A stretch of 64,000 bases of DNA from Streptomyces nigrescens (GTDB taxonomy: Bacteria; Actinomycetota; Actinomycetes; Streptomycetales; Streptomycetaceae): assembly GCA_024349765.1 (NCBI GenBank), contig AP026073.1, positions 3,038,001 through 3,102,000 of the forward strand. Direction: 5' to 3'. Of the stretch, positions 1-64,000 are shown one piece after another. Every line of letters begins with the position of its first letter. Position 1 is the first letter of the stretch. The notes under the pieces are model-generated. The model ran no database searches. It was given only the letters and a program-made list of their open reading frames with translations, and was not told where the DNA came from. Both the position numbers and the translations under genes were made by a program.

Positions 1-491
1 TGAGCGAGAGCCACACGACGTACCCGATCCTGATCCACTTCCGTTCCCCGAAGGCGACCCGTAACTGGTTGATCGCCCTGCTGTCCGTGATGGACGCCGC
101 GGCCCTGCGACTGTCCTTCAACCCCTCCCAGCCGCAGGCCGAGGTGCGGATGGCGCTGCGCGCCGGCTTCGTCTGCCTGCGCGAGATCGCCACCATCGAG
201 GGCATCGCCTACGACCGGGACCCGCACCCGGACGACGCATTGCAGCTGAGCTACGAGGACTTCCTGCGGGGTGTCGAGCGGATGGCGGCCCAGGGCTATC
301 CCATGGAGCGCACGCCCGAGGAGGCATGGCCGCACTTCCGTGGCTGGCGGGTCAATTACGAAGCGCTCGCCTACCGCCTGGCCCGTGACATCGAGGCGGT
401 CCCGGCTCCCTGGTCCGGGGCCCGCCGCAGGGAAGTGACCATCCGCACCCCGCTCACCCCGGTCGATCGCCGCCCGGTTACCAGTGAGTAA
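1..491 (+). CDS. C-terminal part of a conserved actinobacterial protein (5' end outside window)
   Basis: The frame is open from base 3 and stops at 491, so only about the last 162 residues are present; the TTG at 69 is internal and not a likely start. The visible part begins with YPILIHFRSPKATRNWLIAL and continues as a helical, charged soluble region rich in Trp and Arg. From memory it resembles the cytosolic tail of Streptomyces proteins annotated as ion-channel-like, but no membrane segment is visible here, so that link is weak. No catalytic motif is recognised. Codon use is typical of the window. The next gene starts 111 bases downstream on the same strand. Confidence 0.7.
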   Translation, partial: SESHTTYPILIHFRSPKATRNWLIALLSVMDAAALRLSFNPSQPQAEVRMALRAGFVCLREIATIEGIAYDRDPHPDDALQLSYEDFLRGVERMAAQGYPMERTPEEAWPHFRGWRVNYEALAYRLARDIEAVPAPWSGARRREVTIRTPLTPVDRRPVTSE

Positions 492-602
492 GTTTGGCTG
501 ATCATCGCCTCCCGGGGTCGATCATGCGCCCGTACGCTCACCAGCACCGCAACCGGATGGGTGTCACCGTGGCACGGCGGTCAGATTTCCGATGGAGCAT
601 CG

Positions 603-2285
603 ATGGCGCGATCCCGCCGTACCTCCCGCAGGCCCCACGGCCGCCGGCGCAGAGCGACAACTGCCTTACTGGTCACGGCACTTGGCCTCGGTGGCGGCCT
701 CGCCACCTGTCCCGCGTCGGCGGCGCCGGCCCCCGCCCACCGACCCGCCGCCACCGCGCGGCTCGCCCCTCCCTCGTTCCGGCTCGCCGACATCCCCATG
801 AAGGACGGCACCGTCCTCAAGGCCGATGTCTTCACCCCCGCCCCCGGCACCCCCGGCGCCGACCGGAAGGGCCACTACCCACTCGTCGTCCAGCCGGCCA
901 GCTGGGGTCAGAACGACCTGGAGTACGTCGCCCAGGGCAAGCAGCTGGCCGCCGCCGGCTACCTCGCCGTCACCTACACCGTGCGCGGCTTCTGGCGCTC
1001 CGGCGGTGAGGTCGACGTCGCGGGGCCCAAGGACGTCTCCGACGTGTCCTCGGTCATCGACTGGGCCCTCGCCCACACCCCGGCCGACCGGCAGCGCATC
1101 GGCATGGTGGGGCTCTCCCTCGGCGGCGGCCTCACCCTGATGGGCGCCGCGTTCGACCCCCGGATCAAGGCGGTCGCCGCCATGAGCGGCTGGGGAGACC
1201 TCACCAACTCCCTGTACAGCGGCGGCACTCGGCACCTCCAGGCCGCCGCGCTCCTCGCCGCCATCCAGGCGCCCACCGGCCGCCGCAGCCCCGAGTACGC
1301 GCGGATGCTGGCCGCGCTCTTCGACGGGCGGGACATGCCCAAGGTGGTCCGCTGGGCGGACACCAGGTCCCCGGCCACCTACGTGAACCGGATCAACGCC
1401 CACGGCACGGCCGTCTTCCTCGCCCACGCCTGGGGCGACAGCTTCTTCAACCCCAGCCAGCTCACCGCCTTCTACCAGCGGCTGACCGGCCCCAAGCGGC
1501 TCGAACTCCGCCCCGGCGACCACGCCACCCAGGAGCTGACGAGCCTGCTGGGCCTGGACAACCCGACCTGGAAGAGCGCCCGCCGCTGGCTCGACCAGCA
1601 CCTCAAGGGCACCGGCGGCGACCGCGGTCCGCGGCAGTCGGTGGACCTGGAGGTCCGGCCGAACGGCCACCACGAGAGCTACCCGGACTGGCGCGCCATC
1701 AGTTCCCGTACCGCCCACCTCCGCCTGGGCGGCCCGGGCCCGCTGGAGACCGGTGCGCTCGGCGGCACGGCGGCCGGAACCGGCTGGCACAAGTCCGTCG
1801 TCGGCGGCACGGATTCGGGTGCGGACGGCGGCATCGCCCTCCTCGCCGGGGCGCTCGACCAGGTAGCCGCCCTGCCCCCGACCGTCCTCGTCCCCCTGCT
1901 GCCCCGCAGGTCCGCCGCCGTCTGGCAGTCGGCGCCCTACGCCGCGGCGCAGCATCTCCGCGGCGCCGCACGGGTGCACACACAGGTCACCGCCGCCGCG
2001 TCGGAGGGCACGGTCTTCGGCTATCTCTACGACGTCAACGCGCTGGGCGTGGGCAAGCTGATCTCGCACGCCCCGCAGAGCTGGTCCGGCAAGCAGCCGG
2101 GCCGCGCCTTCCCGCTCGACGTCTCCCTCTTCACCACCGCCTACGACCTGCCCGCCGGGCACCGGCTGGCGCTGGTCCTGGACACCAAGGACCCGATGTA
2201 CGGCGGCCGAACGCCGCGGGGGAGCGGCGTGACCTTCGGCTCCACCACGGCGGACCCGGCTGAGCTGGCACTGCCCCTGCGTTGA
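603..2285 (+). CDS. Secreted CocE/NonD-type alpha/beta hydrolase (X-Pro dipeptidyl-peptidase-like)
   Basis: A 560-residue secreted serine hydrolase. The N-terminus has an Arg-rich region (RPHGRRRR), a hydrophobic core and an ASA cleavage site, so it is an export signal; the repeated arginines leave Tat export possible. The nucleophile elbow is GLSLGGG, the likely acid is the Asp in AHAWGDSFF, and the likely His is in RPGDHATQE, in the order expected for an alpha/beta hydrolase. The last ~200 residues look like the jelly-roll domain of the CocE/PepX family. ATG 603 is chosen because GGAG lies 5 bases upstream; an in-frame GTG at 561 would place extra residues before the signal. Family members cleave Xaa-Pro peptides or esters; the substrate is not predictable here. 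A tandem repeat starts immediately after the stop. Confidence 0.85.
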   Translation: MARSRRTSRRPHGRRRRATTALLVTALGLGGGLATCPASAAPAPAHRPAATARLAPPSFRLADIPMKDGTVLKADVFTPAPGTPGADRKGHYPLVVQPASWGQNDLEYVAQGKQLAAAGYLAVTYTVRGFWRSGGEVDVAGPKDVSDVSSVIDWALAHTPADRQRIGMVGLSLGGGLTLMGAAFDPRIKAVAAMSGWGDLTNSLYSGGTRHLQAAALLAAIQAPTGRRSPEYARMLAALFDGRDMPKVVRWADTRSPATYVNRINAHGTAVFLAHAWGDSFFNPSQLTAFYQRLTGPKRLELRPGDHATQELTSLLGLDNPTWKSARRWLDQHLKGTGGDRGPRQSVDLEVRPNGHHESYPDWRAISSRTAHLRLGGPGPLETGALGGTAAGTGWHKSVVGGTDSGADGGIALLAGALDQVAALPPTVLVPLLPRRSAAVWQSAPYAAAQHLRGAARVHTQVTAAASEGTVFGYLYDVNALGVGKLISHAPQSWSGKQPGRAFPLDVSLFTTAYDLPAGHRLALVLDTKDPMYGGRTPRGSGVTFGSTTADPAELALPLR

Positions 2286-2425
2286 GTGGCCCACGTACCT
2301 GTCTTTCCCGCCGCGGGGCTGTCTCGCCGTTGCGCTTTGCGGCGCCCCGTACGTACCTGTCTGTCCCGCCGCGGGTCGTCTCGCCGTTGCTCCCCCACTG
2401 CCTGAAGGGCGTGGGAGGTACCCCC
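2286..2425. repeat. Tandem repeat family, copy 1 (follows the hydrolase stop codon)
   Basis: Two units spaced 58 bases apart each begin with ACGTACCTGTCT (2293 and 2351), continue through a TCCCGCCGCGG core and end with TCTCGCCGTTGC. The block starts one base after the upstream stop codon. It ends with a 17-base segment (2387-2403) that recurs perfectly in inverted orientation at 6901-6917. Related blocks occur at 4389-4500 and 6885-7009. No protein-coding function is evident; the long antisense open frames across it come from the GC-rich repeats. Confidence 0.8.
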
Positions 2426-2891
2426 ATGCGGCGGGCGTGGTGTTTTCGGGTGCGGTGCCGGCCCTCCAGACTTCGTCCTCCGGTCCAGCCCCTCCCGTGG
2501 GGGGAGTTTCTCGTGGGGGCGGGCCTGGTCTGTTGACTGCGCGCAGGTAGGCATGATGTGCGCTCCCACCGGCCCTTCCTCTTCCGCTCACGGGAGGGGA
2601 AGGGCCGGTGGGCCTTGCGCCGGGCGCGGAGAGTTTCCGCGGGGCGGTCGGTTGTTTAGGGCACCTATGTGGCGAGGGGGTTCCTCCGGCGGTCGCCCCC
2701 GCGGGTGCCCCCCTTTGGCCTGCGGCTTTACGCGCCACGGGTGCCGTGTGATCGGGAAGCGGAGGGCATACCCGTACGGGAAGGCGACGGCAGCATGGGG
2801 CCTGCCGGGGACCGCCGTCCGACGCCCGATGAAAGCGCAACCCGTCAGGCGTAGGCTGGCCGGAACGCCGCAAGTGCGATGGAGGCGGCGC
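2426..2891. other. Non-coding interval upstream of gltD
   Basis: About 470 bases without a convincing gene. It contains the large hairpin at 2567-2614 and a GC-rich tract (2640-2750). A -10-like TAGGCT at 2852-2857 lies 34 bases before the gltD start and could be its promoter; no convincing -35 is seen. The segment 2535-2575 resembles the reverse complement of 4618-4665, sharing CTGCGCGCA and GTAGGCAT-like blocks, so part of this interval is an inverted duplicate of the one after gltD. Confidence 0.5.
2567..2614 (+). terminator. Long hairpin, terminator-like
   Basis: A perfect 14-bp stem (CCCACCGGCCCTTC at 2567-2580 against 2601-2614) extends inward by about seven further pairs including two G-U. 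There is no downstream T tract, which is usual for Streptomyces terminators. It lies 280 bases after the hydrolase stop, beyond the tandem repeat. Confidence 0.55.
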
Positions 2892-4388
<1,497 letters not shown>

Positions 4389-4500
4389 TCCCACGTACTT
4401 GGCTTTCCCGCCGCGGTTGTTGCTCGCCGTTGCGCGCTTTGCGGCGCCGCCCACGTTTTCGGCTGTCCCGCCGTGGTGGTTTCTCGCCGTTGCGCCTGCG
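4389..4500. repeat. Tandem repeat family, copy 2 (follows gltD stop codon)
   Basis: Two diverged units spaced 60 bases apart begin ACGTACTT (4393) and ACGTTTTC (4453), share the TCCCGCCG core and end with CTCGCCGTTGCG. The block starts directly after the gltD stop, in the same orientation relative to the gene as copy 1. It is followed by the hairpin at 4530-4597. Confidence 0.75.
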
Positions 4501-4529
4501 GCGGGCCAGGTTGTTGTTGGGTGCGGTGA

Positions 4530-4597
4530 CGGGCCTCCGGGGCCGGTTGTGTGGACTGCTGACGCTTTACGTCCACACAACCGGCCCCTCCGGCCCG
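4530..4597 (+). terminator. Very long hairpin downstream of gltD
   Basis: A perfect 15-bp stem (GGCCGGTTGTGTGGA at 4541-4555 with 4572-4586) has a 16-base loop. It extends by two more pairs, a 3-base internal loop, then six more pairs (4530-4535 with 4592-4597). This is among the strongest inverted repeats in the window and is a likely transcription terminator or mRNA 3'-end stabiliser for gltD. The rest of the gap up to 4719 holds no gene. Confidence 0.65.
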
Positions 4598-4719
4598 TCC
4601 CCTCCCGTTGGGGGGGAAGTTAGGCCAGTGGGGGTGCACGTAATGCCTATATGCGCGCAGCCGACAGGCCAGGTTCGGCCCCACTCAGGTCTCACACCAA
4701 TTTGTTGGTGGGGTGACGA

Positions 4720-5601
4720 TCACCAGACGTCGTCACCAGCGGCCAAAGGTGAGGTGGAGGAACGGTTGACAGTGACGGGGAGGTCAGCCGGAGCCTCTGC
4801 AGCAGTACCCATTCTCTGCCCGGTGGCTTGGCCGAAGAAGTAGCCGAGGATCATCAGGAAGCTGTTCGACAGTACCTCCATCGGCGCCACCTTGAGGAAC
4901 ATCGCGACTCCCATGAGAGCCGTGAGCGCTATCAGGAGAATCGCGCCCACTAGCGTGGCGATCGACTCTCGCGCGAGGAACTTCTGCCAGACGGCCCACC
5001 TGCGCTCCATAACCTCGACCTTCAGCAGCCGGAGGCTTCTTTCCTGGTCTTCGCTGGCGCCTGCCTGGGCCAGGGCTAGTTCCCTCGCCTGGCTCCGGAG
5101 CTCTTCACTTGCTCTCTCCAGTTCCTGCAGTTGCTGTTTGAGAGCTTTTTTCACGTCGGGATCGGAAACCTGCTCGATCAGGTCTTGCAAACTCTCGATT
5201 TGCTCTTTTCCGCGCAGTTCTCGGATTCGCGCGAGAACGGCGCGCTTCTGTTCGAGAAGAATCGGAAGAATGCCGAATTGGCCTGGTTCATTACCAGTGG
5301 CGAGTGCGGCCTGCACGCGACCCGAATTCACGCTTAGATTGACGCGAGGGAACTGGTCTGGATTAGCGATCGCGGAGTTCAGGCGATCGATTGTGTCCTC
5401 GAGTTCTTCGAGGGAGAGGCGAGAAGTATCTCCTTTCACAATTTCCTGTGCCGCGAGCAGCCCGAGATACACCGGTCTGATCGCGCCCATGACATCTGGC
5501 TGCTCGACGATCGGGTTCCTCATTCCCACGCTGCCGCCCCCTCTGCCGCCGTGGCCGCTGATGCTAGCGCTGTGCCCCATGGTGTGTGGGCGAATCACCA
5601 C
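4720..5601 (-). CDS. Coiled-coil membrane protein of unknown function, lower GC
   Basis: Up to 293 residues. The middle (about residues 120-210) is a long heptad-like helix rich in Glu, Gln, Leu and Arg (for example DVKKALKQQLQELERASEEL). Two hydrophobic segments follow (ATLVGAILLIALTALMGVAM and SNSFLMILGYFFGQ), then a short polar tail. No family is recognised. The start is uncertain: GTG 5601, ATG 5580 and ATG 5523 are in frame, and a purine-rich stretch lies upstream of 5523. Base composition and codon use (AAG/AGG, ATT, TTT codons) are clearly less GC-biased than the neighbours, which suggests relatively recent acquisition. It lies alone between gltD (convergent) and a gene-poor stretch. 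Confidence 0.75.
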   Translation of the reverse strand: MVIRPHTMGHSASISGHGGRGGGSVGMRNPIVEQPDVMGAIRPVYLGLLAAQEIVKGDTSRLSLEELEDTIDRLNSAIANPDQFPRVNLSVNSGRVQAALATGNEPGQFGILPILLEQKRAVLARIRELRGKEQIESLQDLIEQVSDPDVKKALKQQLQELERASEELRSQARELALAQAGASEDQERSLRLLKVEVMERRWAVWQKFLARESIATLVGAILLIALTALMGVAMFLKVAPMEVLSNSFLMILGYFFGQATGQRMGTAAEAPADLPVTVNRSSTSPLAAGDDVW

Positions 5602-6293
5602 AGGCAGGGGTGGAGCAGTCGACGGTGACCCCCGTCGATCGGCGCTTCACAGGTTCCGCCGGTCTCAGCGAACAGGCCGGGGGTGCCACGTTCGCAAGGT
5701 GGGTTGTCAGTGGCCCCGGCTAGGGTCTTGGATGCGCGGTCGGCTTCCGGGGTGTCCAACTCTGTAGAGCAGCTTCATCCCCGACTCTGTCTGGGGGCGG
5801 CCCGGGGCCACCCGGGACCTAACCGACGGTCGGGCTTCGTCGATGGCCAAGAGCGAGACCTGTCAGCGCCGGCCGCGCACCCATCAGTGCTGTCGTGAGC
5901 GGTCGGCCGTGGGAGCGGCCATCGGCTTCGGTCCCGTCCGAGCGGCTCCGAACGGCGCTGAATGAGACGGAAACTGAGACGGTGCTTGCTGTGCTGACCT
6001 GGAGCGGATGCCGTCGGGCTACAGACCGCGAAGCAGTGGCACATCGAACGGTAGGGGCCCGTACCCAATCTGGGGCCCCTACCGTTCGTCCGGTGCTCGT
6101 AGCAGTAACTGTTGCGGCGAGCGAGCACCTGGGGTCGCGCGGTGGTGGTGCACGGCGAACTTCTGAGCCGTAGCTCTCCATGGACCGACCATTTGCGGTC
6201 ATTGAGGTTCCCGCGCGGGCCTTGGCGATCAGCGCAAGGCGCCAGCGGTTGCTGTACTTCACTGCTGTACAGCGCAGCAGGCTGCCCCAGGTG
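5602..6293. other. Gene-poor interval
   Basis: Nearly 700 bases without a convincing gene. Open frames such as 5775-6128 and 5819-6262 on the minus strand have poor codon bias, no ribosome binding site and Arg/Pro/Ser-rich low-quality products. The only clear structure is the hairpin at 6045-6088. The interval could be decayed remnant DNA linked to the lower-GC gene at 4720-5601. Confidence 0.4.
6045..6088. terminator. Perfect 16-bp hairpin
   Basis: CGAACGGTAGGGGCCC (6045-6060) pairs perfectly with 6073-6088 around a 12-base loop. It is strong enough to act as a bidirectional terminator. No gene directly abuts it, so its partner gene is unknown or has decayed. Confidence 0.6.
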
Positions 6294-6446
6294 TTACGAG
6301 GTGGGCCCCGTTACCTCCTCGGGCAGGAAGGTCTCGTCGTCCCCGAAGTCCGGGGCTTGGAAGGGGTCTATCGTCGGAGGCGGCGAAGCTGCGGTGGAAC
6401 AGCGGGTTTGCCCTTCCGGGGCGGAGAACAGCGACGTCAGATCGAT
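6294..6446 (-). CDS. Possible small protein or gene remnant (50 codons, no standard start)
   Basis: Minus-strand frame ending at TAA (6294-6296) with protein-like composition: hydrophilic, Pro-rich centre and an acidic C-terminus (DFGDDETFLPEEVTGPTS). GGGAG lies 7 bases upstream of an ATC codon at 6446, and no ATG, GTG or TTG is available between it and the upstream TAG. The frame is the same as that of the preceding gene (6513-6734), directly beyond its TAG. It could be the tail of a decayed gene, a rare ATC- or CTG-initiated peptide, or chance. Low confidence. Confidence 0.25.
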   Translation of the reverse strand: MDLTSLFSAPEGQTRCSTAASPPPTIDPFQAPDFGDDETFLPEEVTGPTS

Positions 6447-6512
6447 GAGAGATCTCCCTTTCGTAACAGGTCCCTGAAGGGGCCTGGCATGCCGTGACCG
6501 GGCACAGCGGTC

Positions 6513-6734
6513 CTACAGCTTGGTCATCTTGGCGTACGGGCTCAAGATCCGCATTTGCGCCGAGCCGAAATCCACGAGGGCCGCGATTCCGTCCTCAATG
6601 CCGATCACCCGGCCGAGGCCGTACATGTCGTGTGTGACCTGGTCGCCCATGGCGAAGTGCTTGGGAGTCTCCGTGACCGGGGCCTTGAAGGGGCTGGTAG
6701 GCAAATGACGCTTCGGTGCAGTGGGCTTTGTCAT
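6513..6734 (-). CDS. Small Tudor-like protein resembling the PcrA/UvrD helicase C-terminus
   Basis: A 73-residue protein. The C-terminal half (GDQVTHDMYGLGRVIGIEDG, then ALVDFGSAQMRILSPYAKMTKL-type ending) closely resembles the C-terminal Tudor-like domain of UvrD/PcrA helicases, which has the pattern GDRVxHDxFGxGxVxxV, DFGS and YAxxxKL and contacts RNA polymerase. Here it stands alone without a helicase. The N-terminus is short, basic and Pro-rich. The ATG at 6734 is preferred over an upstream in-frame ATG at 6812 because the similarity begins just after it and the extra residues look non-coding; the ribosome binding site is weak. A role in binding RNA polymerase or nucleic acid is an inference from the fold. 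Confidence 0.8.
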   Translation of the reverse strand: MTKPTAPKRHLPTSPFKAPVTETPKHFAMGDQVTHDMYGLGRVIGIEDGIAALVDFGSAQMRILSPYAKMTKL

Positions 6735-6884
6735 TGCCCACAGTATGCGCCCACATGCATCCGTTGGCTGCGGCCGTCCACGTCCGATGCTCGGCACCGA
6801 CCCGGAAGGCAACAGCTCAATTTAGCAGCTAGGTTGGCTGGATAAGCCCTCTGACCTGGGCATTCGTGGGCGGGGAGGGGAGGG

Positions 6885-7009
6885 CCCGGCCACGCCCATC
6901 AGGCAGTGGGGGAGCAAGGGTGAAGCGACCCGCGGCGGGAGAGACGGGTACGTACGGGGGGCCGCAAAGCGCGCAACAACCGCGGCGGGAGAGACGGGTA
7001 CGTGGGAGG
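6885..7009. repeat. Tandem repeat family, copy 3 (follows the PP2C phosphatase stop codon)
   Basis: In this plus-strand view two units end in GAGACGGGTACGT at 6941-6953 and 6991-7003 (period 50). Both contain CCGCGGCGGGA, the reverse complement of the core seen in copies 1 and 2. The block abuts the stop codon (7010-7012) of the minus-strand gene at 7010-9100. It therefore has the same orientation relative to its upstream gene as the other two copies. The 17-base segment at 6901-6917 is the exact reverse complement of 2387-2403. Confidence 0.78.
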
Positions 7010-9100
7010 TCAAAGGCACCGCGCGATGAGGAGCGCCACGTCGTCCGGGTCCTCCGGGCGGCGTAGTTCGCGGAGGAGGCGGTCGCAGGTGTCCTCCAGG
7101 GAGCGGTCCGGCGCGTCCAGCAGGTGCAGCAGGGTCTCCAGGCGCTCGTCGAGGGAGTGGTGGCGGGTCTCGACCAGCCCGTCGGTGTACAGGACGAGTT
7201 GGTCGCCGGGGTCGAGGTGCACCGAGGTGGTCTCGAAGGGGACGCCGCCGACCCCGAGCGGGGTACCGGTGGGCAGGTCGAGGAAGGTGGGGTGCCGGCC
7301 GTGGCGGACGAGGACCGGCGGCAGATGGCCGGCGGTGGCGAGGTGGCAGGCGGCGCGGTGCGGGTCGTAGATCGCGTAGACGCAGGTGGCGATGTAGTGC
7401 TCCAGCGCCGAGGTGATCTTGTCGAGGTGGGTCAGGACCTGCGCGGGGTCCAGGTCGAGGTCGGCGAAGGCGCTGGTGGCGGTGCGCAGCCGGCCCATGG
7501 TCGCGGCGGCGTCGATGCCGCTGCCCATGACGTCGCCCACGACGAGCGCGGTCCGGTCGCCGCCGAGCGGCAGCACGTCGTACCAGTCGCCGCCGATCTC
7601 GTACGTGGCCTGTGCGGGCCGGTAGCGCGAGGCGATCTGCAGCCCGGGGAGCTGCGGCGGGTGGTCCGGGAGCAGGCTGCGCTGGAGGGTCTCGGCGGCG
7701 TTGCGCACGCTCTGGTGCGAGCGGGCGTTGTCGATGCACACCGCCGCGCGGGCGGCCAGCTCACCGGCGAGCGCGAGGTCGTCCTCGTCGAACGACTGCG
7801 GGGTGCGGGCCCGGGACATGCCCAGGAAGCCGAGGATCTGGCCCCGGGCGGTGAGCGGGGCCAGCAGGTAGGAGTGCACCCCGGCGCGGGCCAGCCGGGC
7901 GGCGGAGGGGGCGTCGCGGGCGATGCGTGCGAGGTCCCGTTCGTCGGTCCGGGGGACCAGGATCGGGCGGCCGGTGCGGACGCACTGGGTGGCCAGGCGG
8001 TCGGGGGCGTAGGCGACGGTCTGGCCGGGGGGATCGGCGGCCTGGACGGCCTCGGTGGGGTAGGCGGCCTTCACCGCGAGGGCGCGGAAGAGCGCGGGTC
8101 CGTCGGCGGCGTCGTGGCGGTGCTCGTCCAGGACGGAGTCCAGCACGTCGACGGTGGCGACGTCGGCCAGTTCGGGGACGGTGACCTCGGCCAGCTCGCG
8201 GGCGGTCTGCCGGACCTCCAGGGTGGTGCCGATACGGGCGGTGCCGTCGGCGATCAGGGCCAGCCGCCGCCGGGCCTCGGTGGCCTCCATCGCGGCTTGG
8301 TAACGGTCGGTGACGTCGACCACGAGGTCGGCCACGCCCAGTACCCGGCCCTGGGGGTCGTCCAGCCGGTACAGCGAGATCGACCAGGCGTGCAGCCGGC
8401 CGGGGTCGGCGGGGGTGTGGCCGACGATGGTGGTCTGGTCGACCATGGGCGTGCCGGTCCGCAGGACCTGCCGCATCGCGGCCTCGGGCACCTCGAACTT
8501 CGCGGCGGTCATGATCTCGCGGTACTGCCGGCCCAGGTGCTCCTTGGCCGGGATGCCGTGCATCCGCTCCAGGGCGGGGTTCACGGCCACGTACCGCAGA
8601 TCGGTGTCGAGGATCGCCAGCCCGATGGGGGACTGGGAGATCAGCCGGGTGGACAGCGCGACGTCCCGTTCCAGCTCGCGCAGGGTCGGTGAGTCGGTGG
8701 CCAGCCCGAGGGCGTAGAAGTCGCCGCGGTCGTCCAGCAGCCGCATGTTGCGCAGCTCCACCATCCGTGCGCTGCCGTCCTTGTGCCGGACCGGGAAGGT
8801 GCCGCCCCAGCTGCCGCCGGTCTCCATGACCTCGGCGAACTTCTTCAGCACCAGGTCCCAGTGCTCTTCGTGGACGAGCAGTGGCGCAGCGTATTGGCCG
8901 AGTGCCTCCTCGGCGGTGTAGCCGTAGAGGTCCTCGGCCTGCGGGCTCCACAGTGCGATCCGGCCTTCCGCGTCCACGAGCACGGCGGCCACGCCGAGGA
9001 GGTCCATCAGCCCGCTCGGCGGGGACCACCGTCCCTCCGGCAGACCGGCCTCGGGCCCGTCGCCGGCCGGCGGGATCCCGGGGTCTTCGGCTGCGCTCAC
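7010..9100 (-). CDS. PAS-PAS-GAF SpoIIE-type serine phosphatase
   Basis: A 696-residue soluble sensor phosphatase of the PP2C/SpoIIE (RsbU-like) family, expected to dephosphorylate anti-sigma-factor antagonists. In order: a PAS domain (about 30-140) with the motif EDLYGYTAEEALGQ, a second PAS (about 150-265), a GAF domain (about 285-460), and the phosphatase domain. The last carries EIGGDWYDV and VVGDVMGSGIDAA, which hold the metal-binding Asp residues. There is no HATPase anti-sigma kinase module at the C-terminus and no membrane segment. GTG 9100 is chosen because GGAAGGAG lies 7 bases upstream; the longer frame to 9199 has non-coding character. It diverges from the conservon across 319 bases. 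Confidence 0.9.
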   Translation of the reverse strand: MSAAEDPGIPPAGDGPEAGLPEGRWSPPSGLMDLLGVAAVLVDAEGRIALWSPQAEDLYGYTAEEALGQYAAPLLVHEEHWDLVLKKFAEVMETGGSWGGTFPVRHKDGSARMVELRNMRLLDDRGDFYALGLATDSPTLRELERDVALSTRLISQSPIGLAILDTDLRYVAVNPALERMHGIPAKEHLGRQYREIMTAAKFEVPEAAMRQVLRTGTPMVDQTTIVGHTPADPGRLHAWSISLYRLDDPQGRVLGVADLVVDVTDRYQAAMEATEARRRLALIADGTARIGTTLEVRQTARELAEVTVPELADVATVDVLDSVLDEHRHDAADGPALFRALAVKAAYPTEAVQAADPPGQTVAYAPDRLATQCVRTGRPILVPRTDERDLARIARDAPSAARLARAGVHSYLLAPLTARGQILGFLGMSRARTPQSFDEDDLALAGELAARAAVCIDNARSHQSVRNAAETLQRSLLPDHPPQLPGLQIASRYRPAQATYEIGGDWYDVLPLGGDRTALVVGDVMGSGIDAAATMGRLRTATSAFADLDLDPAQVLTHLDKITSALEHYIATCVYAIYDPHRAACHLATAGHLPPVLVRHGRHPTFLDLPTGTPLGVGGVPFETTSVHLDPGDQLVLYTDGLVETRHHSLDERLETLLHLLDAPDRSLEDTCDRLLRELRRPEDPDDVALLIARCL

Positions 9101-9419
9101 CCGGGCACTCCTTCCACTGCCCCGGCTTCCATCGTGCCCCCGTCCCCCCGGATGCGCCGGGCGGGGCAGCGGCCGGTCCGCGCGAGGGGCCCGCGGCATG
9201 CCGTGAATTCCCGTTGTTCCGCGTCCTGTTCGTGCCGTATTGAGGTGGCTACTAGCACGTAGTGATCATCGAAGCAACCTCTCGTTTTCGCGTCGTGGCT
9301 GGTTATGATCGGCAACCCCCACGGCCTCGCCATGGCGGACCGGCGCCTTCCGTTTCCCCCACGCGGAGCGGCCGAACCGCCGATGGTCTTCTGTTCCCTG
9401 TCTCCGCCCCCGAGGACCG
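9101..9419. promoter_or_regulatory. Divergent regulatory region between the PP2C gene and cvnA
   Basis: About 319 bases without a gene. A near-consensus -10 (TATGAT, 9304-9309) faces cvnA; a matching -35 is not obvious. An A/T-richer patch at 9240-9310 contains the palindromic TGATCA and a CTAC/GTAG inverted pair at 9249-9263, plausible binding sites for a regulator. The PP2C gene has its ribosome binding site just upstream of 9100 but no clear promoter was identified. Confidence 0.4.
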
Positions 9420-11792
9420 ATGACTCCCACAGACCCTGAGGGCCCACCGCCCGAAGGCCAGCGAAAGCAAGCAAGAAGCCGCCGGCGGGGTGTGGTCCGG
9501 CTGCGCACCCTCCTCATCTGGCTGGCGGTGGTGCCCACCGTCGCGATGGGCGCCCAAGTCTTCGTCTCCGCGGACCGGCTGCTGCAGCAGTCCGCGAACC
9601 TGCGCGCCGACGTGGCGGACGGTGAGCGAATCGGCCGGCCGCTGTACGACCTGATGGCCCAGATGCAGGCCGAGCGCAGCATGACGGCGGCGCGATGGGC
9701 CGGCTCGCCCATTTCGCGGACCGTCCTGAACCGCCGGCGCGCCGCCACCGACCGCACCGTCACCGCGTTCCAGCGGGCGGCCGGCACCCCGGACGCCCGG
9801 AACGACGACCGGGTCGACCGCTACATCCGTGAGGTGCAGAAACAGCTCGGGGAGCTGGACGCCTACCGCGAGCGCACGGATGCCCGGTCCGGCAGCGCGG
9901 ACCGGATCACCGGCTACTACAGCGACACGATCGGCCGGATGATCCGCGTCTACCAAGAGTTCAGCAACATGGACGACGCGGAGCTCACGCAGGAAAGCCG
10001 GCCGGTGGTCGCCCTGTTCGCGGCCTCCGAGGTGCTCGCCCGCGAGGACACCCTCTTCGCGTCCGCCGGCCCGGCCCACAGGCTGAACGGCGCCAGGTTC
10101 GGCGAACTCACCAACTCCATCGGCGCCCACCGGTTCCTCTACGGCACGTCGATCGTGCCCTATCTGCCGGAAGACGGCCGGAAGGCCTATGCCCGGATCG
10201 CCGCCTCGGACGCGTGGAAGACCATGTCCCGCATCGAGGACGAGGCCCTCGCCGACCACCACGACATCCCCAACGGCGTCGCACTGCCCCGCGCCACAGC
10301 TGACTGGCCGGCCGCCTACGGCAAGCTCGTCCCGCAGCTGACCGCCCTCAACTCCGAGCGGGTGCAGGCGGTGATCGAGCGGGCCGACGCCACGGCCGAC
10401 GGGCTGGAGGCCGAGGTCTGGTGGATGGTCGCGGGCAGCGCCGCCGGCCTGCTGCTCGTCGTGGCCGTCGTCGTCTTCACCACCCGCACGGTGCTGCGCC
10501 GCATGGCCATGCTGCACGAACGCACCGTCACCGTCGCCGAGAAGACCCTCCCGGACATCGTCGACCGGCTGCAGCGCGGCCGGCACGTCGACGCCGCCGT
10601 ACTGCCGGGCCCCGGGCGGGACCGCGACGAAGTCGGCCGCATCAGCGACGCGTTCGCCCGGGCCGTGACGGTGTCCGTCGAGGGCTACCGCCAGCTCGCC
10701 GACGAGCGGCACGGCTTCGGCATGTTCGCCGCGGGCATCGCCGCCCGCACCGGAAACCTGGTCAGCCGTCAGCTGAGCCTGACCGAGGACCTCCAGGACA
10801 CCTTCGGGCACGACGAGGCGCTGCTCGCCCAGCTGATGAAGTCCGACCAGCTGACGGTGGGTATGCGGCGGCAGATCGAGAACCTGCTGATCCTCGCCGG
10901 CGGTGAGATCCCCGACCCGCACACCGAGCCCATGCGCGTCGCCGACCTGCTCCGGGAGGCCGCCGCGGAGGTCGAGGACTTCCGCCGGATCGACCGGGTC
11001 GCGCTCGACGAGATCAGCGTGGAGCCCCAATCCATCAGCGCGATCAGCCACCTCCTCGCGGAACTGCTGGACAACGCGACGCGGTTCTCCCCGCCGTCGT
11101 CGAAGGTCGCCATCCGGGCCGAACTCGTCACGGACGGCCTGTCCGTGGAGATCGAGGACCGCGGCCCGCGCGTTGCCGCCGAGCGCTACGAGGAGATGAA
11201 CGCCCGGCTGCACGCCGCCCCGCCGTACGCCGTCCTCGCCGAGAACGCCCACCGGCTCGGCCTCTTCGTGGTCGGCCACCTCGCCGACCAGCTGCGGGCC
11301 CGGGTCACCCTGCGCCGCTCCGCGTTCGGCGGGACCGCCGCCATCGTGATCGTCCCCCAGGAGCACCTGGTCCCGACCGAGGAGACGGCCACCGCCGCGA
11401 CCCCACCGCCCACCCCCGCGCCGGAACGGTCCGCGCCGCGCACCCCCGCGCGGCCACGGCAGGAAGAGCGCAGGCCCGAACTCGTCCTCCACGCAAGCCC
11501 CGTGACACCGGCCGAACCCGCCGAACCGGCCCCCGCCGGGTCCGGGCTGCCGCGCCGTCGCCCCGCCGAGGCCCGGGCGACGGCCGGGCCGCCGGCCCGG
11601 GACGGCGCCGCCCCGCCGCCGCTGCCGGAACGTGTGCCCCAGACGCACATGGCCCGGCAACTCCGCGAACCCCGCACCGTGGAGCCGGCCGGCCGGGACA
11701 CCGCGACCCCCGAAGAGGTGGCCGACGCCTGGGCGGATTACGAGCAGGGCACCGAGACAGTGGAAATCGAGCTCCGACAGGACCAGCCATGA
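9420..11792 (+). CDS. cvnA: Conservon sensor histidine kinase-like protein (CvnA)
   Basis: A 790-residue membrane sensor. There are two transmembrane helices (about 23-50 and 328-350) flanking an extracellular helical nitrate/nitrite-sensing-type domain. A cytoplasmic HAMP-like linker and a HATPase domain follow, with the N-box LLAELLDNATRFSPPSS near residue 546. The long C-terminal tail is Pro/Ala-rich and disordered. The usual His-phosphorylation region is poorly conserved, as in other CvnA proteins. ATG 9420 follows GAGGA. The stop overlaps cvnB by ATGA, indicating translational coupling. In Streptomyces conservons, CvnA-D form a membrane-associated complex likened to eukaryotic GPCR signalling. 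Confidence 0.93.
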   Translation: MTPTDPEGPPPEGQRKQARSRRRGVVRLRTLLIWLAVVPTVAMGAQVFVSADRLLQQSANLRADVADGERIGRPLYDLMAQMQAERSMTAARWAGSPISRTVLNRRRAATDRTVTAFQRAAGTPDARNDDRVDRYIREVQKQLGELDAYRERTDARSGSADRITGYYSDTIGRMIRVYQEFSNMDDAELTQESRPVVALFAASEVLAREDTLFASAGPAHRLNGARFGELTNSIGAHRFLYGTSIVPYLPEDGRKAYARIAASDAWKTMSRIEDEALADHHDIPNGVALPRATADWPAAYGKLVPQLTALNSERVQAVIERADATADGLEAEVWWMVAGSAAGLLLVVAVVVFTTRTVLRRMAMLHERTVTVAEKTLPDIVDRLQRGRHVDAAVLPGPGRDRDEVGRISDAFARAVTVSVEGYRQLADERHGFGMFAAGIAARTGNLVSRQLSLTEDLQDTFGHDEALLAQLMKSDQLTVGMRRQIENLLILAGGEIPDPHTEPMRVADLLREAAAEVEDFRRIDRVALDEISVEPQSISAISHLLAELLDNATRFSPPSSKVAIRAELVTDGLSVEIEDRGPRVAAERYEEMNARLHAAPPYAVLAENAHRLGLFVVGHLADQLRARVTLRRSAFGGTAAIVIVPQEHLVPTEETATAATPPPTPAPERSAPRTPARPRQEERRPELVLHASPVTPAEPAEPAPAGSGLPRRRPAEARATAGPPARDGAAPPPLPERVPQTHMARQLREPRTVEPAGRDTATPEEVADAWADYEQGTETVEIELRQDQP

Positions 11793-12190
11793 CGACGAAC
11801 GACATGATCTACAGCATTCTGGACAACAACCTGAGCCGGATCGCCGGCATCGAAGGCGCCGTGCTGCTGTCCAACGACGGGATCCGGCTCAGCGCCTACC
11901 TGCTCGAACGGGATCAAGCGGAACGGATAGCCGCGGCCTCCTCCGGCATCGCGGCCACGATGAAGGCCATCTCCCGGGAGGTCGGCGGCGGCCGGGTGAT
12001 CCGGCAGCTGGTCGAGATGGACGACCGCTACCTCTGTATCGTCGGCTGCGGCGAGGGCAGCACGCTGATCGTCGTCACCTCGCGCAAGGCCCGCCTCGGC
12101 GAGCTGGGCGGTGAGGTCGTACGGGCCTCACAGGCGCTCGGGGAGTGGCTCGGCACCCCGGAGCGCATCGCGGCCCCCAAGCCGTCATGA
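11789..12190 (+). CDS. cvnB: Conservon roadblock/LC7 protein (CvnB)
   Basis: A 133-residue roadblock/LC7-fold protein, full length for CvnB. The N-terminus reads IYSILDNNLSRIAGIEGAVL and the body includes the typical ISREVGGGRVIRQLVEM region. It is expected to act as a regulator or GTPase-activating partner of the CvnD GTPase. Its start overlaps the cvnA stop and its stop overlaps the cvnC start, both as ATGA, so the operon is translated as a coupled unit. Confidence 0.93.
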   Translation: MTTNDMIYSILDNNLSRIAGIEGAVLLSNDGIRLSAYLLERDQAERIAAASSGIAATMKAISREVGGGRVIRQLVEMDDRYLCIVGCGEGSTLIVVTSRKARLGELGGEVVRASQALGEWLGTPERIAAPKPS

Positions 12191-12552
12191 CGGCCGGCCC
12201 GCAGCCGGCCCGGCGGCGTCGCACCCGGCTGTACGCCCTCACCGACGGGCGGACCACCGCACCGCGCACCGTCCTGACCATGGACACCCTGATCACGGCG
12301 ACGGTCGCGGCGGATGCCGACGGCAGCCTGGCCACCGAATGGCAGGCCATCCTCGCCATGTGCCAGCCGCCCAACGGCCGGGCCGTCGCCGAGATCGCCG
12401 CGCGCATGCACATGCGACTCACGCCCATGACGGTCCTCCTCAGCGAACTCGCCGACCGCGGTCTGATCCATCACCGGCCGCCGCTGGAAGCGGCCGAAAC
12501 GTCCAATGTCCACCTGCTCATGAAAATCAGGGACAACCTTGCCCGGATATGA
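12187..12552 (+). CDS. cvnC: Conservon DUF742 protein (CvnC)
   Basis: A 121-residue DUF742 protein with a winged-helix-like core (IAARMHMRLTPMTVLLSELA, then DRGLIHHRPP). The start ATG 12187 overlaps the cvnB stop; an open frame extends back to 12145 but there the sequence is cvnB coding. DUF742 proteins always accompany CvnB and CvnD and may have lost DNA binding. The 3' end overlaps the TTG start proposed for cvnD. Confidence 0.92.
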   Translation: MTAGPQPARRRRTRLYALTDGRTTAPRTVLTMDTLITATVAADADGSLATEWQAILAMCQPPNGRAVAEIAARMHMRLTPMTVLLSELADRGLIHHRPPLEAAETSNVHLLMKIRDNLARI

Positions 12553-13129
12553 CACAGACGCCCTGGAAGAGTCCCCCGTCAAGATCCTCATCGCCGGTGG
12601 ATTCGGGGTCGGCAAGACGACGTTGGTCGAAGCGATCTCCGAAATCGAGCCGCTGCGCACCGAGGAGCGGCTGACCGCCGCGGGCGTCGGCGTCGACGAC
12701 CTCCAGGGCATCGAGCACAAGTCGGCGACCACCGTCGCGATGGACTTCGGCCGGCTCACCCTCAGCGACGCCGGCGTGGTCCTCTACCTCTTCGGCACAC
12801 CGGGCCAGGAGCGCTTCTGGTTCATGTGGGACGACCTGCTGGCAGGCGCGCTCGGGGCGATCGTCCTGGTCGACACGCGGCGGCTGGACCGCAGCTTCCC
12901 GGCCGTGGACTTCTTCGAGAACCGCGGACTGCCGTTCGTCGTCGGCGCCAACTGCTTCGACGGCGAGCAGCCGTACACCGCCGAGCAGATCCGGGCGGCC
13001 CTGCACCTCAAGGACCCGGACACGCCCCTCCTCATGCTCGACGCCCGTTCCCGCGAGGACGTCCGCGGTGCGCTGCTGTCGCTGCTGGACGTGCTCATCG
13101 CCGAAGCGGAACCGGTCCCGTCGGTCTGA
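12539..13129 (+). CDS. cvnD: Conservon small GTPase (CvnD)
   Basis: A 196-residue Ras-like/MglA-like GTPase. The P-loop is GGFGVGKTT, the switch II region FGTPGQERF, and the region VLVDTRR precedes the base-recognition part GANCFDGEQ, where the usual NKxD is replaced by NxFD as in other CvnD proteins. TTG 12539 gives a 14-base overlap with cvnC and full length; no ATG or GTG lies near the N-terminus. This is the last gene of the conservon; there is no cytochrome P450 (cvnE) after it. A strong terminator follows within ten bases. Confidence 0.92.
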   Translation: MPGYDTDALEESPVKILIAGGFGVGKTTLVEAISEIEPLRTEERLTAAGVGVDDLQGIEHKSATTVAMDFGRLTLSDAGVVLYLFGTPGQERFWFMWDDLLAGALGAIVLVDTRRLDRSFPAVDFFENRGLPFVVGANCFDGEQPYTAEQIRAALHLKDPDTPLLMLDARSREDVRGALLSLLDVLIAEAEPVPSV

Positions 13130-13136
13130 CCCGCAC

Positions 13137-13177
13137 GGCGCGGGGGCGGCCGGCCGCGTCCCGGCCGCCCCCGCGCC
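13137..13177 (+). terminator. Conservon terminator
   Basis: A perfect 17-bp stem (GGCGCGGGGGCGGCCGG at 13137-13153 with 13161-13177) has a 7-base loop and starts eight bases after the cvnD stop. Confidence 0.8.
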
Positions 13178-13252
13178 GCCCGGCCACCCGTGGAGGCGAG
13201 TCCCTCTGCGCAGAGGGTGCGCACGGCCGCCCCCGCGCCGCCCGGCCACCCG
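13162..13252. repeat. 29-bp direct repeat pair
   Basis: A 29-base segment at 13162-13190 recurs exactly at 13224-13252, offset by 62 bases. The first copy includes the downstream arm of the cvn terminator. Between the copies is a perfect 16-base palindrome CCCTCTGCGCAGAGGG (13202-13217). This is probably a local duplication of the terminator arm. Confidence 0.75.
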
Positions 13253-13273
13253 GGCGGTCCGCCCCCGATCACC

Positions 13274-13279
13274 TAGACT
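13274..13279 (+). promoter_or_regulatory. -10 element for a probably leaderless mRNA
   Basis: TAGACT lies six bases before the ATG at 13286, so transcription would start at or next to the start codon. No ribosome binding site is present in the gap, which fits leaderless translation, common in Streptomyces. Confidence 0.55.
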
Positions 13280-13285
13280 CACCGG

Positions 13286-13906
13286 ATGGCGAAGTACTTC
13301 GATGTCCACCCGGAAAACCCCCAGCGGCGCACCCTCACCACCGTGGCCGACAGCATCCGCTCCGGCGCCCTCGTCGCGTATCCGACGGACTCCTGCTACG
13401 CGCTGGGATGCCAGCTGGGCAGTCGGGACGGCATGAGCCGGATCCGGTCGATCCGGAATCTCGACGAGCGCCACCACTTCACCCTGCTGTGCCAGAACTT
13501 CGCGCAGCTGGGGCAGTTCGTGCACGTCGACAACGACGTCTTCCGCGCCATCAAGGCCGCGACGCCCGGGAGTTACACCTTCATCCTCCCCGCGACGCGG
13601 GAGGTCCCGCGGCAGCTGCAGCACCCGAAGAAGAAGACCGTCGGGGTCCGGATCCCCGACCACGTCGTCGCCCAGGCGCTGCTCGCCGAACTCGGCGAAC
13701 CGCTGCTCTCCAGCACCCTGCTGCTGCCCGACGAGGACGAGCCCATGACGCAGGGCTGGGAGATCAAGGAACGGCTCGACCACGTGGTGGACGCCGTCGT
13801 CGACTCCGGCGACTGCGGCACCGAACCGACCACGGTCATCGACTTCTCCGGCGGCGAACCCGAGATCGTACGCCGTGGCGCGGGCGACACCGCCCGGTTC
13901 GAGTAA
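13286..13906 (+). CDS. Sua5/YciO/YrdC family protein (YciO type)
   Basis: A 206-residue single-domain YrdC-fold protein, the same length as E. coli YciO. The N-terminal region ALVAYPTDSCYALGCQ carries the conserved PTDSxYxLG nucleotide/threonine-binding motif, and IRNLDERHHFTLLC follows. The family includes threonylcarbamoyl-AMP synthases for tRNA t6A modification. The YciO branch has weaker or uncertain activity and the usual essential Sua5 gene probably lies elsewhere, so the role is not firm. It is probably expressed from a leaderless transcript. Confidence 0.88.
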   Translation: MAKYFDVHPENPQRRTLTTVADSIRSGALVAYPTDSCYALGCQLGSRDGMSRIRSIRNLDERHHFTLLCQNFAQLGQFVHVDNDVFRAIKAATPGSYTFILPATREVPRQLQHPKKKTVGVRIPDHVVAQALLAELGEPLLSSTLLLPDEDEPMTQGWEIKERLDHVVDAVVDSGDCGTEPTTVIDFSGGEPEIVRRGAGDTARFE

Positions 13907-13960
13907 CCCCCCCGGCGGGTGCCGCACTCCGTTCGGCGCGCGGACCGCACCCCGCGCGCC

Positions 13961-13966
13961 TAGCGT
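13961..13966 (+). promoter_or_regulatory. -10-like element upstream of VOC gene
   Basis: TAGCGT sits 26 bases before the ATG at 13993 and just upstream of the GGAAGGAG ribosome binding site. No clear -35 is visible. Confidence 0.35.
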
Positions 13967-13992
13967 GAAAGGGGGAAGGAGTGAGGCACACC

Positions 13993-14814
13993 ATGAGCGA
14001 TTTCCCGGAAGGCGCCCCCTGCTGGGCGGACGCCATGTTCAAGGACGTCGAAGGCGCCAAGAGCTTCTACGGCGAGGTGCTCGGCTGGACCTTCGGCGAG
14101 GCGGCCACCGAGTACGGCAATTACACCCAGGCGTATTCCGACGGCAAGGCCGTCGCCGCCGTCGTCCCGCCGATGCCCGGCGGCGACGACGTGCCCTCCG
14201 CGTGGTGCCTGTATTTCGCGTCCCACGACGTGGCGAAGACCGCGGAGAAGATCAAGGGCGCCGGCGGCACCCTCCTCATGGAGCCGATGCGGGTCGGCTC
14301 GTTCGGCTCGATGGCGCTCGCCAGGGAGCCCAGCGGTGCCGTCCTCGGCGTCTGGCAGGCCGGCGAACACCACGGATTCGAGAAGGTGGCCGAACCCGGC
14401 GCGTACTGCTGGGCCGAGGTGTTCACGCGCGCCCCGGAGAAGGCCGATGCCTTCCTCCAGGCGGTGTTCCCGTATTCCGCGAAGAAGATCGAGCCGGGTG
14501 ACGATCCCGAGGCCCAGGGCATGGACTTCAAGGTCTTCAGCCTCGGCGACTCCGGAAATCCGGTACTCGGCCGGATGAAAATGGGCGACGAATTCCCGGC
14601 CGAGATCCCCTCCTACATCCAGGTCTATTTCACCGTCGCGAACTGCGACGACGCCGTCGCCGCGGCGAAGAAGCTCGGCGGCCGGCTGCACTTCGGCCCG
14701 ATGGACAGCCCCTTCGGCCGCTTCGCCGCCCTGACCGACCCCCAGGGCGCGGCCTTCGCGGTCATCGACACGACCACGACGGCCGGCGAGATGCCACGGA
14801 TGAGCGACGCCTAG
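13993..14814 (+). CDS. Two-domain VOC (glyoxalase/bleomycin-resistance-like) protein
   Basis: A 273-residue protein made of two vicinal-oxygen-chelate domains (about 8-125 and 130-260), a layout common in Streptomyces VOC proteins. Typical motifs are [11 protein letters not shown] at the start of domain 1 and [11 protein letters not shown] at the end of domain 2. Substrate and metal ligands cannot be assigned. ATG 13993 is preferred to the in-frame GTG at 13981, because the strong GGAAGGAG sequence directly abuts that GTG. The gene is monocistronic. Confidence 0.88.
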
Positions 14815-14954
14815 CCGACGCCCCACCGGAAAGGGACACCCCGTCGGTCCGGTCGGTCCGGCCGGTCCGACAATGGCCGGTTTCCCGGTGTGGGGGACCG
14901 GCCGATGCGGCTTGGGTGGGGGCTCCACCACCGCGTTGGGGAGGGGACGGGACG

Positions 14955-16511
14955 GTGTACGACTACATCATCGTGGGCGCCGGGTCGGCGGGGTGCGTAC
15001 TGGCAGCCCGGCTCAGCGAGGACGAGGACGTCCGCGTCCTGCTCGTCGAGGCCGGGCCGCCGGACGACGCCCGGGAGATCCACGTACCGGCCGCGCTGGC
15101 CAAGCTGTTCCAGACGAAGTACGACTGGCGCTACCTCAGCGAGTGCGAACCGGGGCTGGACGGCCGCCGCCGTGTCCTCCCCCGGGGCCGGATGCTCGGC
15201 GGTTCCTCGTCGATGAACGCCATGGTCTACATCCGGGGCAACCGGCGCGACTACGACGCCTGGGCCGCCGCCGGCGCCGAGCAGTGGGGCTGGGACGACG
15301 TCCTGCCGTACTTCCTGCGCGCCGAGGACTTCCAGGGGCCGCCCTCGCCCTGGCACGGCACCGGCGGGCCGCTGACGGTCAGCGAGGGCCGCTCCCGGCA
15401 CCCCCTGATGGCCGCTTACGTGGCGGCGGCACAGGAGGCCGGCCACCCCCTCACCGCCGACTTCAACGGCCCCGAACAGGACGGCGTCGGCCACTACCAC
15501 CTCACCCAGCGCGACGGCCTGCGCTGCAGCACCGCCGTCGGCTATCTGCGGCCCGCCCTGACCCGACCGAACCTCGACGTGCTCACCGGAGCCCAGTGCA
15601 CCCGCGTGCTGTTCGACGGCGACCGCGCCACCGGCGTCGAGCTGGACCGCGGCGGGGAGCCGCTGCGGCGGCGGGCCGAACGCGAAGTGGTGCTCGCCGC
15701 GGGCGCGTACAACTCCCCGCAGCTGCTGATGCTGTCCGGGATCGGACCGGCCGGGGAACTGGCGGCCCACGGCATCACCGCCCGCGTCGACCTCCCCGTG
15801 GGGGAGAACCTCCAGGACCACCCGCACGTCGGCCTCACCTTCCTGACCGACACCCCGTCCCTGCTGACCGCCGAAAGCCCGGACAACGTACGGCAGTTGG
15901 AGAGCCACGGCACCGGCCCGCTCACCTCCAACGTCGGCGAGGTCGGCGGCTTCCACCGCACCCTCGACGGCCTCGAAGCCCCCGACATCCAGGTGCACGC
16001 CACCCCGGTGATGTTCCACGAGGAGGGCCTCGGCGCGGTCACCGACCACGCGTTCATGGTGGGCGCGGCCCTGCTCACCCCCACCAGCCGCGGCAAGGTC
16101 TCGCTGCGCTCCGCGATCCCCAGCGCGCAGCCGCGCATCCTGCACCGCTATCTGGCCACCGAGGAGGACCGGGCCACGATGGTCCGGGCGGTCAGGCTGC
16201 TGCTGGACATCACCGACCGGCCCAGCCTGCGCAAGCACCGCCGGGCCGACTTCCGCCACCCGGCGTCCCTGACGGACGAGGGACTGCTGGACTTCGTCCG
16301 GCGTGAACTGCACACCCTGTACCACCCGGCGGGCAGCTGCGCCATCGGTCCCGTCGTCGACCCGCGCCTCAGGGTGCACGGGGTGCGGGGGCTGCGGGTG
16401 GTGGACGCGTCCGTGATGCCCACCGTCGTACGGGGCAACACCAACGCCCCCACGATCATGATCGCCGAAAAGGCGGCGGACCTGATCCGCGACCTCCCGG
16501 CGCCCGTCTGA
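14955..16511 (+). CDS. GMC-family oxidoreductase (choline dehydrogenase-like)
   Basis: A 518-residue FAD-dependent glucose-methanol-choline oxidoreductase. The N-terminal Rossmann motif is [17 protein letters not shown]. The GMC signature [18 protein letters not shown] is near residue 80, a second signature [16 protein letters not shown] near 252, and the C-terminal HPAGSCAIG and [15 protein letters not shown] carry the catalytic His and Asn region. It oxidises an alcohol group of unknown identity. GTG 14955 is chosen because the FAD motif begins right after it and a GAGGGGAC ribosome binding site precedes it. It lies 200 bases upstream of the LodA operon, with a hairpin between. Confidence 0.92.
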
Positions 16512-16542
16512 GTCTGCCGCGCGGAGCCCCGCGGACGTATCG

Positions 16543-16574
16543 CCCGCCGTCACATTCGGTGAATTGACGGCGGG
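16543..16574 (+). terminator. Hairpin after the GMC gene
   Basis: A 10-bp perfect stem, CCCGCCGTCA (16543-16552) with TGACGGCGGG (16565-16574), and a 12-base loop, lies 31 bases after the GMC stop. It separates that gene from the lodA operon. Confidence 0.6.
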
Positions 16575-16713
16575 TGACACCTGTCCTGCGGCGGCTGAAG
16601 GAGTGAATGCGTGCACTCATTGTGACGCCTTGCGGGCGCGGTCCGAGGCGAGGTGTTCCTACGGTTGAGTCGTCGGTGGGCATTTGTGGCCCCACCCGAA
16701 CGAAGGCTCTTCC

Positions 16714-18735
16714 ATGGACAATAAGATCGTACAAATCAAGATTCACCCTGCCATCGGCATAGCCCGGGTGGGCAACAGCGACCAGCAGTACTACATCGGC
16801 CCGGAATCCCCGGATCAGCCGGCGCTGCCGGCCGGCTCGTACAAGGACGGCTCGGGCAAGGTCATCCGCCAGGCCGCACGATTCCGTCTCTACGGCTACA
16901 ACGCACAGGGGCAGGTCGTCAAGGAGCTCAAACAGGGCCAGGACGGCGTCACGGAAATCAAATGGTCCGTACACCTCGCCAACAAGAAGTCCGCCTGGTA
17001 CCAGTTCCACATTCCGCTCGACATTCCCGAAGCCACCGCCCTGCCGGACACCCAGCGGCGCCGTCGCAATTTCGACGTCAAGGGCGCGGACCGGAAGAAA
17101 CTCGTCATCGACCCCGGCCGCAAGGACATCCGCGCCTCCGCGCAGGAGACCGCCACCTTCGACGGCAAGATCATGGACAAGCCGGTCTCCCTGGGGTCCA
17201 TGTCCACCCAGCCGGACGGCCGCCTCGTGGTCGTCGGCGGCGTCGGCAAGTCGGCGTCCTACGCCACCCCGGAGAAGCCCATCTCCGGTGTCGCCAACAA
17301 CGACACCTGGTACGACGACGTCTCCGACGGCCCGGTCACCGCCGAGGTCACCTTCAACGGTGTCACCAAGCCCGCCACCCCCGGCTGGGTCGTGGTCGCG
17401 CCGCCGCACTACGCCCCCGGCGTGAAGACCGTCCGCACCCTCTACGACGTGCTGCACGACGTGTTCGTCGCCGAGCAGACGCTGGACGTCGTGCAGGAGG
17501 TCTCGTACCCGGACCACATCGAACCCATCCTGCGCCGCTTCTGCGAACTGCAGTGGGTCAACCACGGCTTCGCCACCCAGTTCGGCTGGCAGGGCCCCTA
17601 CGACTTCCTCGACCCGGTCCTGCGCAAGCGGCTCGCCGACCCCGGCAGGTCCAGCGACGAACTCCGCCGCCAGGTCTACGTCCACATGCGCGACTACGAG
17701 CGGGACGGCACCTCGCCGCTGCCCTGGCCGTGGCTCTACGGCGACGCCATGTCCAGCGGCAAACCCACCTCCGTCCGCCAGCACATCACGCTCTCCGCCG
17801 AGCAGGACCGGCTGCTGGCCCTGTGGGCCGAGGGACACTTCACCTCCGGCCCGCCCCGCACCGGCTACCCGGACGTCGACCAGGCGCCGGTCACCGAACA
17901 GCCGGCCCTGCTGGACCGGGGCGCGCTGGAGAACTGCGCCGCCGACGCCTTCCACCCGGGCTGCGAGGTCACCTGGCCGGTGCGCCACAAGACCATGTAC
18001 TCCGAGCCGTTCCGCATCCTGCACCGCACGCAGGAGAACCCCGAACGCGACTACGGTGACGTGCTCAGCCTCCAGGACGTCCTGAGCAAGGACGGGCCGC
18101 TGTACGCCCAGGGCCCCGGCGACCTGACCCGCTGGATGGCCGCCCCCTGGCAGTGCGACACCGCGAGCTGCCGCTCCGGCTACCAGGTGCGGTCCGGGCT
18201 CGGCCCCCGCTACAGCCCCTACCTGCCCACCTTCTGGCCCGCCCAGATGCCCAACCACGTGCTCAAGAAGTCCGACTTCACCATCGTCAACACCAAACCG
18301 ACCGGTGGTGACGACAGCGCCCGGGAGAAGGCGTTCGAGAACCGGGCGGTGTGGCTGCGCGGCCTGCAGGGCACCGACTTCGACAAGCAGCGGCGGCAGA
18401 TGATCGACGACTGGTACAAGTTCGGCATCGTCGAGACCCACGAATACACCGTGGCGGACGGCAAGTTCCCCCGCTACATCCAGGTGGAGTCCGAGCCCGG
18501 ATACCCGCCGGCCCCCGACCACGCCAACCTCATCAACATCCAGGTGCCCGAGGCGGGCGTGCCCCAACTGGCCGGCGCGGCCGACGCCTGGACCGGCGAG
18601 GTCGACGCCCGGTCCGTCTCCGCCATGCTGGTGCAGCAGGCGGTCCAGGAGGTCAAGGAGGCCACCGGCCACGACGAGACGGCGATCGCCGCCGGATACC
18701 TGGAGAAGCTCGACCCCCTGCACGGCTCCCCGTGA
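16714..18735 (+). CDS. LodA/GoxA-type quinoprotein amino-acid oxidase
   Basis: A 673-residue LodA-like oxidase. This family makes a cysteine tryptophylquinone cofactor within its own chain and oxidises an amino acid (lysine in LodA, glycine in GoxA), releasing ammonia and hydrogen peroxide. The N-terminal IKIHPAIGIARVGNS and the C-terminal FWPAQMPNHVL are diagnostic. Trp508 in the latter is the likely cofactor Trp; Cys408, 417, 481 or 486 is the partner, with Cys408 (in LENCAADAFHPG) my best guess. The substrate cannot be inferred. No signal peptide is visible. ATG 16714 follows GAAGG; the frame extends to 16684 without support. The stop overlaps the next start (GTGA). Confidence 0.88.
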   Translation: MDNKIVQIKIHPAIGIARVGNSDQQYYIGPESPDQPALPAGSYKDGSGKVIRQAARFRLYGYNAQGQVVKELKQGQDGVTEIKWSVHLANKKSAWYQFHIPLDIPEATALPDTQRRRRNFDVKGADRKKLVIDPGRKDIRASAQETATFDGKIMDKPVSLGSMSTQPDGRLVVVGGVGKSASYATPEKPISGVANNDTWYDDVSDGPVTAEVTFNGVTKPATPGWVVVAPPHYAPGVKTVRTLYDVLHDVFVAEQTLDVVQEVSYPDHIEPILRRFCELQWVNHGFATQFGWQGPYDFLDPVLRKRLADPGRSSDELRRQVYVHMRDYERDGTSPLPWPWLYGDAMSSGKPTSVRQHITLSAEQDRLLALWAEGHFTSGPPRTGYPDVDQAPVTEQPALLDRGALENCAADAFHPGCEVTWPVRHKTMYSEPFRILHRTQENPERDYGDVLSLQDVLSKDGPLYAQGPGDLTRWMAAPWQCDTASCRSGYQVRSGLGPRYSPYLPTFWPAQMPNHVLKKSDFTIVNTKPTGGDDSAREKAFENRAVWLRGLQGTDFDKQRRQMIDDWYKFGIVETHEYTVADGKFPRYIQVESEPGYPPAPDHANLINIQVPEAGVPQLAGAADAWTGEVDARSVSAMLVQQAVQEVKEATGHDETAIAAGYLEKLDPLHGSP

Positions 18736-19898
18736 GCCCCGCGCCCGCCTACGACGTCGTGGTGGCGGGCGGCGGTCCGGCAGGCTGCGCGGCCGCGCTG
18801 GCCCTCGTACGGGCCGGGCGCATGGTCCTGCTGGCCGACGCCGGTACCGGACCGCCCAAGGCCGGTGAGGCGCTGGTCCCCGTGGCGCGGCTGCTCCTCG
18901 CCGACCTCGGCGTCGACCGAACCGTCCTGGGCACCGGCCATCTGCCCTGCCACGGCAACCTCTCCGCCTGGGGCTCGGCCGAACTGCACGCCGTGGACTT
19001 CCTCCACGACCCGTACGGGCACGGCTGGCACCTCGACCGCGCGCTGTTCGACCGGCGGCTGCGCGCCGCCGCCCGCGCGGCCGGCGCCGACCTCGCCGAA
19101 CGCACCGCCGTACGGCGCCCCGCCCGGCAACCGGACGGCACCTGGCGGCTCGCCCTGCGCGACCGCTCCCGCGGGGACGAGGAACGCACGGTCCGCTGCC
19201 GCTGGGTGGTGGACGCCACCGGGCGGGGTGCGGCGATCGCCGTCCGCGCCGGCGCCCGGCGGCGGACCGGGGACCGGCTGACCGCCCTCCACCTGACCCT
19301 GGACCCGGCCCCGCAGCACACCGCCGACGGCCGTTCCCTGGTCGAGTCCGACCAGGACGGCTGGTGGTACACGGCCCTGCTGCCCTCCCGGCACCGGCTG
19401 GTCGCCTATTTCACCGACCCCGACCTGCCGGTCGCGGGCGGGCACGGCGCCGAGCGGTTCCGGGACCGGCTGCTGGCCACCCGGCACGTCGCCGGCCGGG
19501 CCCGCCCGCACGGGCTCACCCACCTTCCGCCACCCCGCCGGGCCGCCGCGCACACCGCCCATCTGAACCGGGTGCACGGCGACGGCTGGACGGCCGCCGG
19601 TGACGCGGCGGCCGCCTTCGACCCGCTCAGCTCCCAGGGCATCCTCACCGCCCTCTACACCGGGCTGAGTGCGGGCCGGGCGGTCGACGCCCGGCTCCAC
19701 GGCGACCGGACGGCACTGGCCGGGTACGCGGCGCAGGTCGCCACGGCCCGTTCCGCCTACCGGCACGACCACCGCGTCGTGCACGCCCGGGAAACCCGCT
19801 GGCCCGACCGCCCCTTCTGGGCCCGACGGCAGCACCACTCCCACCCGGACGCCCCCCACCCGAACACCCCCCACACGAAAGGCAGGACCTCACCATGA
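18732..19898 (+). CDS. LodB-type FAD-dependent maturation protein
   Basis: A 388-residue flavoprotein monooxygenase of the LodB/GoxB group. The Rossmann motif VVVAGGGPAGCAAALALVRA is at the N-terminus, the FAD ribityl-binding part GDAAAAFDPLSSQGI near residue 295, and it has tryptophan-halogenase-like overall organisation. In known pairs LodB is needed to form the tryptophylquinone of LodA. The start GTG overlaps the lodA stop as GTGA and the end overlaps the next gene as ATGA, so all three genes are translationally coupled. The frame runs back to 18351 inside lodA but that part is a shadow. Confidence 0.87.
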   Translation: MSPAPAYDVVVAGGGPAGCAAALALVRAGRMVLLADAGTGPPKAGEALVPVARLLLADLGVDRTVLGTGHLPCHGNLSAWGSAELHAVDFLHDPYGHGWHLDRALFDRRLRAAARAAGADLAERTAVRRPARQPDGTWRLALRDRSRGDEERTVRCRWVVDATGRGAAIAVRAGARRRTGDRLTALHLTLDPAPQHTADGRSLVESDQDGWWYTALLPSRHRLVAYFTDPDLPVAGGHGAERFRDRLLATRHVAGRARPHGLTHLPPPRRAAAHTAHLNRVHGDGWTAAGDAAAAFDPLSSQGILTALYTGLSAGRAVDARLHGDRTALAGYAAQVATARSAYRHDHRVVHARETRWPDRPFWARRQHHSHPDAPHPNTPHTKGRTSP

Positions 19899-20614
19899 GC
19901 ACCACCCCCGAAGCCGGCCACGCCGGCCACGAGCACATCCACCGCTTCCTGATCCTCGGCAAGAAGAACCTGTTCTTCTACCACCTGGCGCTGTACAACC
20001 CGCAGTCCGGCCACAACTACCAGGCGGTCTTCACCTTCACCATCAAGGACAGCGGTGAGCTGCGCGACATGTACCTCAAGGACCTGGCGCAGCACGAGAG
20101 CGAGCGGGTCTTCTACTCCCTGCGCTGTCCGCACCACTTCGAGCTCCCGGAGCTCCAGCAGGGCAAGGTCTTCCGGGTCCACCTGGAGCGGGTCGTCGTC
20201 GACAAGGACGGGAAGCGTGACTTCCAGCAGATGACGACGACCGAGACCGAGGTGGAGTGCAAGAAGGAGGACGTCCGCTACTTCCGCAAGCTCGGCGACC
20301 TCCCCTACCCCGAGTACCTCACCTACCTGATGTTCGGTGAGGGCGACGAGATCCACCTCGCGCACCAGCTCGCGGCCCGCCCGAACTGGGACGAGGCGGT
20401 CACCATCAGCCCCGCGTCGGCCATCGACCCGGCGACCCTGAAGAAGGTCCCGACCTTCGTCATCGAGTCGATCAAGGACGCGCACGACAAGCTCATCGAG
20501 AGCCCGCTGAAGAAGGGCCAGCAGTACCAGGGCAAGCTCAACGGAAACGGCACGAACGTCGACTTCACCGTGGGCCGCCAGGGCTGGTGGAACCACACCA
20601 GCCTCAACAGCTGA
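19895..20614 (+). CDS. Unrecognised third protein of the LodA/LodB operon
   Basis: A 239-residue soluble protein with no family I can name. It has a His-rich N-terminus (HAGHEHIHRFLILGKKNLFF), many aromatic residues, alternating strands suggestive of a beta-rich fold, and no signal peptide or membrane segment. No cofactor or catalytic motif is visible. Its ATG overlaps the lodB stop (ATGA) and a ribosome-binding AGG lies just upstream, so it is made together with LodA and LodB. It may be a chaperone, subunit or accessory factor for quinone biogenesis, or a partner that uses the product; this rests on context alone. A bidirectional terminator follows. Confidence 0.85.
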   Translation: MSTTPEAGHAGHEHIHRFLILGKKNLFFYHLALYNPQSGHNYQAVFTFTIKDSGELRDMYLKDLAQHESERVFYSLRCPHHFELPELQQGKVFRVHLERVVVDKDGKRDFQQMTTTETEVECKKEDVRYFRKLGDLPYPEYLTYLMFGEGDEIHLAHQLAARPNWDEAVTISPASAIDPATLKKVPTFVIESIKDAHDKLIESPLKKGQQYQGKLNGNGTNVDFTVGRQGWWNHTSLNS

Positions 20615-20628
20615 CCGACCCCACAGGT

Positions 20629-20658
20629 GCCCGGGCCGCGACCCCTCGCGGCCCGGGC
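20629..20658. terminator. Bidirectional terminator between convergent operons
   Basis: A perfect 13-bp stem, GCCCGGGCCGCGA (20629-20641) with 20646-20658, has a 4-base CCCC loop. It sits in the 48-base gap between the lod operon and the convergent caspase-ATPase gene, followed by TTCCTC on the plus strand. Confidence 0.8.
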
Positions 20659-20662
20659 TTCC

Positions 20663-23600
20663 TCAGGCGGGCGGGGACCAGGCCGTCTGGACCAGCCGTG
20701 CCTCCCGCTTGCGGTTGACGAACAGCGCCCGCCCCGGCGGGAGGTGGCGCGCGCGGTGGTTGCCGACCAGGTGCCCCTCACCCGGGTCGCCGGCCAACAG
20801 CAGCCCCTGCGCGCCCAGTTCGAGGGTGCGCTGCATCACGGGCTCGAACGACGCCCGGCCGGCGCCCGAGGAACTGCGCGCCAGGATCAGCCGCAGCCCC
20901 AGATCGCGCGCGAACGGCAGGTATTCCAGCAATGGCTGCAGCGGGTTGCCGCTGCTCGTCGCCACCAGGTCGTAGTCGTCGACGAACACGTAGGCGTCCG
21001 GCAGGTCGTACCAGCTGCGCTTGCGCAACTGCTCGGGGGTGACGTCCGGCCCGGGCATCCGGCGGCTCAGCGAACCGGCGAGGCCGGCGATCACCTCCTT
21101 CAACTGCGGTGCCATACCGCAGTAGTGGGAGATATGACTGTCCGGGATGTCGCCCAGGAGGGACCGGCGGTAGTCGGCGACGACCAGCAGGGCCCGCTCC
21201 GCCGGGTGGCGCTCGGCGATCTGCCGGGCCAGCAGCCGCAGCAGCGACGACTTGCCGGACTCGCTCTCGCCGTAGACGACCAGCAGCGGATCGGTCTCGA
21301 AGTCGAGGTGCACCGGGGCGAGCGTGGTCTCGTCGAGGGCGAACGGGATGCCGGTGGCGGGGCCGTCGCCCGGCTGCGGCAGCGCATCGACCGGGAGCAG
21401 GGCCGGCAGCATGCGGACCTTCGGCGCGGTCGGCCCGTTCCAGTGCGTGCGCACCGCGTTCACCAGCTCCGCCAGGGCCTCCCCGAGCGTGTCGGGGTCG
21501 GGGCGGCCGTCCAGCCGCGGCAGCGCGGCGAGGAAGTGGTCCCGGTCGGGCGACAGACCACGGCCGGGCCGCCCGATCGGCACGTTCTCGGCCTGCCGGC
21601 GGTCGACCTCCGACTCCAGCGGGTCGCCCAGGCGCAGTTCCACCCGGTTGAGCAGCAGATCGCGCAGCGCGGGCCGGACCTCGGTGTGCCGGTTGGCGCC
21701 GAGGAGGAGGTGGACGCCCAGACCGAGGCCGCGGCCGGCGATGTCGAGGACGGCGGACTCCAGCTCGTCGTGGTCGGACCGGAACGACGACCAGCCGTCG
21801 ATCACCAGGAACACGTCGCCGTACGCCTCGTCGGGGAAGTGCCCGGCGGCCCGGCGCTTGCGGTAGGTGACCATGGAGTCGAGGGAGTGCGAGCGGAAGA
21901 ACTCCTCGCGGCGGTCGAGGATGCCGGCGACCTCGGAGATCGTCCGCCGCACCTTGTCGGGGTCCAGCCGGGAGGCGATCGTACCGACATGCGGCAGGCC
22001 CTCGACGTCGAGCAACCCGCCGCCCCCGAAGTCGACGCCGTAGAACTGCACTTCACGCGGAGTGTGGGTGAGGGCGAACGCGGCGATCACCGAGCGCAGC
22101 GCGGTCGACTTGCCGGACTGGGGGCCACCGACGAACAGCCCGTGGCCGGCCGCGCCGGAGAAGTCCAGGTACCGCACGTCGCGCCGTTGCTCGTACGGCT
22201 TGTCCACCACCCCCGCGGGCACCACGAGTGCGCTGGGGGCGAACCCGTCCGCGTGCAGGCCCCGTGCGGGCGTCACTGCGAGCGGCGGCAGCAGCTGGTC
22301 GACCGTCGGCGACTCGTCCAGCGGCGGCAGCCACACCTGGTGCGCCGCCGGCCCCCGACCGTCCATCCGCTGCACCAGCACGTCCAGGACGGTGTCGGCG
22401 AGCGCATCCGGATGCTCGGCCGCACGACCGGGAGCCCGGTAGACGCCGGAGACGTACGCGGCCTTGAAACGTGCCATGGCGTCGCCGTCGTGCCGGAGGA
22501 GGCCGGACCCCGGCGCGCTCGGCAGGTGGTAGGCGTCCGGAACGCCGATCGCGGCCCGTGACTCCGCGGCGGAGAACGTCCGCAGCCCGATCCGGTACGA
22601 CAGATAGGTGTCCAGGCCGCGCAGCTTGCCCTCTTCCAGCCGCTGCGAGGCGAGCAGCATGTGCACGCCCAGGGAGCGGCCGATCCGGCCGATCTGGATG
22701 AACATCTCGATGAAGTCGGGCTTCGCGGTGAGCAGTTCGCTGAACTCGTCGACCACCAGGACGAGGGAGGGCAGCGGCATCAGAGGCGCGCCGGCGGCCC
22801 GGGCGTTCTCGTAGGCGGTGACGTTGGGGTAGTTGCCGGCGTCCCGCAACAACTCCTGGCGGCGTTGGAGTTCGCCGGTGATCGCATCCCGCATCCGGTC
22901 GATCAGCGCCATGTCATCGGCGAGATTGGTGATCACGGCCGCGACGTGCGGCAGCAGCGACATGCCGGCGAAGGTCGCGCCGCCCTTGAAGTCCGCCAGG
23001 ATGAAGTTGAGGTTCTCCGAGGAGTGCGTGACCGCCAGCGCCAGCACCAGGGTGCGCAGCAGCTCGGACTTGCCGGAGCCGGTCGAGCCGACGCACAGCC
23101 CGTGCGGGCCCATGCCCTCCAGCGAGGCTTCCTTGAGGTCGAGCATGACGGGCTGCCCGTCCGGCCCGACGCCGATCGGCACCCGCAGCCGCTCCAGCGC
23201 GGTGCGCGGCCGCCACGCCTGGGCGGCGTCGAACGTCCCGGGATCCCCGATCCCCATCAGCTGGGTGAAATCGAGCTGGTCCAGGGTGCGCGAAACGGGC
23301 GGCGCGATGTCGTCGGCCGGCGACCGCGACCAGCCGCCGCGGGCCTGCTGCCCGAGCGCGGCCGCCGCCGTCGCCAGATCGTCCACGGTGGTGAGGCCGT
23401 CCGTCCGGGGCAGGGCGATGTGCACGTACCGCTTCTCGGCCCGGTCGGTGCACAGGGCCACCCCGGGGGTCGCCGGGGTCAGCCGCGCGGCCGGCTCCGG
23501 GTGGACGAGGGAATCGTCGGGGGAGCTGAGCGCCAGCTCGAAGCGGGTCAGCATCACGTCGAGCAGCGACTTGGGCAGGGCCGACCAGTGCGGTGTGGTC

Positions 23601-25012
23601 ACCGCGAGGTGCACACCGTGCCGCAGGCTCGTCGCCCCGATGCCCCGCAGCGCCACCGCGAGGTCCTGGAAGTTGTCGGCGAACTCCGGCCAGCCGTCGA
23701 CCAGCAGGAACAGATCGCCCACCGGCTGGTCGGAGAGTTCGCCGCGGGCCCGCGCACCGCGGTACGCCTCGATGGAGTCGATCGACGGCAGCTGCCCGAA
23801 CTGGTTCTCCCGCAGGGTGTTGAGCCAGACGGCGTGCGCCACCATGCGGTGCACCTCGTCGGGGTTCTGCCGGTGGGCGATGCCGCGGACGTGCGGCAGA
23901 TGCGTCAGCCGGCGCAGTCCGCCGCCGCCGAAGTCGAGGCAGTGGAACTCGACCTCGTGCGGGGTGTGCGTCAGGGCCAGTGACGTCACCAGGGTCTGCA
24001 GCAGCAGCGTCTTGCCGCTGCGCGGACCACCGGCCACCGCGACGTGTCCGGCACCTCCGGACAGGTCCACGCAGTGGGTGCGGACCCGGCGGCCCTCCGT
24101 GCGGTGCGACCGGCCGACCGGGGTGATCAGGCGGCCGCTGTCCCGCCAGTCCACCGCCGACAGCCCGCGCTCCTCGGTCACCGTCAGCGGCGGCAGCAAC
24201 TGGTCCAGCGTGGTCAGGGGAGACGGGCCCTCGGTCTCGGTGAGGCTCGGGAACGGCCGGTGCGCGTGCGCGGCCGCCTTCGACAGTCGCAGCCGGTTGC
24301 CGCCCTGGATGTCGCTGCCGAAGAACGTCGGCTTCTGCTCATGGGTACGGGCGACCACCTCGGCCACGTACTGGTACAGCTCCTGCGCCGTGACCCAGCC
24401 GTCCTCGTCGAGGTCCGCCCGGCCCGTGGTGAGGCCGTCGATCACCGCGCGGGTGAAGACCGAGCTCCACTCGGCCGCGCCGGCCCCCGGGGTCTCGTCC
24501 TCCAGGGCCTCCTGGACGGAGTTGGCCGCGGTGATCACATAGCTGCCGCGGTCGACGAACTGCCGGGGGATGTCCTCGGTGTCCGCACCGCCCTTGGACG
24601 CACCGAACGCACCGGAGAAGCAGCAGTCCAGCAGGGCGATCTTCTGTTTGGCCCGGCTGTACTCCATCGACTCCTTGATGAACTCCGCCGAGACCGAGCT
24701 GGCCCGGACCATCTCACGGCTGGACCTGACGGTCGCGAAGTGCAGCCGGCCGCGGCCGTCCTTCAGCCCGTGGCAGGAGAGATAGACCAGGGCGAGGTCG
24801 ACCCCGCGGGCCTGGAAGAGCCGCTCGACGGCCTCCTCGATGACGGCCTTCGACTCGTCGACCAGCACCTGGACGGAATCGAACTGCCCGACGTCGGGGT
24901 CCTCGAGGAGCGCGGCCAGCTTCCGGGCGTCGTGCACCGGCGAACGCAGCTGAGGGAGCGTGTCGTCGAGATAGCGCTCGGTGGCGATGAGCAGGGCACG
25001 CCGTTCACCCAC
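20663..25012 (-). CDS. Caspase (EACC1-associated type) fused to four FtsK/EccC-type ATPase modules
   Basis: A 1449-residue soluble protein. Residues 1-240 form a C14 caspase/metacaspase-like domain with catalytic His81 (YLSCHG) and Cys131 (LLDCCFSG). Residues 200-211 (DLDEDGWVTAQE) match the 12-residue EF-hand loop, so calcium control is possible. Four P-loop modules follow, with Walker A motifs at 328 (GGPRSGKT), 642 (GSTGSGKS), 962 (GGPQSGKS) and 1248 (GESESGKS). Only the second has a standard Walker B (VLVVDEFSE); the others have DG or DD. The order looks like EccC of type VII secretion with an extra D2-like copy before D1, and without the EccC membrane helices. GTG 25012 follows GGGAGG. 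It lies 51 bases downstream of the EACC1 gene. It is probably a conflict/suicide effector with an ATPase sensor or switch; the target is unknown. Confidence 0.9.
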   Translation of the reverse strand: MGERRALLIATERYLDDTLPQLRSPVHDARKLAALLEDPDVGQFDSVQVLVDESKAVIEEAVERLFQARGVDLALVYLSCHGLKDGRGRLHFATVRSSREMVRASSVSAEFIKESMEYSRAKQKIALLDCCFSGAFGASKGGADTEDIPRQFVDRGSYVITAANSVQEALEDETPGAGAAEWSSVFTRAVIDGLTTGRADLDEDGWVTAQELYQYVAEVVARTHEQKPTFFGSDIQGGNRLRLSKAAAHAHRPFPSLTETEGPSPLTTLDQLLPPLTVTEERGLSAVDWRDSGRLITPVGRSHRTEGRRVRTHCVDLSGGAGHVAVAGGPRSGKTLLLQTLVTSLALTHTPHEVEFHCLDFGGGGLRRLTHLPHVRGIAHRQNPDEVHRMVAHAVWLNTLRENQFGQLPSIDSIEAYRGARARGELSDQPVGDLFLLVDGWPEFADNFQDLAVALRGIGATSLRHGVHLAVTTPHWSALPKSLLDVMLTRFELALSSPDDSLVHPEPAARLTPATPGVALCTDRAEKRYVHIALPRTDGLTTVDDLATAAAALGQQARGGWSRSPADDIAPPVSRTLDQLDFTQLMGIGDPGTFDAAQAWRPRTALERLRVPIGVGPDGQPVMLDLKEASLEGMGPHGLCVGSTGSGKSELLRTLVLALAVTHSSENLNFILADFKGGATFAGMSLLPHVAAVITNLADDMALIDRMRDAITGELQRRQELLRDAGNYPNVTAYENARAAGAPLMPLPSLVLVVDEFSELLTAKPDFIEMFIQIGRIGRSLGVHMLLASQRLEEGKLRGLDTYLSYRIGLRTFSAAESRAAIGVPDAYHLPSAPGSGLLRHDGDAMARFKAAYVSGVYRAPGRAAEHPDALADTVLDVLVQRMDGRGPAAHQVWLPPLDESPTVDQLLPPLAVTPARGLHADGFAPSALVVPAGVVDKPYEQRRDVRYLDFSGAAGHGLFVGGPQSGKSTALRSVIAAFALTHTPREVQFYGVDFGGGGLLDVEGLPHVGTIASRLDPDKVRRTISEVAGILDRREEFFRSHSLDSMVTYRKRRAAGHFPDEAYGDVFLVIDGWSSFRSDHDELESAVLDIAGRGLGLGVHLLLGANRHTEVRPALRDLLLNRVELRLGDPLESEVDRRQAENVPIGRPGRGLSPDRDHFLAALPRLDGRPDPDTLGEALAELVNAVRTHWNGPTAPKVRMLPALLPVDALPQPGDGPATGIPFALDETTLAPVHLDFETDPLLVVYGESESGKSSLLRLLARQIAERHPAERALLVVADYRRSLLGDIPDSHISHYCGMAPQLKEVIAGLAGSLSRRMPGPDVTPEQLRKRSWYDLPDAYVFVDDYDLVATSSGNPLQPLLEYLPFARDLGLRLILARSSSGAGRASFEPVMQRTLELGAQGLLLAGDPGEGHLVGNHRARHLPPGRALFVNRKREARLVQTAWSPPA

Positions 25013-25063
25013 CCGAACCTCCCGCGCTCACCGCCGCCCGGCCGACAGCATGGTGACGGACCA

Positions 25064-25519
25064 TCAGGCGCCTCCCGCCGACCCCTCCAGGGCCGCCGGT
25101 GCCGGCGGTTCCGACGTCGGTGCGGTGCCCGCGCCGGACCCGTCGTCGGCGGCCAGGGCCTGGATCCAGGCCTCCACCACCGCCTCCTGCGTCTTCTTCG
25201 AGACCCCCTCGATCTCCAACCGCCGCTCCCCGCTGACCAGCACGGCCTTGCGGGCCCCGCTGCGCTTGATCCACTCCCGCACCACGAGCGTCAGGGACCG
25301 CAGCGCGGCGACCGAGAACCCTCCGCTGACCACCAGTGTCGTGAGCGACGACAACACCCCGCTCTTGCCGCCCACCGCCCCGGGCTCCTGCCCGCGCGCC
25401 ACATCGGGCAGATCCAGCGCCAGCAACTCCTCCAGGAGCCCTCGCGTCAGTTCGTCCAGTTCCTGCGCATCGGCGTCCTCGTCGTGCACGACGACGGTGA
25501 CGTCCCCCGTGATCGTCAT
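25064..25519 (-). CDS. Effector-associated constant component (EACC1)-type small protein
   Basis: A 151-residue protein. Segments in order are an N-terminal strand TITGDVTVVVHDEDADAQEL, an acidic helix, a hydrophobic segment LSSLTTLVVSGGFSVAALRS, and a compact part RKAVLVSGERRLEIEGVSKK. The tail is Ala/Pro/Ser-rich. This matches my recollection of the EACC1 family, small proteins constantly encoded beside variable effectors such as caspases in actinobacterial conflict systems. ATG 25519 is preceded by AAGGGTGG. It is the first gene of a two-gene operon with the caspase-ATPase. It may tether or restrain the effector; that is inference. Confidence 0.82.
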   Translation of the reverse strand: MTITGDVTVVVHDEDADAQELDELTRGLLEELLALDLPDVARGQEPGAVGGKSGVLSSLTTLVVSGGFSVAALRSLTLVVREWIKRSGARKAVLVSGERRLEIEGVSKKTQEAVVEAWIQALAADDGSGAGTAPTSEPPAPAALEGSAGGA

Positions 25520-25682
25520 GAGCCACCCTTCTCGTTGCTGCGGATTCTAGAGGCAGCAGCAGCGCCGTGTGAGACGCGTGAGTGACCCAACATGGTTGCA
25601 GGTCAAGGAGGTTGAGAAGACGCGGTGGCGGAGCGGAGGCGGTACCCGTGGTCCGCCCCCTGCGGGGTACGCCGCCCCGGAC

Positions 25683-25969
25683 TCAGCGGCAGAGTGCGCC
25701 GAGGTCGGCGGAGAAGGTCGGGAACTCCGCCTCGGCCTCGTCGGTGATCTGCCGGGCCGGCCGGCGCCGGGTCGTGGCGTGGCGCTCGGCGAGGGCGGTC
25801 AACGCGGCGTCCGGGCGGGACGCGCGGTCGTCCATCACGGCCTCCACCGGCCCGACGCCGTCGGCCGGCACCCACAGGAAGCCGGACAGGTCCCCGAGTC
25901 GAACTCGACGTCGGCCACCTCGGCGAGCGCGGGCGGGAAGCGGCGGTCGCCGCCGGGAATCTCGTTCAT
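25683..25969 (-). pseudogene. Internally deleted, frameshifted remnant of a conserved hypothetical gene
   Basis: The N-terminal part starts at ATG 25969 (MNEIPGGDRRFPPALAEVAD). It is followed within one codon or two by a different frame that reads SGFLWVPADGVGPVEAVMDD and ends LGALCR at 25683. The two halves look like the first and last parts of one longer actinobacterial protein I recall (roughly 150 residues or more), with the middle missing. The junction is near 25890-25897. Neither half is likely functional. It lies upstream of, and on the same strand as, the EACC1 operon. Confidence 0.6.
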
Positions 25970-26064
25970 GGTCACAAGCTGACGGCCGTCACTGACAACG
26001 CCGCTCGGGCCCCTGGCCGTCCCCGCGCGGGGGCACGACCAGGGGCACCGGAGCACCGGCGGGA

Positions 26065-26754
26065 TCAGTGCTGCTGCGCCTTGCGGCGGCGGAACACCAG
26101 GTAGCCGCCGCCCGCCACGAGCAGGGCCGCGGCGGTCGACAGCAGGCCGACGGGCGCGCCGTTACCGGTCTCGGCCAGGTCGCCGCCCTGCGCGGAGCGC
26201 GACGGCGACGGCGCGGCGGACGCGGAAGCCGAGGACGTCGGGGCGGTGCCCGCGGGGGCGGAGGAGGTCGGCGAGGCGCTCGGCTTCGCCGCCGGCCCGC
26301 CCGCGGAGGCGGACGCCGACGGCTTGCCGGCGCCGGGCCCGCCGGCGTCCTTGCAGTCGGTCCAGAACACCTTGTGCTTGGCCTTGCCGTGCTCGCCGGC
26401 GAAGTTCCAGAACAGCTTGTAGTGGCCGTCGGGCAGGGACAGGTCCTGCGTCCGGCCGTGGCCCTCGCCGTCCAGCGTCAGGGAGCCGGACGTGACCGTC
26501 TCCCCCTTGCTGTGGGCGGTCGGGGCCCAGGCCTCGATGTGCCACTCGACCTGCTGGGCACCGTCGAAGCCGAAGGAGTCGAGGTAGAAGGTGCAGACGT
26601 GCGGCTCGTTCTTGCGGAGGTCCACGCCGGTCTTGGCGTCGTGGATCTTCACGGTGCCGTTGTCGCCGGGGGGAGCGGCGTAAGCGGAAGGGGCGGTCAG
26701 CAGGGCCGCGGCCACGGCGGCCGTGAGCGAGCCTGCGAAAACAAGCGGGCGCAT
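26065..26754 (-). CDS. LAETG-anchored cell-surface protein (sortase substrate)
   Basis: A 229-residue exported surface protein. A signal peptide (cleavage after PSAYA) is followed by a beta-rich domain of about 115 residues with two cysteines (VCTFYLDSF and FWTDCKD). A long Ser/Ala/Pro wall-spanning linker comes next, then the sorting signal LAETG, a hydrophobic helix and a positive tail (RRRKAQQH). LAXTG is the class E sortase motif typical of Streptomyces. Start ATG 26754 is favoured by a GGA at suitable distance; ATG 26760 is also possible. The function of the extracellular domain is unknown. Confidence 0.9.
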   Translation of the reverse strand: MRPLVFAGSLTAAVAAALLTAPSAYAAPPGDNGTVKIHDAKTGVDLRKNEPHVCTFYLDSFGFDGAQQVEWHIEAWAPTAHSKGETVTSGSLTLDGEGHGRTQDLSLPDGHYKLFWNFAGEHGKAKHKVFWTDCKDAGGPGAGKPSASASAGGPAAKPSASPTSSAPAGTAPTSSASASAAPSPSRSAQGGDLAETGNGAPVGLLSTAAALLVAGGGYLVFRRRKAQQH

Positions 26755-26866
26755 GGGCATTCCATCGGTGAAAGGGGAACGTTGCCGTGGGGGGCGGCTC
26801 AGCTTCCTGTCGACCTCGGGAACCCGTCAAGGAGCCGCACGTCACTTATGCCATCAGGTGCCTCAC

Positions 26867-27877
26867 TCATCCCATTGGTCCCGCATAACAATTGGGTACG
26901 GCGCCAGCGGACGCCGTGGAGTAGCGCTCCGCCAGTGCGGCCACGGCCCGGGCCATCGCCTCCCGCAGCGCGGGCGGGCCCAGCACCTCCGCCTCCGCGC
27001 CCAGCCTGAGGAGATCGCTCACCGCCACGGCCTCCCCCTCGACCGCCATCTCCACCTCGACCCAGCCGTCCCCGTCCGGCGGCCCGGCGCTCTCCAGGGC
27101 CCGGCTGCCGAGCGCGCCGAACTGCATGGGCAGCAGCCGCTGCGCCCGGGGGGAGATCCGCAGCCGGGCCGTGCCCTGGTGGAGCGCGGCCGCCAGCCGC
27201 CGGGAGGACTCCTCCCAATAGGCGGCCAGATCGAACCCGGCCGGCCGCTCGAAGACCTCGCCGGTGAGATCCACCGACAGGAACCGCGACACCCGGTACG
27301 TCCGCACCGTCCCGTCCGCCCGCGCCGCCAGGTACCAGAGCCCGCCCTTGAGGACGATGCCGAGCGGGTGCAGCTCCCGGTGCACCTCACCGCCCCAACG
27401 CCGGTAGTGCGCCCGGAGCGTGCGCTGTTCCCACACCGCCTGGGCGACCGGGGCCAGATGCGGCACCGGATCGGCGTCCCGGAACCAGGCCGGTGCGTCC
27501 AGGTGGAACCGGTCCTGGATGCGCCGGGAGCTGTCCGCCGCCTCCGCCGGCAGCGCGGCCTGCAACTTGAGCTGAGCGGTCGCCAGCACCGCCCCGAGGC
27601 CCAGATCGCGCGCCGGTCCCGGCATTCCGGCGAGGAACAGCGCGCCCGCCTCGGCGTCGGTGAGCCCGGTCAGCCGGGTGCGGTACCCGTCCATCAGGCG
27701 GTACCCGCCGGCGGGCCCGCGGTCGACGCAGACCGGGACGCCCGACGTGATCAGCGCCTCGATGTCCCGGTAGACCGTACGGACCGACACCTCCAGCTCC
27801 GCGGCGAGTTCGGGAGCGGTCATCCGCCCGCGATTCTGGAGCAGCAACAGCAGGGAGAGGAGCCGGTCGGCGCGCAT
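26867..27877 (-). CDS. YafY-type WYL-domain transcription regulator
   Basis: A 336-residue DeoR-like regulator. The winged helix-turn-helix is near residues 5-60 (LAAELEVSVRTVYRDIEAL) and a WYL ligand-binding domain follows (GLWYLAARADGTVRTYRVSR near 178) with a C-terminal extension. WYL domains are thought to sense nucleotides or nucleic-acid-derived ligands. It diverges from the DUF3224 gene across 117 bases containing a perfect palindrome, so it probably controls both promoters. Confidence 0.9.
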   Translation of the reverse strand: MRADRLLSLLLLLQNRGRMTAPELAAELEVSVRTVYRDIEALITSGVPVCVDRGPAGGYRLMDGYRTRLTGLTDAEAGALFLAGMPGPARDLGLGAVLATAQLKLQAALPAEAADSSRRIQDRFHLDAPAWFRDADPVPHLAPVAQAVWEQRTLRAHYRRWGGEVHRELHPLGIVLKGGLWYLAARADGTVRTYRVSRFLSVDLTGEVFERPAGFDLAAYWEESSRRLAAALHQGTARLRISPRAQRLLPMQFGALGSRALESAGPPDGDGWVEVEMAVEGEAVAVSDLLRLGAEAEVLGPPALREAMARAVAALAERYSTASAGAVPNCYAGPMG

Positions 27878-27903
27878 GGGGACATTGTCCCGTGGCCCTT
27901 CGC

Positions 27904-27930
27904 CGTACCTGACAGAAGGTGTCAGGTACG
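27904..27930. promoter_or_regulatory. Palindromic operator between the WYL regulator and DUF3224 gene
   Basis: CGTACCTGACA (27904-27914) and TGTCAGGTACG (27920-27930) form a perfect 11-bp inverted repeat around GAAGG. The position between divergent genes and the CTGACA/TGTCAG half-sites fit binding of a dimeric WYL regulator. Confidence 0.75.
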
Positions 27931-27994
27931 GGTCCGATGCTGGTCATCCACCGCCCGCACGAGCCCGTGCCGGCGGCCGACCGAGAGGACCACC

Positions 27995-28402
27995 ATGCCC
28001 ACGCAGACCACCGGCCACTTCACCTTCGCCAACTGGGAGGAGCGGACGGTCGGCCGGCGCGAGACGAGCCCGAAGCTCGCCCACGCCTCCGTCACCAACG
28101 CCTACTCCGGCGGCATCGAGGCCGCCGACACCGACTGCGAGTACACCATCGTCTACGTCACGGAGAAGACCGGCACCTTCACCGGCATGCAGCTGCTGGC
28201 CGGCCGGCTCGACGGACGCGAGGGCACCTTCGTGGTCGAGGAGCGCGGTTCGTTCGAGCCCGACGGGACCGTGCACTGCACCTTCGAGGTCGTACCGGGC
28301 GCGGCCACCGGAGAGCTGACCGGGCTGAGCGGGACCGGCAGCTACACCGCCACGCCGGGTGCCCCCTCCGTCGCGTACACCTTCCGCTACGACCTGGGCT
28401 GA
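27995..28402 (+). CDS. DUF3224 family protein
   Basis: A 135-residue DUF3224 beta-barrel protein, full length. The sequence begins TTGHFTFANWEERTVGRRET, with the mid-region CEYTIVYVTEKTGTFTGMQ and the end GTGSYTATPGAP. The family is small, soluble and of unknown function. ATG 27995 follows GAGAGGACC; the long upstream open frame is a shadow. It is likely the regulated target of the divergent WYL regulator. Confidence 0.9.
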   Translation: MPTQTTGHFTFANWEERTVGRRETSPKLAHASVTNAYSGGIEAADTDCEYTIVYVTEKTGTFTGMQLLAGRLDGREGTFVVEERGSFEPDGTVHCTFEVVPGAATGELTGLSGTGSYTATPGAPSVAYTFRYDLG

Positions 28403-28583
28403 CCGCGGGCCGCCGGGGCGAGGGCCGGCCCGCCGCACCGGTGACTACCGGACACCACCATGTGCCGGAAACGCCCTCCCCAACTCCTCGTTCAGAAAGC
28501 AGACTTGGCGCACGAAGCGCGGCAGCGACGAGCGGCAAGCGGCGAACAACGAGCGGGCGAGCGGCGAGCGGGAGGCAGCGGGG

Positions 28584-29537
28584 ATGGGGCGTCGGGGGAG
28601 CGCGGCGGTTGCGGTGACGGCGCTGTTGTCCGGACTGCTGCTCGGCGGTGCGCAACCGCCGGCGGCGGCGTCCGGGCGGCACGCACCGGGGGCCACGACG
28701 GCGCAGCCGTGCGGTGCGCGGACGCACATCGAGGTCTTCCGGCCGGGCGGCATACCGCTCCTGGACTGGCGGGAGAACCTGGCCTTCGACGGGCACGGCA
28801 CCCTGTGGGTCTCCCACGTCACCCGGCACCGGGTCGAGGGCTACGCACCCGACGGCACGCTCAAGGCCACCCTCCCGGTCAACGGGCCCGGCGGGATCCG
28901 GCGCGGACCGGACGGCCTCATGTACGTCAACTACGGCGTGAATCCCCTGACCGCGGGTTTGGGCAGCGGCATCCTGCGCTTCGACCCGGCCGCCGCCCAC
29001 CCCAGTCCCGAGAAGGTCGTGGACGGGCTGTCCGGCATCAACGGCCTGGCCATCGATGCCGCCGGCAACCTCTACGTCAGCCGCGAACTGGCCACCGGGG
29101 TCCGCAAGTTCCGTCCGGACGGGACCGAGGACGAGCGGTGGTCGCGGGCCGCCTCCGTCTTCGGCACCAACGGCCTGGAGATCGTCGGCGACCAGCTGTA
29201 CGCGAGCGTCCTCACCAGCACCGCGTCGCCGATCGTCCGCATCCCGCTGAAGGACCCGGCCCGCCACACCACGGTCACCGAGCTGAGCCCGCACCCCTGG
29301 GACGCCAAGCTGCTGGACGACCTCACGGCGTTCCGGGGTGATCTGGTCGTGGCGTCCTTCCGCGACGGCGAACTCCTCCGGGTGGACCCGGCCACGGGCC
29401 GGTCCTGCGTCCTGGTGAGCGGGCTGCGGATGCCCACCAGCGTCCGCGTGCCCCTCGGCTTCGGCGCCCACGACCCGCGCCACGAGCTGTTCGTCGTCGA
29501 GGCCTCCGGCCGCATCGTCACGGTGCGGGTCGCCTGA
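28584..29537 (+). CDS. Secreted SMP-30/NHL beta-propeller protein
   Basis: A 317-residue exported protein. A signal peptide (MGRRGSAAVAVTALLSGLLL, cleavage near PAAASG) is followed by six-bladed propeller-type repeats such as ENLAFDGHGTLWVSHVTRHR, NGLAIDAAGNLYVSRELATG and DDLTAFRGDLVVASFRDGEL. The family includes lactonases/gluconolactonases and structural propellers; metal ligands could not be assigned. ATG 28584 is supported by GGGAGG 12 bases upstream and by the signal peptide. The region before it (28500-28580) is a GCGAGCGG-type low-complexity stretch. Confidence 0.85.
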   Translation: MGRRGSAAVAVTALLSGLLLGGAQPPAAASGRHAPGATTAQPCGARTHIEVFRPGGIPLLDWRENLAFDGHGTLWVSHVTRHRVEGYAPDGTLKATLPVNGPGGIRRGPDGLMYVNYGVNPLTAGLGSGILRFDPAAAHPSPEKVVDGLSGINGLAIDAAGNLYVSRELATGVRKFRPDGTEDERWSRAASVFGTNGLEIVGDQLYASVLTSTASPIVRIPLKDPARHTTVTELSPHPWDAKLLDDLTAFRGDLVVASFRDGELLRVDPATGRSCVLVSGLRMPTSVRVPLGFGAHDPRHELFVVEASGRIVTVRVA

Positions 29538-29687
29538 CGCGCCTGGGGGAGTCGAGCTTCCACGGGGCGAGCACGAAAAACCGCACCCGGACCGCCGGGG
29601 ACGCCCTGCTGGGCGCCGTGCGGAACGGGTGCGGACAGGTGGGCGGGGCGACCCGCGGAAGGGCGGGTCAGGCCCTCTGGGCAGGCC

Positions 29688-30080
29688 TCAGGCCTGCTTC
29701 TTCTCGTCCTTGAGGCGCTTCTCCTTGACCCGCTGCGCTTCCTTGCGGACCTCGGCCTGGGTGGCGCGCTCCCGCTCCAGCCACTCGGGACGCTCCTCCT
29801 TCAGCGCGTCGATCTGCTCCGTGGTGAGCGCCTCGGTGATGCCGCCACGGGCGAGACCCGAGATCGAGACGCCCAGCTTCGCCGCGACCACCGGCCGGGG
29901 GTGCGGGCCGTTGCGGCGCAGCTCCCGCAGCCACTCGGGCGGATCGGCCTGCAGGGCGTTCAGCTCGGCGCGCGAGACGACGCCCTCCTGGAACTCGGCG
30001 GGGGTGGCCTCGAGGTACACACCCAGCTTCTTCGCCGCGGTGGCGGGCTTCATCGTCTGGGTGGTTTGGTGCGACGTCAT
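29688..30080 (-). CDS. DUF5997 family protein
   Basis: A 130-residue, highly charged, helical protein that matches my memory of the actinobacterial DUF5997 family (TMKPATAAKKLGVYLEATPA, then VSRAELNALQADPPEWLREL). It has repeated helix-turn-helix-like segments (AKLGVSISGLARGGITEALT) and a Lys/Glu-rich C-terminus. ATG 30080 is chosen over an upstream frame start at 30158, since the extra residues run into the divergent gene's promoter. It forms a conserved divergent pair with the LysR effector-domain gene at 30140. Confidence 0.88.
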   Translation of the reverse strand: MTSHQTTQTMKPATAAKKLGVYLEATPAEFQEGVVSRAELNALQADPPEWLRELRRNGPHPRPVVAAKLGVSISGLARGGITEALTTEQIDALKEERPEWLERERATQAEVRKEAQRVKEKRLKDEKKQA

Positions 30081-30096
30081 GCAGCCAAGGATATCG

Positions 30097-30133
30097 AGCG
30101 TATGCACTACCGCCGACCACGACCGGTTACGCT
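30097..30133. promoter_or_regulatory. Back-to-back -10 elements of the DUF5997/LysR-like pair
   Basis: On the plus strand TACGCT (30128-30133) lies six bases before GTG 30140, indicating a leaderless transcript. On the minus strand the same hexamer (complement of 30097-30102) lies 16 bases before ATG 30080. Both promoters share about 60 bases, so a single bound protein could affect both. Confidence 0.5.
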
Positions 30134-30139
30134 GGCGAC

Positions 30140-30943
30140 GTGACAGGCTCGGAAGCATCCCCTTCGTTCCGGCTCGCCTACGTCCCGGGAGTGACCCCCA
30201 CGAAGTGGGTGCGGATCTGGAACGAGCGGCTGCCCGACATCCCCCTCACCCTGGTCCAGGTGCCCGCCGCCGACGCCTTCGACGTGCTGCGGAGCGGCGA
30301 GGCCGACGCGGGTTTCGTGCGTCTGCCGGTCGACCGCACGGACCTGGCCGCGATCCCGCTCTACACCGAGACCACGGTGGTCGTGATCCCCAAGGACCAC
30401 CTCGTGGCGGCGGTCGACGAGATCAGCGCCGAGGACCTCGCCGACGAGATCGTGCTGCACCCCCTCGACGACACCCTCGACTGGGAGCGTCCGCCGGGCC
30501 TGCCCGCGTTCGAGCGGCCCGCCACCACGGCGGACGCCATCGAGCTGGTGGCGGCGGGGGTGGGGCTCCTCGTCGTCCCGCAGTCCCTCGCCCGCCTGCA
30601 CCACCGCAAGGACCTTACCTACCGGCCGGTATCGGACACCCCCGAGTCCCGGGTCGCGCTGTCGTGGCCGCAGGACGCCACGACCGACATGGTCGAGGAC
30701 TTCATCGGGATCGTTCGCGGGCGCACGGTCAACAGCTCCCGCGGCCGGCGCCCGGCTGCCGCCCCCGAACAGTCGCCGAAGACCAAGCGTGCCGAGGCGG
30801 GCGGCGCCCGGCGTAAGCCCGCCGCCGGTGCGTCGGCCGGCAAGGCGGGCGGCAGGTCGGCCGGCGCCGGTCGGCGCCGCCGCTCCGGCGGCCCTCAGGG
30901 CGGCAAGAGCGGCCGGAGCGGCAAACCGCGCCGCCGCTCCTAG
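30140..30943 (+). CDS. LysR-type substrate-binding domain protein lacking HTH, with basic tail
   Basis: A 267-residue protein. Residues 10-200 form a periplasmic-binding-fold domain as found in LysR regulators (RLAYVPGVTPTKWVRIWNER at the start, VAAGVGLLVVPQSLARLHHR later). The LysR N-terminal DNA-binding helix-turn-helix is absent. Instead the C-terminal 65 residues are Lys/Arg/Gly/Ala-rich, ending GKPRRRS, and may bind nucleic acid non-specifically. GTG 30140 follows a -10 by six bases and has no ribosome binding site, so it is probably leaderless. Its partnership with DUF5997 is conserved as far as I recall. Confidence 0.88.
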   Translation: MTGSEASPSFRLAYVPGVTPTKWVRIWNERLPDIPLTLVQVPAADAFDVLRSGEADAGFVRLPVDRTDLAAIPLYTETTVVVIPKDHLVAAVDEISAEDLADEIVLHPLDDTLDWERPPGLPAFERPATTADAIELVAAGVGLLVVPQSLARLHHRKDLTYRPVSDTPESRVALSWPQDATTDMVEDFIGIVRGRTVNSSRGRRPAAAPEQSPKTKRAEAGGARRKPAAGASAGKAGGRSAGAGRRRRSGGPQGGKSGRSGKPRRRS

Positions 30944-31140
30944 CGCGGCCCCGCACCCTCCTCGTACGCGGCCGCCGGGCCCTGGACGACCCGGCTGGCC
31001 CCGCCGGGCTGGCGCGCGCCGTGGTGGGCCCGGAAGCTGGCCTGGTCAGCGGTTCACCGCGCGCCGGCCGCAGCGGGAGGACAGGTGCCTCCGCAGGGCG
31101 TGCGCCTCGGTAGAGGTTTGCCCCGGGAAGGTGCTCTCCC

Positions 31141-32712
31141 ATGACGGAGCGATCGCCCCTCATCTATCTGCGTGGGTACGCCGGTCCGCCCAGCGGGGTG
31201 GACAAGCAGGTCGACGACCCGTTCTACGGGCTCAACAGCGGCGCCACCCACATCCGCGTGGACGGTGACGGTGCGCCGTGCTTCTACCAGTTCGAGGGGC
31301 CGCTGCTGCGGCTGATGATCGACGAGGACTACGAGCTCCTGGTGCGCGGCGATCAGCATGCGTATCTCGAAGCGCAGGACGACGGTACGATCCCGGCCGA
31401 GTCCGTCTGGGTGTTCCGGTTCTACGACTACGCCGCCTCCACCTTCGGCACCTCCGTGGCGGCGGCCCCGGAGACGTTCGACCTGGAAAGGGCGGCGGAG
31501 CGGCTGTACGACTTCGTGCAGCTCGTCCGCCGGAAGACCGGCGCGGTCAAGGTCCATCTGGTGGCCCATTCGATGGGGGGCCTGGTGGCCCGCTGCATGA
31601 TCCAGAAGGTGTCCCACACCGCGGATCCGAGCTCGGGCACACCGCGCGTTCCCGGTGCCGAGCTGGTGGACAAGTTCTTCACCTACGGCACGCCGCACGG
31701 CGGTATTTCCTTCGACGTCGGCGGGGGACTGGTCGACTGGGCGATGGAGACGTTCGGGCCGGCCGGATCGGAGATGTTCGCCCCGGCCCGGATGTACACC
31801 TATCTCACGCCCGGGGCGTCCGACGGCGAGGAACCCCCCGCCGGCTGGCAGCCGCAGCACATCCCGGATTCCGCCTTCGACGCGAAGCGGGTGTTCTGCC
31901 TCGTCGGTACCAACGCCGCCGATTACGGACTGGTCGAGAAGGCCGTCGGCCCGCGCAGTGACGGCCTGGTGCACATCGACAACGCCTATGTGCACCAGGC
32001 GCACCGGGCCTACGTCCACCGCTCCCACTCGGGCCGCTACGGACTGGTGAACTCCGAGGAGGGGTACCAGAATCTGCGCCGTTTCCTCTTCGGGAAGTAC
32101 CAGGTCCGGGTCGACCTGTGCCATCTCGCCCTGCGCTGGCGCCCCGGTGCTGCGGAGACGGTCTGGCAGGCGGAGGCGCGGCTGTCGGTCCGCGGGCTGC
32201 CGGTGCTGCTGCACGAACAGACCGCGGCGCATTACTGCCCGATTCAACTGAACCAGGAAGCCGTCCAGCACGCCGATGCGGACGGTCAGGTCGCCCCGGT
32301 CCCGCTGGCCACCGCATTCCTCCTCGACCCGGAGCGCGCCCGCGCGCGCAGCGAGAACCAGTCACCGAACCGCTCGCGCTACACGTTGGGGCTCCGGGTG
32401 TTCCACCTCGTCGAAAGGAGCGGTCGGTTCTTCTGGGAGGACCATTTGGAGCAGGTGGCCGACTGGGAGGACACGCTCATCGTGGACGTCGGCCATCCTG
32501 ATCAGGCGCCGGATTCCGGACTGCAGGCCTGGGCCGCGTGGAACTCGGAGGTCGCGGGTGAGGTCGATCGCGTCGATCCGATCAGAAGTGACCCGTGTTC
32601 CCTGACCGCCGAGGACGGAGAATTGCACACCGACATCGCGCTGCCCGAGCCGGCCTGTCCTCTTCTCGGCGCCGAATCCTGTCTCCGGCTCACCGTCAGC
32701 CGCGTCAGCTGA
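31141..32712 (+). CDS. PGAP1-like lipase/acyl hydrolase
   Basis: A 523-residue alpha/beta hydrolase. The nucleophile motif is VHLVAHSMGGLVARC near residue 143, with an upstream region FRFYDYAAS and a downstream TYGTPHGG typical of lipases of the PGAP1/LCAT-like group. Asp and His candidates are in SDGLVHIDNA and AYVHRSHSGRYG. The C-terminal ~190 residues form an additional beta-rich domain I do not recognise. No signal peptide is seen, so it is probably cytoplasmic or exported by another route. ATG 31141 follows AAGGTG. Its 3' end overlaps the convergent lysozyme gene by 8 bases. Confidence 0.85.
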   Translation: MTERSPLIYLRGYAGPPSGVDKQVDDPFYGLNSGATHIRVDGDGAPCFYQFEGPLLRLMIDEDYELLVRGDQHAYLEAQDDGTIPAESVWVFRFYDYAASTFGTSVAAAPETFDLERAAERLYDFVQLVRRKTGAVKVHLVAHSMGGLVARCMIQKVSHTADPSSGTPRVPGAELVDKFFTYGTPHGGISFDVGGGLVDWAMETFGPAGSEMFAPARMYTYLTPGASDGEEPPAGWQPQHIPDSAFDAKRVFCLVGTNAADYGLVEKAVGPRSDGLVHIDNAYVHQAHRAYVHRSHSGRYGLVNSEEGYQNLRRFLFGKYQVRVDLCHLALRWRPGAAETVWQAEARLSVRGLPVLLHEQTAAHYCPIQLNQEAVQHADADGQVAPVPLATAFLLDPERARARSENQSPNRSRYTLGLRVFHLVERSGRFFWEDHLEQVADWEDTLIVDVGHPDQAPDSGLQAWAAWNSEVAGEVDRVDPIRSDPCSLTAEDGELHTDIALPEPACPLLGAESCLRLTVSRVS

Positions 32713-33268
32713 GCTGCACGACGGACGAGGACCACTGCTTCAGCGCCGCTTTGTCCTGGAAGTTCCCCATGCTCGTATCGATCGGGCGATCGGTGAATTG
32801 GTGGAAGAGCCACGGGTGCTGGATATCGGGCTTACCGGGCCGGCCGTTGTACTGGGCGATCCACAGGCCGTCCCCGGCGAACGCGGACTTGTCACGGTGC
32901 AGCCAGAAATCCCGGTTGCAGTAGAGGATCACCTTGTGGCCGGTGGCGCGCTGCCGGACCTCCTTGAGCCAGCTGTCCTTCCAGGCGCTCGAGACGCCCG
33001 GATCCTCCCAGTCGAGGACGAGGACGTCCCCCGCCACCAGATCGATTTTGGAGAGGAAGAAATCGACCTGGTCCGAGACGGAGCCGGGGCGGCCGAAATG
33101 GTAGAACCCGGTCACCAGTCCGGCGTTGCGGGCGGTCTTCCGCTGGGCGACCCATTTCTTGTTCGTGAAGCTGGTCCCTTCGGTGACTTTGATGAACACG
33201 AAGTCGGAGCCGGCGGTCCGGTACTGCTCCGACTGGAATGACGAGACATCGATTCCTTTGATGGTCAT
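32705..33268 (-). CDS. GH25 family lysozyme, no signal peptide
   Basis: A 187-residue single-domain glycoside hydrolase family 25 muramidase. The start GIDVSSFQ carries the first catalytic-site Asp. VLVLDWEDPG holds the Asp/Glu pair, KVILYCNRDFW is the typical sixth-strand region, and LWIAQYNGRP the eighth. It cleaves the beta-1,4 bond between N-acetylmuramic acid and N-acetylglucosamine. ATG 33268 has GGGAACC upstream. There is no signal peptide or cell-wall-binding domain, so release by lysis, a holin or a secretion machine would be needed. It belongs to a group with the next gene and the endolysin-like gene at 36703. Confidence 0.9.
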   Translation of the reverse strand: MTIKGIDVSSFQSEQYRTAGSDFVFIKVTEGTSFTNKKWVAQRKTARNAGLVTGFYHFGRPGSVSDQVDFFLSKIDLVAGDVLVLDWEDPGVSSAWKDSWLKEVRQRATGHKVILYCNRDFWLHRDKSAFAGDGLWIAQYNGRPGKPDIQHPWLFHQFTDRPIDTSMGNFQDKAALKQWSSSVVQLS

Positions 33269-33370
33269 GATCGGTTCCCTGTGAGGGCCCATGGCGAGGG
33301 GCGCATGGTGAGGGGCATGTGGACGTGCGCGGGCGGGTGGGACGGTGGACGGGTGCCGGTCGTGGGACCG

Positions 33371-34189
33371 TCAGCCGCCCTGCCGGCGGAACGCCTGCCG
33401 CGCCAGGGGGCTGTCGGCGGGAAGGACGGCGCCCTTCCAGTCCTCGGCCCGCGCTTCGGGCTCCGCGTCCGCGGCGGCGGACCGGGGTGCGGCGGCCGGG
33501 CTCGGCGTGACCAGGCGCTCGGCGTAGGCCGAGCTGGGGTGGGCCGCGAGGACGCGCACCCGGCCGTCTCCGGAGCCGCGTGGCGAGACCGGTACGACCG
33601 CCACCGAGAAGCCCTTCTCGTCGGTGACGAACAGCTCGAAGTCGTCATGGCGGAAGTGGTCGATGTCCACGATCGGCTTCGGGTAATGGTGGTATCCGGC
33701 GGCTTTCGGGAGCACCCCGGAATGGGTACCGGCGGGCAGTGGCACCGAGGCGTTGAATATCGAGTCCGTCCACTCGGACACCTGGTCGGCATTCTTTATG
33801 GCGGTGCCGAGGAGGCGCTCGCCGTCGTCGTAGCCGAAGCTCGCGTAACCGGGCAGGGTGTCCGGGAACGCGCTGACCACCCGGGCCGCGCACTGGCGCA
33901 CGCGGTCCACCTTCGCGGGGTCCGCGCAGAATTGCGCCGACCACTCGATGCCGAGCGGGAGGAACAGGCAGATCCAGCCGTCGCCGTCCTTGACCCAGAC
34001 TCCGCCGCCGTGGTGGTCCTGGTACGGGCCGGGGGCGAACGTCCAGTCATCCGTCGTGTCGACGAGCTCACGCATCAGCTTGCGACTGGCTTTGTATTGT
34101 GCACTGTCGGTGCGCGGTGGGTGGTCGGCGACGGATATGGTCCAGGGGAAGTCTTCGTGTTCCGGGTGTGACCGTGCCGGGCTGTTCAT
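33371..34189 (-). CDS. Conserved protein of unknown function (possibly DUF6424-like)
   Basis: A 272-residue soluble protein. It begins HPEHEDFPWTISVADHPPRT and continues with Trp-, Asp- and Gly-rich segments such as VWVKDGDGWICLFLPLGIEW; the end is Ala/Arg-rich and likely disordered. I recall similar Streptomyces proteins under a DUF6424-type label but am not certain. No catalytic motif is recognised. ATG 34189 is preferred to 34219 because GAGATC-type purine-rich sequence precedes it and the extra residues are not conserved-looking. It is upstream of, and co-oriented with, the GH25 gene (102-base gap). Confidence 0.75.
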   Translation of the reverse strand: MNSPARSHPEHEDFPWTISVADHPPRTDSAQYKASRKLMRELVDTTDDWTFAPGPYQDHHGGGVWVKDGDGWICLFLPLGIEWSAQFCADPAKVDRVRQCAARVVSAFPDTLPGYASFGYDDGERLLGTAIKNADQVSEWTDSIFNASVPLPAGTHSGVLPKAAGYHHYPKPIVDIDHFRHDDFELFVTDEKGFSVAVVPVSPRGSGDGRVRVLAAHPSSAYAERLVTPSPAAAPRSAAADAEPEARAEDWKGAVLPADSPLARQAFRRQGG

Positions 34190-34682
34190 GACGATCTCCT
34201 TGTCGAAAACCCGATACATAGGGCTTCAACAACACCCGGAAGCACCCTCAGTCCCGCTCCATGGACTGGCTCAGCTCACTTCGACGGGGCGAAAGTTGAA
34301 GCCGTGAGCGCCTCGAACTCCTCGATCCGACGATGCTTCTGAAATTCCCTGCTCTCTCGCGATGCTACCCCTGGCCCGGTGCCGGTGCGCGGGGTGGCGG
34401 GGGTGCGCGGAGCCGGTACTTCCGGTACGCGGCGAGGAGTACCGCTGCGGCTCTCGGGCGGGATTCGACCGGAATGCCGGAGGCGCTTCCCTGCCTCCCG
34501 TGGCGTAGTCCCGTAGTGGCCGGTGCAGTCGGTGCCGTTGATGCACGTGGCGTAGTTGGTGTGGTTACCGGGCGGGAACCTCAGAAGAAGCGCAATTATT
34601 GCCCTCAGGCGTTGCTGCGCTGATCAACCGCTGTCAGGGTTTCGGCAATCTCACCCCTCGTCGAGAGATCCCCGGAGGCGTC
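34190..34682. other. Intergenic region between divergent genes
   Basis: About 490 bases without a credible gene; the open frames at 34271-34546 (minus) and 34333-34623 (plus) have poor codon bias. It must contain the promoters of the 33371 gene and of the gamma-glutamyltransferase, but I could not identify convincing -10/-35 pairs. The stretch 34580-34680 is less GC-rich and is the likely promoter area of the latter. Confidence 0.4.
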
Positions 34683-36578
34683 TTGCCTGTCCGTCGTCGT
34701 GTCGTGGTCGCCGCCACATCAGCTGTCGCGGTCGCCGTTCCCCTCGTCTTCTCCCTCAGCGCAGGTGCCCAGCCGGGCACCGGGTCCGCGCCCCGTGCCG
34801 CGTTGGCCGGTTCGGAAACCGGACTCAGGCCGCCTGCCAAGGAGTCCGTCGCCACCGGCAGTGGCGGCGCCGTCTCCAGCGTCAACCCCTACGCCTCCCG
34901 GGCCGGCATCGAAGTGCTGCGGCACGGCGGCAACGCCGTCGACGCCGCGGTCGCCACCGCCGCGGCCCTGGGCGTCGTCGAGCCGTACTCGGCGGGCATC
35001 GGGGGCGGTGGCTACTTCACGTACTACAACGCCCGTACCGGCAAGGTCAGCACCATCGACGGCCGGGAGACCGCGCCGGCCCGCATGAAGTCCGACGCGT
35101 TCGTCGATCCTTCGACGGGCAAGCCGATCCCGTTCCCCGAGGCCGTCAACTCCGGTCTGTCCGTGGGTGTTCCGGGAACGCCGGCGACCTGGCGGAAGGC
35201 GCTGCGCGACTGGGGAACGCTCTCCCCGGCCAAGGCCCTGCGGCCCGCGACGCGGCTCGCCGAGGACGGCTTCGTCGTCAACGAGGAATTCCGCGCCCAG
35301 ACGGAGATGAACGAGGAGCGCTTCCGGAAGATCTCCTCCACCGCGAAGCTCTTCCTGCCGCACGGCAAACTCCCGGTCGTCGGTTCCCGCTTCCGCAACC
35401 CGGACCTCGCCCGTACGTACCGGCAACTCTCCCGCGAGGGCATGGACGCGCTCTACCGGGGCGCCATCGGCCGCGATGTCGTCCGGACCGTCCAGCACCC
35501 GCCGGTGGCCCCGGGCGCCGACGCGAAGATCCGCCCCGGCCTGATGGCGGCCGGTGACCTCGCGAAGTACACCGCACTGCGCCGCGACCCGACCCACACC
35601 ACCTACCGCGGCCTCGACGTCTACTCCATGGCGCCCTCGTCGTCCGGCGGCACCACCGTCGGCGAGGCCCTCAACATCCTGGGGAACTTCCACCTCTCCG
35701 CGGCCGACCGGGTCCAGGCGCTCCACCACTACCTCGAAGCCAGCCGGATCGCGTTCGCCGACCGCAACCGGTGGGTGGGCGACCCGGCCTTCTCCGACGT
35801 GCCCACCAAGGAGCTGATGGCGAAGAAGTTCGCCAAGGAACGGGCCTGCCTGATCAAGCCGACCAGCACCCTGACCAGCCCGGTCGCGCCCGCGGACCCG
35901 CGGCATCCGGGCAACGGCTGCACCAAGGGGTCCGGCAACCACGAGCCGTACGAAGGCCCCTCGACCACGCACCTGGTGGCGTCCGACCGCTGGGGCAACG
36001 TGGTGTCGTACACCCTCACCATCGAGCAGACCGGCGGCTCCGCGATCACCGTGCCCGGCCGCGGCTTCCTGCTCAACAACGAGCTGACCGACTTCGACTT
36101 CACGCCGCTCGCCAAGGACGTGCCCGACCCCAACCTGCCCGGCCCCGGCAAGCGGCCGCGCAGCAGCATGTCCCCGGTGATCGTCCTGAAGGACGGCAAG
36201 CCGCGCTTCGCCGTCGGTTCGCCCGGAGGCGCCACGATCATCACGACCGTGCTGCAGACCCTGGTCAACCGCATCGACCTGGGGATGACCCTGCCCGAAG
36301 CGGTCGCCGCACCGCGGATCTCGCAGCGCAACCGCCCGGACACCGAGGCGGAACCGGCGTTCCTCAAGTCCCCTGAGCGCGCGGCCCTGGAACGGCTCGG
36401 CCAGCACTTCGTCGAGGCACCGAAGACGTTCACACCGTCACCGGAGATCGGTGCCGTGGCCGCCCTGGAGTTCCTCCGCGACGGCCGGACCCAGGCGGTC
36501 GCCGAACCGAAGCGCCGGGGCGGCGGGTCCGCGATGGTGCTCCACAAGTCGGCTGGTGCGGCGGGAGCCGCCCACTAG
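34683..36578 (+). CDS. ggt: Secreted gamma-glutamyltransferase
   Basis: A 631-residue Ntn hydrolase that transfers or hydrolyses the gamma-glutamyl group of glutathione and related peptides. It has a signal peptide (RRRVVVAATSAVAVAVPLVF, cleavage near AGAQP). The large-subunit motif GGNAVDAAVATAAALGVVEP is near residue 80. The autocleavage site is at the TTH triad in GPSTTHLVASDRWGN near residue 427, where Thr becomes the nucleophile of the small subunit. The oxyanion region is RSSMSPVIV. TTG 34683 is chosen because GGAGG sits four bases upstream and the signal peptide follows directly; an in-frame start at 34599 would bury it. The hairpin at 36630 ends the transcript. Confidence 0.9.
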   Translation: MPVRRRVVVAATSAVAVAVPLVFSLSAGAQPGTGSAPRAALAGSETGLRPPAKESVATGSGGAVSSVNPYASRAGIEVLRHGGNAVDAAVATAAALGVVEPYSAGIGGGGYFTYYNARTGKVSTIDGRETAPARMKSDAFVDPSTGKPIPFPEAVNSGLSVGVPGTPATWRKALRDWGTLSPAKALRPATRLAEDGFVVNEEFRAQTEMNEERFRKISSTAKLFLPHGKLPVVGSRFRNPDLARTYRQLSREGMDALYRGAIGRDVVRTVQHPPVAPGADAKIRPGLMAAGDLAKYTALRRDPTHTTYRGLDVYSMAPSSSGGTTVGEALNILGNFHLSAADRVQALHHYLEASRIAFADRNRWVGDPAFSDVPTKELMAKKFAKERACLIKPTSTLTSPVAPADPRHPGNGCTKGSGNHEPYEGPSTTHLVASDRWGNVVSYTLTIEQTGGSAITVPGRGFLLNNELTDFDFTPLAKDVPDPNLPGPGKRPRSSMSPVIVLKDGKPRFAVGSPGGATIITTVLQTLVNRIDLGMTLPEAVAAPRISQRNRPDTEAEPAFLKSPERAALERLGQHFVEAPKTFTPSPEIGAVAALEFLRDGRTQAVAEPKRRGGGSAMVLHKSAGAAGAAH

Positions 36579-36629
36579 GCCCGACGACACCGGGGCCCCG
36601 ACCACACCGGGCCCCGACCGTCCTCCTCA

Positions 36630-36670
36630 CCCGTTGGGCCCGCGGCTACGGCAGCCGCGGGCCCAACGGG
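36630..36670. terminator. Strong bidirectional terminator
   Basis: An 18-bp perfect stem (CCGTTGGGCCCGCGGCT core at 36631-36647 with 36653-36669, plus one flanking pair) has a 5-base loop. It sits between the convergent ggt and endolysin-like genes. Confidence 0.85.
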
Positions 36671-36702
36671 CTGTGGACTCAGGTCAGTTGAGCGGCCGCA
36701 CG

Positions 36703-37551
36703 TCAGACGGGGTGGGGCACGCGAAGCCGGTCCCAGCTGGTCTCACCGGGAATTCCGTCGGCATCGGCACCGGAAAGGCCCGCTTTCTCCTGCCACGCCG
36801 CGTAGGACATCACGTCTCCGGATTCCCAGACGTCGATCCGGTCCCCGGGCGGATACCGGTCGCAGCCCTCGGCGATCAGCCGGCCGTGCATGGCCGCGAT
36901 GACCGGAGATCTCTGGCCGGTGTGGAAGAAGTCCGGGCCGGGGAACGGCTCGGTTGCCGCCGCCTGCCGCGTGAAGAGCGGCCACGAGCCGGGGTCGACG
37001 TGGTCGTTCTCCGGCACATGTGCGTGCGCGTACCAGCCGCCCCGGGACTGCCAGATGCTCGCGGAGTGATGCACGGTGAAATCGGTCGGCGGCCCCATGG
37101 GCCAGGTGTCCGGCACTCCCCAGGACCGCACCCAGGCATGGAGTTCCGCCCAGCCTTTGCAAGGGGTCTCGGCCAGCGCCGTGAAGACCTGACCGTTCAC
37201 CCGGCAGTGCGGGAAGAACAGCGCCTCGATCTGGATGACGACCTTGCCCGCACGATTGGTACGGGTGCCGCCGGTCAGGTCGCGCAGCGCCTTGCTCCGG
37301 GACGTGGCCGGGAAGAACTGGGCGAACTGCCCGGTGAACGGGTTCCACAGGAGATGAGGGGCTTTGTCTTTCCCGGCGTGCGTGAAGAAATTCTGCAGAC
37401 TGTCGAACGGCAGGAGATCCTGCGGAGCCGCCGCCGTGGCCTCACGGTCGGCGGTGATGTGCGCAACGGCTTTCGGCGGGAACCCGGGATCACACGGGGC
37501 ATGGTCACCGAGGTCCGCTCTCATAGCCTGGGGCATCCAGATATCGGCCAT
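36703..37551 (-). CDS. Endolysin-like peptidoglycan amidase, no signal peptide
   Basis: A 282-residue protein resembling Streptomyces and phage endolysins of N-acetylmuramoyl-L-alanine amidase type. The N-terminal MADIWMP start is itself conserved in this group from memory. The body contains PHLLWNPFTGQFAQFFPATS, GTRTNRAGKVVIQIEALFFP and WYAHAHVPENDHVDPGSW, whose His residues are probable zinc ligands. The C-terminus (YPPGDRIDVWESGDVMSYAA) looks like a small wall- or peptidoglycan-binding part. No secretion signal is visible. ATG 37551 lacks a good ribosome binding site but matches family starts. Together with the GH25 gene it suggests domesticated phage lysis genes or toxins of a contractile or lysis-dependent system; that is inference. 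Confidence 0.82.
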   Translation of the reverse strand: MADIWMPQAMRADLGDHAPCDPGFPPKAVAHITADREATAAAPQDLLPFDSLQNFFTHAGKDKAPHLLWNPFTGQFAQFFPATSRSKALRDLTGGTRTNRAGKVVIQIEALFFPHCRVNGQVFTALAETPCKGWAELHAWVRSWGVPDTWPMGPPTDFTVHHSASIWQSRGGWYAHAHVPENDHVDPGSWPLFTRQAAATEPFPGPDFFHTGQRSPVIAAMHGRLIAEGCDRYPPGDRIDVWESGDVMSYAAWQEKAGLSGADADGIPGETSWDRLRVPHPV

Positions 37552-37653
37552 GATCGGACTCGCAGAGGGATCGCTGACGGGTGATTCGCACGTGGTGATT
37601 GCTCATGCGGTGATGACCCACGTTCAGTTCAAGTCTGGTACCGGCCATGGGGT

Positions 37654-38172
37654 TCAGCCACTGGTGAGATCCGCGGTCGTTGACGGTTCCACGGTCGTGG
37701 ACGGTTCCGGGGACCGGCCGACGGCGGTGCCGACCAGTGCCGCGACGGCGAAGCCGACGAGGCAACCCAGAGTGTTGGACAACAGATCGTTGAGGTCCGA
37801 GGTCCGCCCGGAATGGACGAGGTACTGCGTCGTCTCTATGGCGAGGGATCCGGAGAAGCCGAAGAGGCCGGCCGTGAACCACCGGCAGCCGAGCGCGGCG
37901 AAAAGGACTCCGCCGGGGAGGAACAGCGCCATGTTCAAGAGGAAATCAACGATGTCGGCCGGATTGCCGACATCGAGCAGGGCGATATTCACGGCCTGGC
38001 CGCCGCCCGACCGGGTACCGAAGGTAAGGCTGACGACACCGGCGGCCCACACCCACACCAAGCCCAGAAGAACCGGCCGCCCGGGGTGACGGCCGAGGTG
38101 GGCCTTGGCGACTGCGTAGGTGAGACCGCCGCCGACCACACCGAAGGTCAGGGCAATAGCGAAGAAAGGCAT
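37654..38172 (-). CDS. VanZ-like integral membrane protein
   Basis: A 172-residue protein with about four transmembrane helices and the VanZ-family pattern: NMALFLPGGVLFAALG after the second helix and SLAIETTQYLVHSGRTSDLN before the last. VanZ was first linked to low-level teicoplanin resistance; most actinobacterial members have no known function. The C-terminus is polar and Thr/Ser-rich. ATG 38172 has no strong ribosome binding site. It lies 102 bases upstream of the endolysin-like gene on the same strand. Confidence 0.85.
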   Translation of the reverse strand: MPFFAIALTFGVVGGGLTYAVAKAHLGRHPGRPVLLGLVWVWAAGVVSLTFGTRSGGGQAVNIALLDVGNPADIVDFLLNMALFLPGGVLFAALGCRWFTAGLFGFSGSLAIETTQYLVHSGRTSDLNDLLSNTLGCLVGFAVAALVGTAVGRSPEPSTTVEPSTTADLTSG

Positions 38173-38353
38173 GCGAAACCGTAACCGGGCGTGTCGAAGG
38201 ACGGCTCTCCCATGTCGCGTGGAGGGGCGACCGGCCCCCTGGGGCGACCGGCGGATCGGGTGCGGGGAAGGACGGGGCGGGGCCGCCGGGCGGCCCGGTC
38301 GGCATACTTGCCCGTCGGCGCGACGTGTTCATTCCCGCAGATGAGGAGCAGTC

Positions 38354-38917
38354 ATGGCCGACCAGCCCACCGCTGAGAAGACCACCTTCCGGACGGTCTT
38401 CGAAGTGGGCCCCGACGCCCTGGCGCAGACACAGCGCATCGCCGACACCTTCCAGCACGCGATCGCCGGCCAGGCGACCGAGGGTCACGACCTCGGCGCG
38501 ATCAGCCGCGCGGCGGGGACGCTCCCCGACAGCGCGACGGTCAAGATCATCCCCGGCTGGGGACTCCAGGAGACCGCCCCGGTCGGCGTCATGGTGCTCT
38601 CCCTCAGGGAGACCGTCCGCCAGGGACTGGGGCAGTCCTTCGGTAACCCGGCCTTCTGGGAAAAGACCGAGGCGGCGCTCGCCGACGCGTTCCTCGGCGG
38701 GGAGGTCACCGACGGCACCAGCTACTCCTGCAACCTGCTGTTCGCGCTCCAGGACGAGGAGACCGAGGGCTTCGTCCACGCCGTCGCCCTCTGCGCCGAC
38801 GTGACCCTCGTGCCGGACGCCGGGAAGGCCCGCGCGCTCACCCTCGACGACACGGCGCGCTTCACGATCCGGCTGAACGCCCTCGGGGTGCGCCAGGCGC
38901 TCCAGCACCTCGGCTGA
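38354..38917 (+). CDS. Conserved hypothetical soluble protein
   Basis: A 187-residue acidic protein that I do not recognise. It reads as an alpha/beta fold with helices around AQTQRIADTFQHAIAGQATE and strands around APVGVMVLSLRETVRQGLGQ and FVHAVALCADVTLVPDAG. There is no signal peptide, membrane segment or catalytic motif. ATG 38354 has GAGGAGC at ideal spacing. It lies alone between the VanZ gene (divergent) and a MerR regulator. Confidence 0.8.
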   Translation: MADQPTAEKTTFRTVFEVGPDALAQTQRIADTFQHAIAGQATEGHDLGAISRAAGTLPDSATVKIIPGWGLQETAPVGVMVLSLRETVRQGLGQSFGNPAFWEKTEAALADAFLGGEVTDGTSYSCNLLFALQDEETEGFVHAVALCADVTLVPDAGKARALTLDDTARFTIRLNALGVRQALQHLG

Positions 38918-39072
38918 CCCCGTCGGCACCCGACCACAACCGGGGGCCGGGGCGTGGCGCCATGCCCCGGTTCCTGGGGCGGTCGGGCCGGGATCGGCCG
39001 CGTACCGCCCACCGTCACCCGAGGTGCCGGGTACTCCCCGAAGTCCTGAGAAAAGGCATTCACCCGCCGGAC

Positions 39073-39103
39073 TTGAAGCTGCCGCAGCGGCAGCTTCTAC
39101 CGT
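39073..39103 (+). promoter_or_regulatory. MerR-type promoter/operator upstream of the TipA-like regulator
   Basis: TTGAAG (-35, 39073-39078) and TACCGT (-10, 39098-39103) are separated by exactly 19 bases, the elongated spacer of MerR-controlled promoters. A 23-base perfect palindrome (39075-39097, arms GAAGCTGCCGC and GCGGCAGCTTC around one A) fills the spacer. The downstream gene encodes the MerR protein, so autoregulation is very likely. Confidence 0.85.
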
Positions 39104-39158
39104 TCCGACCAGGGCCGGAAAGGCCGGTCCTGGTGAAGCGCTCGTGAGGGAGGCGACG

Positions 39159-39920
39159 ATGGCCTGGCCGACCGCGGAGGTGGCCCGGATGTCGGGCGTG
39201 ACGGCCCGGACGCTGCGGCACTACGACGAGATCGGCCTGCTGCCGCCGGCCCGGATCGGCACGAACGGCCACCGCTACTACGAGGAGCGGCAGTTGCTGC
39301 GGCTGCAGCAGATCCTCGTGCTGCGGGCGCTCGGCCTGGGGCTGATCGAGATCGGCCGGATCCTGGCCGAGCAGGTCGACGAGCTCCAGGCGCTGCGCGG
39401 TCATCACCGCCGGCTGCTCGCCGAGCGCGACCGGCTCGACGCCCTGGCCGGCACCGTCGCCCGCACGATCACCGAACTGGAGCGGTCCAGAACGGACGGT
39501 ACCCCCATGACCGGCATCAACCGGCCGGAGAACCTCTTCGAGGGCGTCCGGCCCGACCAGTACGGACCGAACCTGCGGGAGTTCCCGGAGCTGGCCGCGG
39601 AGGTCGAGCGGTACACGTCGACGATGACCGAGGCCGAGGTCGAGGCCGGGCACCGGGCGCGTACCGCACAGATGATCCGGCTGGCCGAGCTGATGGCCGC
39701 CGGTGAGCCCGTCGACTCCGACACGGTCCAGGCGCACATCGACGCCCAGTACCGGACCCTGGCCGGGATCCGCGAGGTCTCGCCCGAGGAGCACCGGGCC
39801 ATCGGACGCGCCTGTGTGGAGAACGAGCAGTGGCGTGCCGCATACGAGGCGATCGCGCCGGGCCTGGCCGCGTACCAGCGCGACGCCATCGAGGTGTACG
39901 CCACCACCCGCCACAACTGA
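39159..39920 (+). CDS. MerR-family regulator with TipAS-like C-terminal domain
   Basis: A 253-residue regulator. The MerR winged helix-turn-helix occupies residues 1-70 (AEVARMSGVTARTLRHYDEI), followed by a dimerising coiled coil. From about residue 125 comes a helical TipAS antibiotic-recognition-like domain (AEVEAGHRARTAQMIRLAEL, ending DAIEVYATTRHN). TipA-type proteins bind drug-like ligands and activate efflux or self-expression. ATG 39159 has GGGAGG five bases upstream; the longer frame from 39024 runs through the operator. Confidence 0.9.
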   Translation: MAWPTAEVARMSGVTARTLRHYDEIGLLPPARIGTNGHRYYEERQLLRLQQILVLRALGLGLIEIGRILAEQVDELQALRGHHRRLLAERDRLDALAGTVARTITELERSRTDGTPMTGINRPENLFEGVRPDQYGPNLREFPELAAEVERYTSTMTEAEVEAGHRARTAQMIRLAELMAAGEPVDSDTVQAHIDAQYRTLAGIREVSPEEHRAIGRACVENEQWRAAYEAIAPGLAAYQRDAIEVYATTRHN

Positions 39921-40170
39921 GCCGGAGGGGCTGTCGTGGAGTGGGCGGTCGTGGTGGGCGGCGCGCACCCACCGCGGCGGCTCTGACCGGCCCGTCGCGA
40001 GTACCACACGTCCCCCCTTTCCGCCGGCGATTTCGCCCCAGATCGAATAGATGGTGCGACCGCGGCATCTGGTGAAAAATCCTGTCGCGACCGTCGTACG
40101 GCACCTCGCGCCGCATGCCGCCGGGTTCCTGTGCAGCGGTCACGCGGACCAGACCATCAGGGGGAGAACC

Positions 40171-40545
40171 ATGCGAAAGATCACCAAAGCCGCCGCGCTG
40201 GTGTTCGCCGTCGGTGCGCTGGCCACGGTCGGTGCGACCGGCGCCAACGCCGCCCAGGCCGCGGGCAGCCTGCACGGCTGTCCGTCCGGGGCGGTCTGCG
40301 TCTACCCGCAGAACGCCGGGTGGAACGGCGACCGCCCGTCCCTCGCCTTCTACAGCTACGGGCCCCACAACCTCAGCAACCAGGTGGGGCAGCACTACGT
40401 CCTGAACAACCAGACCGGCGGCGCGACGGCCCGCACCTGCACCGGCTACAACGGGACGGGGGACTGCCAGGGTTACCTCTGGGCCGGCTACTACATCGAC
40501 AAGGACCTGACACCGATCAACTCGATCCTCCTCGTGCGCCCGTAG
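40171..40545 (+). CDS. Small secreted protein (peptidase inhibitor I36-like)
   Basis: A 124-residue exported protein. A signal peptide (MRKITKAAALVFAVGALATV, cleavage near ANAAQA) is followed by a ~90-residue domain with four cysteines (GCPSGAVC, RTCTG, DCQG) and many Tyr, Asn and Gly residues. It resembles Streptomyces I36-type inhibitors and beta/gamma-crystallin-like secreted proteins. ATG 40171 is preceded by GGGGGAG. A strong terminator follows. The target is unknown. Confidence 0.85.
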   Translation: MRKITKAAALVFAVGALATVGATGANAAQAAGSLHGCPSGAVCVYPQNAGWNGDRPSLAFYSYGPHNLSNQVGQHYVLNNQTGGATARTCTGYNGTGDCQGYLWAGYYIDKDLTPINSILLVRP

Positions 40546-40594
40546 TGCGTTGACCGCCGCACTGCGGTAACTGCCTTACTGCGCCGATGCGTTC

Positions 40595-40634
40595 CGTGGG
40601 GGCCGGACCTCTCCAAAGAGGTCCGGCCCCCACG
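40595..40634 (+). terminator. 18-bp perfect hairpin terminator
   Basis: CGTGGGGGCCGGACCTCT (40595-40612) pairs perfectly with 40617-40634 around a CCAA loop, 50 bases after the inhibitor gene. Confidence 0.85.
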
Positions 40635-40724
40635 TCCGCACGGCACGGCGCACACGCCCCGACGCCCTCTTGCGGCGGATCGCCGGGATGTAGTCCGCTG
40701 CCCCTCATGGGAAAGCCACCGCTC

Positions 40725-42335
40725 ATGAGAAACAGGAGCATCGTCACGCTGCTCGCCGCCCTGGGTGCCGGAGCCCTCGTCCTGTCAGGGGCCCCGCAGC
40801 CACGGGCCGAAGCCGCCACCACCGCGCACGGCTCCAACTCCACGGCAGACCCGGGGCGTTCGTCCGCCGCACCAGGGCTCGATCACCTCGACACCGTGAC
40901 CATCCCGGAGTTACAGGCGCGCATGGCGGACGGTTCGCTGACCTCGGCCGCGCTGACCCGGGCCTATCTGCGGCGGATCGCGACCGTCGACCCCACGATC
41001 CACGCGGTGCTGCGTACCGACCCGACGGCCCTGCGCCAGGCGGCCGCCAGTGATGCCAGGCACCGGCACGGCACCGCGCGCGGCCCGCTCGACGGCATCC
41101 CCGTCCTGCTCAAGGACAACGTGGACACCCACGACATGCCGACGACGGCCGGCTCGCTCGCGCTCGCCGGGACCCCGCCGGACCGCGATGCCGCCCTGGT
41201 GACCCGGTTGCGGGCCGCGGGAGCGGTGATCCTCGGCAAGACCAACCTCTCCGAGTGGGCGAACTTCCGCGCGCAGAAGCCGACATCGGGGTGGTCGGCG
41301 GTGGGCGGGCAGACCCACAACCCGTACGTCCTGGACCGGAACCCGTGCGGGTCGTCCGCCGGTTCGGCCGCCGCGCTCGCCGCGTCGTTGTCGCAGGTGG
41401 CGATCGGCACCGAAACGGACGGCTCGATCGTCTGCCCCGCCGGGATGAACGGGGTGGTCGGCCACAAGCCCACCCTCGGGCTGGTCAGCCAGGCCGGCGT
41501 GGTGCCGATCTCCGCCGAGCAGGACACCGCCGGGCCCATGGCGCGCAACGTGACCGATGTCGCGCTCACCCTCGCGGCGCTCAGCGGCGACGGCGGCGTG
41601 CGCCGCGGCGTGCCCGGCCGCTCCGGCGGACCCGGCGGTCTGCGCGGTAAGCGGATCGGTCTGTGGCGGTTGCCCTCGCTCGGGCCGCGGGTCGACGCCC
41701 TGATGACCCGTACGGCGAAGAGGCTGCGCACCGCGGGAGCCGTGGTCGTCGAGGTGACGCCGCCGTACCAGGGCCGGCTCGCCGAGCTCGAATTCCCGGC
41801 GCTGTTCAGCGAGTTCCACCGGGACATCGACGCCTATCTCGCCACCCGCCACGGGCCGCGGAACCTCGCCCGGCTCATCGAGTTCGACCGCGACCACCCG
41901 GCGGAACGCAGCTGCTTCGCCGGCCAGGAACTGTTCGAGCGGGCGCTCGCCGCGCCGCCCACCACCGACCCCGGATACCGGGCGCGGCGCGCCGAGTTGA
42001 CGGACCTGTCCCGGCGTTCCCTCGACGAGACGATGGCCGCCCACCACCTGGACGCCATCGCCGCGCCGACGAACCCGCCCGCCTGGACGACCGATTGTGC
42101 GCGGGGCGACAACGACGTGATCCCGTCCTCCACCCCCGCGGCCGTGGCCGGCTACCCGTCCCTGTCGGTGCCCGCCGGATTCGTCGACGAGCTACCGGTC
42201 GGCCTGCTCCTGATGGCCGGCGGTCACCAGGACGCCGAGCTGCTGTCGCTCGGGGCCGCGGTGGAGCACCGTCTGCACGCCTGGCGAGCGCCGCGCTACC
42301 TGCCGTCGGTGGGCCCGGACAGCTCCCGGGGGTGA
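40725..42335 (+). CDS. Secreted amidase-signature-family amidase
   Basis: A 536-residue exported amidase. A signal peptide (RNRSIVTLLAALGAGALVLS) precedes a full amidase-signature domain. The catalytic Lys is in PVLLKDNVDT, the Ser-rich region GSSAGSAAALAASLSQVAIG includes the cis-Ser, and the nucleophile region is TETDGSIVCPAG. It hydrolyses an unidentified amide outside the cell. ATG 40725 is favoured because GGGAAAG precedes it at 9 bases and a -10-like TAGTCC lies at 40691-40696; ATG 40707 is in frame but lacks a ribosome binding site. The 3' end overlaps the convergent membrane-protein gene by 40 bases. Confidence 0.9.
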   Translation: MRNRSIVTLLAALGAGALVLSGAPQPRAEAATTAHGSNSTADPGRSSAAPGLDHLDTVTIPELQARMADGSLTSAALTRAYLRRIATVDPTIHAVLRTDPTALRQAAASDARHRHGTARGPLDGIPVLLKDNVDTHDMPTTAGSLALAGTPPDRDAALVTRLRAAGAVILGKTNLSEWANFRAQKPTSGWSAVGGQTHNPYVLDRNPCGSSAGSAAALAASLSQVAIGTETDGSIVCPAGMNGVVGHKPTLGLVSQAGVVPISAEQDTAGPMARNVTDVALTLAALSGDGGVRRGVPGRSGGPGGLRGKRIGLWRLPSLGPRVDALMTRTAKRLRTAGAVVVEVTPPYQGRLAELEFPALFSEFHRDIDAYLATRHGPRNLARLIEFDRDHPAERSCFAGQELFERALAAPPTTDPGYRARRAELTDLSRRSLDETMAAHHLDAIAAPTNPPAWTTDCARGDNDVIPSSTPAAVAGYPSLSVPAGFVDELPVGLLLMAGGHQDAELLSLGAAVEHRLHAWRAPRYLPSVGPDSSRG

Positions 42336-42805
42336 GCGGACCGAGGACGCCGCTCCGGTGCGGGCAGGGCACGGCGGTTGCGCCACCACGGCACGAGCTG
42401 GACCACGCCGAACGCCACCTCGACGAGGAAGAACGGCCACAGCACCCGCGGGGCCCCGTGGACCAGCGCGTACGCCTGCCAGGAAGCGAACAGCGTGCGC
42501 GCGGCGGCGTCGTAGAGTCCGTGCACCGGCAGCGGCCTGACCACGCGCAGCAGGGCCCAGACGACCACGACCGAACCCATCAGGTTCGCGAACAGGGTCT
42601 GCATCGGTTCGCGGGCCGGCATGGCGCCCAGCCCGAGCGCGGCGCCCCACGACGACAGCGCGCCGTGCACCAGCGTGTACGTCCACGGGGTCGCGAACCC
42701 CGCCGTGACCACGAGGTCGTACCAGGCACTCGCGCGCACCACGCGCAGATAGGACGGGCGGGACGGGGCGGCAAGGGGTGTCACGGCGACTCCTGTTGTT
42801 CTCAT
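42296..42805 (-). CDS. Four-helix membrane protein, MerR-controlled
   Basis: A 169-residue integral membrane protein. Hydrophobic helices include WYDLVVTAGFATPWTYTLVH, LMGSVVVVWALLRVV, a third around LFASWQAYALVHGAPRVLWP and PFFLVEVAFGVVQLVPWW. No family is identified. ATG 42805 lies about 48 bases after the expected transcription start; GTG 42844 is an alternative. It is transcribed from a MerR-type promoter facing the divergent MerR gene, so it is probably the target, perhaps a small exporter or redox/metal response protein. It overlaps the amidase 3' end by 40 bases. Confidence 0.8.
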   Translation of the reverse strand: MRTTGVAVTPLAAPSRPSYLRVVRASAWYDLVVTAGFATPWTYTLVHGALSSWGAALGLGAMPAREPMQTLFANLMGSVVVVWALLRVVRPLPVHGLYDAAARTLFASWQAYALVHGAPRVLWPFFLVEVAFGVVQLVPWWRNRRALPAPERRPRSAHPRELSGPTDGR

Positions 42806-42859
42806 GACCTGGTCCCATGACGAGGTCTCAGAACGCGGCCTCACGACGGCGTCGCCGCA

Positions 42860-42890
42860 CGCTAAAGGGTGGAGTAGGCTCCAAGGTCAA
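42860..42890 (-). promoter_or_regulatory. MerR-type promoter with 19-bp spacer
   Basis: Reading on the minus strand, TTGACC (complement of 42885-42890) and TTAGCG (complement of 42860-42865) are 19 bases apart. The spacer contains the dyad GGAGCCTACTCC. The promoter faces the membrane-protein gene and lies 22 bases from the divergent MerR start. Confidence 0.8.
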
Positions 42891-42912
42891 GCCCACGACC
42901 TGACGGGGAGTC

Positions 42913-43278
42913 ATGCTCATCGGGGAACTGGCCGCGCAGGCGGGCATGACCAAGGACACCATCCGCTTCTACGAGAAGCTCGGGCTCGTCACCGGCCGGC
43001 GGCTGCCCAACGGCTACCGCGACTTCCCGCCCGAGACCGTGGCCTGGCTGCTCTACGTCCGCACCGCGCAGACGCTCGGCTTCTCCCTCGCGGAGATCGG
43101 CCGGCTCGGCGAGGAACTGCGCGACGCACCGGACTCCGCGGAGGCACTGTCCGAGCTGTTCGCGGAGAAGATCGCCCTCATCGATGCCCGGATGGCCGAA
43201 CTCGCCGCTCTGCGCGCCGACCTCGACGCCCGCGTCGGCACCGGCTGCCCGCTCCGGGCGGCCGGGCCGGCCGGCTGA
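42913..43278 (+). CDS. MerR-family regulator (short type)
   Basis: A 121-residue MerR protein. It contains the winged helix-turn-helix (LIGELAAQAGMTKDTIRFYE) and coiled-coil dimerisation helix, with a short C-terminus ending near GTGCPLRAAG. The single Cys there and the minimal length suggest a metal/redox sensor or a short effector site. ATG 42913 is preceded by GGGGAG. It should act at the 19-bp-spacer promoter between it and the membrane-protein gene. Confidence 0.9.
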   Translation: MLIGELAAQAGMTKDTIRFYEKLGLVTGRRLPNGYRDFPPETVAWLLYVRTAQTLGFSLAEIGRLGEELRDAPDSAEALSELFAEKIALIDARMAELAALRADLDARVGTGCPLRAAGPAG

Positions 43279-43412
43279 GCGCCGCGCAGGAATTCCATGG
43301 TCGACTCCGTGCCGCGGCTCCTATGATGGCCGGATCTGACCACTGACGGCCAACTGCCGCCCTATCCGCGCCGCCGGGCCCACGCACCGCACGTCCGCCT
43401 GCGCAGGGATGA

Positions 43413-45224
43413 ATGACTGCCGATCACATACCGCACACCTTCCAGGTCGATCTCCGCGGCCTGGTGGATCTGCTCTCCCACCACCTGTACTCCAGCCCCA
43501 AGGTCTATCTGCGCGAACTGCTGCAGAACGCCGTGGACGCCATCACCGCCCGCCACGCCGAACAGCCCGACGCGCCCGCCCGCGTGCGCCTGCACGCGGA
43601 CGAACCAGGCGTGCTGCGGGTGGCGGACTCCGGGGTCGGCCTGACCGAGGCCGATGTGCACGATCTGCTGGCCACCATCGGGCGCAGCTCCAAGCGCGAC
43701 GGCCTGGAGTCGGCCCGGGCCGGATTCCTCGGCCAGTTCGGCATCGGGCTGCTGGCGTGCTTCGTCGTCGCGGAGGAGATCCGCGTCGTCAGCCGGTCGG
43801 CGCGGGACGCCGCCGCGCCGCCCGTGGAGTGGACGGCCCGGGACGACGGCTCGTACACCGTGCGCACCCTGCCCGAGGACGCGCACCCGGAGCCCGGCAC
43901 CACCGTGCACCTCACCGCCCGGCCCGGCGCCGCCGAATGGCTCACCGAGGCCCGGGTCACCGCACTGGCAAAGGACTTCGGCGCGCTGCTGCCCTATGAC
44001 GTGCGGGTCGGGGACGAACCGGTCACCGACCGCCCGGCCGTCTGGGAGCGCCGCCACCCCTCCCCGGCCGCGCGGCGCGTCGCCCTCGCCCGCCACTGTC
44101 ACCAGCAGTTCGGCTTCACACCGCTCGACGCCATCGACCTCGACCTGCCGGTCGCAGGGGTACGCGGCGTCGCCTACGTCCTGCCCTCCGCGGTCAGCCC
44201 CGCGCAGCGTGCCGGGCACCGGGTCCACCTCAAGGGCATGCTGCTGACCGAGCGGGCCGACGAGCTGCTGCCCGACTGGGCGTTCTTCGTCCGCTGCGTC
44301 ATCGACACCGACAGCCTGCGCCCCACCGCCTCCCGCGAGAGCCTGTACGCCGACGAGACCCTCGCGGCGGTCCGCGACGCGCTCGGCGCACGCGTCAAGG
44401 AGTGGTTCACCGGTCTCGCCGGCGGGGATCCCGAACGGCTCGCACAGTTCCTCTCCGTGCACCACCTGGGCGTGAAGTCCCTGGCCCGACACGACCGGGA
44501 CGTGCTGACCACCATGCTGCCGTGGCTGCCGTTCGAGACCACGGACGGGCAGCTGCCCCTGGAGGAGTTCGCCCGCCGGCACCCGGTGGTGCACTTCACC
44601 CGGACCGTCGAGGAGTTCCGGCAGGTCGCCGCCATCGCCGCCGCCCAGGGCATCGGCGTCGTCAACGGCGGCTACACGTACGACACCGAGCTCATCGAGC
44701 TGCTGCCGGAGGTACGGCCCGGCACGAACGTCGCCGAGCTCGACGCCGACACCGTCGCCGCCCACCTCGACCCGGTCGAACCCGCCGAGGAACTGGCGGT
44801 CTCCGGATTCCTCGGTGCCGCCCGCGGCAAGCTCGACCCGCTCGGTGTGGACGTGGTGCTGCGCACCTTCCACCCGGTGTCCGTCCCGGCGCTCCACCTC
44901 GACGACCGCTCGGCCCGCCAGGAACGCGCCCGGGCCGAGGAGGAGGCGCAGGCGGACGATTTGTGGGCCGGCATCCTCGGCAGCCTGCGAGGCAGCCAAC
45001 CGCGCGCCCGGCTCGTCCTCAACCACCACAACCCGCTGGTCCGCAGCATCGCCCGGATCGAGGACCGGGAACTGGCCGGCACCGCCGCCGAGGCGCTGTA
45101 CGGCCAGGCCCTGCTGATGGCCCAACGCCCGCTCCGGCCCGCCGATTCGGCGCTGCTCAACCGCGCGTTCCTGGAGCTGCTGCGCTGGGCCACGCACTCC
45201 GACGGCCAGGAGGAGGCCCGATGA
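43413..45224 (+). CDS. HtpG/Hsp90-like GHKL ATPase protein
   Basis: A 603-residue Hsp90-family protein. The N-terminal GHKL ATPase has the catalytic Glu35 and Asn39 in LRELLQNAVDAI, Asp72 in VADSGVGLTEAD and the lid motif GQFGIGLLACFVVAEEI around 108-124. The middle domain follows, but the end differs from the HtpG dimerisation domain and carries an acidic helix (ARQERARAEEEAQADDLW). It is coupled by ATGA to a large TPR protein, so it is probably a specialised chaperone for a partner rather than the housekeeping HtpG. The start at ATG 43413 has weak ribosome binding (GCAGGGATGA). Confidence 0.88.
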   Translation: MTADHIPHTFQVDLRGLVDLLSHHLYSSPKVYLRELLQNAVDAITARHAEQPDAPARVRLHADEPGVLRVADSGVGLTEADVHDLLATIGRSSKRDGLESARAGFLGQFGIGLLACFVVAEEIRVVSRSARDAAAPPVEWTARDDGSYTVRTLPEDAHPEPGTTVHLTARPGAAEWLTEARVTALAKDFGALLPYDVRVGDEPVTDRPAVWERRHPSPAARRVALARHCHQQFGFTPLDAIDLDLPVAGVRGVAYVLPSAVSPAQRAGHRVHLKGMLLTERADELLPDWAFFVRCVIDTDSLRPTASRESLYADETLAAVRDALGARVKEWFTGLAGGDPERLAQFLSVHHLGVKSLARHDRDVLTTMLPWLPFETTDGQLPLEEFARRHPVVHFTRTVEEFRQVAAIAAAQGIGVVNGGYTYDTELIELLPEVRPGTNVAELDADTVAAHLDPVEPAEELAVSGFLGAARGKLDPLGVDVVLRTFHPVSVPALHLDDRSARQERARAEEEAQADDLWAGILGSLRGSQPRARLVLNHHNPLVRSIARIEDRELAGTAAEALYGQALLMAQRPLRPADSALLNRAFLELLRWATHSDGQEEAR

Positions 45225-48200
45225 ACGCCGATGTCCGCAGGCTCCGCGAGATCGCGGAGATCCGCCGGGGGCTGGCGGACAACCTAGAGGCCCCCAACGG
45301 CCCGGCCCGCAACGGCCGCGCCGAGGAACTCGTGGACCGTGCCGAGGGGACCGGTGACCGGAAGCTGCTCCTCGACGCGCTCTTCGGGCTGATCAAGGGC
45401 TACCAGTTCAGCGCGGAGAGCGACAAGATGTTCGTGCCGTTCTCCCGGCTGCTGCGCATGTGGGACGAGGATCCCGGGGACTTCGACAGCTACGCCGTCT
45501 ACCGGCTCCACTGGCGCTTCAAGTGGGTCAGCAGCGGCATGATCGACTACCCCGGCATTCCCCTGGACGCCATCCGCCGCTGGCTCACCGAGATGGCACA
45601 CCGCTACCGCACGGCCGGGTACTCGATGCGCGCGGTCCGCGCCGCCGAGTTCCGCCTCGCCGAGCACCTGGGCGACGACGCCCTCGCCGGCCGGCTGCTG
45701 GAGGAGTGGATCGCCGCCGACCGCGACGAGATGAGCAACTGCCACGCCTGCGAACGCGACGCGCAGGGCACCTGGTACGCCGACCACGGTGACGACGCAC
45801 GTGCCCTGGACCTCTGGGCACCCGTGCTGGGCGGCGAATTCAGCTGCCGGGAGGAACCGCACCGCGTCCTCTCCGAATCCCTGCTGCCCCTGGTGCGTCT
45901 CGGGCGGTACGACGAGGCCCGCCACCACCATCTGCGCGGCTACCGCATGGCCCGCGGCAACGAGAGCCTCCTGCCGACCATCGGCCGGCACATCGAATTC
46001 TGCGCACTGACCGGCAACGAGGCCCGCGGCCTGGAGATCCTGGCGGAGCACACGGCACACCTCGACGCCGACGGGGACCTGCTCGACGGGCTGGACCTGC
46101 TGGCCCCGACGGCCCTGCTGCTGCGGAGGCTGGTGGCACTGGGCCACGGCGGCCGTCCCGTGCCCGCACCGGGCGGCACCACCCTCACCGTCGCCCGCCT
46201 CCTGGCGCGTACCGAGGCCGCGGCCACCGACCTGGCCGGGCGCTTCGACGCACGCAACGGCACCGATGCCGTCAGCAGCGGGGTGGCCCGGCGGATGGCC
46301 GGCACCCCGCTCACCGACCGGCTTCCCCTCGGTGTCCGCGCCGCCCGGCTCGGCCCGCGCACCACCGCCCGCCCGGAGGCTGCCGCTCCGGATCCCGCTC
46401 CCGGGCCCGTTCCGGTCGAAGCGGAGGCGGCAGCCGAGGCCGCGGACGACGTCGACGCGCTGCTGGCCGAGGCCCGCCGCCTGACTCGGGCGCAGCACCC
46501 GGACGCCCGCGCCGCCTGGAGTGCGGTCGCCGACGCCGCGGAACGCACCGGCACCGAACTGGACGCGCGCGCCCGCGCCGAGGTGACGGACCAGGTGGCC
46601 ATGGACGCCTTCGACGACCCGGACACGGCGATTCCGCTGTTCCGTACGGCCGCCGAGCGGTTCGAGACCGCCGGCGACCCCGGCGAGGCCGCCCTCTGCC
46701 GGGTGCGCGCCGCTTCGTGCGCCGCGGTCGCCGGCCGTCCGGAGGGCCTCGCCGAACTCGACGCGATCTGCGGCACGTTGCGTGCGCTGCACGCCGAAGG
46801 CCGGGCCACCGCACGGCAGTTGACGGTGGCGTTGAACACCGCCGCCCGCACCCGCCTGGGTACGCTGCACGCGGCGCCGGACCCGGCAGCGGCCGCGGCG
46901 GCCCTGGAGGACGAGGTGCGCGCGGTGCTCGCCTTCGCCGAGCGGCACCGCGGCGAGGAGCGGATGCTGTCCGGCCTCGCCGACGCCACCTGCCTGCTGG
47001 GCAGTGTGGTCGAGGGGCGCGGCGACGCACCGGGGGCCGCCGAGCTGTTCGGCCGGGCGGCGGAGCTGTTCCACGAGGCCGCCGTGCCCTGGTACGCCGC
47101 GGAGGCCGAGGCCCAGCTGGCCGAGCTGTCCTTCCAGGAGGGAGATCCGCGGACCGCCGAGACATCCGCCCGGGCCGCTCTCCAACACGGCGGCGAGCTG
47201 CTCAATCCGGTCGGCGCCGCCCGCCTCCATCTCGTCCTCGCCGAGGCCCTGGTCGCTCTCGGTGGCGACGACGCCGAGGTGGCCGCCCACGCGCTCGACG
47301 CCACGCACTGGGCGGACGAGGCCGCCGACAGTGCCGGTCCCGGTGCCTGGGCGCGGCTGGTGCTCGGCGGTGCCCTCCGCCGCCTCCGGCGGTTCGGTGA
47401 GGCGGCGTCCGTTCTGGAGAGCGCCCTGCCCGACCTCGTCAAGCACCACCCCGAAGGCCGGGTCGTGCGGGCCCGCCGGTGGCTGGGCGAATGCCTCGAC
47501 GCGACCGGCGACGCGCGGGCGGCGAGCGAACAGTTCCTGCTCGCCGCCGACCTCGCCAAGGGCTGGGACGGGCAGCGCGACCATGCCGCGCTCGCCCATC
47601 TCGCCGGTGACGCCCTCCACCGCGCCGGGCTGCACGAGCAGGCCGGCGCCGCCTACGCCCGTGCCGAGGAACTCTGGCGCGCCCTCGGGCAGCCGGACCG
47701 CGTGGCCCGCGCCGTGCGGGCCCGCGCGTGGCTCGCCCTGCGCGACGCGGAGAGCGGACCGCCGGTCGCCCGGGCCCTGTTGGCCACGGCCGAGCTGCTG
47801 CTCACCGAGGCGCTCGCCGCGTCGGCGGACGAGGAGCGGCGCACCCGGCTGCGGTGGGAACTCGCCGCCACCCACCGCCAGACCGCCGAGTTGCTGGTTG
47901 GTGCCCGCGCGTCCGAGCCCGGCGACCCGGAAGACGACGATGACGACGGTGACGGCGGGGCCGACGGCGGCACCGTACAGCGCGCCTACGAAGACGCCCT
48001 CGGCCATGTGGAGAAGGCCATCGCGGTCTACGCCGCCCTCGGCGAGGCCGGTCGGCGCGAGCACAACTCCGCCCGGCTGAGGGCCGGTTGGCTGGAGGCC
48101 GACCTCGGCCGCCACTCCGCCGCCCGCGCCCGGGCCCGTACCGTCCTGGACGACTACGGCGACGCGGACGGGACGGCGGACGGGGACGCGGACGGCGAGC

Positions 48201-48259
48201 GGAATACCGTGCAACGGCACCGGGCGGACGCCCGGGCCCTGCTCGACCGGGTCGGCTAG
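45221..48259 (+). CDS. Large TPR-like repeat protein coupled to the Hsp90-like gene
   Basis: A 1012-residue soluble helical protein. The N-terminal ~370 residues are a distinctive domain (ALFGLIKGYQFSAESDKMFV; later NCHACERDAQGTWYADHGDD). A Pro/Ala-rich linker near 385-405 is followed by about 550 residues of degenerate TPR-like helical repeats, for example EAEAQLAELSFQEGDPRTAE, and an acidic Asp-rich insert near 905-915. No enzyme motif is seen. The start ATG overlaps the Hsp90-like stop as ATGA and has AGGAGG upstream, so expression is tightly linked. TPR proteins are classic Hsp90 partners; direct interaction is inferred from gene fusion-like coupling. Confidence 0.88.
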   Translation: MNADVRRLREIAEIRRGLADNLEAPNGPARNGRAEELVDRAEGTGDRKLLLDALFGLIKGYQFSAESDKMFVPFSRLLRMWDEDPGDFDSYAVYRLHWRFKWVSSGMIDYPGIPLDAIRRWLTEMAHRYRTAGYSMRAVRAAEFRLAEHLGDDALAGRLLEEWIAADRDEMSNCHACERDAQGTWYADHGDDARALDLWAPVLGGEFSCREEPHRVLSESLLPLVRLGRYDEARHHHLRGYRMARGNESLLPTIGRHIEFCALTGNEARGLEILAEHTAHLDADGDLLDGLDLLAPTALLLRRLVALGHGGRPVPAPGGTTLTVARLLARTEAAATDLAGRFDARNGTDAVSSGVARRMAGTPLTDRLPLGVRAARLGPRTTARPEAAAPDPAPGPVPVEAEAAAEAADDVDALLAEARRLTRAQHPDARAAWSAVADAAERTGTELDARARAEVTDQVAMDAFDDPDTAIPLFRTAAERFETAGDPGEAALCRVRAASCAAVAGRPEGLAELDAICGTLRALHAEGRATARQLTVALNTAARTRLGTLHAAPDPAAAAAALEDEVRAVLAFAERHRGEERMLSGLADATCLLGSVVEGRGDAPGAAELFGRAAELFHEAAVPWYAAEAEAQLAELSFQEGDPRTAETSARAALQHGGELLNPVGAARLHLVLAEALVALGGDDAEVAAHALDATHWADEAADSAGPGAWARLVLGGALRRLRRFGEAASVLESALPDLVKHHPEGRVVRARRWLGECLDATGDARAASEQFLLAADLAKGWDGQRDHAALAHLAGDALHRAGLHEQAGAAYARAEELWRALGQPDRVARAVRARAWLALRDAESGPPVARALLATAELLLTEALAASADEERRTRLRWELAATHRQTAELLVGARASEPGDPEDDDDDGDGGADGGTVQRAYEDALGHVEKAIAVYAALGEAGRREHNSARLRAGWLEADLGRHSAARARARTVLDDYGDADGTADGDADGERNTVQRHRADARALLDRVG

Positions 48260-48272
48260 GCCGCCGGGCCGG

Positions 48273-49007
48273 CTACTTCGCCTTCTGCGCCTGCGCCACG
48301 ATCTTCTTGGTCAGGCCGAGTCCGGCGGAACCCTTGTCGCCGGACTGGACGTTGTAGAAGGTGGTGATCACGGTGTTGCCGACCCGGGACGCCACCAGGG
48401 TGGTGCCACCTTCCCACTCGGGGGCGGTGAGGACGGCCTTGAGGGTCTGGTCGCCCATCTTCGGAACGGTGGTGGTCCTGATCGTCACCGCGGCGGTGGT
48501 GCCGTTGGACTTGTCCGTGAAATGCGCGCAGTGCTGCAGGACCTGGCCCAGGCGCAGCATGACCGTTTGCGCGTCCTTGCCCCTGAAACTGTCGACCTCC
48601 TGATTGAACTCCTCCTGGGAGGCGTTCGCGAAGTCGCCCTGGGCGAAGGCGGCGCTTTCCAGACCGGCGGTCTGGATCCAGGCGCTGGCCTCCAGCTTCG
48701 GGCAGGCCCCGGCCAGGTTGAGCGGCGCCTTCGACGAGGCGGGCGCGAAGGCGGTCCCCGAGTCACGGGTGGCCTGCGGGTCGGCCTTGTAGCCCTTGGG
48801 CAGCGCGCCGACCGGAAGCAGCAGGGCCTTCAGCCGGGTGCCGTTGAGCAGGCCGGCATTCGGTCCGCCGGCAGCGTTCGAGGACCCCTTGTGGCCTGCG
48901 GACGCGCCGGACGACGGGTGGTCGGAACCGCCGGACGAACAGGCGGCGAGGGCGAGCGGCAGCACGGCGGTCGCGGCGACCGCCGTCAAGGCACGACGAA
49001 GCTTCAT
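48273..49007 (-). CDS. Putative lipoprotein
   Basis: A 244-residue exported lipoprotein with the lipobox LALAAC at the end of the signal peptide. A Ser/Gly-rich spacer and a compact alpha/beta domain follow (GTAFAPASSKAPLNLAGACP, later VIRTTTVPKM-like and GGTTLVASRVGNTVITTFYN strands). The fold resembles the PknH-type sensor/extracellular domains of actinobacteria, with two internal Cys likely disulphide-bonded; this resemblance is tentative. ATG 49007 has AGAAGG upstream; the frame extends to 49229 but is non-coding in character. It is convergent with the TPR gene with a 13-base gap. Confidence 0.82.
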   Translation of the reverse strand: MKLRRALTAVAATAVLPLALAACSSGGSDHPSSGASAGHKGSSNAAGGPNAGLLNGTRLKALLLPVGALPKGYKADPQATRDSGTAFAPASSKAPLNLAGACPKLEASAWIQTAGLESAAFAQGDFANASQEEFNQEVDSFRGKDAQTVMLRLGQVLQHCAHFTDKSNGTTAAVTIRTTTVPKMGDQTLKAVLTAPEWEGGTTLVASRVGNTVITTFYNVQSGDKGSAGLGLTKKIVAQAQKAK

Positions 49008-49222
49008 GAAGCCTTCTTCTGGATCAAGAAAGGAAGTGAGGAAATCACGACGAGCCGTCGCGGTATGGGGGTGCGCGGTGCGGCAGGCGCTGATCGTAAG
49101 GCTGAGCGGCCATGCCGCCCAGTGATCCGCCGTTGCCCGGCCATTGGCGACCGGAGAACCGGAGGGGAAAATTCCGTTAAACCGGGCAGTTGCCCTTGAA
49201 TTCCGAGAATTCCCTATGGTGA

Positions 49223-51969
49223 ATGTCACGCCGGGGTGGCTCCCGGCTGCGTCGGCGGGGCCGACGGTGCGCGGTGCGCAAGGAGCTCCGTGTTACATGT
49301 ATCCATACGTGGCTGGAAAACGGTCAAATCTGGCTCCGCCGCGTGCGCACCGCGCTCGCCCGCCGAGCCGAGGACCCACGCCACGGAACGGGAGGCCGGT
49401 CCAGCGTCGCCGGCCAGGTCTTCGTCCTGATGTCGGCCATCGTGATCGTGCTCGCCGCGGCCGCGGGCGCGGTGCAGGTGCTGCAGGCCCGCAGCGAGAG
49501 CGAGCAGACCGCCGGCGCCCGGTCCCTCGGGGTGGCGGTGGGCTTCGCCCACGCGCCCGGTACGGCAGCGGCGTTGCGCGCTCCCGATCCCACCGCCGTA
49601 TTGCAGCCCCGCACCCAAGCGATCCGGCGGGACTCCGGGGTCGACTTCGTCGCCGTACTCAGCCCCACCGGCATCCGCTACACCGACCCCGTGCCGTCGC
49701 TGATCGGCCACCCGGCCTCGGGTGACTGGGCACGGGCGCTGCACGGGGAGTCGTTCACGGAGAAGTTCACCGGCGCACCCCGCGACGCGATCCGCGCGGT
49801 GGTCCCGGTGACCGACGCGCGCGGTGCCGTGGTGGGTGTGGTCACCGCGGGCGTGCAGATCACCACGGTGTCCGAAGCGGTGAACCGGGAGCTGCCGCTG
49901 CTCGGGGCGCGGTGGCCGGGGCGCTCGCCCTGGCCGTCGGCGGCGCGGCACTGGTGAGCCGGCGGCTGCGCCGGCAGACCCACGGCCTGGGGCCGGCCGA
50001 GGTGACGCGCATGTACGAGCACCACGACGCGGTACTGCACGCCGTCCGGGAAGGCGTGCTCATCGTCGGCCCCGACCGGCGGCTGCTGTTGGCCAACGAC
50101 GAGGCCCGGCGGCTGCTGGAACTGCCCCGGGGCGCCGAACAGCGCGACGTCCGCGACCTGGGCCTGGAGGCCCACTTCACCGACCTGCTGGCTTCCTGCC
50201 GGGAGGCGACGGACGAGGTCCACCGGGTGCACGACCGGCTGCTCGCCGCCAGCTGCCGCCCGACCGGCCCCCACGGCGGCAGCGTGGTCACCCTGCGGGA
50301 CACCACGGAGCTGAAGGCCGTCACCGGACGCGCCGAGGTCGCCCGGGAACGCCTCCAACTGCTCTACGACGCCAGCCTGCTCATCGGGACCACACTGGAC
50401 GTGACGCACACCGCCGAGGAACTGACGCAGGTGGCGGTCGAGCGCTTCGCGGACGCCGTCACGGTCGACGTACCGGAGTGGGTGCTGCGCGGCGAGGAGC
50501 CCGGTGCGCAGGCGCCGGGGGAGATGCGGCGCGCGGCAGTTGCCCGGACGCCCGGGGTCGCCGCGGTGCCGGCGGAGACCGTTGCCTTCGTCCGCTCCGG
50601 AACCGATCCCCACGTCCTGCTGGTGCCCGATCTGGAGGTCGCGAGCGGCTGGCGGTCACGCGCACCGGAGCCGGCCCGGACCCTCCTCCGCAGCGGATTC
50701 CGGTCCCTGATCACCGCCTCCCTGCGAGCCGGGACGCGGAACTGGGCGTGGTGCACTTCTGGCGCACCGGTGAGCGCGCCCCGTTCGAGGGCGATGACCG
50801 CTCGGCGGCGATGGAGCTGGTGGCCCGGGCCGCCCTCTGCATCGACAACGCCCGCCGCTACACCCGCGAGCACGCCACGGCCGTGGCCCTCCAGCGCAGC
50901 CTGCTCCCGAGCGATCTGCCGCGCCCGGACGCCGTCCAGGTCGCCCACCGCTACCTGCCGGCCCGGGCCGGCGTCGGCGGCGACTGGTTCGACGTCATCC
51001 CGCTGGCGGGGGAGCGTGTCGCCCTCGTGGTGGGCGACGTCGTGGGCCACGGGCTGCACGCCGCCGCCACCATGGGCCGGCTGCGCACCGCGATCCACAA
51101 CTTCGCCGGCCTCGACATGCCGCCCGACGAACTGCTCAGCCACCTCGACGAACTCGTCGACCGGATCGACCGCGACGAATCCACCGACACCGAGGCGATC
51201 ACCGTCACCGGAGCCACGGTCCTGTACGCGATCTACGACTCGGTCTCCGGGCAGTGCACCATGGCCCGGGCCGGCCACCCACCACCGGCGCTGGTCTTCC
51301 CCGACGGCACCGTCACGATCCCGGACGTTCCCGCGGGCCCACCCCTCGGCCTGACCCAACTCCCCTTCGAGAGCAGCGAACACCACCTCCCCGAAGGCAC
51401 CCGCATCGTCCTCTACACCGACGGCCTGATCCGCAGCCGCGACCGCTCCCTCGACACCGGCCTGACCCTGCTGCGCCGCGCCCTCGCCGGAGCCGCGGAC
51501 CGGAACGTCGATGAGATCTGCGAGGACGCCTGCCGCACCCTGCTCCCCGCCGAGCAGGAGGACGACATCGTGCTGCTCGTCGCCCGCACCCGGCGACTGC
51601 CGGCCGCCCAGGTCGCCCACTGGGACGTGCCCCACGAGCCGTTCGCCGTCGCGCCGGTCCGCACCGCCGTCAGCGCGAAACTCGCCGAATGGGGCCTGGA
51701 AGAGACCGCCTTCACCACCGAACTCGTCCTCAGCGAACTCGTCACCAACGCCATCCGGTACGGCACCCCACCGGTCGCCGTCCGCCTCCTCCTCGACCGC
51801 ACGCTGACCTGCGAGGTCTCCGACGGCAGCAGCACCGCACCTGCGCTACGCCGCCACCACGGACGAAGGCGGCCGCGGCCTGTACCTGGTCGCCCACCTC
51901 GCCGATCGCTGGGGCACCCGTTACACCCCCGAGGGAAAGATCATCTGGACCGGGCAGCACCTCAGGTGA
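49223..51969 (+). pseudogene. SpoIIE-type PP2C phosphatase gene interrupted by three frameshifts
   Basis: The whole domain order of a sensor phosphatase is present but split over reading frames. The first frame (to ~49908) has a membrane segment FVLMSAIVIVLAAAAGAVQV and an extracellular sensor domain. The second (~49912-50728) has the PAS domain and start of GAF. The third (~50733-51833) has the GAF end, SpoIIE domain (VVGDVVGHGLHAAATMGRLR) and most of an anti-sigma-like HATPase (LVLSELVTNAIRYGTPPVAV). A fourth short stretch (HLRYAATTDEGGRGLYLVAH) ends at TGA 51969. Shifts are -1 near 49905-49911, -1 near 50728-50733 and -2 or +1 near 51834-51838, all in G/C runs. Either a decaying gene or sequencing errors; the intact protein would be about 900 residues. 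The start is uncertain. Confidence 0.75.
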
Positions 51970-52501
51970 GGAGCCGGAGGGCGGGGGCCCGCTCGCTGGT
52001 GGCCAGCGGACGGGCGCAGTGGCTGCAGGCGTCCGGTACCGGCCTGACCATGTTGGTCTGCGTGCTGAACGCTCCGGACCGTCCGGCCTGCGGGCAGTGG
52101 TACCCGAGGTGCAGGCGGACCCACGGCGCACGCGTCAGCGCGGTCGACGCCCGGTCCCGCTTCGCGTCGTGGAACGGCGCCCACCAGTAGTCGACGACGG
52201 CCCGCAGCGTCGTCCGGTGCCGCTCGGTGGTGACGTCGAAGGCCGCGATCCGACCGGCAGTGGGATGGCCCGGGTACTCCTCGTCGCCCGAACAGAGAGC
52301 GTGTTCCTGCCCGCCCTCGAAGGTGGTCGTGCGCCTGGTGCGCCCGCAGATGAAGCAATCCAGGCTCAGCTGCACTTTCTTCTGCCAGTGCAGGTTGTGA
52401 AAGTCCTCGTCCCGCGGGGGGTTGGTCAGTTCGGCGGTGATCTCCACGCTGCGCAGCATCCGGCGATCATGCCAGGGCGCAGGGGCGACCGTCTCGCTCA
52501 T
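51962..52501 (-). CDS. Conserved hypothetical protein with zinc-ribbon-like CxxC pairs
   Basis: A 179-residue protein that I do not recognise. It has two CxxC pairs, CFICG near residue 49 and CSHC near residue 162, that could form a zinc site, plus His/Trp-rich segments (WWAPFHDAKRDRAS, LGYHCPQAG). ATG 52459 (LRSVEITAEL follows) is an alternative start since no good ribosome binding site precedes 52501. Its 3' end overlaps the stop of the broken phosphatase by 8 bases. Confidence 0.7.
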   Translation of the reverse strand: MSETVAPAPWHDRRMLRSVEITAELTNPPRDEDFHNLHWQKKVQLSLDCFICGRTRRTTTFEGGQEHALCSGDEEYPGHPTAGRIAAFDVTTERHRTTLRAVVDYWWAPFHDAKRDRASTALTRAPWVRLHLGYHCPQAGRSGAFSTQTNMVRPVPDACSHCARPLATSERAPALRLLT

Positions 52502-52572
52502 GGTGCGGCCGGCGGCGGCTCCCGAGGCGACGTCAGGGTGAGCCGGGTCTCACCGGGCCGGGCCCTCTTGTT

Positions 52573-52590
52573 TATGCAACGAGTTGCATA
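52573..52590 (+). promoter_or_regulatory. PadR operator
   Basis: TATGCAAC (52573-52580) and GTTGCATA (52583-52590) form a perfect inverted repeat around GA, 13 bases before the padR start. The ATGCAAC/GTTGCAT half-sites match known PadR-family boxes, so autorepression of padR and the downstream dehydrogenase is likely. Confidence 0.8.
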
Positions 52591-52603
52591 GAAGGATCGG
52601 GGC

Positions 52604-53182
52604 ATGGCGCTCGAACACGCGATCCTCGTCTCGCTGCTGGAGCGGCCGGGCTCCGGCTATGAGCTGTCCCGGCGCTTCGAGCGGTCCATCGGATACTTCT
52701 GGACCGCCACCCACCAGCAGATCTACCGCGTGCTCAAGCGCATGGAGAGCGACGGCTGGATCGACGTCCGCGAGGTGCCGCAGCAGGCCCGGCCGGACAA
52801 GAAGGAGTACTCCGTCGCCGCCCGCGGCCGGGCCGCCCTCTCCGAGTGGCTCCATGAGCCGATCGAACCCGAGAGCGTCCGGCACGACCTCGCGGTGAAG
52901 ATCCGCGGCGCGGCCTTCGACGATCCGTCCGCGCTGATCCGTGAGGTCGAACGGCACCACCGGGCGCACAGCGACCGGCTCGCGCACTACCTCGCGGGCG
53001 AGCGCCGCGACTTCACCGGGCCCGACGCCCCCGCGGCACCCGACGCCGGACAGCAGCTCCAGCACGTGGTGCTGCGCGGCGGCATCGCCTACGAGCGGAT
53101 GACGCTCGACTGGCTCGACGACGTCCTCGCCACCCTCCGCCGGCTCGGCACGGCACCACCGTCCGCCGACCCGGCCCCGTAA
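52604..53182 (+). CDS. PadR-family transcriptional regulator
   Basis: A 192-residue PadR protein with the N-terminal winged helix (ILVSLLERPGSGYELSRRFE; ATHQQIYRVLKRMESDGWID) and a long C-terminal dimerisation helix pair (HHRAHSDRLAHYLAGERRDF). PadR proteins repress detoxification or metabolism genes and respond to small aromatic or other ligands. ATG 52604 follows AAGGATC. The acyl-CoA dehydrogenase begins 40 bases after it on the same strand, so the two are probably co-transcribed. Confidence 0.92.
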   Translation: MALEHAILVSLLERPGSGYELSRRFERSIGYFWTATHQQIYRVLKRMESDGWIDVREVPQQARPDKKEYSVAARGRAALSEWLHEPIEPESVRHDLAVKIRGAAFDDPSALIREVERHHRAHSDRLAHYLAGERRDFTGPDAPAAPDAGQQLQHVVLRGGIAYERMTLDWLDDVLATLRRLGTAPPSADPAP

Positions 53183-53222
53183 CCACACCCCTCAACCACC
53201 GACCCCCGGAAGGCAACCCTCC

Positions 53223-54947
53223 ATGGCCGACCAGCTGCTGTTCAACCCGCGCACCTACGACCCGGCGCACTTCGACCCCGAGACCCGCAGGCTGCTGCGC
53301 GCCACCGTCGACTGGTTCGAGACCCGCGGCAAGCGCAAGCTGATCGAGGACTACCGCTCCCGCGCCTGGCTCGCGGACTTCCTCGCGTTCTCCGCGAAGG
53401 AAGGGCTGTTCGCGACCTTCCTCACCCCGGCCTCGGCCGCCGGCGAAGGGCAGCAGGACAAGCGCTGGGACACCGCCCGGATCGCCGCGCTCAACGAGAT
53501 CTTCGGCTTCTACGGGCTCGACTACTGGTACGCCTGGCAGGTCACCATCCTCGGACTCGGCCCGGTCTGGCAGAGCGACAACGCCGCCGCCCGCACCCGC
53601 GCGGCCGAACTCCTCGACCAGGGCGAGGTGTTCGCCTTCGGCCTGTCCGAGAAGGCGCACGGCGCCGACATCTACTCCACCGACATGCTGCTGGAGCCCG
53701 ACGGTGCCGGCGGCTTCCGCGCCACCGGCTCCAAGTACTACATCGGCAACGGCAACGCCGCCGGCCTGGTCTCCGTCTTCGGCCGCCGCACCGACATCGA
53801 GGGCCCCGACGGCTACGTCTTCTTCGCCGCCGACAGCCGCCACGAGGCGTACCACCTGGTGAAGAATGTCGTCGACTCCTCGAAGTACGTCAGCGAATTC
53901 CGCCTGGAGAACTACCCGGTCGGCCCCGACGACATCCTGCACACCGGCCGCGCCGCCTTCGACGCCGCCCTCAACACCGTCAACGTCGGCAAGTTCAACC
54001 TCTGCACCGGCGCCATCGGCATCTGCGAGCACGCGATGTACGAGGCCGTCACCCACGCCCAGAACCGCATCCTCTACGGCCGCCCGGTCACCGCCTTCCC
54101 GCACGTGCGCCGCGAACTGACCGACGCCTACGTCCGGCTCGTCGGCATGAAGCTGTTCAGCGACCGCGCCGTCGACTACTTCCGTTCCGCCGGCCCCGAC
54201 GACCGCCGCTACCTGCTCTTCAACCCCATGACGAAGATGAAGGTGACCACCGAGGGCGAGAAGGTCATCGACCTGATGTGGGACGTGATCGCCGCCAAGG
54301 GCTTCGAGAAGGACACCTACTTCGCCCAGGCCGCCACCGAGATCCGCGGCCTGCCGAAGCTGGAGGGCACCGTCCACGTCAACCTGGCGCTGATCCTCAA
54401 GTTCATGGGCAACCACCTGCTCGCCCCGGCCGAGTACCCGCCCGTGCCCACCCGCCTCGACGCGGCGGACGACGCGTTCCTCTTCCGCCAGGGGCCGGCC
54501 CGCGGCCTGGGCGCCATCCGCTTCCACGACTGGCGCGCCGCCTACGACGCCCACGCCCACCTCCCCAACGTCGCCCGCTTCCGCGAACAGGCCGACGCCC
54601 TCTGCGAGTTCGTCACCACCGCCGCACCCGACGAGAAGCAGAGCCGCGACCTGGACCTCCTCCTCGCCATCGGCCAGCTCTTCGCCCTGGTCGTGCACGG
54701 CCAGCTGATCCTGGAGCAGGCCGAGCTCACCACCCTCGACGAGGACGTGCTGGACGAACTCTTCGCCGTCCTGGTCAGGGACTTCTCCGCACACGCCGTC
54801 GAGCTGCACGGCAAGGACTCCGCCACCGAGGCACAGCAGGCCTGGGCCCTGGGCGCGGTCCGCCGCCCGGCCGTCGACGACGGCCGCTCGGCACGCGTCT
54901 GGGAGCGGGTGGAGGCGCTGGCCGGGGCTTACGAGATGGCTCCGTAA
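53223..54947 (+). CDS. Acyl-CoA dehydrogenase family protein
   Basis: A 574-residue flavoenzyme of the acyl-CoA dehydrogenase superfamily; it is longer than the ~380-residue core because of N- and C-terminal extensions. Core signatures are FAFGLSEKAHGADIYSTDML and TGSKYYIGNGNAAGLVSVFG (FAD/substrate region). Helices around YEAVTHAQNRILYGRPVTAF and GFEKDTYFAQAATEIRGLPK match the C-terminal domain. The catalytic Glu and substrate cannot be fixed. Regulation by the upstream PadR is likely. ATG 53223 has GGAAGG. A perfect hairpin follows. Confidence 0.9.
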   Translation: MADQLLFNPRTYDPAHFDPETRRLLRATVDWFETRGKRKLIEDYRSRAWLADFLAFSAKEGLFATFLTPASAAGEGQQDKRWDTARIAALNEIFGFYGLDYWYAWQVTILGLGPVWQSDNAAARTRAAELLDQGEVFAFGLSEKAHGADIYSTDMLLEPDGAGGFRATGSKYYIGNGNAAGLVSVFGRRTDIEGPDGYVFFAADSRHEAYHLVKNVVDSSKYVSEFRLENYPVGPDDILHTGRAAFDAALNTVNVGKFNLCTGAIGICEHAMYEAVTHAQNRILYGRPVTAFPHVRRELTDAYVRLVGMKLFSDRAVDYFRSAGPDDRRYLLFNPMTKMKVTTEGEKVIDLMWDVIAAKGFEKDTYFAQAATEIRGLPKLEGTVHVNLALILKFMGNHLLAPAEYPPVPTRLDAADDAFLFRQGPARGLGAIRFHDWRAAYDAHAHLPNVARFREQADALCEFVTTAAPDEKQSRDLDLLLAIGQLFALVVHGQLILEQAELTTLDEDVLDELFAVLVRDFSAHAVELHGKDSATEAQQAWALGAVRRPAVDDGRSARVWERVEALAGAYEMAP

Positions 54948-54988
54948 CACCAACGTGCCTACGTGGCAGGTCAGCTGACTGCGCATCA

Positions 54989-55022
54989 GGCCCGGCCGGC
55001 GTTCGAGGACGCCGGCCGGGCC
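54989..55022 (+). terminator. Terminator of the PadR/dehydrogenase operon
   Basis: GGCCCGGCCGGCGT (54989-55002) pairs perfectly with 55009-55022 around a TCGAGG loop, 42 bases after the dehydrogenase stop. Confidence 0.85.
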
Positions 55023-55093
55023 GCACTGCTGACGGTGCACCTCTCCGCACCCCCCATGGCCCGGGCCGCCGTCCCGTCCGGATACTGAGTGGC

Positions 55094-55837
55094 ATGGCTC
55101 TCTACGACACGCTCGGGGCGACGTACGGCCGGACCCGGCAGCCCGACCCGCGGATCGCCGCGCGGATCCGCGCCGCGCTCGGGGACGCCGCGGACGTGAT
55201 CAACGTGGGAGCGGGCACCGGCTCCTACGAGACACCGCACACCGTCCTCGCGGTCGAGCCCAGCCAGGTCATGCTCGCCCAGCGCCCGCCCGGCTCCGCG
55301 CCCGCCGTGTGTGCGGTCGCCGAACACCTCCCGCTGCCCGACGACGCCGCGGACGCCGTCATGGCGCTGCTGACCGTCCACCACTGGACCGACCTGGCGG
55401 CCGGGATCGCCGAACTGCGCCGGGTCGCCCGCCGCCGCATCGTCATCCTGACCTGGGACCAACAGGTCTTCCGCGAACGGTTCTGGCTCGTCCGGGACTA
55501 CCTCCCGCAGGCCGCCGCCTTCGACGACGCCCGCGCCATCCCGATCGACGACCTGGTCGCCCTGCTCGGCGGCGCGCGCGTGGAGCCCGTTCCGGTCCCG
55601 CACGACTGCACCGACGGGTTCGGCGCCGCGTACTGGCGACGCCCCCACGCCTACCTCGACCCGCAGGTGCGCGCCGGCATCTCCCTGCTCGCCCAGACCG
55701 GAGAGGACGCCCTCGCCCCCGGCCTGGCGGCGCTCGCCGATGACCTGGCGACCGGCCGGTGGCAGGAACGCCACGCCGACCTGCTCGCCCGCGACGCCCT
55801 TGACGTCGGCTACCGGCTGCTGGTCGCGGACTACTGA
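55094..55837 (+). CDS. SAM-dependent class I methyltransferase
   Basis: A 247-residue methyltransferase. Motif I is VINVGAGTGSYE near residue 36, the acidic loop is TVLAVEPSQVM, and post-I/II/III motifs follow as HLPLPDDAADAVMALLTVHH and ELRRVARRRIVILTW. It resembles the UbiE/Type-11 group; the substrate is unknown. ATG 55094 is close to a GATACT -10-like sequence (55081-55086), so the transcript may be nearly leaderless. Its end overlaps the convergent GNAT gene by 7 bases. Confidence 0.88.
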   Translation: MALYDTLGATYGRTRQPDPRIAARIRAALGDAADVINVGAGTGSYETPHTVLAVEPSQVMLAQRPPGSAPAVCAVAEHLPLPDDAADAVMALLTVHHWTDLAAGIAELRRVARRRIVILTWDQQVFRERFWLVRDYLPQAAAFDDARAIPIDDLVALLGGARVEPVPVPHDCTDGFGAAYWRRPHAYLDPQVRAGISLLAQTGEDALAPGLAALADDLATGRWQERHADLLARDALDVGYRLLVADY

Positions 55838-56400
55838 CGCACCGTCCGCTGCTCCCATTCGGCCCTGGTCAGGGCGTACTCGACCTCGCCGTGCTCGGAA
55901 CCGGGGATGGCGTCGGGCCAGTCACCGACGTAGGTGCGGACGTGGCGCAGGCCGGCCTTCTCCATCACCCGTCGTGAGGCGGCGTTGACGGCCATGGTGT
56001 TCGCGGTCACCCGCTGCACGCCGAGTTCGGTGAATCCCTTGCGGATCAAGGCCCGAGAGCCCTCGGTGGCATAGCCGTGGCCCCAGGCGGCCCGGCGCAG
56101 GCGGTAGCCGAGCTCGACCACGGCCGGGCCGTCCTCCTCGACGGGACGGAACTCGAACCAGCCGAGGAACGCCCGGGTCTCCTTGGCCTCGGCGGCCCAG
56201 TAGCCGACGGTTCCGGTCGCCGGGAAGGAGTGCCGCAGGCGCGGCAGGTGCTCGGTGCGGATCGTCTCGCGCGGCGTCGGCCGCCCGCCGTTGAGGTACC
56301 GCATCACCTCGGGGTCGCCGTCCAGCTCGACCAGCCGGTCCACGTCCCCTGCGGTGAACGGGCGCAGCGCCATCCGCGCGGTCTCCAGGAAGGTGCTCAT
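55831..56400 (-). CDS. GNAT-family acetyltransferase (RimJ/RimL type)
   Basis: A 189-residue acetyltransferase of the RimJ/RimL branch. It shows TARMALRPFTAGDVDRLVEL at the N-terminus, the acetyl-CoA-binding stretch ELGYRLRRAAWGHGYATEGS and the end motif NAASRRVMEKAGLRHVRTYV. It transfers an acetyl group to an amine, possibly a protein N-terminus or small molecule. ATG 56400 has GAGGAG upstream, inside a 12-base tandem repeat. The frame is continuous in phase with the upstream CHAT-TPR gene, separated by its TAG and 22 codons, so the two genes are probably cotranscribed. Confidence 0.9.
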   Translation of the reverse strand: MSTFLETARMALRPFTAGDVDRLVELDGDPEVMRYLNGGRPTPRETIRTEHLPRLRHSFPATGTVGYWAAEAKETRAFLGWFEFRPVEEDGPAVVELGYRLRRAAWGHGYATEGSRALIRKGFTELGVQRVTANTMAVNAASRRVMEKAGLRHVRTYVGDWPDAIPGSEHGEVEYALTRAEWEQRTVRQ

Positions 56401-56406
56401 ACGCTC

Positions 56407-56454
56407 CTCGTGCGGCTGCTCGTGCGGCTGCTCGTGCGGCTGTTCGTTCGGTGG
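56407..56454. repeat. 12-bp tandem repeat before the GNAT gene
   Basis: CTCGTGCGGCTG occurs three times head to tail (56407-56442) with a fourth degenerate copy (56443-56454). Read on the minus strand it would encode QPHE repeats, in phase with both flanking genes. A repeat of this type can change copy number by slippage without breaking the phase, since each unit is four codons. Confidence 0.85.
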
Positions 56455-56466
56455 CTCGGACAGGCT

Positions 56467-59400
56467 CTACGCCCCGGCGTGAAGATAGCTCGCCCACAAG
56501 GACGGGGTGGCCGGGAAGCGGTCGCGTACGGCGCGCAGGGTGTGGTGGAGGGCGGCCGCGGCACGGTCGGGGGCGAGTCTTCCCCGGGGGCCGGTGGTCA
56601 GATGGGTGTAGAAGGACTCCGCGATCTCGGCGGCAAGGCGGTCGTTGATCGGCCACAGCGTTCCGATGACATGGGGGAATCCGGCCAGCTGGAAGGCGCT
56701 GGTGAGATGGATGGCCTCGTCCAGGAGGCGAGGGCCGCCCGGCGCCGCCGAGCTGCAGGCGGAGAGGTAGGCCAGGCGTGCGTGGTCGAGGTCGACCCGG
56801 GCCAGGGCGGAGACCGTCAACGGTGTCGTGGCGTGGTCGTGCAGCAGCAGCCGGCTCTGCGACGGGTCGGCGGGGTCGCTCGCGCCGTGGCAGGCGAAGT
56901 GGGCCACGCCGCACTGGGGGAGACGGGCGAGGACGCTCGCCGTGGTCGGGGTCTCGGCGGCGGGTGGCGGGCACACGTCGTCGTGGGCGACGGGCGGTTC
57001 GGTGAGCGGGACCGGCCGGGGGAGGAGCGGCCGGATCCGGCGCACTTCCTCGGGGACGTACCGCAGGGGGCTCTGCCCAGGGGTGGTCGGCATGGCGACG
57101 ATCAGCGACCGGGACCGGTCCGCGGACCGGGCCTGACGCCTGCGGGCGTGCCGCAGGGCGCGGACGGTGGGGGTGTACGAGGAGATCACGCGGTCCATCA
57201 GGGTACGGGGGGCCGGTCCCCGTGCGGGCTCGGTGTGGAACCCGGCGGCGTGCAGGGGCAGCAGCCCCAGCGGTCCACCCGGTGTCCACCACACGCGGGG
57301 CAGCGGCCGACCGTCCTGGCCCGTGGGCGTCCCCTCGCCCGTTGGCACCTCCTCGCCCGTGGGGACCGCTTCACCCATGGCGGCGAGGGCGGACAGGACC
57401 GGCTCGACCGCGGCCTCCCACAGCCATTCCAGTGTGCGGCGCAGGGTCTGCTGCGCGGCGACCCGGTCGCCGTCCGGCGCGGTCGCCTCGGCCAGCGCGC
57501 GGGAGAAGACGCCGACCCGGTCGAGGACGGAGTCCCGGTCGAGCCGCGGCAGCGGACAGGAGCCGACGCCGTGACGGGTGAGCAGGATCGCGTCACTGCG
57601 GTAGCGGCTGACGTTGAGGGTCACCACCGGGCCATGAGCGGCTTCCGCCAAGAGCTCGTCGAGGCCCGGCGGCAGGCCGAAGGTCGTGAATCCGGCGCAG
57701 GCCCGGATGCGGCGCAGCACGTCGTCGAGCTCCCCGGCGAGCCGATGGCGCTCGGCTCCGATGCCTCCGGGCCGGACTCCGCCGATCCCGGCGGGGATCA
57801 CGGCGGTGTCCTGGTCGAGCAGTTCGCGGAGTGCGCAGAAACGGCCGGCGAGCCGGGGATGCTGCTCGGTGAGCTCGGTCAAGTCGCCGCGGACATCGAG
57901 GGATTGGGCCAGGAGCACGCCTCGCCCGGCCTCCGAGAGCCGCAGGGCGCGGGTGGCGCGTTCGGACGGTGTGCCGCCCTCGGGATCGGCCAGGGCCAGG
58001 GCCGCCGCGTCGGCGGCGAGACCCTCGGCGTGGGCGCCGAGAGCATGCTGCTGGTCACCCCGCCGCAGCCGGCGTGGCGCCACCTCGGGCAGCATCAGCA
58101 CCGCCCGCTCCAGGAACGCGGCGGCCCGCACCGGCGCCGAAGCCGCCACCAGTTCCGCCGCGTTACGGGCCGCGCGGACGCGCAACCAAGGCGCACCCGC
58201 TTTCATGGTGGCGGCCTGCTCCCACGCGTCCAGCGCTTCGTCACGGTCCCGGGCCGCACCGGAACGATCGAACCTCATGGCCAGGGCGTTGCCCAGGTTG
58301 GCCAGGTATGCGGAGCGGTGGCCATGGTCGTGCGGAGTGGCCCGGACCGCCTCGCGCCCCAGCCTCGCCGCTTCGTCCAGATCCGCGGGCACACCGCTGT
58401 GCTCGTAACGCTCTCGCAGGGCGATGCCGAGGTTGTTGAGGTACAGGGCATGGTCCGGGTGGTCGTCGGGAGTGGCCCGCGCGGCCGCTCGCCCGGTCTC
58501 CACGGCCTCGTCCAGGTACGCGAGGTCGCCCGTCCGCGCGAAGCACTGCTGCAGGGTCAGCGCGAGGCTGGTCAGGTGCGCGGCGTGATCGGGGTGCGGG
58601 GAGGGGGCGAGGTGGTCGGAGGAGGCGTGGTGGACGGCGTGGTGGACGGCGTGGTCGGGGTGGTCGGGCCGGTCCGGAGGGGCGTCGGGAAGGGTGCGGG
58701 CCGCCGCCCGCCCCGCCTCGACCGCTTCCTCCAGATCGCCGAGCGCGCCGGTGCGTTCGGCACGCATCCGCAGCACGATGCCCAGGCCGGCCAACTGGCG
58801 TGCGTGGCCGATGCGGTCGTCGGGGGTGAGCCGCACCGCCAGGCGTGCCGCCCGTACGGCCTCGTCCAGGTCCGCCAGCTGCCCCGTCCAGTCGAACCGG
58901 GTCCGCAGGACGAGGCAGAGGGTGTGCAGGCACCTGGCACGTTCGGGGTGGTCGGCGGGGAGGGCGTGCACCGCCGCCCGTCCTGCCTCGACCGCTTCGT
59001 CCAGATCGGCGAGTGCGCCGCTGCGGGAGAAACGGAACCACAGCGCGAGGCCGAGATTGGACAGGAACGTCGGTCGGCCCGGATCGCCGTCCGACGTGCC
59101 GCGGACGCCGGCGCGGACCGCGTCCACCGCTTCGCCGACCCCCGTGGCGTCGCGGGTGTGCTCGACGCGGACGAGCAGAGTGACGCCGAAGTTGCCCCGG
59201 TGGGTGGCGCTGTGGGGGTGAGCGTCCGTCGCGCCCTCGACGGCCGCCCTCCCCGCCGCCACGGCTTCGTCGAGATCAGCGGGCACACGGCCGCGTTCGA
59301 ACCGCATCCGCAGGGCGATGCCCAGGTTGGAGAGATGGTCGGCACGACCGAGGTGTGCGCGGGGAGTGCTGCGGACGGCCTCCCGTCCCGCCTCGACCGC

Positions 59401-60600
59401 TTCGTCCAAGTCGGCGATCGCACCGGCCCGTTCGTACCGCAGTTGCAGCCGGATGCCGAGGTTGTTGAGGTGAACGGCGCGGTGGAGCGGATCGGCCGGG
59501 GCGGCCCGCACCGCGGCCCGGGCCACCTCCACGGCCTCGTCCAGCGCCGCCCGCTCCCCGGAACGCTCGAAGCGCTGCTGCAGCACGACACCGAGCTCAT
59601 GGAGGCAACGGGCACGCTCGGGGTCATCACTGTCGGCACTCCGGACGGCCTCGCGTGCCCACTCGACGGCCTCGTCCGCATCCGCCAGGTCTCCCGTGCG
59701 CGCGAACCGGGCCCGCAGGGCCTGCACCAGGGTGCTCGCGTAGCTGGCCGGACCGGGGTGGCCGGCTGCCGCGGCCCGCACCGCCGCTCGGCCGCACTCC
59801 ACCGCATCGTCCAGGTCAGCCGCCGCGTCCGTCCGGTCGAAACGGTCCCGGAGTACGGACGTGAGGTTGTGCAGATGCATCGCGCGGTGCGGGCTGTCCT
59901 CAGGGGTGGCCCGGACGGCCGCACGCGCCGTCTCCACCGCGGCGTCCTGATCCTGCGGCACGCCCGTGCACCCGAACCGCCTCTGCAGGGCGACGGCCAG
60001 GTCCGAGAGCAGCATGGGGTAGTAGGGATGACCGTCAGGGGTGGCCCGGACGGCCGCGTCGATCGCGGTCACCGCCTCGTCCGCGTCCGCCGCCTCCCCG
60101 AGGTGTTCGAACCGCCGCTGTAAGGCAGTTCCGAGGTTCGCCAGCGCCCCGGGCCACTCGGGGGCGTCGGCGGGGGTGTGCTCCGCGATCCGCCGCCACA
60201 GGGCGACGAGCGAGGTCAGGAAGGCCGGGCCGGCATCCGTCTCCGACGCGTACGCGAGCCCGTCCAACCCGGCCGGGACGGCCCGTTCGGCGAGCGCGGT
60301 GAGCAGCGGGCGCGGCAGGTCGTCGTCCCGTCCCGCGATGAAGCACGGCGTGAAGAAGCGGAGTGCGTCCGCCACGTCCGGTCCGGCCAGCGCTTCGGGA
60401 AGAGCCTGAGCACGCGCGTGGTGCAGCCGGCCCAGGGCGTGCGCGGCCTCCACGTCGAGGGGATCGCCGGCGATGATCGCGGCCAGCCGGTGGGCTTCCG
60501 CACGCGCCGCCGCCGCGAGCACCACGGAGGCGTCCCCGGTCGCGGCCACCTGGTCGACGCGCGCCCGCACCGCCGCCAGGAGTTCGTCACGCTGTCCCAC
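56467..60600 (-). CDS. TPR-CHAT caspase-fold protease-like protein
   Basis: A 1377-residue protein. Residues ~130-860 hold about a dozen TPR-like repeats of roughly 53 residues, each close to NLGIALRMRFERG plus DLDEAVEAGRAAV, followed by a His/Pro-rich insert near 640 and a linker. The C-terminal CHAT domain has catalytic His1238 (HFACHGASDP) and Cys1282 (YLSACSSAAPGG). CHAT proteases are caspase-fold enzymes often triggered by a sensor module, and TPRs probably hold or sense the partner. GTG 60600 is preceded by a plausible GGGAGG. It is divergent from the small-protein/membrane-protein pair at 60645-62122, and its stop is in phase with the GNAT gene downstream. Confidence 0.92.
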   Translation of the reverse strand: MGQRDELLAAVRARVDQVAATGDASVVLAAAARAEAHRLAAIIAGDPLDVEAAHALGRLHHARAQALPEALAGPDVADALRFFTPCFIAGRDDDLPRPLLTALAERAVPAGLDGLAYASETDAGPAFLTSLVALWRRIAEHTPADAPEWPGALANLGTALQRRFEHLGEAADADEAVTAIDAAVRATPDGHPYYPMLLSDLAVALQRRFGCTGVPQDQDAAVETARAAVRATPEDSPHRAMHLHNLTSVLRDRFDRTDAAADLDDAVECGRAAVRAAAAGHPGPASYASTLVQALRARFARTGDLADADEAVEWAREAVRSADSDDPERARCLHELGVVLQQRFERSGERAALDEAVEVARAAVRAAPADPLHRAVHLNNLGIRLQLRYERAGAIADLDEAVEAGREAVRSTPRAHLGRADHLSNLGIALRMRFERGRVPADLDEAVAAGRAAVEGATDAHPHSATHRGNFGVTLLVRVEHTRDATGVGEAVDAVRAGVRGTSDGDPGRPTFLSNLGLALWFRFSRSGALADLDEAVEAGRAAVHALPADHPERARCLHTLCLVLRTRFDWTGQLADLDEAVRAARLAVRLTPDDRIGHARQLAGLGIVLRMRAERTGALGDLEEAVEAGRAAARTLPDAPPDRPDHPDHAVHHAVHHASSDHLAPSPHPDHAAHLTSLALTLQQCFARTGDLAYLDEAVETGRAAARATPDDHPDHALYLNNLGIALRERYEHSGVPADLDEAARLGREAVRATPHDHGHRSAYLANLGNALAMRFDRSGAARDRDEALDAWEQAATMKAGAPWLRVRAARNAAELVAASAPVRAAAFLERAVLMLPEVAPRRLRRGDQQHALGAHAEGLAADAAALALADPEGGTPSERATRALRLSEAGRGVLLAQSLDVRGDLTELTEQHPRLAGRFCALRELLDQDTAVIPAGIGGVRPGGIGAERHRLAGELDDVLRRIRACAGFTTFGLPPGLDELLAEAAHGPVVTLNVSRYRSDAILLTRHGVGSCPLPRLDRDSVLDRVGVFSRALAEATAPDGDRVAAQQTLRRTLEWLWEAAVEPVLSALAAMGEAVPTGEEVPTGEGTPTGQDGRPLPRVWWTPGGPLGLLPLHAAGFHTEPARGPAPRTLMDRVISSYTPTVRALRHARRRQARSADRSRSLIVAMPTTPGQSPLRYVPEEVRRIRPLLPRPVPLTEPPVAHDDVCPPPAAETPTTASVLARLPQCGVAHFACHGASDPADPSQSRLLLHDHATTPLTVSALARVDLDHARLAYLSACSSAAPGGPRLLDEAIHLTSAFQLAGFPHVIGTLWPINDRLAAEIAESFYTHLTTGPRGRLAPDRAAAALHHTLRAVRDRFPATPSLWASYLHAGA

Positions 60601-60644
60601 CGAGCCTCCCCGTCCGCACCGATCTCACGCACCAATTGGGCACA

Positions 60645-61175
60645 ATGGAACGCCAGTTGACGGGACAGCTCAAGGCGGAACACCGCGCCGACGGCGGGCG
60701 GCCCGGGAGAGGCCGCCGAACCGACGGCGAAGGGGGCACAGCAGGGATGTGGGGAGGCAGCGGTGGCGACGGCGCCGGCAGTGGCGGTGACGGTGGCCAA
60801 GGGGCGTACGCACCGGACGCGCGCGAGGACATCGCCTATGTCTGCGACCAACTGGACCGCATCCGGGCGACCTTGGAGGCGTACGGCACCGACGGCGCGG
60901 CTCCCCTGGAGCGGCTACTGGCGGCGCTGCGCGCAGGGGGAGACCTCGGGCCACCGCTCGACGTGCTCCACGAGGCGCTGCTGGCCGCCGGCGACGCCGC
61001 GGGTGTCAACGGCCGCGCCCGCGGGCTGACCCCGCTCGGCATCACCTCGCCGGCGCCTGACGAGTGGGTCCTGCTGTGCCCGGCCGGGCTCTGTGCGCGC
61101 CATGCCTGGCCCGACCGCGGCGAGCCCCCGCGCTGCCGCATCAGCGACCGGCCCCTGCGCAGGGAACGGCTGTAG
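60645..61175 (+). CDS. Small CHAT-linked protein of unknown function
   Basis: Up to 176 residues. The N-terminal part is low-complexity (Gly/Asp/Arg-rich) and could be non-coding; ATG 60747 is an alternative start. The conserved-looking part begins DIAYVCDQLDRIRATLEAYG, then PPLDVLHEALLAAGDAAGVN, and ends with a Cys-rich basic tail (LLCPAGLCARHAWP, PRCRISDRPLRRERL). No known domain is recognised. It starts divergently from the CHAT gene and is followed by a membrane protein after two bases, so the three genes probably form one system. Confidence 0.72.
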   Translation: MERQLTGQLKAEHRADGGRPGRGRRTDGEGGTAGMWGGSGGDGAGSGGDGGQGAYAPDAREDIAYVCDQLDRIRATLEAYGTDGAAPLERLLAALRAGGDLGPPLDVLHEALLAAGDAAGVNGRARGLTPLGITSPAPDEWVLLCPAGLCARHAWPDRGEPPRCRISDRPLRRERL

Positions 61176-61177
61176 CG

Positions 61178-62122
61178 GTGGGCGGCTTCCTGAGCGCCCT
61201 GGGGCAGAAGCTCGCCGAGCGCTGGCTGACCCTCCTGGTCCTGCCCGGCGCCCTCTTCCTGGCCACCGCCACCGTCGCCGCGACCCTGGGCCAGGCCCAC
61301 GCCCTGGACCCGCACCGCCTCACCGACCGGCTCACCCGCTGGGCCCAGACCCCCGCCGCCACCACCGTCGGCGGTCAGGTCGTCCTGCTCGGTGCGGTCC
61401 TCGCCGCGGCCGCGGCGGCCGGACTGGTCGCCCAGGGCCTGGGCGTACTGGTCCAGCGCGGCACGCTGGCCCCCGACTGGGAGACCTGGCCGGTCCCGCT
61501 GCGGCAGTGGGCCCGAGCCCGCGTCGCCGGCCGCCGGGCCCGCTGGCACGCCGCGGCGCACCGCTACCGACAGCAGCGGGACGCCGACGCCCGCGCCCTC
61601 GCCCGCGACGGACTCCGGGCCGACCGGGCCCCGCGCCGGGCCGCGCTCGAAGCGCTGCGGCGCCTCGCCGCCGAGGAACCCGCCCGGCCCACCTGGAGCG
61701 GCGACCGGATCCACGCCGTCTCCGTACGACTGGAACGCGACCACCACCTCGATCTGGCCGTGCTGTGGCCGCACCTGTGGCTGGTGCTGCCCGACACCAC
61801 CCGCGCTGAGATCACCGCCGCCGAGCAGGCCCTCACCCGGGCCGTCACCCTGGCGGGTTGGTCCGTGCCGTACGCCGCGCTGACCGTGTGGTGGTGGCCC
61901 GCCGCCCCGCTCGCCGCGGCCCTCGCCCTGACCGCCAGGTACCGCATCCACGCCGCCGTCGACACCTACGCCCAGCTGCTGGAAGCCGCCGTCCGTCTGC
62001 ACCTCGGGGAGCTGGCCGCCCAGCTCGGCGTCGACCACCCGGGCCCGGCGGCACCCGCGCTCGGCGACGCCCTCATGCAACAGCTCCGCCCCCGTACCCC
62101 GCCGGAAGGGCACGGCGGATGA
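61178..62122 (+). CDS. Membrane protein coupled to the CHAT-linked small gene
   Basis: A 314-residue membrane protein. There are helices near residues 12-35 (WLTLLVLPGALFLATATVAA) and 66-90 (VVLLGAVLAAAAAAGLVAQG). A soluble Arg-rich, Trp-containing region follows (GRRARWHAAAHRYRQQRDAD), then further hydrophobic helices near 225-260 (PYAALTVWWWPAAPLAAALA) and an amphipathic C-terminus. GTG 61178 comes two bases after the upstream stop with AGGGAACGG before it. The family is not recognised. A membrane anchor or pore-like partner for a CHAT protease is possible by analogy only. Confidence 0.8.
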   Translation: MGGFLSALGQKLAERWLTLLVLPGALFLATATVAATLGQAHALDPHRLTDRLTRWAQTPAATTVGGQVVLLGAVLAAAAAAGLVAQGLGVLVQRGTLAPDWETWPVPLRQWARARVAGRRARWHAAAHRYRQQRDADARALARDGLRADRAPRRAALEALRRLAAEEPARPTWSGDRIHAVSVRLERDHHLDLAVLWPHLWLVLPDTTRAEITAAEQALTRAVTLAGWSVPYAALTVWWWPAAPLAAALALTARYRIHAAVDTYAQLLEAAVRLHLGELAAQLGVDHPGPAAPALGDALMQQLRPRTPPEGHGG

Positions 62123-62144
62123 CGGGGGAGGGGTGAGCCGGCGG

Positions 62145-63644
62145 CTACCCCTGAGCAGCCCGGCGTGCCGAGCCGGTGCGCGGGGCGTCCTGCCCACCTG
62201 CTGGGTGACACTTCCCGCGTGCGTAGAGGCTCACCTGGCGGCCCCGTACGACGCTGGTCGAGCAGCGCACGAAGCGTTCCTTCAGCACACGCTGCTTGGT
62301 GAGGTCGCGGACGGTGTCGGCCCGCTCCGGCCCGGGGTCGGTGACGAGCACTATGCGCCGCGCGCCCAGCATGGCGCGCTCTATGTCGCGCGGCTCGGCC
62401 TCTATGCCCTTCAGCGTGCCCGATGCCACCGGCCCCTGGGCCAGGGCCAGATCGCGCAGGCCGGCGAACTCCCGGGGCGACACGAGAGCGGTGTCGCGGC
62501 GCGCGGCGGGAATGTAGAGGACGCCGTCGGCGGTGTCGCGAACCTGGCCGACCGTGGCCGCCGCGCCGAGGACGTCGTCGATGCGGCTCTCTTCGGTACG
62601 CAGGCGGAGCTCGATCGGGAGCAGCGCCAGGAGGGCCAGGGTGACGGCGACCGGGAGCAGTACGCGGGCGCCCGGTCCGACCCGTGTGGCGATCGTGGCG
62701 AGCAGGACGCCGATCAGGAGCGCGAGCCCCACGTACGCGAACAGCACATAGCGGGTGACGAAGAGGGGTTTGACGACGGAGATCAACGCCAGTCCGACCT
62801 GGGGCACCGCACAGAGCGGGAGCGCGACCACCGCGAGGTTCAGGCGCGCATACGGCGCTTCCTCGCGCGTGCCCGCCACCCCGCGTGCCTGCGGCAGCCG
62901 CGTGCAGAGGGCCGCGATCGCCACGGTGATCAGCACACCCAGTACCGTCGACCAGCCGAGCGGCTTGATCCAGGAGACCTGCGAGGACTGGGCCCGGCTG
63001 GTCAGGATCACCGGCAGGGCCGCGGCGACGGCCGCCGAGGCGGCAAGTACCCACCGGACAAGGCGCGTTCGGTCGGGCCGGACGCACACCATGGTGACGC
63101 CGTGCGCGACGAGCGCGAACAGCGAGAACCAGTTGAGCCACGCGGCGACCAGCGTGGCCGCCGCGTACCCGGCCCACCGCCGACCGTCCGGCCGCTCAAG
63201 TGCGGCTACCAGCAGCCACGTTGCGAGTACGACGAAGGCGAGCACGAGGGCGTACGACCGGCCCTCCTGGGCGTGCTCCTGAACCGCCGGCACGACCGCC
63301 AGGGCGAGCCCGGCGGCCGTTCCCGCCACGGCGGTCGCGAGTCGGGCGCCGAGCAGCGCGGTCAGTCCGCAGGCGGTGGCGGCGGCGAGCACCGAGGGCA
63401 GCCGCAGGGTGATCAGGCTGTCGCCGAAGAGGGCGAACACGCCGTGCATCACCGCGTAGTACAGGCCGTGGACGACGTCGACCTGGCCGACCATGTGCGC
63501 TATCTCGGCCAGTGACCGATGTGCTGCCTGCCAGGTCGCCGCCTCATCCCGCCACATGCTGTGCTCGCGCGTGATGCCCCACAGCCCGAGAGCGAGTGCG
63601 AGGACGGCCGGACCGGCGCAGATGGATATGCGGCCGTGCCGCAC
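62145..63644 (-). CDS. Polyprenol-phosphate-type membrane glycosyltransferase (mannosyltransferase-like)
   Basis: A 499-residue protein with about ten transmembrane helices. It has the DE-type catalytic motif in the first loop (MWRDEAATWQAAHRSL), typical of GT-C glycosyltransferases such as protein or lipid mannosyltransferases. Polyprenyl-phosphate sugar donors and an extracytoplasmic acceptor are expected. The C-terminal ~120 residues form a soluble domain (GVLYIPAARRDTALVSPREF) ending in an Arg-rich tail. GTG 63644 is chosen because a GGGGGG-rich ribosome binding site precedes it at four bases; TTG 63656 is also in frame. It is convergent with the membrane protein at 61178-62122. Confidence 0.85.
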   Translation of the reverse strand: MRHGRISICAGPAVLALALGLWGITREHSMWRDEAATWQAAHRSLAEIAHMVGQVDVVHGLYYAVMHGVFALFGDSLITLRLPSVLAAATACGLTALLGARLATAVAGTAAGLALAVVPAVQEHAQEGRSYALVLAFVVLATWLLVAALERPDGRRWAGYAAATLVAAWLNWFSLFALVAHGVTMVCVRPDRTRLVRWVLAASAAVAAALPVILTSRAQSSQVSWIKPLGWSTVLGVLITVAIAALCTRLPQARGVAGTREEAPYARLNLAVVALPLCAVPQVGLALISVVKPLFVTRYVLFAYVGLALLIGVLLATIATRVGPGARVLLPVAVTLALLALLPIELRLRTEESRIDDVLGAAATVGQVRDTADGVLYIPAARRDTALVSPREFAGLRDLALAQGPVASGTLKGIEAEPRDIERAMLGARRIVLVTDPGPERADTVRDLTKQRVLKERFVRCSTSVVRGRQVSLYARGKCHPAGGQDAPRTGSARRAAQG

Positions 63645-63732
63645 GGTGCCCCCCAAGAAGACCGGAAAACGGGAAATACCGGAACGCCTGCTGAAGCCTG
63701 CGTTCCGTCAAAACCGAAGGGAGGAGCCGTAA

Positions 63733-63933
63733 ATGGCCCCGATGATCTCCCCGTGGCCGAGAATCTACGCGCCGTGGGCGCATTTCCTCGCCGTCATGTC
63801 GCCTGCGGGCGCAGGTTCCGACGAAGATCACATCGAGATTTGCCGAATTGGCGGTAAATGTCCCGCCTATCGGCTTCCGTGCCGTCCCTGGGGTGCCGTG
63901 GAAGGCCGGGGCGTCCTCGCGTCCCGGGGGTGA
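63733..63933 (+). CDS. Possible 66-residue micro-protein
   Basis: ATG 63733 is preceded by GGGAGGAG at 6 bases, a very strong ribosome binding site. The product (SPWPRIYAPWAHFLAVMSPA, later two Cys) is small and mildly hydrophobic, with no recognised family. Codon third positions are less GC-biased than neighbours. It may be a real small peptide or a chance frame. It lies divergently from the glycosyltransferase. Confidence 0.35.
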   Translation: MAPMISPWPRIYAPWAHFLAVMSPAGAGSDEDHIEICRIGGKCPAYRLPCRPWGAVEGRGVLASRG

Positions 63934-64000
63934 GGGACCGGTATCGACGGTACGAGGTCATAAAATCGAAAAAACTCGGGCAGGTCCGAGTGCCTCATTG
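63934..64000 (+). promoter_or_regulatory. A/T-richer terminal segment, possible promoter
   Basis: This stretch is less GC-rich than most of the window (CATAAAATCGAAAAAACTCG region). It contains a small dyad ACTCGG/CCGAGT (63974-63991, six-base spacer), consistent with a promoter or operator for a gene beyond the window end. No start codon belongs to it within view. Confidence 0.3.

What the first reader, a model, noticed from the sequence alone, without database searches (positions are those of the whole stretch)
20663..25519. EACC1-linked caspase fused to a soluble, membrane-anchor-free EccC-type ATPase
One protein joins a caspase (His81/Cys131) to four FtsK/EccC-like P-loop modules, directly after a small EACC1-type gene. 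EccC is normally the membrane motor of type VII secretion; here its transmembrane part is replaced by a caspase and no ESX substrate or membrane component is nearby. This fits an NTP-controlled cell-suicide or conflict device in which the ATPase senses a signal and releases the caspase. Family names are from memory.
Basis: partly seen in the sequence, partly recalled or inferred. Interest (0 to 1): 0.85.

Follow-up and report, generated by a model that had tools for sequence, protein, structure and literature searches.

The report
Caspase fused to secretion-motor copy
A soil bacterium carries a protein-cutting enzyme of the cell-death (caspase) type joined to a copy of the cell's own type VII secretion motor; it looks like a variant of a known two-gene conflict system in which the motor copy may act as the trigger, but what sets it off and what it cuts are unknown.

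Summary
On the minus strand, window 25012-20663 encodes one 1449-aa protein: an EACC1-associated caspase (NF047832, 168.6 bits, cut-off 140), then four FtsK/EccC modules; 25519-25064 encodes a distant EACC1 relative. The frame is known: System 4 (EACC1-caspase) of Kaur et al. 2020. In 36 aligned proteins (window included; Streptomyces and two unnamed genus codes) His81, Cys131 and all four Walker A lysines are invariant, and an EACC1-like ORF adjoins 39 of 40 loci. In 35 carrier genomes no EccB gene lies within 220 kb on the fusion's contig. New here: the caspase head is conserved, but the EccC tails are not one clade apart from true ESX motors (AU p 1e-55), and in five hosts tail dN/dS is 0.38-0.55 against 0.08-0.16 for the true motor. 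I read the tail as a ligand-gated ATPase platform derived from ESX motors, possibly a decoy, that clusters and activates the caspase. Trigger, substrates and outcome are untested.

The parts
25064..25519 (-). Small EACC1-like protein, 151 aa; first gene of the pair
   Evidence: distant relation to PF19953 members; PF19953 itself does not call it
20663..25012 (-). Caspase-EccC fusion protein, 1449 aa, GTG start; whole gene
24317..25012 (-). Caspase domain (residues 1-232), EACC1-associated type
   Evidence: NF047832 168.6 bits; best-ranked caspase fold among the 50 listed matches is the MALT1 paracaspase, E 2.2e-10
24770..24772 (-). Catalytic His81
   Evidence: H in 36 of 36
24620..24622 (-). 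Catalytic Cys131 (Asp129, also 36 of 36, lies two residues before it)
24200..24316 (-). Linker, residues 233-271, low model confidence (candidate self-cleavage region, inference only)
   Evidence: residues 233-274 pLDDT under 50
23393..24199 (-). Extra D2-type EccC module (D2'), residues 272-540; Walker A GGPRSGKT, Walker B LLVDGW
   Evidence: EccCb profile positions 29-319 at 254.9 bits; T. curvata EccC by fold, E 1.5e-25
22418..23284 (-). EccC D1 module, residues 577-865; Walker A GSTGSGKS, Walker B VVDEF, Arg706
   Evidence: TIGR03924 positions 389-673; conservation
21488..22336 (-). WLPPL linker motif and EccC D2 module, residues 893-1175
   Evidence: TIGR03925
20678..21445 (-). EccC D3 module, residues 1190-1445 (equivalent of the module that binds EsxB in ESX motors)
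   Evidence: TIGR03925; PDB 4n1a, 4nh0

Best explanation
This is an EACC1-caspase two-gene conflict system (System 4 of Kaur et al. 2020) whose variable C-terminal half is a soluble copy of the ESX secretion motor EccC. SHOWN BY SEQUENCE: intact caspase dyad, four intact Walker A sites, a D1 site with the conserved Glu and Arg, the WLPPL linker, no membrane anchor, an adjoining EACC1-like partner, a slowly changing protease head, and a faster-changing tail that is mixed with true ESX motors in the tree. INFERRED: the tail keeps the motor's switch. At rest, D1 is held inactive by the linker, as in T. curvata EccC. A protein with a C-terminal signal that fits the D3 pocket (a WXG100-type or other ESX-directed protein, foreign or displaced) binds, relieves inhibition and drives ATP-dependent ring formation. 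The ring brings up to six caspase heads together, with the D2' layer as spacer or gate; the heads activate by proximity and cut targets, probably after Arg/Lys. EACC1 tunes the threshold or tethers the complex to the membrane. The outcome would be death or arrest of the compartment.
For: Domain calls. Same order in 36 aligned proteins, window included; H81, C131, D129, K334, K648, K968, K1254 and R706 in 36 of 36; D1 Walker B Glu in 33 of 36. EACC1-like ORF adjoining 39 of 40 loci. Selection over 21 pairs: caspase dN/dS 0.16, D2' 0.22, D1 0.37, D2 0.51, D3 0.48; in five hosts canonical EccC D1-D3 0.08-0.16 against 0.38-0.55 for the tail. Tails are not one clade apart from true EccC (73, 79, 83). 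The switch of T. curvata EccC (linker autoinhibition, EsxB signal in the D3 pocket, hexamer model) is cited from passages and section 8 of PMC6954902. Caspase fold nearest to MALT1; that MALT1 is switched on by clustering is recalled.
Against: No trigger, substrate or activity is shown. High tail dN/dS could be relaxed constraint, not a changing ligand; dS also differs (0.35-0.37 for the tail, 0.17-0.18 for the canonical gene in the same hosts), so the two genes are not a clean pair. The D3 pocket was not compared residue by residue. The EACC1 identity is remote, and two of the 11 EACC1-like proteins tested (L016, L019) score at or below the best shuffle. Kaur et al. read such C-terminal parts as released effectors, not sensors. 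One clade for the ten Streptomyces tails apart from canonical EccC is not rejected (AU p 0.073), and one clade for the nine g13 tails is only weakly rejected (p 0.040). Three of 36 lack the D1 Walker B Glu.
Confidence: 0.4

Rival explanations
1. The EccC tail is the effector, not the sensor: activation through EACC1 lets the caspase cut the linker and release a free EccC ring that poisons the host's ESX machine or pumps macromolecules (the published System 4 logic).
For: Kaur et al. propose autoproteolytic effector release for System 4. The linker 233-271 is of low model confidence and holds basic residues. The tail is close to the host motor (71.6% over 905 aligned positions), which suits mixed rings.
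Against: Kaur et al. predict several enzymatic effector domains of the related VMAP ternary system, FtsK included, to be inactive (passage); here all Walker A sites are intact. No cleavage site was tested. The tail's faster change is less expected for a domain that must co-assemble with a conserved motor.
Confidence: 0.25
2. An accessory of the host's own type VII secretion: a soluble EccC paralogue that captures ESX substrates and trims or destroys them with the caspase.
For: The tail keeps D1-D3 architecture and is close to the canonical motor; EccB was found in 34 of 35 carrier genomes searched.
Against: No EccB within 220 kb on the fusion's contig in those 35 genomes. Full-span fusions in 8 of 392 genomes of the genus, whereas 269 of 392 have some match at E 1e-60, most of those listed being EccC-like D2 hits. 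The constant partner is EACC1-like, not an ESX gene.
Confidence: 0.15
3. A developmental or housekeeping signalling protease in filamentous actinobacteria, with the ATPase as a plain oligomerisation module and no link to ESX ligands or conflict.
For: Purifying selection on the caspase. In 11 of 40 loci the pair follows relatives of the L136 genes called SCO2524 and SCO2523 family (in 9 also SCO2522 and in 9 SCO2521 relatives), a cluster of unknown role.
Against: Patchy distribution, a remnant and frame-broken copies in some genomes, mixing of tails with true motors.
Confidence: 0.15

Closest known systems
System 4, EACC1-caspase two-gene conflict system (Kaur, Burroughs, Iyer, Aravind 2020, PMC7159879)
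   Same: 5' EACC1-type gene, 3' gene with N-terminal caspase and a variable C-terminal part; actinobacteria with multicellular habit
   Different: C-terminal part is an ESX motor D1-D3 plus an extra D2 copy. The text passages read name no FtsK or EccC for this system (FtsK is named for the VMAP ternary system); Figure 7C and the source data were not seen.
EccC, ATPase of actinobacterial type VII secretion (T. curvata 4NH0/4N1A)
   Same: D1-D2-D3 with all Walker A sites, catalytic Glu, Arg and WLPPL linker; 71.6% identity to the host's own EccC over 905 aligned positions
   Different: No TM anchor, the part before D1 is a caspase plus D2', no EccB nearby, higher dN/dS
MALT1 paracaspase
   Same: Best-ranked caspase fold among the 50 listed matches (E 2.2e-10, 20% identity)
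   Different: Coupled to an FtsK-type ATPase instead of death and Ig domains (MALT1 make-up recalled)

Membership tests
EACC1-caspase System 4 | EACC1 gene immediately 5' of the caspase gene, same strand | tested here: met
   an EACC1-like ORF adjoins 39 of 40 loci: upstream in 37 (10 of 10 Streptomyces loci with the window, 27 of 30 others), downstream in 2 (L136, L137), none found in 1 (L134)
EACC1-caspase System 4 | Small protein belongs to EACC1 (PF19953) | tested here: inconclusive
   PF19953 does not call it. A profile of 10 members gives it 19.5 bits against 11.7 for the best of 2200 shuffles; of 11 relatives tested (window included), 9 are clearly above, L016 is at 11.8 and L019 is not above. 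hhalign probability 94.8% and 87.4%
EACC1-caspase System 4 | Caspase of EACC1-associated type (NF047832) | tested here: met
   168.6 bits on the protein, 173.5 on the genome; cut-off 140
EACC1-caspase System 4 | Catalytic His and Cys | tested here: met
   36 of 36
EACC1-caspase System 4 | EACC1 has a TM helix with a patch of small residues | tested here: inconclusive
   Hydropathy peak 1.8 over VSGGFS in the window protein; none over threshold in L075. The AlphaFold2 model (mean pLDDT 69.8) draws a strand and a helix there
EACC1-caspase System 4 | Acts against invaders | not testable with these tools
   no experiment
EccC of type VII secretion | EccC D1-D3 sequence | tested here: met
   TIGR03925 1104 bits, TIGR03924 640.9 bits, both above cut-off
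EccC of type VII secretion | N-terminal TM anchor | tested here: not met
   No 19-residue hydropathy segment over 1.6 in the window protein; the two host EccCs have one near the N terminus. Of six fusion proteins checked, L015 and L131 show one inside an ATPase module, as does host EccC_C2, so the method also flags core segments
EccC of type VII secretion | Encoded with other ESX membrane genes | tested here: not met
   EccB: 91 places in 34 of 35 carrier genomes searched, none within 220 kb on the fusion's contig; the g13 genomes G1367, G1390, G1404 and G1496 and the genome of L019 were not searched; many genomes are drafts. Ten window neighbours without an ESX family

The most novel reading that the evidence does not exclude
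An integrated decoy in bacteria: the caspase carries a copy of the host's own type VII secretion motor as bait. The tail keeps the motor's ligand-gated ATPase switch but is freed from secretion, drawn from or homogenised with ESX motors more than once, and changes fast under contact with invaders (phage, plasmid or rival-toxin proteins) that bind or mimic ESX cargo; binding closes the ring and fires the caspase.
Probability: 0.18. Interest if true: 0.88.

Novelty: new variant of a known kind. Interest (0 to 1): 0.55.

Why it matters
System 4 is a prediction from sequence in what I read, and its triggers are unknown. A tail whose parent (EccC) has solved structures and a known ligand pocket gives a concrete candidate trigger and a direct biochemical test of how a bacterial EACC1-caspase is switched on. 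If the decoy reading holds, it would be a bacterial parallel to integrated decoys of plant immune receptors (recalled), built on a secretion motor.

Tried and rejected
Phage carriage: viral-contig scan with A1, 33 stretches matched a pattern, none encoded a relative. Plasmid carriage: 0 of 120 matching plasmid records cover 80% of residues 1-571; the 15 listed match only residues 281-536, the D2-type module. EACC1 fold search in PDB: no match at E 0.001 or better, so no function is drawn from it. PADLOC hits (mad8, SspH and others) match the FtsK part only and were not taken as membership. A simple 'EccC with the membrane part swapped for a caspase' was rejected because the module after the caspase is D2-type. 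A recent gene conversion from the host motor was not supported: the tail is 71.6%, not near 100%, identical to it.

Literature: EACC1 (13 papers, all listed, 10 of 1,867 listed), caspase with EccC/FtsK (20 of 26 listed, none found, 15 of 23 listed), caspase-like/anti-phage/type VII (3 of 3), SCO2521-2524 (1 paper, not opened), EccC of T. curvata (5 of 5). No title or abstract start in these listings describes a caspase-EccC protein; only openly licensed PMC papers were searched and no supplements.

Rows dropped or not given: the tail tree used 20 of the 36 fusion proteins and 16 of the 17 canonical EccC frames found (L159, cut short, was left out; L142, L146, L152, L155 and L156 yielded none). 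The head tree used the same 20 of 36, the D2 tree 16 of 36 with 37 canonical D2 rows. For the EACC1 profile, 10 of 15 fetched PF19953 hits were kept; the first set held some wrongly chosen frames. The head and D2 trees carry long-branch warnings. The AU groups were named after the tail tree had been seen. Genome samples overlap (the own genome is in all).
Full report
WHAT IS THERE. Both genes lie on the minus strand. The first, 25519-25064, encodes 151 aa; the second starts after 51 nt at 25012 (GTG) and ends at 20663, 1449 aa. Pfam and NCBIfam place a caspase at residues 4-232 (PF00656 47.1 bits; NF047832 'caspase, EACC1-associated type' 168.6 bits over 4-221, cut-off 140) and EccC sequence after it (TIGR03924 640.9 bits, TIGR03925 1104 bits). 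The best solved relative is the EccC of Thermomonospora curvata (4nh0, 4n1a). The window lies in a 9.33-Mb, two-contig genome; the nearest named orthologue is in Streptomyces sp. NRRL S-337 (96% over the 704 residues searched).

ANATOMY. The module after the caspase scores 254.9 bits against EccCb positions 29-319 (D2), while the next module scores 109.1 and matches EccCa positions 389-673 (D1). The order is therefore caspase - D2' - D1 - D2 - D3. Against the host's canonical EccC (1318 aa, L064) the tail's alignment begins at EccC residue 408, and the best EccCa stretch starts at profile position 389, so the part before D1, TM segment included, appears replaced. An AlphaFold2 model of residues 1-571 (mean pLDDT 68.6, pTM 0.49) matches T. 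curvata EccC ATPases 2/3 (E 1.5e-25, 41% identity) and the MALT1 paracaspase (E 2.2e-10, 20% identity). Residues 233-274 are of low confidence.

HOMOLOGUES. Six named Streptomyces orthologues came from the genome-contig scan (7 loci returned, one a weak Citrobacter hit). A search of 392 genomes of the genus gave full-span hits in 8, own genome included: five at 83-100% and three at 37-38% identity. Four of the eight, and G508, lie on contigs of the same length as those of named orthologues; for G508 a shared stretch was also checked. They are counted once. Full-span hits in wider samples: order 2 of 391, phylum 2 of 396 (6 matched at the threshold), class 3 of 394 (17 matched), and in the genus coded g13, 27 of 150 (29 matched). 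The samples overlap. Of 29 g13 loci fetched (28 genomes; G1404 was not fetched), 25 give one long frame (L112 runs off its contig), two appear frame-broken (L123, L138), one is a remnant (L135) and one is cut by a contig end (L140). The window's protein, nine other Streptomyces-genus proteins, 25 from g13 and one from a third genus code (L139) make the 36-row alignment.

ACTIVE SITES. His81, Gly82, Asp129, Cys131, the Walker A Lys of all four modules and Arg706 in D1 are present in 36 of 36; the D1 Walker B Glu in 33 of 36 (Gly in 2, Asp in 1), and the Asp before it in 28 of 36 with Glu in the other 8. By alignment to 4nh0, Arg706 and Glu756 fall on what I recall as R543 and E593 of T. curvata EccC; those numbers are recalled, not read. 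The invariant Asp129 suggests Arg/Lys at P1, as in paracaspases and metacaspases (recalled).

PARTNER. The small protein is not called by PF19953. A profile of 10 proteins over the PF19953 cut-off scores it 19.5 bits, the best of 2200 shuffles 11.7; of the 11 EACC1-like proteins tested, nine are clearly above that, L016 is at 11.8 and L019 is not above. hhalign gives 94.8% with the first member set, which held some wrongly chosen frames, and 87.4% with the cleaned set. I call it a distant EACC1 relative. An EACC1-like ORF adjoins 39 of 40 loci: 10 of 10 Streptomyces-genus loci upstream, 27 of 30 others upstream (L075 was in the model), two downstream (L136, L137), none found in L134. Its model is of modest confidence (pLDDT 69.8) and found no PDB match at E 0.001. 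Hydropathy of about 1.8 would allow a membrane helix, but the model shows a strand and a helix there, so membrane insertion stays open.

SURROUNDINGS. Ten window neighbours hold LodA domains, flavin and GMC oxidoreductases, a WYL regulator and others, no ESX family. EccB occurs at 91 places in 34 of 35 carrier genomes (none in G377); on contigs shared with the fusion the nearest is 220 kb away (distances were computed for the seven genomes where a contig is shared, the others compared by contig number). Some fusion contigs are short (L055 9.6 kb), so absence there says less. The own genome has canonical EccCs and EccB on both contigs. Beyond the EACC1-like ORF the commonest neighbour clusters occur in 11 of 40 loci.

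HEAD AND TAIL DIFFER. In the head tree (caspase plus D2', 20 proteins) the three main groups are each well supported, but their branching is not resolved (59/34). D2' modules form one group at 81/61. The tails (D1-D3) do not: 20 tails among 16 canonical EccCs need four label changes, and well-supported branches force four. Holding all tails together costs 474.9 log-likelihood units (AU p 1e-55; the group was named after the tree was seen). Seven close Streptomyces tails sit with five copies of the conserved Streptomyces motor (12 rows, 100/99), and two g13 tails (L120, L122) sit with two g13 motors (95/97). Against this: one clade for all ten Streptomyces tails apart from the motor is not rejected (p 0.073), and one clade for the nine g13 tails is only weakly rejected (p 0.040). 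So tails of more than one kind of origin overall are firm; the number of replacements is not.

RATES. Over 21 pairs of close orthologues dN/dS rises along the protein: caspase 0.16, D2' 0.22, D1 0.37, D2 0.51, D3 0.48; the EACC1-like protein 0.51. For five hosts (10 pairs), tail modules give 0.38, 0.47 and 0.55 and the canonical EccC modules 0.08, 0.16 and 0.13 (simple Nei-Gojobori counts). dS also differs, 0.35-0.37 for the tail and 0.17-0.18 for the canonical gene, so codon constraint or exchange may play in. The head behaves as a constant protease; the tail has three to five times the dN/dS of the motor it resembles while keeping every Walker A Lys.

READING. Kaur et al. describe System 4: an EACC1 gene followed by a caspase with up to about 50 alternative C-terminal domains (I read the abstract, section 3 part 10 and passages). 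FtsK is named there for the VMAP ternary systems, not for System 4; Figure 7C and source data were not seen. A follow-up paper (PMC8195603, passages) mentions nSTAND1 in EACC1 systems. In EccC the linker inhibits the ATPase and the D3 pocket binds the C-terminal signal of EsxB, with hexamer models (PMC6954902, passages and section 8; Rosenberg et al. 2015 not read). Passages of PMC8401907 and PMC3482391 added nothing on this fusion. Joined together, the simplest device is a caspase whose clustering is set by an ESX-type, ligand-gated ATPase. Shown: anatomy, conservation, partner, rates, mixed tails. Inferred: ligand, ring, activation, target, cell fate.

VERDICT. A new variant of a known kind. 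The fusion is real, conserved in parts of the actinobacteria sampled and probably active as protease and ATPase (inference from conserved sites). The head/tail pattern is the new and testable part. Function remains a prediction.

Noticed in passing
L127-L134, L136, L137, L140 (11 loci): The EACC1-like/caspase-EccC pair lies downstream of a shared gene set; scanned in L136 only, these are SCO2524, SCO2523 (variant P-loop), SCO2522 and SCO2521 family proteins, of unknown role (relatives of the last two in 9 loci each). L136 also has a family 1 encapsulin shell gene.
   Followed up: partly
own genome C1:4012996-4013981 (L066) and C1:1844833-1845824 (L067): Two further EACC1-caspase pairs with open frames too short for an EccC tail of this kind (480 and 920 aa): NF047832 240.7 and 138.7 bits; the second EACC1 is weak at 11.3 bits.
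   Followed up: no
L135, L123, L138: A remnant second copy of the fusion gene and two apparently frame-broken copies in g13 genomes, each with an EACC1-like ORF still in front.
   Followed up: no
non-Streptomyces homologues, D1 Walker B: Asp to Glu at the first Walker B acid in 8 of 36 proteins, all outside the ten Streptomyces rows.
   Followed up: no
own genome C2:493632-497630 (L065): A second canonical-type EccC (1332 aa) on the 1.07-Mb contig C2, with an EccB hit about 1.5 kb further on.
   Followed up: partly
window 16684-19898 (+): LodA-type oxidase domains and a flavin oxidoreductase (LodB-like by position, recalled), downstream of the fusion on the other strand.
   Followed up: no
window 25064-25519 (-): The EACC1 segment described in print as a TM helix is modelled here as a strand followed by a helix in a small alpha+beta fold (mean pLDDT 69.8); whether EACC1 is really membrane-inserted is open.
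   Followed up: partly
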